Shown here: piece after piece, positions 1 through 20,510 of the stretch
Layout of the letters: each line of letters begins with the position of its first letter
Numbering within the stretch: position 1 is the stretch's first letter
Origin: a virus
IMG/VR virus record: IMGVR_UViG_3300017971_000864
Span: 1 to 20,510 of that record
Direction: 5' to 3' (one strand)
Length of the DNA: 20,510 nucleotides
Notes under the pieces: model-generated
Told to the model about the DNA's origin: nothing
Databases searched by the model: none
The model's input: only the letters and a program-made list of their open reading frames with translations
Translations under genes and position numbers: made by a program

Positions 1-48
1 CTGTTACGAAAACAAGTGCAGGTTTCGCCCTGCAAAAATGGAGCTAAC

Positions 49-525
49 ATGAAACGTGGACCAAAAGCCAAGCCAACCAAACTCAAAGTTCTTGAAGGCA
101 ACCCGGGCCGGCGCCCGTTGCCGAAGAAAGAGCCTACGCCGTCTAAGGCCAAGAGTGTAGCCGCGCCCGCTGAGTTGGACGCGGAAGGCAAGAAGGCATG
201 GCGGCGCGTTGTGAGACAACTCAAGGCGATGGGGTTGTACACGGAGATTGATAGAGACGCGCTCATGTTGTATAGCGACTCATATTCGTTGTGGCTGAAA
301 GCGTCGCGCCGCTTGCGGAAGGACGGGATATTGACGAAGGGCGCGCTTGGCGCACCGAAACTGCACCCGGCCGTGCTTGTTGCTGACAAAGCGTTCCAGC
401 GCATGAAGGCGATGATATCCGCGTTCGGCATGACGCCGGCGGATCGTGTGGGCTTGGCCGGTGAAGAGAAAGAAGAGGTTGACGAATTTACGGCGCATCA
501 ACAGCGGCGAAAGAAAGGGGAGTGA
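49..525 (+). CDS. Terminase small subunit, P27 family
   Basis: Predicted 158-residue DNA-recognition subunit of the packaging motor; in this family it binds phage DNA and hands it to the large subunit. The N-terminus MKRGPKAKPTKLKVLEGNPG, followed by a basic proline-rich stretch, is the hallmark of P27-type small terminases. It is followed by the helical core (MGLYTEIDRDAL near 62-73, then YSLWLKA) and FGMTPADRVGL near the C-terminus. The ATG at 49 is chosen because the homologous segment starts there and GGAG lies at 40-43; an in-frame ATG at 16 would add a non-conserved leader. The stop is one base from the next gene's ATG. The large subunit does not follow directly: a membrane gene, a repeat array and an IS110-like gene intervene. 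Family assignment is by recognition of the sequence pattern. Confidence 0.9.
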   Translation: MKRGPKAKPTKLKVLEGNPGRRPLPKKEPTPSKAKSVAAPAELDAEGKKAWRRVVRQLKAMGLYTEIDRDALMLYSDSYSLWLKASRRLRKDGILTKGALGAPKLHPAVLVADKAFQRMKAMISAFGMTPADRVGLAGEEKEEVDEFTAHQQRRKKGE

Positions 526-526
526 C

Positions 527-847
527 ATGAGCGATAGCACGAGGTTTTTGCGCGGCGTTGTAGTCGGCATTATCGGGTCGTTTGTGTTCTGGTGTTTTGT
601 CGGATGCGCAGCGATTGGCGTTGCGAAGCATTTCGACAACCGTCCATACGTGGTGAGCACCGCGCTTGAGGATGCCACAGTAAACGAGGCGGCACACTAT
701 AAGGCCGGGTACGAGGACGGTTATCACGCAGGCGTCAATGACGGCGCACAGGCGGCAACCAGGCAACTCGCCATTGTACTTGAGAACGGGCTGAACCACG
801 CCAAGGTGACGGAAGGGTTGAAGCGAAATGCCGTTGACCACAAGTAA
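527..847 (+). CDS. Small membrane protein, one N-terminal helix, unknown function
   Basis: A 106-residue protein not recognised as a known family. After a short N-terminus (MSDSTRFLRG) comes a hydrophobic segment, roughly residues 9-33, containing VVVGIIGSFVFWCFVGCAA, which should form a transmembrane helix or an uncleaved signal anchor. The C-terminal part is soluble, with alternating Gly/Asp/Tyr/His (YKAGYEDGYHAGVNDGAQAA). The start at 527 has GGGGAG at 517-522 and sits one base after the small terminase stop, implying translational coupling. The stop codon TAA (845-847) lies inside the first AAGTAACCC of the repeat array. The Cys at the end of the hydrophobic stretch (VGCAAIG) could suggest a lipobox, but no strong case can be made. 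It could be a moron gene acting at the host membrane, but that is inference from location and topology. Confidence 0.75.
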   Translation: MSDSTRFLRGVVVGIIGSFVFWCFVGCAAIGVAKHFDNRPYVVSTALEDATVNEAAHYKAGYEDGYHAGVNDGAQAATRQLAIVLENGLNHAKVTEGLKRNAVDHK

Positions 848-1201
848 CCCAACTCCCCAGAGCGCGCCAAAGGATGGAAGTAACCCAAAAGGTAGAAGCG
901 CGCCATGTGAGGGAAGTAACCCAAGATGACAGAGCGTGCCAAATTGCCAGAGCAACCCTCGATTAGTAAGCGTGCCATTGAGTGCAAGCAACCCACACTC
1001 CAGAAGCGTGCCATGAAGCGCAAGCAACCCACATTGTAGAAGCGCGCCAAATTAGGCAAGCAACCCTCGACAAGCAAGCGTGCCAGATGAGGCAAGCAAC
1101 CCACATTGTAGAAGCGTGCCAAATTGCAGAAGCAACCCATGAGGGTAAAGCGTGCCGTGCGGCGCAAGCAACCCAAAGAGGCGGAGCGAACCAACAAACA
1201 G
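842..1201. repeat. Tandem array of alternating 18-bp half-units (36-bp period), 10 full units
   Basis: A 9-base motif AGC-NNN-CCA starts at 843, 861, 879, 897 and then every 18 bases up to 1185, without a single-base slip. Type A is AGYAACCC(A/T), at 843, 879, 915, 951, 987, 1023, 1059, 1095, 1131 and 1167. Type B is AGCGYGCCA, at 861, 897, 933, 969, 1005, 1041, 1077, 1113 and 1149 (the last ends in G), with a degenerate copy AGCGAACCA at 1185. Each motif is followed by 9 variable bases, usually ending in A. The first three type A copies carry AGT and later ones AGC. Some variable stretches recur (CATTGTAGA at 1032 and 1104; AATTG or AATTA after type B at 942, 1050 and 1122), so the units partly derive from each other. 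The array fills the gap between the membrane gene and the IS110-like gene; its first motif overlaps the upstream stop codon. Confidence 0.95.
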
Positions 1202-1212
1202 GGAGAAGTGAC

Positions 1213-2091
1213 ATGGCGAACAGGGAAGCGCTTAGGACAAGTGTGCGGGGCGCCTATGACATTCAGAAACTCCGCATAGCGATTGGAAACCGTATTGTCG
1301 CCAACTGGAAAGTGAGGATGGGGCAGGAGCCTGGCAAGCCAGAGGACGAGTTGGACGCAGAAGGGAAACGGATTCTCGCCGACTTGCGTGCCGAGTATGC
1401 CAAAATCACAGACGCCGTCGGAGAGTTCCCAAAGCCCAAAACGTTCGCAGGCATGGAACACGACGGCATAATCTCAGACTATACAGAGCTGTCGCTTGTC
1501 GCTGAATTCATTGCGCTGGAGGTGAGCGAGTCAAACCATTTCAAGAGGCTTGGGCACATCCTTGAGGACTATCCTATTTGGACTGAGTTCATGAAGAATG
1601 TGAAAGGGATCGGCCCGGCGATGGCTGCGTGCATCATTTCGGAGCTGGATCCGCACAAGGCAAAGTACCCTTCTTCATTCTGGCGATACTGCGGACTGGA
1701 CGTTGCTGACGACGGCCGAGGCAGGAGCAAGCGCGCTGAACATCTTGTTGACGTGGAATACGTCAACGCGGAAGGCGAAGTCCAAACGCGGAAAGGCATC
1801 ACGTATAACCCGTTCATCAAGACGAAACTCATGGGCGTATTGGCTTCCTCGTTTCTGCGGGCCGGTGAGAACAAGTACGAGCGAATCTATCGTGCATACA
1901 AGTTGCGCATCGAGAACCATCCCAGCCATGCCGAGAAGACCAAAGGCCAGAGGAACCGCATGGCGTTGCGCTACATGATCAAGATGTTTCTGATTGACCT
2001 GCACATGAAATGGCGGGAGTTGGAAGGGCTCCCTGTTTCGGTTCCCTACCATGAGGCGAAACTCGGCATTAAACACGGTGAAGTGATTTGA
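1213..2091 (+). CDS. IS110-family transposase C-terminal-domain-like protein (no recognisable DEDD domain)
   Basis: A 292-residue protein. Residues about 105-165 match the pattern of the IS110/IS116/IS902 C-terminal domain (Transposase_20): a helix, then VKGIGPAMAACIISELD (130-146, helix-hairpin-helix-like GIG), SSFWRYCGL (154-162), and after a charged insertion KGITYNPFIKTKLM and a helical tail (ALRYMIKMFLIDLHMKWREL). In this family that domain supplies the catalytic serine and works with an N-terminal RuvC-like DEDD domain and a bridge RNA. Here the first 100 residues show no DxG-type start or DEDD pattern, and no clear SG motif follows the GL; Ser172 in GRGRSKR is only a positional candidate. 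ATG 1213 is chosen for GGGAG at 1201-1205; the frame is open upstream to 982, but that part translates the repeats. The array resumes exactly at the TGA. It may be a catalytically reduced phage relative of IS110 enzymes rather than an active transposase. Confidence 0.72.
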   Translation: MANREALRTSVRGAYDIQKLRIAIGNRIVANWKVRMGQEPGKPEDELDAEGKRILADLRAEYAKITDAVGEFPKPKTFAGMEHDGIISDYTELSLVAEFIALEVSESNHFKRLGHILEDYPIWTEFMKNVKGIGPAMAACIISELDPHKAKYPSSFWRYCGLDVADDGRGRSKRAEHLVDVEYVNAEGEVQTRKGITYNPFIKTKLMGVLASSFLRAGENKYERIYRAYKLRIENHPSHAEKTKGQRNRMALRYMIKMFLIDLHMKWRELEGLPVSVPYHEAKLGIKHGEVI

Positions 2092-2171
2092 GCGTGCCAA
2101 TGGTTGAAAGCAACCCAATTCCCTTGAGCGCGCCAGGCCGGTAAAGCAACCCAGAATGCTGAAGCGATTTA
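2091..2171. repeat. Continuation of the alternating 18-bp array after the IS110-like gene
   Basis: Type B AGCGTGCCA at 2091, type A AGCAACCCA at 2109, type B AGCGCGCCA at 2127 and type A AGCAACCCA at 2145 keep the exact 18-base spacing. A fifth position, 2163, reads AGCGATTTA and looks decayed. The variable stretches are ATGGTTGAA, ATTCCCTTG, GGCCGGTAA and GAATGCTGA, none of which matches the left array. The first motif overlaps the stop codon of the IS110-like gene (TGA at 2089-2091). The phase relative to the left array is shifted (1266 bases between type A copies at 842 and 2108 is not a multiple of 36), so this is a second block and not one array interrupted in register. About 25 bases without visible repeats separate it from the large terminase start. 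Confidence 0.92.
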
Positions 2172-2196
2172 GTGTAGACTAATAACGCGGGTAACG

Positions 2197-3900
2197 ATGA
2201 GTGACAACATTCACACATGGCGGACGCAGCTCGACAAGTCGCGGCGGGCCGCGTTCGACAAGGGATACAAACGCGCCAAGGCGGACAAATGGTCTCAGTA
2301 TGTTCGGAACTACAACGACGTTGCGGCGATTGCTGACGGGTGTCGTTTCGATGCTGACGCGGCTGCGCACGTCACTAACTTCATCGAAACGTTTCTTTGT
2401 CTCACAAAAGGCGCCGCGGCCGGCAAACCGTTCATCCTCATGCCATGGCAGCGGGACGCCGTGGAACGCGCGTTCGGTTGGAAACGCTCAAACGGCAACC
2501 GTCGGTTTCGGAAGATTTATATCGAAATCCCGAAGAAGAACGGCAAGAGCGAATTGCTTGCCGCCATCGCGCTTTACATGTTGTGCATGGACGGAGAAGA
2601 AACGCCCGAAGTTTACGGCGCAGCAGTGGACAGACAACAGGCACGACTTGTTTTCGACGAGGCGGCCCGGATGGCGGCTGCGAGCCCTCAACTCCGCAAA
2701 CGACTACGCCATCTCCCCTCCACGGGCCGCCTCGTCTACCCCGCAAAGAACGGGCTCTACCGCGTACTGTCGGCGGACGTGGCCCAGCACGAGGGCCTGG
2801 ACATCTCATGCGCTCTTGTCGATGAGTTGCACGTACACAAAAAACGCGACCTTTGGGACACGTTGCTATTCGGCGGCGTCGCGCGCGTGGAGCCGTTGTT
2901 GTTTGTCATCACGACGGCCGGCGAATATGACGAATCAAGCATCGGTTGGGAACAGCATTCGTATGGCACGCGCGTCATCGAAGGGGTCATCGAGGATATC
3001 GAGTACTTGGCCATCATCTATGCAGCGAACAAAGACGACGACTGGACAGACCCGGCCGTGTGGCGCAGAGCAAACCCGGCACTTGGAACAGTTCTCCGTG
3101 AAGAGGACATGGCAGCGGCGTGCCGGGAAGCGGAGAACGAACCGCGAAAACTGTCTGCCTTCCTGCGATATCGGCTGAACATTTGGGTGCAGGCTACTGA
3201 GGCGTGGATGGACATCGACCAATGGAAATCGTGTGTCGGGGATTATGATGACACCGACATGGAAGGGAAAGCGTGCTGGGGCGGGCTGGACCTTTCCAGT
3301 AGCGATGACCTGACAGCGTTCGCGCTGATATTCCCCGCGTCTGAAGCCGAAGGCAAATACCGGCTGTTATCCTGGCATTGGATTCCTCGGGACCGGCTTG
3401 TAGAGAAATCCCGCCAGAACAACGCGACTTACGAGGACTGGTATCGCAACGGATGGCTGAACCTAACTGAAGGCGACGTGATTGACCTGAAGGCCATCCG
3501 GGCGGCTATCGGGCAATTGGGCAAACGGTTTGACATCCGCGGTATCTGTTACGACCGGCTCTTCATGGCCACGGAGATAGCGCAGAACTTGCAGGACGAG
3601 GACGGGTTCGAGGTGGTCGCGCATGGCATGGGCTATCTCAGTATGAATCCCAGCATGGTGGAGATGGAACGGCTAGTGCTTGGGCGCCGGATAGAGCATG
3701 ACGGCAACCCGCTGTTTTTGTGGGAGATGGCTAATGTGGTGGCGAAAATTGACCCGGCGGGCAACGTGAAGCCCGACAAGAGCGAACGGCGCCGCAAGAT
3801 TGACGGGCCCGTGGCGGCCCTGATGGCGCTTACAGGCGCGTTGAAGATGGACATCCACAAACGGAGTGTGTTAGATGACCCGGCTTTCTCGGTTTGGTAA
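2197..3900 (+). CDS. terL: Terminase large subunit (ATPase and nuclease)
   Basis: A 567-residue motor protein that pumps DNA into the prohead and cuts the concatemer. The ATPase half shows an adenine-binding region (FILMPWQRD, 79-87), a Walker A variant PKKNGKSE (112-119), Walker B ALVDE (206-210) and the coupling motif VITTAG (238-243). The nuclease half shows the RNase H-like acidic pattern: GGLDLSSSDD (Asp365), ICYDR (Asp453) and KIDGPVA (Asp536). The length and motif layout fit the Terminase_1 (YmfN-like) family that pairs with P27 small subunits in HK97-type phages. The ATG at 2197 is preceded by a weak GGGT at 2189-2192. The 3' end overlaps the next small gene by 26 bases. Catalytic motifs are intact, so the motor should be functional. 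Confidence 0.95.
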   Translation: MSDNIHTWRTQLDKSRRAAFDKGYKRAKADKWSQYVRNYNDVAAIADGCRFDADAAAHVTNFIETFLCLTKGAAAGKPFILMPWQRDAVERAFGWKRSNGNRRFRKIYIEIPKKNGKSELLAAIALYMLCMDGEETPEVYGAAVDRQQARLVFDEAARMAAASPQLRKRLRHLPSTGRLVYPAKNGLYRVLSADVAQHEGLDISCALVDELHVHKKRDLWDTLLFGGVARVEPLLFVITTAGEYDESSIGWEQHSYGTRVIEGVIEDIEYLAIIYAANKDDDWTDPAVWRRANPALGTVLREEDMAAACREAENEPRKLSAFLRYRLNIWVQATEAWMDIDQWKSCVGDYDDTDMEGKACWGGLDLSSSDDLTAFALIFPASEAEGKYRLLSWHWIPRDRLVEKSRQNNATYEDWYRNGWLNLTEGDVIDLKAIRAAIGQLGKRFDIRGICYDRLFMATEIAQNLQDEDGFEVVAHGMGYLSMNPSMVEMERLVLGRRIEHDGNPLFLWEMANVVAKIDPAGNVKPDKSERRRKIDGPVAALMALTGALKMDIHKRSVLDDPAFSVW

Positions 3901-4057
3901 ATGGCTACTGACCTGCGCGGATACCGTCCTGATTCCCTTGCTATCCCTGGCCTGCATCGGCGTCGGGGCCACGGCGGCATGGGGTTGGCAAATCGGCCTA
4001 ATTGTAGTCGGCTCAATTGTTTGGCTTGACTGCACCCTACATTCACTGGTACATTAA
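3875..4057 (+). CDS. Small two-helix membrane protein, unknown function
   Basis: A 60-residue protein beginning inside the last codons of the large terminase gene, with GGAG about 8 bases upstream (3862-3865). Two hydrophobic stretches are visible: roughly residues 11-36 (TCADTVLIPLLSLACIGVG and onward) and 38-56 (WQIGLIVVGSIVWLDC). This predicts a helical hairpin in the inner membrane with a basic N-terminus (MTRLSRFGKW). No family recognised. Small two-helix proteins in phages are often holins or superinfection-exclusion factors, but this location between terminase and portal is not a lysis cassette, so no function is assigned. A short 43-base gap precedes the portal start. Confidence 0.65.
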   Translation: MTRLSRFGKWLLTCADTVLIPLLSLACIGVGATAAWGWQIGLIVVGSIVWLDCTLHSLVH

Positions 4058-4100
4058 TGCGGAGCGGGGCTATATCTTGTGGTGTGAGGAGATTCGCCAC

Positions 4101-5735
4101 ATGAGCGTCATAAGCCGGATGTTTGCCGGGCGCGTCACGCCTGATGGGGACGTTGGCTGGACGCCGGGGACATGGTTCGGTGCCGACGGGGGATACGAGA
4201 CGCCGAGCGGAGAGAAGGTCAACGAAGGCACTGCGATGGCCATATCCGCATGGTACGCCGGCGTGAATGCCATCTCAGAAGACATGGGCAAGCTGCCCGT
4301 CAAAACCTACCAAGAGAACGCCGACGGCTCGAAGGCCATCCGACGGGACCATCCTGTGTACCGGCTCATGGCCCGGGAACCTAACCCGGAGATGTCCGCA
4401 CAGTCGTTCCGGGAGACCATGACGCAACACGCGCTCACATTCGAGCGGGGCATAGCGGAGATTGAACGGGACAGGGCCGGCAATCCTATAGCCTTGTGGC
4501 CTCTTGACCCCACCATGGTCAAAAAGGGCCGGGACTCAAACACGGGCGCCATAGTCCACGAGATCAGGACGGACACCGGGGGCGCCGTCACGTTAGACGA
4601 CGCGGATGTGTTTGAAATCCATGGCTTGGGCTATGACGGGTTAGGGGGTTACCGGCGCGCGGCATTGGCTCGGTATACTCTGGGCATTATGCTCGCCGCA
4701 GAGAAATACCAGGGCGCGTTTTTCGGCAACGGCACATGGCTAGGCGGGTTCGTGCATTTTCCGGAAGGCGTTTCGATTGACGCGCTCAAGGTGTTCCGGG
4801 ACCAATTGAACGCCCGGCATGGCGGCGCGGACAAGGCGCACAAAATCGGCATCATCCCCGAAGGTGGTCAATACGTGTCCGCGGTTGCTGACCCGGAGAA
4901 GGCCACGCTTGGCACGTTGCTCAACTGGCACGTTGAAGAAGTGGCGCGGTGGCTGCGCATCCCACTGCCGAAACTCATGTCCCTCGTGAAGGCGAACTAC
5001 AACTCCCTCGAAGCGCTGGACACGGCTTACGTCAAAGACACACTGACGCCATGGGGCGAACGGTGGAAACAGGAAGCCGGTCGGAAGCTGTTCCGTGAAT
5101 CTGAGTCTGACCTCTTCTGCGAGTACGTGTACCAGGGACTCCTTCAGGGCGACATGGCCGCCCGGACAAACTACTATCAGTCCATGGTCAAAGTAGGGAT
5201 GACGGTGAACGATGTCCGGCGATTGGAGAACATGAACCCGATTGGACCGGCGGGTGACATCGTATTCGTAGATGGGACAAACCTCATGCCGATTGACGAG
5301 GCCGCGAAAAAGACAGCGCCGACAGCACAGGCGCCGGTGCCACAAAACAACAACGCCTCAGACGCTGAAGCAGCCCGGCCTGTGATAGCGGACGCCGTAG
5401 CCCGCGTCATGTCCAAAGAGGTGACCGAACTGGGACGCGCTCGGGACAAGTACGGGGACGGTACGGACGCATTCGTGACGTGGGCCGGTGAATGGTTGAC
5501 AGGCCATCTCGACTACGTGTCTCGCGCGATTGCTCCGGGGCTTGGACTTGCGGCGCGGCTATGCGCCGGGCAAGAGATAGACACGGCGCTCGCCGTCCAA
5601 TCGTGTGTCGCGCAATACGCAGCCGTGGGGTTGGAAGATGACCGGGAACAAATGCTTGTCAACCTGGCTATGCGACATGGTATAGCGGCCGGGCTTACAG
5701 AGCCCGTCGTGCAGGAGACGTGTAATGCTGACTGA
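4101..5735 (+). CDS. Portal protein, HK97 family
   Basis: A 544-residue protein forming the dodecameric ring at one capsid vertex through which DNA enters and to which the neck attaches. Family signatures are AISAWYAGVNAISEDMGKLP (48-67), REPNPEMSAQSF (92-103), IALWPLDPTMV (130-140) and, in the core, WLRIPLPKLMSL with the NYNSLEALD segment typical of HK97-type portals. A variable, alanine-rich C-terminal region follows about residue 410, with a low-complexity PTAQAPVPQNNNASDAEAA stretch and then a helical extension of roughly 100 residues. ATG 4101 is favoured over an earlier in-frame start at 4017 because GAGGAG lies at 4086-4091 and homologous sequence begins near here. The 3' end overlaps the protease start by 11 bases, indicating coupling. 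Confidence 0.93.
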   Translation: MSVISRMFAGRVTPDGDVGWTPGTWFGADGGYETPSGEKVNEGTAMAISAWYAGVNAISEDMGKLPVKTYQENADGSKAIRRDHPVYRLMAREPNPEMSAQSFRETMTQHALTFERGIAEIERDRAGNPIALWPLDPTMVKKGRDSNTGAIVHEIRTDTGGAVTLDDADVFEIHGLGYDGLGGYRRAALARYTLGIMLAAEKYQGAFFGNGTWLGGFVHFPEGVSIDALKVFRDQLNARHGGADKAHKIGIIPEGGQYVSAVADPEKATLGTLLNWHVEEVARWLRIPLPKLMSLVKANYNSLEALDTAYVKDTLTPWGERWKQEAGRKLFRESESDLFCEYVYQGLLQGDMAARTNYYQSMVKVGMTVNDVRRLENMNPIGPAGDIVFVDGTNLMPIDEAAKKTAPTAQAPVPQNNNASDAEAARPVIADAVARVMSKEVTELGRARDKYGDGTDAFVTWAGEWLTGHLDYVSRAIAPGLGLAARLCAGQEIDTALAVQSCVAQYAAVGLEDDREQMLVNLAMRHGIAAGLTEPVVQETCNAD

Positions 5736-6567
5736 CTGCGGACTATGGGCTATCGCACCGGGCTGGGAACGGCGCATCCTCGACGCAATGTCCCCGGATA
5801 CCGGGCGGGAGGCTGAGGTGACGGCCGCGGCAGGCCGGGCCACAGCAGACTATACCAAAGTCGGCGCATCGGCGGTCATCCCGGTCAAAGGCGTCTTGAC
5901 AAAGCACTTCAGCATGTTCACGCTGTTCTTTGGCGGCACGGCGTATTCCGGGATTGGCCGGGCATTGGCCGCGGTCGTCAACGACGACGAGGTGGAGTCT
6001 GTCACGTTACAGATTGATTCGCCAGGCGGGTCGGTGGACGGGCTCCCGGAACTCGGCCAAGCTATCCAGACAGCGCGAGAGCACAAGCCGGTGAACGCGT
6101 TTGTGGACGGGCTTGCGGCGAGCGCAGCGTATTATCTGGCGTCCAATGCAGAGACCGTAACAGCCGCACACGAGTTGAACGAGGTCGGGAGCATCGGCGT
6201 TAGGATGCTGGCCTATGACTTTTCGAGGGCCTTCGAGGATGACGGTATCCGGCCCGTGGTCATTGATACCGGCGTGCACAAATCCGCTGGCGCCATGGGC
6301 ACAGAAATCACTGAGGAACAGGCGGCCGTCTGGCAGGCGGCTGTCAATCGGTGGATGGACCACTTTGTTGAAGTTGTGGCGAAAGGCCGTAGCATGCCAC
6401 AGGAAAGCGTGCGGGCGGCTGGCGACGGCAGAATGTTCTACGCTGAGGACGCGGCGCGTATGGGCCTGATAGACGGTGTTGCCGGGTCGTCTGCGCAACC
6501 GGCGCGGCGCCAGGGGATGCGAACAGACACGGCGAAAGTACGGCAGCGGCTGCGCGGCGTCCGGTGA
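5725..6567 (+). CDS. Prohead protease, S49 (SppA/protein C-like) family
   Basis: A 280-residue serine protease expected to cleave the scaffold (delta) part of the capsid protein during head maturation. S49 signatures: SVTLQIDSPGGSV (92-104) forms the oxyanion region; DGLAASAAYYLAS (128-140) holds the nucleophile, probably Ser133; NEVGSIGV (152-159) is the conserved strand; and Lys186 in DTGVHKSAG is the likely general base of the Ser/Lys dyad. The start at 5725 has AGGAG at 5713-5717 and overlaps the portal. The C-terminus is short and basic. In HK97-type modules the protease sits between portal and capsid, as here. No fused scaffold is visible, in keeping with the scaffold being the N-terminal coiled coil of the capsid protein. 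Confidence 0.92.
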   Translation: MLTDCGLWAIAPGWERRILDAMSPDTGREAEVTAAAGRATADYTKVGASAVIPVKGVLTKHFSMFTLFFGGTAYSGIGRALAAVVNDDEVESVTLQIDSPGGSVDGLPELGQAIQTAREHKPVNAFVDGLAASAAYYLASNAETVTAAHELNEVGSIGVRMLAYDFSRAFEDDGIRPVVIDTGVHKSAGAMGTEITEEQAAVWQAAVNRWMDHFVEVVAKGRSMPQESVRAAGDGRMFYAEDAARMGLIDGVAGSSAQPARRQGMRTDTAKVRQRLRGVR

Positions 6568-6737
6568 ACATCAACGAAATCCGGTGGATTGCACGCGCGC
6601 AACATCAGGCGGAACGGCGCTTGACAGAATTACACCTTCGGGTGTACAGTTCTAGCGAACAGTTAAATCAGAGACAGACTCGCGAGACAACCGCGGCGCC
6701 TTCGACGTTGCGCAAGTCTTGCGAGAATAACAGGTAA
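6564..6737 (+). CDS. Possible small gene, 57 residues, unknown
   Basis: A GTG-started ORF overlaps the protease stop in a GTGA arrangement and runs to TAA at 6735-6737. The product starts MNINEIRWIARAQHQAERRL, a charged amphipathic helix, and ends in a Thr/Arg-rich tail (RQTRETTAAPSTLRKS). No Shine-Dalgarno sequence is evident, although direct coupling to the protease could substitute. The ORF coincides with the promoter-like elements and RNA stem described for this interval, so coding and structured-RNA readings compete. The composition resembles neighbouring genes in its first half and less so in the second. No family recognised; could be chance. Confidence 0.35.
   Translation: MNINEIRWIARAQHQAERRLTELHLRVYSSSEQLNQRQTRETTAAPSTLRKSCENNR
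6621..6649 (+). promoter_or_regulatory. Possible sigma70-like promoter with dyad between -35 and -10
   Basis: TTGACA at 6621-6626, then 17 bases, then TACAGT at 6644-6649 match a sigma70-type promoter with optimal spacing. The spacer holds the perfect 6-bp dyad TACACC-TTCG-GGTGTA (6631-6646), overlapping the first bases of the -10 box, which could act as an operator or, if transcribed, as a hairpin with a stable C(UUCG)G tetraloop. An outer AGAA/TTCT pair (6627-6630 with 6650-6653) could extend the stem. Transcription would begin near 6656. Host sigma preferences are unknown. Confidence 0.45.
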
Positions 6738-6809
6738 GCGAAACGCCTTAGACGTAAGCGCAGACTGTTTGGATCGACAACTATGTCTATCCGGCGGTCT
6801 GCGCTTTTT
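6656..6809 (+). ncRNA. Candidate structured leader or small RNA upstream of the capsid gene
   Basis: Between the possible promoter and the terminator-like hairpin the sequence folds well by eye. CTCGCGAGAC (6679-6688) pairs with GTCTTGCGAG (6716-6725) in a 10-bp stem with one G-U pair. Inside it GCGGCG (6693-6698) can pair with CGTTGC (6706-6711), using two G-U pairs. The 3' part is the long hairpin 6756-6806. Together these could make a transcript of about 150 bases, either an independent small RNA or a structured 5' leader of the capsid message. No known RNA family is recognised, and a 57-residue ORF overlaps the first half. Confidence 0.4.
6756..6809 (+). terminator. Rho-independent terminator-like hairpin before the capsid gene
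   Basis: AAGCGCAGAC (6756-6765) pairs perfectly with GTCTGCGCTT (6797-6806), followed by a T run (TTTTTGTTTT, 6805-6814). The loop is itself folded: GGAT (6771-6774) with ATCC (6789-6792), a 1x1 mismatch, then GACA (6776-6779) with TGTC (6784-6787), closing on a four-base loop. This gives one long nested hairpin. It lies 38 bases upstream of the capsid start codon, so it must be read through or used to tune or process the capsid message. Confidence 0.75.
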
Positions 6810-6851
6810 GTTTTGTGCTCCCGCCGGGCAACACGGTAGGAGCGAAACAGA

Positions 6852-8213
6852 ATGGATACTCTGAAAGGGCTGCGTGAGAAGCGTAGCGGACTGGAGGCGA
6901 AGATCAAGGCTATCCTCGCCTCCGCGGACGAAGACAACGAAGGCGTTCTGACCGACGAACAGCAGACGGAGATTGCCGAGGCCGAAACCGAAATCGACAA
7001 GCTCACGGCGAGCATCGATATGCGGGAACGTCATGCGTACCGCGCTCAGGCCGGGGCTGAACCGGCCGGCCGGCGTGTGCCGGTAGCAGATCCGGGTATC
7101 GGCGCTTCACGCATCGAAGTAGGGGAAACCCTGCTTGACCCGGCGTGCGGGTACACGCATGTGGCGCAATTTGCCATCGACGTGCATGCCGCTTGTCAGC
7201 CGGGTACACCCCCACCGCAGCGACTCACCAAGGCGATGGAGATTGCGCGCAAACTCGACGGCGGCGGTATGCAAGCGGCTCCGTCCGACTACCATCGGGA
7301 GGGCATGGGCCAGGACGGTGGGTACATGGTCCCGCCGTCATTCTCACAAGAAATCTGGGACGGCGTGTACAACCCGGACGATGAGGATATCATCAACTGG
7401 ATTGGCCCTGAACCCACCGAGAGCAACGTGGTGGGTATGTTGCGCGACGAATGGACGCCGTGGGGTTCCACGGGCGTTCAGGCGTATTGGCGCGCTGAAG
7501 CCGCTCAGATGAGCGCGACCAAGTCCGTGACGAAGACGGTCAACATGACGTTGCACGAACTGTACGCGTTTGTGCTCGCGACCGACGAACTTCTCGAGGA
7601 TGCACCTCGTTTGAACGCGCGGCTTACTAAACAGGCAAGCGCAGCCATCAAGTGGAAAGCGTCGGATGCGCTGGTGAAAGGCACAGGCGCCGGTACGCCG
7701 AAGGGCTGGGAAATCGATAGCGGCGTGTACGCCAGCATCGCGAAGGAGAGTTCTCAGACCGCCGATACCATCAACGCGGCCAACGCGACGAAGATGTACG
7801 GCGCGCTGTTGGGCCTGAACTCGCGGTGTTTCTGGCTCATCAACCCGGATGCGTTCAACCAAGTTCCGCAGATGACTATTGGCGAACAGCCTATTTGGAC
7901 GCCGCCGGTTCAGGGATTGAAAGGCGTCCCGACCGGGACTCTGCTAGGGTTGCCCATCCATTTGTGCGAACACTGCGAAACACTGGGCGACCTGTTTGAC
8001 ATCCAACTCATCAACCCGGACGGGTACTACTGCGCCGTCAAGTCCGGCGGGGTACGGGCTGCATCTTCGATGCACCTGTACTTTGACTACGCCGTGACTG
8101 CGTTTAGGTGGATGTTCCGCATCGGCGGCCAGTCCATCATGAGCGCTTACGTTACGCCGGCCAACAGTACCGTCTACCAGTCGCATTTCGTGGCGCTGGC
8201 TGCGAGGGCGTAA
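6852..8213 (+). CDS. Major capsid protein, HK97 fold
   Basis: A 453-residue shell protein. Residues 1-65 are charged and heptad-like (LKGLREKRSGLEAKIKAILA; ETEIDKLTASIDMRER), the coiled-coil delta/scaffold domain that the upstream protease should remove. After a variable linker, GGYMVPPSFSQEI (156-168) is the usual start of the mature HK97-type core. Downstream come the E-loop region, ELYAFVLATDELLEDA (the conserved helix entry), KASDALVKGTGAGTPKGW, and a C-terminal P-domain/strand region ending in QSHFVALAARA. The ATG at 6852 has AGGAG at 6838-6842. Length fits an unprocessed capsid protein. It may be expressed from its own regulated message, because a terminator-like hairpin precedes it. 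Confidence 0.93.
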   Translation: MDTLKGLREKRSGLEAKIKAILASADEDNEGVLTDEQQTEIAEAETEIDKLTASIDMRERHAYRAQAGAEPAGRRVPVADPGIGASRIEVGETLLDPACGYTHVAQFAIDVHAACQPGTPPPQRLTKAMEIARKLDGGGMQAAPSDYHREGMGQDGGYMVPPSFSQEIWDGVYNPDDEDIINWIGPEPTESNVVGMLRDEWTPWGSTGVQAYWRAEAAQMSATKSVTKTVNMTLHELYAFVLATDELLEDAPRLNARLTKQASAAIKWKASDALVKGTGAGTPKGWEIDSGVYASIAKESSQTADTINAANATKMYGALLGLNSRCFWLINPDAFNQVPQMTIGEQPIWTPPVQGLKGVPTGTLLGLPIHLCEHCETLGDLFDIQLINPDGYYCAVKSGGVRAASSMHLYFDYAVTAFRWMFRIGGQSIMSAYVTPANSTVYQSHFVALAARA

Positions 8214-8215
8214 CC

Positions 8216-8443
8216 ATGAAAGACGGCATGGTGTTAGTCGAGTTTACGCGGCAGACTGCGCGCCATGAATCGGCGGAGATTCGGGTGCCCGGTACGCGCG
8301 AACGGATGAGACCGGATTCGGTTGCCCGCTGGATCAAGCGGAAAGCCGTTCGGGTTGTCGAGGAGCAGCCTGAACCCGAGAAGCCAGAGACGAGCGAGGC
8401 CGCACCACGGCGACGCGGGCGCCCGCGCAAAACGAGAGGATAA
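8216..8443 (+). CDS. Small basic protein with AT-hook-like tail
   Basis: A 75-residue protein beginning two bases after the capsid stop, with GAGGG at 8204-8208 as a possible ribosome site. The N-terminal half (DGMVLVEFTRQTARHESAEI) looks like a small beta domain; then comes a Glu/Pro-rich linker (EEQPEPEKPETSEAAP) and a strongly basic end, RRRGRPRKTRG, matching the core GRP of an AT-hook that can enter the DNA minor groove. No family recognised. A place directly behind the capsid gene suggests a head-associated role, such as binding packaged DNA or a minor capsid component, but this is inferred only from position and charge. Confidence 0.7.
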   Translation: MKDGMVLVEFTRQTARHESAEIRVPGTRERMRPDSVARWIKRKAVRVVEEQPEPEKPETSEAAPRRRGRPRKTRG

Positions 8444-8448
8444 TCGAC

Positions 8449-8907
8449 ATGGGAGACTACAATTCTAACCTGTGGCCGAGCGAACGCGCGGCATTGGTGG
8501 GCACCATCGACCCGGACGCATACACGAGCGCCACCTATACCTCGGACTACGTCAACATGACCGAGTTCGAGAGCCTTATGGCGGTTCTGTGCGCCGGTAA
8601 TTTCACGACTGACGGAGCCGTCGCGGGCCAACTCTATGAGGCCACGTCGAGTTCCGGCGCCGGCGCGACGGCCATCAGCGGCAAGGGCATCACGGGTCTT
8701 GACACGACCGGCGATACCGACAAGCAGGCGATTATCAACCTGCGCGCCGACGAACTCACCACGACCGGCAGCATGGACTGGGTGGCGCTGGTGGTGACCA
8801 TCACTGGCACCGTCGATTTTGGTGCGACCTTGTTCGGATTCGACCCGCATTACGGGCCGGCGTCGGATAACGACCTGTCGAGCGTTGAGGAGATCATTAC
8901 AACCTAA
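8449..8907 (+). CDS. Putative virion structural protein (head decoration-like)
   Basis: A 152-residue, Thr/Ser/Gly- and Asp-rich protein with no clear catalytic motif. It alternates short hydrophobic strands with polar turns (FESLMAVLCAGNFTTDGAVAG, MDWVALVVTITGTVDF), consistent with an all-beta fold such as a decoration or outer-capsid protein. The ATG at 8449 has GAGAGGA at 8434-8440. The position two genes after the capsid supports a structural, head-associated role. I do not recognise a named family. A hairpin-containing gap of 78 bases follows. Confidence 0.6.
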   Translation: MGDYNSNLWPSERAALVGTIDPDAYTSATYTSDYVNMTEFESLMAVLCAGNFTTDGAVAGQLYEATSSSGAGATAISGKGITGLDTTGDTDKQAIINLRADELTTTGSMDWVALVVTITGTVDFGATLFGFDPHYGPASDNDLSSVEEIITT

Positions 8908-8920
8908 CCACCAGGCGGAC

Positions 8921-8963
8921 GCCGCGGGCTCAATCCGGAACGTGACCGGTGCAGGCCCGCGGC
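8921..8963 (+). other. GC-rich inverted repeat in intergenic gap
   Basis: GCCGCGGGC (8921-8929) and GCCCGCGGC (8955-8963) form a perfect 9-bp stem. Inside the 25-base loop CCGG (8935-8938) and CCGG (8946-8949) can pair. No T run follows, so it is not a standard rho-independent terminator. It sits 12 bases upstream of the GGAGG of the next gene and could limit read-through, protect the upstream message from exonucleases or influence ribosome access. Confidence 0.55.
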
Positions 8964-8985
8964 ACACTCACATCGCGGAGGATAT

Positions 8986-9795
8986 ATGGTGTCTAAAAAA
9001 TCAGTTGAATCGATCCCCGGCAAAAGCAGGGACAAAGTGGCCATTGTCGGATGGGCCGCGACCAGTCGAGACCAGGCGCCGTTTGACGACACGTCATTCG
9101 ACATCTGGTCATGTAACGAGTTGGGTATGGCCGTGCCGAACAAGCGGTGGGATGCGTGGTTTGACTTGCACGCGCGCGGACCGTTACCGCCGCATCTGAT
9201 AGACACATGGCGACCCTGGCTAAACCCGCACGGGCAGAACCCCGACCGGCGGAAAGAGGTTATCGACGAACGTATCGCGTGGTTGGCACAACAGGATTGC
9301 CCGGCTTACATGCTGGAACATTACGACGATGTGCCGAACAGTATCCCGTTCCCGTTCGTGCGAGTGTTTGAGCGGTTCGGGAACTACATGACATCGACGG
9401 TGGCGTATCAGATTGCGCTGGCCATTATTGCCGAGTACAAAGAAATTCATCTCTACGGAATTGACATGGCCACGGATAGCGAATACTGGTTTCAGCGTCC
9501 GTGCGTGGAATGGTTGCTAGGCATTGCCCAGGGCGGCGGCATCACGACGCATGTCCCGAAGGAGAGCAGCCTATTCACATCGCCATTCGTTTACGCTATC
9601 GAAGATGCGCCAGGAACCACCGGCACGGTGAACGTGCATACGGTTCGCAAGATGCTCGGCAAAGCCATGAACGATTGCGAGGCAAAGAAGATTGCACTCT
9701 ACAAGGCCAAGGGTCGTGAAGAACTGTTGCAAGAGTTGAACCTTGAATTCAAGAAGGCCGCTGGCAGGTATGGCCTGCCCATCCGATTTGAATGA
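8986..9795 (+). CDS. Rossmann-like protein of phage head regions, possible glycosyltransferase/DUF115-like
   Basis: A 269-residue protein. It begins with a beta-alpha unit, KVAIVGWAATSRDQAPFDD (17-35), followed by WSCNELG (41-47). Later, FGNYMTSTVAYQIALAIIAEYKEIHLYGIDMATDSEY (131-167) and FQRPCVEWLLGIAQGGGITTHVP (169-191) form the conserved core that I associate with many phage proteins often left as hypothetical and sometimes linked to MptE/DUF115-type or sugar-transfer folds. The GGAGG at 8976-8980 precedes ATG 8986 by five bases, the strongest ribosome site nearby. The C-terminus is a helix rich in Lys and Glu (EELLQELNLEFKKAAGRYG). It may modify a surface structure, but substrate and reaction are unknown. 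Confidence 0.6.
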   Translation: MVSKKSVESIPGKSRDKVAIVGWAATSRDQAPFDDTSFDIWSCNELGMAVPNKRWDAWFDLHARGPLPPHLIDTWRPWLNPHGQNPDRRKEVIDERIAWLAQQDCPAYMLEHYDDVPNSIPFPFVRVFERFGNYMTSTVAYQIALAIIAEYKEIHLYGIDMATDSEYWFQRPCVEWLLGIAQGGGITTHVPKESSLFTSPFVYAIEDAPGTTGTVNVHTVRKMLGKAMNDCEAKKIALYKAKGREELLQELNLEFKKAAGRYGLPIRFE

Positions 9796-9804
9796 GGAAT
9801 CGTA

Positions 9805-10095
9805 ATGCCGGAAGAAAACGACCATACACTGTTGGCCGAGATCAAGACGGATATTCGGTGGATGCGCGAGGCGCAGACTACCCTGTTCCAAAAGGTGGAC
9901 GATGTGCTAATCCGAATGGATCGGCAGGTTGAACATTGCGGCACGGCCAGGAAAAGTTTGGCGGAGAAAGTGTCCGCATTGGAACAGTCTCAAGCGATTA
10001 GCAAAGCGAAACTGGGCGCGTTGATAGCGATACTTGTAGCCATAGGCCAGTTGGCCGCGGGCTTTATCAAGGCGCATGTACTGGGAGGACCGTAA
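9805..10095 (+). CDS. Coiled-coil protein with C-terminal membrane helix (XhlA-like layout)
   Basis: A 96-residue protein. Residues 5-65 are charged and heptad-like (LLAEIKTDIRWMREAQTTL; RKSLAEKVSALEQSQAISKA), and residues about 68-90 (KLGALIAILVAIGQLAAGFI) form one membrane helix near the C-terminus. This is the topology of haemolysin XhlA-type phage proteins, which help holins during lysis, and of other small membrane-tethered phage proteins. No sequence-level assignment is possible by eye. TGAGGA at 9793-9798 is a good ribosome site, partly within the previous stop. The following 33-residue amphipathic peptide gene is probably co-translated, and the two could act together. Confidence 0.6.
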   Translation: MPEENDHTLLAEIKTDIRWMREAQTTLFQKVDDVLIRMDRQVEHCGTARKSLAEKVSALEQSQAISKAKLGALIAILVAIGQLAAGFIKAHVLGGP

Positions 10096-10096
10096 C

Positions 10097-10198
10097 GTGG
10101 TACAAAATTTTCTGGACGATTTGAAGGCGCTGATTGAGGCGTTTGTGTCGGCGCTCCTCGCGGCATGGGACGCCCTGCTTGACGGGCTGGGCATCTAA
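10097..10198 (+). CDS. 33-residue amphipathic peptide
   Basis: A GTG start at 10097 lies one base after the previous stop, with a strong GGGAGG at 10083-10088. The peptide starts MVQNFLDDLKALIEAFVSAL and ends GLGI; it reads as a single amphipathic helix with Leu, Ala, Val and Trp on one face and Asp, Glu and Lys on the other. The next gene's GTG follows its TAA immediately. The ribosome site, tight spacing on both sides and lack of an otherwise non-coding gap support translation. It could sit on the membrane surface alongside the preceding coiled-coil membrane protein. No family recognised. Confidence 0.6.
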   Translation: MVQNFLDDLKALIEAFVSALLAAWDALLDGLGI

Positions 10199-10525
10199 GT
10201 GGACGCCGTTATCAAGAGCCGGTATACCCGGAACGGCTACGAGCGCGTGAAGGTGATTGTCACGCGGGACGATGGGAGCAAAGCGGATTGGTGGCCACGG
10301 TACCCGTCCGATAAAGTCCCGAACGACGCGACCCTTATCACGCAGGCGATAGTTCGTGTTACCGATCAGGACGCCGCGTTATTGGACAGAGAGAAGAATA
10401 TGCCTGTTGACCGGGCCGAGGTTGACGCTGTTGTGGCAAAACTCAAAGCGGCGAATGCGATCACGTCCACGACGTGGGAAGACCTTGTCGAAGAAGACGT
10501 GAAAACGGTAATCGCGGGGCCGTAA
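10199..10525 (+). CDS. Hypothetical protein, small alpha/beta
   Basis: A 108-residue protein with a GTG start directly abutting the preceding stop (TAAGTG), implying coupling; GGGCTGGG upstream is a loose ribosome site. The sequence begins MDAVIKSRYTRNGYERVKVI and includes a basic, aromatic segment (SKADWWPRYPSDK) and a helix (RAEVDAVVAKLKAANAI). It ends one base before the next ATG. No known domain is recognised. It is placed among head-neck accessory genes, so a virion or assembly role is possible but unsupported. Confidence 0.6.
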   Translation: MDAVIKSRYTRNGYERVKVIVTRDDGSKADWWPRYPSDKVPNDATLITQAIVRVTDQDAALLDREKNMPVDRAEVDAVVAKLKAANAITSTTWEDLVEEDVKTVIAGP

Positions 10526-10526
10526 C

Positions 10527-11798
10527 ATGGCTAACTACTACCTGGATCTTGACGGCGGAAACGACGGCGCAGCCGGTACTGCAATCGGGACGGCATGGCT
10601 CACGTTGGGTAAGCTCGAAGGCAACGTCAGCGGGGGGGACAAAGTCTATGTCCGTGCGAACACGAGCCAGACGGTAGCAGCGGATATTAACTGGACGTTT
10701 GCCGGGTCTGCCGGATCTTCAATAGAGATTATCGGGTGCGACTCCGTTGTCAATGACCCGTGGTCAGACGGCAGCGACGTGCTCCCGCTGATCGACTTCA
10801 ACGGCGGGGCGTACTACCTCTATATGAACGGCTGCGATTTCGTGACGATGAACCGGATTCATTTCCTCAACAGCCACCATGCAACTGGAATGCTCTACGC
10901 CCGGTACATGGAAGGGTTCCACTGCGTGGATTGCACGTGGGAAGACGGCTACCGATGGGCCATGTACTTGAACAACGGGTGTGCGTCATTCGAGGGTTGC
11001 ACGTTTACGAACTGCGGTGAATACTCCACGTCTCGTGGATCTATCTCAACGTCAAACTGCTATCTCATATTCAACGACTGTTCAATCGACAGTTACAGCA
11101 CAGACCGGCGCGGACTTGACCTAATGGCTGCCGATGCGTTTCTGTCGGAATGCACGTTTGCCCAGCACGGCATGGACATTCATTGCGGGCTGGCGTCCGA
11201 AGCGCTGGTGAAAAACTGCACGTTCAACGCGTCTCCCACTATCACGGTAGACTCCGATTCGTTTGCAGCCGGCAAGCTGGTGCCGGGCGTTCCTCCGCGG
11301 TACAACGGCGTGCTGTGTGACGGCTGGGACTTTGACGGGGATGCGTTGGAGCGCGGGCACCAATGGGACTATCAACGGACGGGCGAAATTGATTCCGACG
11401 CGGACTATGCCCGGTCCGGCGGTGCCAGTCAGGGATTCCGGTTTCAGTCGAACGCAAATTGCGATGTCGATCGGCCTCTCGCGAAATCCCATTTCATCTA
11501 TTGCGATGATACCGACGCGCACACTTATACGATGTACGCGCAGTTCCAGAGCGGCGACCCGTTCAGCGGCGACCTTGATGAGACGGAACTCTATTTCGAG
11601 GTTGTCGAGTATAAGGCCGACGGTAGTGTGGCTGTGTCAACGCCGGGAAGTACGACGTGGGATTATGACGACTATTCCACATGGCAGACTCAAACCGTAT
11701 CGCACACTGCCAACGCGGCAGGCGTCCTGCGGATTGACATCTATCTGAAAACGGCGTCTGGCACAGCCTACATTGACCCGAAAATCACGGTGACATAA
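10527..11798 (+). CDS. Right-handed beta-helix protein with C-terminal lectin-like domain
   Basis: A 423-residue protein. The N-terminus LDLDGGNDGAAGTAIGTAW is the usual opening of pectate-lyase-like beta-helix proteins. Rungs with recurring Cys-Thr-Phe/Trp turns follow: FVTMNRIHF, FHCVDCTWED, ASFEGCTFTNC, LIFNDCSID, AFLSECTFAQ and ALVKNCTFNA. From about residue 285 (YARSGGASQGFRFQS and onward) a jelly-roll-like segment ends in LRIDIYLKTASGTAYIDPKI, typical of carbohydrate-binding modules. In phages this fold is common in tailspikes and polysaccharide-binding appendages. The position here, between capsid and connector genes, would fit a head- or neck-attached fibre rather than a tail-end spike. 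No catalytic residues can be assigned. Confidence 0.7.
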   Translation: MANYYLDLDGGNDGAAGTAIGTAWLTLGKLEGNVSGGDKVYVRANTSQTVAADINWTFAGSAGSSIEIIGCDSVVNDPWSDGSDVLPLIDFNGGAYYLYMNGCDFVTMNRIHFLNSHHATGMLYARYMEGFHCVDCTWEDGYRWAMYLNNGCASFEGCTFTNCGEYSTSRGSISTSNCYLIFNDCSIDSYSTDRRGLDLMAADAFLSECTFAQHGMDIHCGLASEALVKNCTFNASPTITVDSDSFAAGKLVPGVPPRYNGVLCDGWDFDGDALERGHQWDYQRTGEIDSDADYARSGGASQGFRFQSNANCDVDRPLAKSHFIYCDDTDAHTYTMYAQFQSGDPFSGDLDETELYFEVVEYKADGSVAVSTPGSTTWDYDDYSTWQTQTVSHTANAAGVLRIDIYLKTASGTAYIDPKITVT

Positions 11799-11950
11799 TG
11801 GGTGACTATCGGTTTACAGACGGCGGCGTATTCGTGGTAGAAACCACGGACTATTATGCCGACGGCTGCTACTTCCAGGCCGAGGCCGCAGCCGGCACGG
11901 CAGTCCCGGTGTTTGTGCACCATTACAATCAAATGAGTGGAGCGGCATAG
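11798..11950 (+). CDS. 50-residue hypothetical protein
   Basis: Starts in a TAATG overlap with the stop of the beta-helix gene and ends at TAG 11948-11950, just before the next gene's ATG. The peptide begins MGDYRFTDGGVFVVETTDYY and continues with an Ala-rich stretch, then PVFVHHYNQMSGAA. Its aromatic and beta-prone composition resembles the surrounding structural proteins. The stop-start overlap and the presence of a GGAG for the next gene inside its 3' end argue for a compact, real gene. No function can be assigned. Confidence 0.55.
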   Translation: MGDYRFTDGGVFVVETTDYYADGCYFQAEAAAGTAVPVFVHHYNQMSGAA

Positions 11951-11951
11951 G

Positions 11952-13082
11952 ATGTATTTGAAATACGGCACAGCCGCGATAATCAAGATGGGGCCGTTTG
12001 TAGATGAGACGGACGGCGTCACGCCAGAGACCGGACTGAGCATCGCACAAGGCGACATTCAAATTAGCAAGAACGGCGCGGCGTTCGCGCAGACTTCCGA
12101 CACGGGCCCGACCACTACGCATGACGCCGACGGATGGTATCCAGTTCCGCTCACGACCGGAGACACGGATACGCTTGGCTCGTTGACGGTACAGGTTGCG
12201 ATGTCCGGTGCATTGCCTGTATGGCGTGATAGACAGGTAGTCCCAGCTAACGTCTACGATTCGTTGTTCAGCACAAGCGACTATCTCCAGGTTGATGCCA
12301 TGCAAGTCGAGGGCGGCGATGCAACGGACGCAATCAACGCGGCGTGCGATACGGCGTTGTCCGATTATGATGCACCGACGAAGGCGGAACTGGATAGCGG
12401 TTTGGCAGCACTGAATGACTTGAGCAGTACCGAATCTCAAGACGCGGCGGCTGCTGCTCTGACAGCATACGACCCGCCGACGAAGGGAGAACTGGATTCC
12501 GGGCTGGCGGCCCTCAACGATTTGTCATCCACTGAAGCACAGGACTCTGCCGCGGCTGCCTTGACGGCCTATGATCCCCCGACAGATGCGGAGATGGACG
12601 CGGGCTTCGCCGGCCTCAACGATTTGTCATCCACTGAAGCACAAGACTCTGCCGCAGCCGCCTTGACCGCCTACGGCGTCACAACCACCGGGGACCTTGC
12701 CGGCATAACGGCGAGTCTCAGCAGTACCGACATAGACGACATTGCCGACGCGGTATGGGACGAGGCGCAGAGCGGCCACACGACTACGGGCACGTTCGGG
12801 AAATACCTGGACTCGTCTATCTCCGGCGTGGGCGGCGCAATTGGTTCCGGCGCCGACGCCTGCACAATAACCATCACAGTTGAAAGTGTCGCGCTTGCAG
12901 ACGCCGACGTGTGGATTTCAACCGATAGCGGCGGCGGGAACGTCGTGGCAGGCACGTTGCAGACCGACGATAACGGACAGGCGACATTCATGCTGGACGA
13001 GGGCAACACGTATTACCTATGGATGCAGAAGGCCGGGTACAACTCAATCCAAGGTGAAGAGTTTACGGCGGTGGCAGACTGA
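11952..13082 (+). CDS. Structural protein with three 34-residue repeats and an Ig/carboxypeptidase-regulatory-like end
   Basis: A 376-residue protein in three parts. The N-terminal domain (MYLKYGTAAIIKMGPFVDET to about residue 105, ending LPVWRDRQVVPANVYDSLF) is a beta-rich module seen in phage structural proteins. The middle contains three tandem 34-residue repeats of the form YDxPTKxELDSGLAALNDLSS plus a TExQDxAAAALTA helix, likely a fibrous stalk. The C-terminal domain (ACTITITVESVALADADVWI and onward to GEEFTAVAD) resembles carboxypeptidase-regulatory/Ig-like beta-sandwiches. ATG 11952 is chosen for GGAG at 11939-11942; a GTG at 11937 is in frame. The protein overlaps the connector gene in TGATG. 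Probably a capsid- or neck-attached fibre. Confidence 0.65.
   Translation: MYLKYGTAAIIKMGPFVDETDGVTPETGLSIAQGDIQISKNGAAFAQTSDTGPTTTHDADGWYPVPLTTGDTDTLGSLTVQVAMSGALPVWRDRQVVPANVYDSLFSTSDYLQVDAMQVEGGDATDAINAACDTALSDYDAPTKAELDSGLAALNDLSSTESQDAAAAALTAYDPPTKGELDSGLAALNDLSSTEAQDSAAAALTAYDPPTDAEMDAGFAGLNDLSSTEAQDSAAAALTAYGVTTTGDLAGITASLSSTDIDDIADAVWDEAQSGHTTTGTFGKYLDSSISGVGGAIGSGADACTITITVESVALADADVWISTDSGGGNVVAGTLQTDDNGQATFMLDEGNTYYLWMQKAGYNSIQGEEFTAVAD
12366..12671 (+). repeat. Three tandem 102-bp coding repeats
   Basis: Units start at 12366, 12468 and 12570, each encoding 34 residues beginning Tyr-Asp and ending Leu-Thr-Ala. Units 2 and 3 share long identical DNA runs (for example around CTCAACGATTTGTCATCCAC), while unit 1 uses different codons for the same residues, showing selection on protein sequence plus a more recent duplication of the last two. 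A fourth copy begins at 12672 but diverges at once. Confidence 0.9.
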
Positions 13083-13672
13083 TGGGAAACGATTTTACAG
13101 CAACGGCAGCATCAGGCGGAACTGAACCGGTTACATTGGCCGAAGCCAAGACACACATGCGCGTTGACAGCGATGATGAGAATACCTATATCGGTAGCCT
13201 CATCACGGCCGCGCGCGAGTTTGTCGAGGAACGGCAACGGCGCCAACTGATTTACGAGACTCGGTATCGGTACTTTGATGCGTTTCCGGAAGGCGAGATC
13301 ATCATCCCGTATCCGCCGCTTGTGTCCGTCACGTCCATCACGTACTACGACGATACCGACTCAGAACAGACGTTGAGTTCGTCGTATTACCAGGCCGACA
13401 CGAGCAATGAACCGGGCCGCATCAAACTGAACTACGGGTATGCCTGGCCATCAACCTATCTCCGCATGAACGCCGTGACCGTGACGTATGTCGGCGGGTA
13501 CGCGGACACTGCGGACATTCCCGATTCAACGAAGCAAGCTATCCTGATGCTTGTGGCTCACTGGTTTGAGAACCGCGAACACATCATTACTGGCACCATA
13601 GTGTCAGAAGTTCCGATGGCGGTTGAAGCGCTTATCAACATCGAACACAGCGGTATGGGGTTGATTGGATGA
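13082..13672 (+). CDS. Head-tail connector, gp6-like (phage_gp6 family)
   Basis: A 196-residue protein expected to form the ring beneath the portal. Signatures of the HK97 gp6/SPP1 gp15 type are EPVTLAEAKTHMRVDSDDEN (15-34), then a helix YIGSLITAAREFVEERQRRQL (37-57), a beta region FPEGEIIIPYPPLVSVTSITYYD, and the C-terminal TKQAILMLVAHWFENRE helix. The start overlaps the previous stop as TGATG. It overlaps the next gene by four bases (ATGA). The order connector, adaptor, gp10-like, terminator matches the canonical joining module. Confidence 0.9.
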   Translation: MGNDFTATAASGGTEPVTLAEAKTHMRVDSDDENTYIGSLITAAREFVEERQRRQLIYETRYRYFDAFPEGEIIIPYPPLVSVTSITYYDDTDSEQTLSSSYYQADTSNEPGRIKLNYGYAWPSTYLRMNAVTVTYVGGYADTADIPDSTKQAILMLVAHWFENREHIITGTIVSEVPMAVEALINIEHSGMGLIG

Positions 13673-13998
13673 GAGCCGGTAAGTTGAGACACAGAATCTA
13701 TCTCATGCCTACGGCGGAGAGCACATCAGCGGCGAGCGGCGAGGTGTCTGTGGTCAACAGTACCGGGAGCGCGGAGGCGGTATGGGCCAGCATAGAGCCG
13801 TTGCAAGGGCGCGCGCTGGAATACGCACAGGCTGTCAGCGGCGAAGTGTCGCATCTTGTGACGGTGCGGTATATCAGCGGAATTGATTCATCATACCGTG
13901 TCGTGTTCGGTTCACGGACGTTTGAAGTGGAGTCCATCATAAAGCGCGACGAACGGGACATCATGCTTGAACTGTATTGCAGGGAGAAGGGTGTGTAA
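13669..13998 (+). CDS. Head-tail adaptor/stopper
   Basis: A 109-residue small beta-barrel protein of the phage head-tail joining family (SPP1 gp16/HK97 gp7-like). Signatures: MRAGKLRHRIYLMPT at the N-terminus, EAVWASIEPLQGRALEYAQ (34-53), the strand SHLVTVRYISGIDSSYRVVF, and a final FEVESIIKRDERDIMLELYC. It overlaps the connector by ATGA and the next gene by TAATG. Its job in this family is to close the connector channel and join head to tail. Confidence 0.88.
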   Translation: MRAGKLRHRIYLMPTAESTSAASGEVSVVNSTGSAEAVWASIEPLQGRALEYAQAVSGEVSHLVTVRYISGIDSSYRVVFGSRTFEVESIIKRDERDIMLELYCREKGV

Positions 13999-14594
13999 TG
14001 AAACTAGGCAGTAATCCATTCAAAGGCCGCGGCATAGGCAAAGGCCCACAGGCAACGGGCATCCAGTTAGACGGAGACCGCGAACTGGACAAGGCGCTTG
14101 CACGTCTTGCATCACGCGAATTCCATAAGGTGGTGCGAGGGGCTGTGAGCAAAGCGCTGACCCCGGTATCGCGTAGCGCGAAGAAGTATGCAAAGCAGGT
14201 TGGCAAGAATAAGGCTTTATCGAAAAGCATCGGGCGCAAAATCAAAGCGTACTGGTCAACGGGCTATGTCGTTGGGCTTGTAGGGCCGCGCTCGAATTAC
14301 GTTGACCCGGCAACCGGGCACAGGCCTCGGTTCACGGCACATCTTGTAGAGTACGGCACCAAGGCGCATGTGATTTCTGCAAAGAAGTGGCCGATACTTG
14401 TTGAGGATCCGGACACTGGGAAGCGCGGAACAATACTCGGGGCAATCGTTAAGCATCCGGGAACGAAAGCGCATCCGTTTATCAGGCGCGCGCTTGAAGA
14501 GAATCGCGGAACAATTATGGGCATCTACCACAAAGAACTGAAAGCGCGTATAGAGAAAATGGCCATGTCGAAACAACCAACGAAGGCAGGGTAA
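13998..14594 (+). CDS. HK97 gp10-like protein (tail-connector family)
   Basis: A 198-residue protein. After a basic N-terminus (MKLGSNPFKGRGIGKGPQAT) come LDKALARLASREFHKVVRGA and VSKALTPVSRSAKKYAKQVGK, typical of gp10-type proteins, followed by the KSIGRKIKAYWSTGYVVGLVG strand, VEYGTKAH, and KHPGTKAHPFIRRALEENRG near the C-terminus, the most diagnostic motif. The start at ATG 13998 overlaps the adaptor stop and GGGAG lies at 13982-13986; an earlier in-frame start at 13977 would add only seven residues. It overlaps the next gene's ATG by one base. Confidence 0.88.
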   Translation: MKLGSNPFKGRGIGKGPQATGIQLDGDRELDKALARLASREFHKVVRGAVSKALTPVSRSAKKYAKQVGKNKALSKSIGRKIKAYWSTGYVVGLVGPRSNYVDPATGHRPRFTAHLVEYGTKAHVISAKKWPILVEDPDTGKRGTILGAIVKHPGTKAHPFIRRALEENRGTIMGIYHKELKARIEKMAMSKQPTKAG

Positions 14595-15046
14595 TGAGCG
14601 CGTCGGCAGAGATGGCTATGCGGACTGTGTTGCTCACAAGCACAGGATTGACAGACCTTGTGTCTACGCGCATTCATCCGCATTCCGGCGCGCAAGGGCA
14701 GTCGTTGCCGATTGGAATCTACCAGCGCATCACGGGCACACATATGCACCATCTCAACACGAGTGACCGGAAAGTGTCTGGACTGATGCGCGCGCAAATT
14801 CAACTCGACTGGTACAGCACCGGGTACAACGAAATTGTGAACATTGCAGAACTGTCCCGCCTAGCGTTGGACGGGTATAGCGGCACCGTGGCCGTATCGG
14901 GTGAAGGCAACGTGGTTGTGAAAAGCATCCTACTCCAGGATGACGCAACCGAATACGACGAACCGCAGAGCGGCGAAGAAATAGGCGTTTGGCGGGCGCG
15001 ACAAGACTGGACTCTGGTATGCGAGGAAAGTGCGCCGAGCACATAG
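14594..15046 (+). CDS. Tail terminator/completion protein, DUF3168-like
   Basis: A 150-residue protein. The pattern MAMRTVLLTSTGLTDLVSTRIHP, then LPIGIYQRITG, RAQIQLDWYSTGYNEIVNIAE and ending GVWRARQDWTLVCEE is typical of DUF3168 tail-completion proteins, which cap the tail tube and set its final length. The gene overlaps the gp10-like gene in TAATG, and 12 bases with a GGAGAGG (15046-15052) separate it from the tail tube gene. Position directly before the tube protein agrees with the family assignment. Confidence 0.85.
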   Translation: MSASAEMAMRTVLLTSTGLTDLVSTRIHPHSGAQGQSLPIGIYQRITGTHMHHLNTSDRKVSGLMRAQIQLDWYSTGYNEIVNIAELSRLALDGYSGTVAVSGEGNVVVKSILLQDDATEYDEPQSGEEIGVWRARQDWTLVCEESAPST

Positions 15047-15058
15047 GAGAGGTAGACA

Positions 15059-15442
15059 ATGGCAGACACACCACACGGAACCACTATTGCGTTTGGTACT
15101 AGCTCGTTCAGCGCGAACCTGTTGAGTATCAGCGGGCCGGATCTGACGCGGGCATCGTACAAAACGAGCCATCTCGGGACCACAGGCGGATACCACACAT
15201 ACGACATGGCGGACCTCGTGGAAGGCGGAGACATCACAGTCGAATTCGAGTTCGACGGTGACGACGACCCGCCGATTGACGGCGCGACAGAGACCGTTAC
15301 TATCACGTGGCCAAACAGCTACACGTGGGCGGCCACGTGCGGTTGTTCAGGGTATTCCGTGAGCGCCACGGACCAGGATGACCGTATGACCGCGAGCATG
15401 GCGCTGAAAGTCTGTGGCGCCGTCACGATGTCAAGTGGTTAA
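15059..15442 (+). CDS. Major tail tube protein (short form)
   Basis: A 127-residue beta-rich protein with ribosome site GGAGAGG at 15046-15052. The sequence (MADTPHGTTIAFGTSSFSAN, LTRASYKTSHLGTTGGYHTY, VEGGDITVEFEFDGDDDPPI, AATCGCSGYSVSATDQDDRM, ALKVCGAVTM) has the alternation and the late GYS/SVSATDQD turn seen in short siphovirus tube proteins. Genes before and after (terminator and frameshifted chaperone) fix its identity. Multiple copies form hexameric rings around the tape measure. The stop overlaps a possible ATG of the chaperone gene. Confidence 0.85.
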   Translation: MADTPHGTTIAFGTSSFSANLLSISGPDLTRASYKTSHLGTTGGYHTYDMADLVEGGDITVEFEFDGDDDPPIDGATETVTITWPNSYTWAATCGCSGYSVSATDQDDRMTASMALKVCGAVTMSSG

Positions 15443-15468
15443 TGACCAAACACATTGCGGAGATTAAT

Positions 15469-15870
15469 ATGGTGGACAGTACCCCTTTGACCAGAGAGCA
15501 GATTCTTGGCCGGAACGATAGGCGGATTGAGTTACTGGATATCCCGGAATGGGACGGTTCGGTATACATCCGTGTTGTAGGCGCTGACGAACGCGACGCC
15601 TTCGAGATGCGCGGCGTTGACCCGAAAACGGGCGACCGCCGCCGTATCCCGAACTTCCGGGCGCGGTATGCGGCCATGGTGGTATGTGACGAGGATGGGA
15701 ATCCCTTGTTCACAGAATCGGATATCGAAGCGCTTGGCAAGAAAAACGCGGCGGCCCTTGACAGGATACTCGACAAGGGCCTTGAACTGAACCGGATGGG
15801 CGCCGACGCCGTTGCAGAGGCTAAGGCGGATTTCGACGAAGGCCCGAGCACCGATTCTGGTACAGACTAG
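15469..15870 (+). CDS. Tail assembly chaperone, short form (gpG-like)
   Basis: A 133-residue protein beginning MVDSTPLTREQILGRNDRR, then ELLDIPEWDGSVYIRVVGADERDAFEM and ARYAAMVVCDEDGNPLF, the usual core of gpG-type chaperones that keep the tape measure soluble. ATG 15469 has GCGGAG six bases upstream and matches where homologous N-termini begin; ATG 15442, in a TAATG overlap with the tube gene, would add nine residues. The acidic tail (DFDEGPSTDSGTD) ends at TAG 15868-15870, where the downstream frame takes over through a predicted -1 frameshift. Confidence 0.85.
   Translation: MVDSTPLTREQILGRNDRRIELLDIPEWDGSVYIRVVGADERDAFEMRGVDPKTGDRRRIPNFRARYAAMVVCDEDGNPLFTESDIEALGKKNAAALDRILDKGLELNRMGADAVAEAKADFDEGPSTDSGTD
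15825..15867 (+). promoter_or_regulatory. Predicted -1 ribosomal frameshift region in the chaperone gene
   Basis: The -1 frame is open from 15825 (TAA at 15822-15824 closes it upstream) to the chaperone extension, while the 0 frame stops at 15868-15870. The slip must therefore occur in 15825-15867. No classical heptamer such as G-GGA-AAG is present. The best candidates are A-GGC-CCG at 15840-15846 (Pro codon CCG re-pairing with CCC) and G-GAT-TTC at 15828-15834 (Phe TTC re-pairing with TTT). After the slip the -1 frame reads HRFWYRLALALGMSVARAK, the conserved start of the extension. Confidence 0.65.
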
Positions 15871-16184
15871 CCCTTGCGTTGGGCATGTCGGTTGCCCGGG
15901 CCAAACGTGAAATGTCCGCACGCGAGTTTACTGAATGGCAAGCATTCGCGGAACTGGAACCGTTCGGGGACTGGCGCGGCGACGTGAGGATAGCGATGTT
16001 GATGTCTCTGTTAGCGAACATCAATCGAGACCGTAAAGCGCATCCGAAAGCGTTCTCCGCGTCGGACTTTATGCCCGAATTCGACAAGCCACCTCGACGG
16101 GCGCAGTCGTTTGAGGAACAGTGGCATAGGCTGAAGATGGCGAAGCTGGCATACGAGAGCCGGAGTAAGAAGAGACATGGCTAA
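15870..16184 (+). CDS. Tail assembly chaperone extension (gpGT T-part), made by -1 frameshift
   Basis: The conserved extension of the frameshifted tail chaperone. RLALALGMSVARAKREMSAR, then EFTEWQAFAELEPFGDWRGD, LANINRDRKA and FSASDFMPEFDKPP form the pattern normally found fused to the end of the gpG-like protein. Coordinates run from the -1 frame codon at the short form's stop; an ATG at 15885 exists but has no convincing ribosome site, so separate translation looks unlikely. The long fused form would be expected at a few percent and bridges tape measure and tube protein. Its 3' end overlaps the tape measure start by eight bases. Confidence 0.8.
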   Translation, partial: ALALGMSVARAKREMSAREFTEWQAFAELEPFGDWRGDVRIAMLMSLLANINRDRKAHPKAFSASDFMPEFDKPPRRAQSFEEQWHRLKMAKLAYESRSKKRHG

Positions 16185-16875
16185 CATTGCTAACTTATCC
16201 GTGCAGTTGACGGTGAACTCCAGCAAGTTCACGAAGAAGATGAATGCTGCACGAAAGCCGGTAAGCGAGTTCAGTAAAACCATCCGTAACGTCTCTAGCA
16301 AGATGACGATGTTGACAGGCGCATTCGCATCGTTCGCGGCCGCGTCGGGATTAACGGCTATCGTATCGCGGTTCAAAGAATTCGTGAAAGAGTCGTACCG
16401 CGAGATAGACGTGCTCGCGAAAACCGCGGACAAGCTAGGATTGACAACGCAGGCGCTTGGCGCGTTCCGGTTCGCAGCAAACAAAGCTGGGCTTGAGAGT
16501 TCTACGATGGACATGGCGCTTCAACGTATGACGCGCCGGTTGTCCGAGGCCGCTTACGGGATGGGTGAAGCGCAAGGGGCGCTTAAGGAACTTGGGCTTG
16601 ACGCGAAAGCGATGGCCGGTTCGGGCCTTGAAGAACAGCTATACATTGTCGCTGATGCGTTGGCGGATGTGAAGAATCCCGCAGACCGCGTGCGGTTGGC
16701 GTTCAAGCTGTTCGATTCCGAGGGCGTGGCTATGGTCAACATGCTTGACCAGGGCGCGGCAGGGTTGAAGGCAGCGCGTAAAGAGTTTGAGGCGCTTGGC
16801 TCCGCTGTTGACCGTCTTGACGCCGCCAAGATCGAGGCGGCTAATGATGCAATGACGGCCATGGCGAATCCTTGA
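16177..16875 (+). CDS. Tape measure protein, N-terminal part (frame break at 3' end)
   Basis: A 232-residue segment that opens the tail length-determining protein. MANIANLSVQLTVNSSKFTK and the following helices, a hydrophobic stretch MTMLTGAFASFAAASGLTAI (45-64), then EIDVLAKTADKLGLTTQALGAFRFAAN (76-102) and the KNPADRVRLAFKLFDSEG motif (165-182) are typical of siphovirus tape measures. The frame stops at TGA 16873-16875, right where the homologous protein should continue (EAANDAMTAMAN then LKGISQ). Continuing in the -1 frame restores the expected sequence, so this is one gene split either by a genuine frameshift mutation or event, or by a sequencing or assembly error. Confidence 0.85.
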   Translation: MANIANLSVQLTVNSSKFTKKMNAARKPVSEFSKTIRNVSSKMTMLTGAFASFAAASGLTAIVSRFKEFVKESYREIDVLAKTADKLGLTTQALGAFRFAANKAGLESSTMDMALQRMTRRLSEAAYGMGEAQGALKELGLDAKAMAGSGLEEQLYIVADALADVKNPADRVRLAFKLFDSEGVAMVNMLDQGAAGLKAARKEFEALGSAVDRLDAAKIEAANDAMTAMANP

Positions 16876-18047
16876 AAGGGATATCACAGGATGTCGCTGT
16901 CGAAACAGCCCCATATGTGAAAGTTGTTGCAGACCAATTTACATGGCTCAGCTCAAGTATTGCAAAGTCTGATATGGCGGCAAAAGTGTTCGCAACAGAC
17001 TTAAAAGCACTGCCGTCTGCGCTGGGTGCTTCCGTTATTTTCGCACCACTTGCCGCACCCGCAAGTGCTTTCGTGCAATATCTTGAACGTACAAGCAAGG
17101 CTACGGAGGATGCCGCAGAGTCTATTACCAAGGCTGCGGAAGCGCGGAGACAAGCAAACGCCGATAATGTTGCCGCATCCGCCGCCATGGACGCGCAGCA
17201 GAAGCTCATCAAAGAGGGCGCTAAGGTTTACGAAGAAACGCGGAAGCCAATGGAGAACTATCAGGCTGAACTGGATCGTATCAACAATTTGCATAAGCAA
17301 GGCGCTATTGACGCAGAGACCCATGCCCGCGCTATTGAAAAGGCAAAGGATGAATACGAGTCCGCGGCGAAATCCAGTTACAAGTACGGTTCACGGGCTA
17401 AGGCTGTTTACGAGGAGACCAGGACGCCTCTTGAGCGGTACATGCTCGATATGCAAGAGCTGAACGAACTACTTAATGCGGGCGCTATTAATCAAGACAT
17501 GTACAACCGCGCGGCGGCTAACGCGCGCGACGAGTACCGCGACGCATCCGGCCTCACGAAGATGATTGAGGACCGGCAGAATGCTTTGGAGAAAACGCAA
17601 AAGGACATTTCGGACAGGGCAGCGCGCGTGTTTGATGAAACGCGGACGCCGCTTGAAGAGTATGAGTCCGAGCTTGACAACCTGAACGACTTGTTTTCCA
17701 AAGGTGCCATCAACCAGGACACCTACAACCGCGCAATCGCAAAGATGCGTGATGAACTGTACGACGGGAACAAGCCCATCGAAGAGCGCATAGACAAACT
17801 GAAAGAGGTGGACCGGCTTGAGGGCAAGTTCAGTTCAGACAAGTTCGGCGGTTCTGGTAAGAGCGCTGTTCGCGGTATCGGTGTCCGTTCAAACTTTGCG
17901 CCAATCGCGGGCGGCGGTATGCCTGTCCCGTTGCGCGGTGGCGCCATGATGCCTCTGGAGAAGAGTCCAACGCTTGACACCACAAACGAAATACTACGCC
18001 GGATAGAAGCCGCGCTACAGCAGCCACGACTTGCGAGGGCCGGGTAA
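16872..18047 (+). CDS. Tape measure protein, C-terminal part (-1 frame relative to the first part)
   Basis: A 391-residue segment. LKGISQDVAVETAPYVKVVA continues the first part if one base is read twice near 16869-16872. It then has coiled-coil helices and three repeats of the form YEETRTPLExYxxELxxLN-LxxxGAIxQDxYNRA-AxA-DEY, starting near 17229, 17409 and 17631, which are a common tape-measure repeat. The end (LDTTNEILRRIEAALQQPRL) is the usual TMP C-terminus. No ribosome site precedes the TTG at 16872, which only overlaps the upstream TGA, so independent translation is doubtful. The two parts together total roughly 620 residues, implying a fairly short tail. Confidence 0.82.
   Translation: MKGISQDVAVETAPYVKVVADQFTWLSSSIAKSDMAAKVFATDLKALPSALGASVIFAPLAAPASAFVQYLERTSKATEDAAESITKAAEARRQANADNVAASAAMDAQQKLIKEGAKVYEETRKPMENYQAELDRINNLHKQGAIDAETHARAIEKAKDEYESAAKSSYKYGSRAKAVYEETRTPLERYMLDMQELNELLNAGAINQDMYNRAAANARDEYRDASGLTKMIEDRQNALEKTQKDISDRAARVFDETRTPLEEYESELDNLNDLFSKGAINQDTYNRAIAKMRDELYDGNKPIEERIDKLKEVDRLEGKFSSDKFGGSGKSAVRGIGVRSNFAPIAGGGMPVPLRGGAMMPLEKSPTLDTTNEILRRIEAALQQPRLARAG
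17223..17765 (+). repeat. Three diverged tape-measure coding repeats
   Basis: Copies beginning at the Tyr/Phe codons 17229, 17409 and 17631 encode about 45 residues each: ETR(K/T)P(M/L)E-Y, a helix with L-N, GAI(D/N)(A/Q), then an RA helix ending DE(Y/L). Spacing is 180 and 222 bases, because the linker between copies 2 and 3 is 14 residues longer. DNA identity is low, so these are old repeats held by protein selection. Confidence 0.8.
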
Positions 18048-18838
18048 TGGCCACGGTGAATCTTGATACCCTTACAACCCTGGCGGCCGTTGAAGACCGC
18101 GGCGCCGTTGTGCAGATGACCCGGGAAGTGTTTGTCACGGGACTGGCCTCAACAGACTTTGGCGTGTTGTTCGAGGCGCTTGACGAAGCGGGTGTGCCGG
18201 CCATCGGTAGCAGCCCGACGGGATACGACAACCTTGTGCTTGTCAAACGCAACCCGCAACTCGTACCGGATGAAAAAACGAAAGTCCGCGTGGTGCTGGA
18301 ATACGTTGCGAAACGGGACGCCGGATACGATTTTACCATGTCCGGTGGCGGTAGCCTACGCCAAATCACAACGGCTGTGGACCTGGCCGGTAACGATTTG
18401 AGCGTGTCGCATACGTTCTCGACAGGCGACCCGGACTCAGAATATGCCGGTCAAACGTATTCGCAAGGCGGGCAATGTAACGTCATGATGCCGCAAGGTG
18501 ACTTGCAATGCACGGGCATCATGGCTGCCGACTACCCGCAACGGACAGCGCTTTATTGGGACGGGGCCATCAACTCTACATGGTGGATTGGGAGTCCGCC
18601 ATATACGTGGATGATTGTCAACGTCACGTTTGAGCCGCACGACATGGGCGCGAGCCCGCGGACCTGGGAATTCACGTTTCAATTTCAATTCAACAACGAA
18701 CCGTATGGGTGGCGTCCGAGATACAGTTTCATTGACCCGCGGACAGGACGGCCGCCGACGGGGCTTGTCGAAGGCACAGGCAAGAAAACGTTGACGTGGT
18801 ATTCCGCTCGGGACTTCAACGAACTGTTTGCCGTTTGA
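18047..18838 (+). CDS. Tail-tip structural protein, unknown subtype
   Basis: A 263-residue protein starting in a TAATG overlap with the tape measure. It is rich in beta-prone and aromatic segments (VRVVLEYVAKRDAGYDFTMS, WWIGSPPYTWMIVNVTFEP, WEFTFQFQFNNEPYGWRPRY), with a conserved-looking end (KKTLTWYSARDFNELF). Position directly after the tape measure is where distal tail or tail-tip components lie in siphoviruses, so a tip or baseplate role is probable. No named family is recognised, and no enzymatic motif is seen. Confidence 0.6.
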   Translation: MATVNLDTLTTLAAVEDRGAVVQMTREVFVTGLASTDFGVLFEALDEAGVPAIGSSPTGYDNLVLVKRNPQLVPDEKTKVRVVLEYVAKRDAGYDFTMSGGGSLRQITTAVDLAGNDLSVSHTFSTGDPDSEYAGQTYSQGGQCNVMMPQGDLQCTGIMAADYPQRTALYWDGAINSTWWIGSPPYTWMIVNVTFEPHDMGASPRTWEFTFQFQFNNEPYGWRPRYSFIDPRTGRPPTGLVEGTGKKTLTWYSARDFNELFAV

Positions 18839-18846
18839 GGTGACGT

Positions 18847-19356
18847 ATGCCGAAGAGACCTGATGCAGTTCGCCCCGGCTCCTATCTCCGGGCGGATATG
18901 CTTGACGAAGTTATGCGGCGTATGGTGCAGGTCATCACGGGCGGGTATGACATCAACGTGTACCAGTCCGGCAACCGTATTGTCGTTGAACGCGCAAGCT
19001 ATCCAATCATCCCGATTGGCGGAGGTGGCGCGGCCGAGTTCGGCGATGACATCACAGACGTTGGCGAAGTGTCGCTGCCTGGTACAAGCGACACCGTCCC
19101 GCGTAGCGACCACGTCCACGGCATGAACAAAGGCAGCATTCTCTACGGTGGCGGCATCCGGCTGTATACCGCAGCCAACGAAACGGCGCGCGACGCTCTG
19201 TTGAGTTATGGGTATCCGACGCCTAGTTCCGTTCTCTACGCGCGCAACGGGGACTTCTGTTACCAGACAGACAATCAGCACATGTTCCAATGTCGGGACA
19301 CGGGTAGCGCGTTCCAGTGGGAAGGCATAAGCCATTGGGAAGTGAGTAGCACGTAA
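18847..19356 (+). CDS. Tail-associated protein with VPRSDHVHG motif
   Basis: A 169-residue protein with TGAGGTG at 18836-18842 as ribosome site. The N-terminus is a helical basic segment (PGSYLRADMLDEVMRRMVQV); the middle is a Gly-rich linker (IPIGGGGAAEFGDDITDVGE) and PGTSDTVPRSDHVHGMNKG, a His-containing loop common in phage tail fibres and collars, where HxH turns can bind metal. The C-terminal part is beta-rich (YARNGDFCYQTDNQHMFQC). Probably a tail-tip or fibre-attachment protein; the assignment rests on position and the motif. Confidence 0.6.
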   Translation: MPKRPDAVRPGSYLRADMLDEVMRRMVQVITGGYDINVYQSGNRIVVERASYPIIPIGGGGAAEFGDDITDVGEVSLPGTSDTVPRSDHVHGMNKGSILYGGGIRLYTAANETARDALLSYGYPTPSSVLYARNGDFCYQTDNQHMFQCRDTGSAFQWEGISHWEVSST

Positions 19357-20510
19357 TGGCGGCTTGGTACAACAGCGGAGACTGGACAAGCCTGAAGAGG
19401 CAGGAATGGATTAATCCGCTCTGCCAACTCATGTATACCTTGAACCAGTGGGAGAAAATTCTGCTACTGGGTGCGCACGATGACCCGTGGGCGGCATGCA
19501 GTACCCTGGCGAGTTGGGCTGCCACACACGGCGTGACGGTTGAATGTCCCATGACAAAGTGGACGGACAAGAACGGCGCCAGCATCGTTGACCCGGTGCC
19601 CTCCGACTTTGACGGGATGACCATCAACGGGACGGGCTTTGTCGGGAACATCGAAAGCCTACTAGATATGATTCAATATCTGTGGCTTGGCACGGCAAGC
19701 TACATCATTGACAGGAACAGGGCAATACCGAGCGGCTACTTTCCCCCCAGGCGCTATCCGTGGCCAGCTATCATCCCGGTTGACGGCACTGATACGTGGT
19801 GGCCGGACAAGGCGACATTCATCGAGTCAGGCGGGTACGGCAGTTCCCTGATATCCCTTTCGACCATGGAAGATGTGCGCCCGTTTATCCAAGCGAAGAA
19901 CATGCTTGACGCATTGGAGGCGCTGGGGCATTTGCTCTGGTATCCGAACATGAGCGCTTATTTCAGTCTCGATGGCCGCGCAACATCGCACAAGCGTCGC
20001 AGCAACGTTTCATTCACGTCGCCATATGACGATCATGATTATCGGTGGGCATACTGCTATGCGCTGCCTGATGTCAATTGGCTGGGCAATTACGGTTATG
20101 TCGGCCCGCTTTGGAGCGATTATGTAGGCGTTTTGGGCAGAGCGACCACTACCATCTACAATGATTATGAATACAAGTTCCTCGGCTCGTTAATGCAAGG
20201 CACGCTTGAGAGTTCCAACTTCTACGTGCGGACCTATGCGACAAACACAGACACGGCTCTAACTATCACGCTACCAGACAGCACGACAGTGACGGCGCCC
20301 GCAACCGCAGCAGGGTCAACGCACGAGGTGTACACAGACCACGATACCGGGACGGCTTGGCTCACCATCGGCACGGATTACGACTGGGACTCAAACGATA
20401 ACACAAGCCCTACGACACATCCTATCAACGGCGATACCACCCCGACGTTTTCCATCATGGCCGATATCCGGGTGTACTTCTTAGGCTCTTTCGGCACGTA
20501 CTTGCTATCC
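19356..20510 (+). CDS. Large tail protein, 3' end cut by the window
   Basis: An open frame of 385 codons from ATG 19356, in a TAATG overlap with the previous gene, to the window edge without a stop. It begins MAAWYNSGDWTSLKRQEWIN and contains many Trp, Tyr and Gly residues (YFPPRRYPWPAI, DGTDTWWPDKATFIESGGYG, GRATTTIYNDYEYKFLGSLM). The last 80 residues are beta-rich with Thr (DTALTITLPDSTTVTAPATA). A receptor-binding, tail fibre or baseplate-hub role is likely from the position after the tail-tip genes, but no domain is recognised. Confidence 0.7.
   Translation, partial: MAAWYNSGDWTSLKRQEWINPLCQLMYTLNQWEKILLLGAHDDPWAACSTLASWAATHGVTVECPMTKWTDKNGASIVDPVPSDFDGMTINGTGFVGNIESLLDMIQYLWLGTASYIIDRNRAIPSGYFPPRRYPWPAIIPVDGTDTWWPDKATFIESGGYGSSLISLSTMEDVRPFIQAKNMLDALEALGHLLWYPNMSAYFSLDGRATSHKRRSNVSFTSPYDDHDYRWAYCYALPDVNWLGNYGYVGPLWSDYVGVLGRATTTIYNDYEYKFLGSLMQGTLESSNFYVRTYATNTDTALTITLPDSTTVTAPATAAGSTHEVYTDHDTGTAWLTIGTDYDWDSNDNTSPTTHPINGDTTPTFSIMADIRVYFLGSFGTYLLS

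What the first reader, a model, noticed from the sequence alone, without database searches (positions are those of the whole stretch)
842..1201. 36-bp array of two alternating motifs with 9-base variable stretches
Twenty half-units keep exact 18-base spacing over 360 bases. Both motif types are the same frame, AGC-NNN-CCA, but the centre alternates strictly between AAC and GYG (GTG or GCG). Conserved alternation with variable intervening bases is not a plain tandem repeat, not a coding microsatellite, and not a CRISPR array (units far too short). It suggests that two different things are recognised alternately, for example two binding surfaces of a dimer, or two arms of an RNA. The variable stretches are purine-rich on this strand and change in every unit while the motifs hold, so selection is acting on the motifs.
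Basis: seen in the sequence. Interest (0 to 1): 0.9.

Follow-up and report, generated by a model that had tools for sequence, protein, structure and literature searches.

The report
TIGR-TasA RNA-guide array in a phage
The alternating repeat is a TIGR array, a string of short two-part guide RNAs read by a neighbouring IS110-like protein (TasA) that probably binds matching DNA; it is a phage-borne member of a system published in 2025, so the kind is known, but what this one targets is not.

Summary
Positions 825-1193 and 2091-2171 are two dual-repeat TIGR arrays (Tandem Interspaced Guide RNA; Faure et al. 2025, PMC12045711) on either side of a gene (1213-2091) for a 292-aa nuclease-less Tas protein (TasA). 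Edge repeat AGCGYGCCA and loop repeat AGYAACCCA are each 9 nt, separated by 9-nt spacers, giving 36-nt units. The protein passes NCBIfam's TIGR_Tas cut-off (124 bits against 100). Its model matches TasH and TasR best (Z 20-22), IS110 next (about 15.6) and Nop5 more weakly. Relatives in viral contigs and bacterial MAGs nearly all have 36/37-nt dual-repeat arrays beside the gene. Over 508 unique window-type units the spacers carry no sequence information, while the repeats are nearly fixed. Most likely the array is processed into about 12 guide RNAs (tigRNAs) that lead a TasA dimer to 18-bp DNA sites without cutting. Targets remain unknown: none in this contig, no excess in 0.9 Mb of related loci, only chance-like hits in IMG/VR. 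A side result is worth following: two phage contigs with identical TasA proteins share only 3 of 22-28 guide units.

The parts
825..833 (+). 5'-truncated edge repeat (GAAATGCCG; TGCC retained), start of the TIGR array, inside the 3' end of the preceding ORF
   Evidence: sequence; a truncated first edge repeat is typical of TIGR arrays (PMC12045711)
843..1193 (+). Upstream TIGR array: 10 loop repeats AGYAACCC[A/T] alternating with 9 full edge repeats AGCGYGCC[A/G], 9-nt spacers, 36-nt period (about 10 tigRNA units counting the one that starts at 825); last edge (1185 AGCGAACCA) degenerate or 3'-truncated
1213..2091 (+). tasA: 292-aa solo-Nop Tas protein (IS110 C-terminal-like, no nuclease domain); coding 1213-2088, stop TGA 2089-2091
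   Evidence: NCBIfam NF052498 TIGR_Tas 124 bits; Pfam Transposase_20; PHROG 4285; PDB TasR E 3.5e-24 and TasH E 8.6e-17; fold match to TasH/TasR Z 20-22
2091..2171 (+). Downstream TIGR array: edge 2091, loop 2109, edge 2127, loop 2145, 3'-truncated edge 2163 (AGCGATTTA); 2 tigRNA units; overlaps the last base of the tasA stop codon
49..525 (+). terS, P27-family terminase small subunit (context)
   Evidence: Pfam PF05119, NCBIfam TIGR01558
2197..3900 (+). terL, terminase large subunit (context)
   Evidence: Pfam PF20441/PF03354

Best explanation
This is a TIGR-TasA system in the packaging cassette of a tailed phage. The arrays at 825-1193 and 2091-2171 are transcribed on the + strand and processed inside each edge repeat into about 12 guide RNAs of 36 nt, ordered half edge - spacer A - loop - spacer B - half edge. 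Each guide binds a symmetric dimer of the solo-Nop protein TasA, with edge and loop repeats docking on the two protomers. Spacers A and B (9 nt each) pair with opposite strands of an 18-bp DNA site. With no nuclease domain, TasA most likely binds and bends the site without cutting, probably to hinder competing mobile elements or to regulate genes. Shown here: the array anatomy, both truncated ends, membership of the protein in the Tas family, the missing nuclease domain, array-gene linkage across relatives, and hypervariable spacers between fixed repeats. Inferred from the published systems: transcription, processing, dimerisation, DNA binding. Speculative: the biological purpose. The confidence given is for the identification and the guide mechanism, not for the purpose.
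For: Array geometry (9-nt repeats, 9-nt spacers, 36-nt unit, alternating edge/loop, 5'- and 3'-truncated edges, blocks both upstream and downstream of the gene) equals the published definition. The tas gene passes the curated TIGR_Tas cut-off, a profile of the family finds TasR (3.5e-24) and TasH (8.6e-17) in the PDB, and the predicted fold matches TasH and TasR (Z 20-22) above IS621/ISCro4 (Z about 15.6) and Nop5 (Z 8.4). Model residue 1-3 aligns to TasH residue 65 and TasR residue 111, so the N-terminal nuclease domains are absent. All 11 viral relatives and at least 8 of 11 bacterial-MAG relatives have a 36/37-nt dual-repeat array beside the gene. Over 508 unique units the edge-repeat core positions (except the Y) carry 1.7-2.0 bits, the loop positions 1.0-2.0 (except the Y), and all 18 spacer positions 0.0. 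Repeat ends change together between loci: AG...CCA is shared by both repeats here, and CG starts both in L012.
Against: No RNA or binding data exist for this phage. No target was identified. No clear promoter or terminator was found around the arrays (the published arrays often end in a terminator). Structure confidence is moderate (pLDDT 77, residues 61-85 poor).
Confidence: 0.93

Rival explanations
1. The locus is a relic of an IS110-type RNA-guided transposon: the gene is a truncated IS110 transposase and the repeats are decayed bridge-RNA or target copies.
For: Pfam and PHROG call the gene an IS110 C-terminal/transposase, and its fold also matches IS621 at Z about 15.6.
Against: It scores only 17.7 bits for IS110 in NCBIfam (cut-off 140) but 124 for TIGR_Tas (cut-off 100). 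The DEDD domain is absent. Dozens of divergent loci keep the repeats, and TasH/TasR match better.
Confidence: 0.03
2. The repeats are protein-binding sites on DNA, for example a packaging (pac) site or iterons bound by TerS or another dimer, since they lie between terS and terL.
For: Position between terS (49-525) and terL (2197-3900); fixed 18-bp spacing.
Against: In relatives the arrays track the tas gene, not the terminase genes: no viral TasA locus had a match to this TerS or TerL in the held flanks, and neighbours vary. Six fetched TerL relatives (L102-L107) have neither the motif nor a 36-nt period.
Confidence: 0.02
3. The array is coding: a low-complexity protein read in an open frame (for example 982-2091 + or 724-1461 -).
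For: 18 nt is a multiple of 3; one + frame from 982 and several - frames are open for long stretches.
Against: All three + frames contain 4-8 stops over 825-1212. About 14% of units in relatives have spacers of other lengths, nearly all frame-breaking. Spacers carry no information at any position. The tas gene has its own start at 1213 after GGGAGA.
Confidence: 0.01

Closest known systems
TIGR-TasA dual-repeat systems (Faure et al. 2025, Science, PMC12045711; e.g. Flavonifractor plautii FpTIGR)
   Same: Solo-Nop protein, alternating edge and loop repeats, 9-nt spacers, 36-nt units, arrays on either or both sides of the gene, truncated edge repeats at the ends, phage home
   Different: Own repeat sequences (AGCGYGCCA / AGYAACCCA; published arrays also differ from locus to locus); sits between terS and terL; no parB-like partner found among its neighbours; RNA and DNA activity not tested here
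TIGR-TasR and TIGR-TasH (structures 9mty, 9w04, 21kl)
   Same: Nop core, best sequence and fold matches, same array logic
   Different: Those carry an N-terminal RuvC or HNH nuclease; the window protein begins where the Nop part begins and has none
IS110 RNA-guided transposases (IS621, ISCro4)
   Same: Homologous Nop-like RNA-binding C-terminal domain; guide RNA with two pairing segments (known for IS110)
   Different: No DEDD catalytic domain; an array of many short guides instead of one bridge RNA
Box C/D snoRNPs (Nop5, Nop56/58)
   Same: Nop fold (Z about 8) and C/D-like repeat ends
   Different: No fibrillarin or L7Ae partner seen; guides are 36-nt array units

Membership tests
TIGR-Tas, dual-repeat type | Array of two distinct alternating 8-12-nt repeats with about 9-nt spacers, 36-nt unit | tested here: met
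TIGR-Tas, dual-repeat type | Adjacent gene for a Nop-domain Tas protein | tested here: met
   NCBIfam NF052498 124 bits vs cut-off 100; PDB profile hits to TasR/TasH; fold Z 20-22
[quoted passage not shown]
   825-833 and 2163-2171, possibly 1185-1193
TIGR-Tas, dual-repeat type | Rho-independent terminator after the array (typical, not obligatory) | tested here: inconclusive
   only one weak terminator-like site, inside tasA, fewer than in shuffles
TIGR-Tas, dual-repeat type | Box C/box D-like repeat ends covary between edge and loop repeats of a locus | tested here: met
   AG...CCA in both repeats in most loci, CG at the start of both in L012; extra edge pair C3-G6 kept; A2-T7 replaces G2-C7 in edges (not loops) of L002-L007
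TIGR-Tas, dual-repeat type | Processing to 36-nt tigRNAs bound by Tas | not testable with these tools
   needs RNA sequencing
TIGR-Tas, dual-repeat type | Tandem-spacer DNA targeting | not testable with these tools
   biochemistry needed; computational search gave no target
TasA subtype | Nop domain alone, no HNH or RuvC | tested here: met
   only Transposase_20 in Pfam; model start aligns to TasH 65 / TasR 111
IS110 transposase | N-terminal DEDD catalytic domain; passes the IS110 family cut-off | tested here: not met
   17.7 bits vs cut-off 140; alignment to IS621 starts at its residue 125
CRISPR array | One repeat type of 25-36 nt with spacers of similar length | tested here: not met
   two alternating 9-nt repeats; the neighbouring gene matches no PADLOC model

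The most novel reading that the evidence does not exclude
TIGR-TasA arrays behave as fast-evolving guide libraries for phage-phage competition: near-identical phages with the same TasA replace most guides while keeping the repeats. The window's guides would be aimed at rival phages, possibly at conserved packaging genes; guide 3 has its only exact IMG/VR match, with a 2-bp gap, inside another phage's terL. Several window spacers also resemble each other more than expected, which would fit growth of the array by unit duplication followed by spacer change.
Probability: 0.2. Interest if true: 0.75.

Novelty: new member of a known kind. Interest (0 to 1): 0.4.

Why it matters
It recovers, from raw sequence, a system published only in 2025 and adds a phage locus plus dozens of related arrays. 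The role of nuclease-less TasA and the origin of TIGR spacers are stated open questions (PMC12045711). Pairs of closely related phages with the same or similar TasA but mostly different guides (L004/L006, L056/L067) give a direct way to study how guides are gained and lost. If such systems let phages block rivals, they would be a compact programmable DNA binder without a motif requirement.

Tried and rejected
Coding, DNA-site, CRISPR and IS110-relic readings were tested and rejected (see rivals). Rfam found nothing in 1-4000, and PADLOC (2023) has no match to the tas protein. DNA similarity of 842-2171 to 50,697 phage records: none; protein similarity of TasA: two distant ones, about 29%.

Target searches used a rule derived from the paper (top strand = spacer A + 0-2 bp + reverse complement of spacer B; the orientation follows from the reported 3' overhangs). 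Own contig: best hits have 4 mismatches, as in pair-shuffled controls. 736 unique guide pairs against 0.9 Mb of related loci: 0 exact, 3 with one mismatch, 28 with two; controls 0.15, 2.45 and 31.9. Five window guides against all IMG/VR: hits in one terL (L101), one tail-fibre-like gene present in two contigs (L108, L109) and one unplaced ORF (L110); two guides had none.

Fetching TerL relatives gave only six, about 33% identical, so no close relatives are held in which to look for targets.

Full report
From 843 to 1175, nineteen half-units with exact 8-nt cores alternate AGYAACCC and AGCGYGCC at strict 18-nt spacing, and a twentieth at 1185 is degenerate. The composite pattern occurs ten times in the window and never in 100 shuffles. 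At 825-833 the sequence GAAATGCCG keeps the 3' half of the second motif, followed by one more 9-nt stretch. Directly after the neighbouring gene, at 2091-2171, four more half-units and a half motif (AGCGATTTA) follow.

The contig is a tailed-phage fragment: terS 49-525, a small ORF, the array, an IS110-like gene 1213-2091, the second array, terL 2197-3900, portal, S49 protease and capsid. The gene encodes 292 aa. Pfam finds only the IS110 C-terminal domain. NCBIfam places it above the cut-off for TIGR_Tas (124 vs 100 bits) and far below that for IS110 (17.7 vs 140). A nine-sequence profile finds TasR (3.5e-24) and TasH (8.6e-17) among solved structures. The AlphaFold2 model (pLDDT 77) matches TasH and TasR at Z 20-22, IS621 and ISCro4 at about 15.6, and archaeal Nop5 at 8.4. 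The model starts where the Nop parts of TasH (residue 65) and TasR (residue 111) start, so it has no room for their nuclease domains. It is therefore a TasA.

This fits point by point the TIGR-Tas systems of Faure et al. 2025 (PMC12045711): two alternating 8-12-nt repeats with 9-nt spacers, 36-nt units, arrays upstream and/or downstream of a Nop-domain gene, a 5'-truncated first and 3'-truncated last edge repeat, and mostly viral or mobile-element homes. By their criteria AGCGYGCCA, with its extra C-G pair, is the edge repeat, and A-rich AGYAACCCA the loop repeat. A published unit runs half edge, spacer A, loop, spacer B, half edge. Spacer A and spacer B pair with opposite strands of one DNA site.

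Related sequences agree. Eleven viral relatives of the protein all have 36-nt periodic DNA beside the gene, as do at least eight of eleven relatives in bacterial MAGs, including Flavobacteriales, Hydrogenedentota, Selenomonadales, Moraniibacteriota, Acidipila and Spirochaetaceae. An exact-pattern scan of IMG/VR gave 88 stretches. Of 46 fetched loci in which whole units of this repeat type were parsed, 28 encode a relative of this Tas protein on the same fragment, and several of the others are neighbouring pieces of the same contigs. Repeat sequences differ between loci, but the outer ends of edge and loop tend to change together (AG at the start of both in most, CG in both in L012). In L002-L007 the edge pair G2-C7 is replaced by A2-T7. 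In 508 unique units of the window type, all 18 spacer positions carry 0.0 bits, edge core positions except the Y 1.7-2.0 bits, and loop positions except the Y 1.0-2.0 apart from the final A (0.9). About 14% of all parsed units have spacers of other lengths, and all three forward frames contain stops, so the array is not coding.

Mechanism. Shown: anatomy, family membership, lack of a nuclease domain, linkage, spacer variability. Inferred from the published biochemistry: transcription, processing into about twelve 36-nt guides, binding to a TasA dimer, and pairing of the two spacers with opposite strands of an 18-bp site. The purpose is unknown even in the literature; the authors propose blocking of competing elements, regulation or help to integrases. 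I looked for targets and found none in the contig, no excess for 736 guide pairs in 0.9 Mb of related loci, and only chance-like matches for five guides in IMG/VR. One of these lies inside a terL gene of another phage (L101), but a single hit of this kind is not evidence.

The position between terS and terL suggested a packaging-site reading. Against it, none of the viral TasA loci had a match to this TerS or TerL in the held flanks, neighbours vary, and six TerL relatives lack the motif and the period.

Spacer turnover. L004 and L006 have the same 283 TasA residues (838 of 849 nt identical) and mostly 94-99% identical DNA downstream of the array, yet only 3 of 22 and 28 units are shared, and identity falls to 60-76% over much of the array, close to what fixed repeats with replaced spacers would give. 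L056 and L067 share 6 of about 36 units, partly in a different order, with flanks about 87% identical. In the window itself, spacers resemble each other more than column-shuffled controls (23 pairs with at least 6 of 9 matches against 8.1 expected, reached in 0 of 2000 shuffles), which may reflect unit duplication. How TIGR arrays change is called an enigma in the paper, so this is worth follow-up, but I have not tested a mechanism.

Verdict: a real, well-preserved TIGR-TasA system in a phage packaging cassette; a new member of a known kind.

Noticed in passing
L004 and L006, 3795-5830: Two phage contigs with identical TasA proteins (283/283 aa) and mostly 94-99% identical downstream DNA share only 3 of 22-28 tigRNA units: guide replacement between fixed repeats.
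   Followed up: partly
L056 and L067 arrays: Related contigs (flanks about 87% identical) share 6 of about 36 units exactly, and the shared units are partly out of order.
   Followed up: partly
contig IMGVR_UViG_3300033551_000003 (L075, L040, L052, L049, L095): TIGR arrays of the same repeat type lie in several places of one 65-kb contig, up to tens of kb from the only tas gene found (in L095), suggesting arrays that act in trans.
   Followed up: no
window 834-1193: Window spacers resemble one another more than expected (CATTGTAGA occurs twice; 23 pairs with at least 6/9 matches vs 8.1 expected), hinting at array growth by unit duplication.
   Followed up: partly
L118, about 5979-6337: A Moraniibacteriota relative has a 37-nt unit with a different second repeat (AAACAGAAACAG) but the common edge repeat AGCGAGCCA.
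   Followed up: no
L101 1814-1833: The single exact IMG/VR match of window guide 3 (2-bp gap) lies inside another phage's terL gene; could be chance.
   Followed up: partly

Follow-up and report, generated by a model that had tools for sequence, protein, structure and literature searches.

A covarying leader RNA and its promoter ahead of the capsid gene of HK97-type phages, with a likely part in setting capsid output

Described leader RNAs and the capsid leader

Viruses with HK97-fold capsids are very abundant and, to our knowledge, it is poorly known how tailed phages set the output of capsid protein relative to that of portal and protease. A covarying leader RNA together with a dedicated promoter at the capsid gene makes the control of capsid output testable, and this testability extends to a named Bradyrhizobium prophage, ppBdUSDA122-1, which has the simple pseudoknot form of the leader. 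The DNA analysed here, referred to as the window, is a complete IMG/VR record of 20,510 bases. It is quite likely that the gap before its capsid gene contains the promoter of this gene, followed by a structured 5' leader of ~195 nt; the leader would belong to a capsid-leader RNA that recurs among HK97-type phages and would set capsid output.

A well-established RNA operator controlled by a capsid protein is the coat-protein operator of MS2/R17, a simple hairpin at the ribosome-binding site for which binding of the protein is established; MS2/R17 is an RNA phage, and its coat protein represses the replicase and not the coat gene. The capsid leader shares with this operator an RNA structure at the ribosome-binding site, whereas coat-protein binding is a feature of MS2/R17. 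The nearest precedent, as judged by analogy, would be the pseudoknot operator of T4 gene 32, which according to a review of 2010 is possibly the sole viral pseudoknot in translational autoregulation (PMC3014915). Both the gene 32 operator of T4, T2 and RB69 and the capsid leader belong to phage mRNA leaders in which an H-type pseudoknot, a probable one in the capsid leaders, precedes the start codon of a protein that the phage must make in quantity. They differ in that the gene served here encodes the major capsid protein, in phages of the HK97 type, in that the helix of the capsid leader lies 10-35 nt before the start compared to ~67 nt for the helix of gene 32, and in that leaders of the window's class add two-tier stems and a promoter; an operator of the gene 32 type would also bind its gene product. 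In SAM-II leaders, the 3' arm of a pseudoknot is located at the Shine-Dalgarno (SD) site, and the output, by terminator or by ribosome-binding site, varies between genes (PMC9373788). The capsid leader resembles these leaders in having the 3' arm of a possible pseudoknot near the SD site and terminator or ribosome-site outputs that may vary, and it differs from them in serving a phage late gene, without a match in Rfam and without a known ligand. A search confined to the open literature found no account of such a capsid-leader RNA.

Promoter and structured RNA in the gap

In the window, a gap of 284 nt separates the S49 protease gene (5725-6567) from the gene of the major capsid protein of the HK97 fold (6852-8213, plus strand; Pfam Phage_capsid, E 2e-34), and the leader lies directly upstream of the latter, whose ATG is at 6852. 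A preliminary description of this DNA had listed in the gap a promoter-like pair, a 10-bp stem (6679-6725) and a nested hairpin with T run (6756-6814). All three are present in sequence and fold at these coordinates; the spacer of the promoter-like pair, given there as 17 nt, is in fact 18 nt long.

The promoter of the capsid gene, TTGACA-N18-TACAGT on the plus strand (6621-6650; TTGACA at 6621-6626 and TACAGT at 6645-6650), is the sole site to reach 10/12 matches in the 20.5 kb when both strands are counted, compared to 0.55 expected per strand. As for promoters of the sigma-70 type, the hexamers lie within 16-18 nt of each other, 10/12 letters match, and the position is conserved in relatives. 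Sites with at least 10/12 matches occur before 6 of 135 capsid genes (window included; 1.2 expected) at -155 to -231, as scored with a stricter consensus of the E. coli type. The form TTGAC[AG]-18-TACNNT, whose TACNNT detail is partly post hoc, the window and its relatives being its source, lies at -204 to -247 from the capsid starts of L208, L310, L288, L063 and L200. Related loci totalling 1.0 Mb contain it seven times on the plus strand, five of these being 150-260 nt before capsid starts, which supports the initial reading of the pair as a promoter. Transcription would start near 6657 and would yield a capsid mRNA with a leader of ~195 nt. Across viral contigs, the exact promoter DNA TTGACAGAATTACACC has 13 chance-level matches and none of them at a capsid leader. 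The spacer contains the palindrome TACACC-TTCG-GGTGTA (6631-6646), which overlaps the -10 box and might serve as an operator; the sequence of this dyad is not conserved in relatives. The sister loci of the window L276, L287, L194 and L375 are without the TTGACA box; where the promoter would lie, ~170-200 nt before the capsid gene, all four have a NATACT-like segment.

The RNA fold of the region has z values of -4.8 to -5.9 against shuffles. Among 272 sliding 150-nt segments of the plus strand, those with the lowest z (-8.5) and the next lowest (-6.8) fall in the capsid leader, which is also a clear outlier among the gene leaders examined (z -4.4; next -2.4). Hairpins form readily in GC-rich DNA and the region was chosen by eye, both of which might speak for chance hairpins beside a chance promoter-like site; nevertheless, this explanation is most improbable, as the lowest fold z of the window is found here and as architecture, covariation and promoter are all conserved. 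Two other places in the window are of note. Besides the capsid leader, the most structured place of the plus strand (z -6.4) is 2626-2775, within the gene of the large terminase subunit. Furthermore, positions 854-1190 carry an array of ~36-bp repeats in which two 18-nt halves alternate, one with AGCGYGCCA and the other with AGYAACCCA ahead of 8-9 variable bases; the array looks non-coding and precedes an IS110/Transposase_20-like open reading frame.

The elements of the leader follow each other on the plus strand. Stem A (6679-6725) is a two-tier hairpin seen in the fold, with a 10-bp stem CTCGCGAGAC/GTCTTGCGAG at 6679-6688/6716-6725, an inner stem, and a z of -2.7 for a 73-nt segment; in most relatives of the window's class a two-tier hairpin ends 0-6 nt ahead of the RACRCAG-like motif. 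The window's form of this conserved single-stranded RACRCAG(G) segment is AATAACAGG (6726-6734), which is covered by the match to the covariance model R1 described below and has the RACRCAG-like counterparts TAACACAGC in L375 and TAACGCAGC in L194. The alignments place ACGCCTTAGACGT (6743-6755), a weak 3-bp hairpin in the window, where relatives have a small CTCCnnCGAG hairpin. Stem B (6756-6806), the two-tier nested hairpin AAGCGCAGAC..GTCTGCGCTT that had been described as a terminator, is identified by the R1 match and by covariation in relatives, and it passes into the U-rich linker or T run TTTTTGTTTTG (6805-6815), which is terminator-like in this lineage. The segments TCCGGCG (6790-6796) and CGCCGGG (6822-6828) are the possible 5' and 3' arms of a pseudoknot helix with a stacking energy of -16.2 kcal/mol, the latter arm lying just ahead of the SD sequence AGGAG (6838-6842). 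In the lowest-energy fold of the window, stem B is fully zipped, and the ribosome-binding site is closed in a long predicted hairpin with the U tract (6807-6851), in which the U tract pairs with GAAACAGA and GCTCC (6817-6821) with GGAGC (6839-6843). A trp-like four-segment attenuator (TAAGCG/CGCCTTA/TAAGCGC/GCGCTT, 6736-6806) was also seen in the window and in L068; it is absent in other members and is not claimed.

The leader class and its possible outputs

Comparison of ~175 capsid loci places the window as one member of a class of capsid-leader RNAs with a common order of promoter, stem A, RACRCAG-like segment, small hairpin, two-tier stem B, U-rich linker, SD site and capsid ATG. The spacing is that of RACRCAG(G), ~10 nt, the CTCCnnCGAG hairpin, stem B, a linker (for instance UUUCGCGUUU or UUUUUGUUUUG), and the pre-SD segment. 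Both structures of the preliminary description are thereby parts of one RNA architecture repeated before the capsid genes of distant relatives, which favours the regulated capsid leader that it had offered as one alternative; because of this recurrence across capsid loci, we prefer a regulated leader to a stand-alone RNA.

The covariance model R1 and its alignment A5 were built from seven seeds (L208, L216, L207, L310, L288, L202 and L306) with the window left out. The best match of R1 in the window is 6728-6814 with 22.5 bits and E 4.8e-4 (filters off; next best E 0.19). The E-values of R1 are rough owing to a shortened calibration, and that of the window is not fully blind, because the class had initially been spotted by eye through its likeness to the window. 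The non-seed matches with E<0.1 among 155 loci (L058, L063, L046, L209, L287, L276, L212 and the window), together with L194 (E 0.12), all lie directly ahead of a capsid start, and the best misplaced match is on the minus strand of L031 (E 0.11), with reverse complements of true hairpins set aside. R1 has no matches in 398 bacterial (Pseudomonadota) genomes, and Rfam 15 has no family at gathering threshold in the window or in 16 related loci, where only sub-threshold snoRNA noise was obtained.

Covariation in homologues, which had been suggested as a check, is seen in the eight non-seed rows: standard pairs fill 97.4% of the pair cells and in 15 of 21 pairs both sides have changed, in an alignment fitted to the model, which favours pairing. 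None of 1000 shuffles matches the observed covariation, and pairing falls to 34-57% when the partner is shifted by one or two columns. Stable GC-rich hairpins which adjoin the most demanded structural gene and which are kept as their sequence changes would also suit an element of mRNA processing or stability, the hairpins being nuclease entry points or 5' barriers that prolong the life of the capsid mRNA. We regard this as unlikely, since the conserved single-stranded motif, the conserved helix adjacent to the SD site and the dedicated promoter exceed what a barrier needs. Comparison of the loci demonstrates a conserved architecture, covariation, a conserved promoter and a capsid-specific position, and the findings suggest that the making of viral shells is subject to an RNA control element not described before.

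Pairing is possible between the loop of stem B and the segment ahead of the SD site, the arms in the window being TCCGGCG and CGCCGGG. In leaders of the window's class this pseudoknot helix prefers its own partner (partner-swap permutation p 0.0003, n=18), and compensation is found between sister phages, with GTGCG/CGCAC in L194 and AGGTG/CACCT in L375 at the same place; L261, near the window on the capsid tree, has GCCGGCGG/CCGCCGGC at the pseudoknot arms. A simpler leader class is found in a large clade of rhizobial and rhodobacterial prophages, among them the Bradyrhizobium phage introduced above, and it consists of an H-type pseudoknot in which a hairpin loop pairs with the pre-SD segment. 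In this class, loop and downstream segment from one and the same phage pair with a mean of -9.2 kcal/mol, compared to -7.1 kcal/mol for swapped partners (37 distinct helix sequences in n=116 leaders; permutation p<5e-5); the hairpin used for each leader was its best one, picked without regard to the second helix. In the nested fold of the window it would cost ~23 kcal/mol to open both pseudoknot arms, and their helix returns ~12; the pseudoknot is therefore not the ground state of the window. Here it would be an alternative state, which perhaps depends on a ligand or does not form at all. Sequestration of the SD site shows no significant excess in the window's class over the simpler class (p 0.26).

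The sequence of promoter, two structured domains and terminator-like hairpin could also be likened, by its layout, to a cis-acting antitermination RNA of the HK022 put type, in which a promoter-proximal RNA modifies RNA polymerase for a long late operon. This is very unlikely, given that the pseudoknot to the pre-SD segment points to translation and that many members are without a terminator. More weight is due to termination itself. The layout of an intrinsic terminator is present in the window, with the canonical GC-rich hairpin (6756-6806) followed at once by the U tract; a simple terminator scan did not list this hairpin, clear as it is in the fold, probably because the scan looks for unbroken stems with loops of 3-8 nt. 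Transcription from 6621-6650 might mostly stop at ~6808-6815 and give an attenuator product or stand-alone small RNA of 150-160 nt, so that capsid mRNA would need read-through or antitermination. Strong U tracts are found not only in the window but also in L276, L287, L194, L375, L068 and L103, and a precedent is given by Sinorhizobium SAM-II leaders, which yield small RNAs via termination in a pseudoknotted leader (PMC9373788). However, the U tract is degenerate, weak or absent, in L216, L063, L058 and L306, all of which keep the stem, and covariation reaches the pre-SD segment beyond the terminator. Termination is therefore at most a lineage-specific output, and the transcript of about 150 bases ending at the terminator, as initially proposed, is not established. 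Attenuation in this leader is possible, and as the general account of the gap it is a tentative one; the differences between lineages suggest that leader outputs vary as in riboswitch-type leaders.

For the regulated capsid leader preferred here, it is likely, judging from the conserved features, that the leader acts in cis to set capsid output. In a closed state, stem B would be zipped and the ribosome-binding site held in its hairpin, with termination at the U tract possibly added in this lineage, while an open or pseudoknotted state would alter the access of ribosomes; switching between these states would set the amount of capsid protein. The likeliest triggers would be the capsid protein itself, in the sense of autogenous control, or the ribosome. 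More speculatively, and with considerable doubt, a large HK97-type group might possess a new family of pseudoknotted leader RNAs that senses free capsid protein or an assembly signal and tunes capsid synthesis, its terminator and ribosome-site outputs being swapped between lineages as in riboswitches.

Leaders across the capsid tree

The relatives were collected at 35-51% capsid identity to the window, and none is close. With the protease as query for close relatives no matches were obtained, and a DNA-level search of phage records found similarity in the capsid coding region only. Many relatives have gaps of just ~90-120 nt, without promoter or terminator look, and nearly all are structured there. 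Leader classes cluster on a capsid tree of 126 rows (16 changes compared to 65 when shuffled). The window groups with L261, L046, L276, L287, L194, L375 and L047 (support 85, FastTree only), and all of this group except L047 carry the window's leader class. An earlier capsid tree of 61 rows had placed the window beside L103, L106 and L108; the larger tree moved it to phages of its own class.

Other kinds of capsid leader were observed as well. A third kind, with a hairpin, a U run and then a GGGCGCACGCGCCC hairpin, occurs in one clade of the capsid tree (L364, L373, L377, L371, L065 and L072). Moreover, a hairpin GGCTCCGnnGAGACC, in which an A is bulged and which in some cases is present twice, is located upstream of the capsid gene in L049, L050, L053, L034, L051 and L058, and it resembles a protein-binding hairpin.
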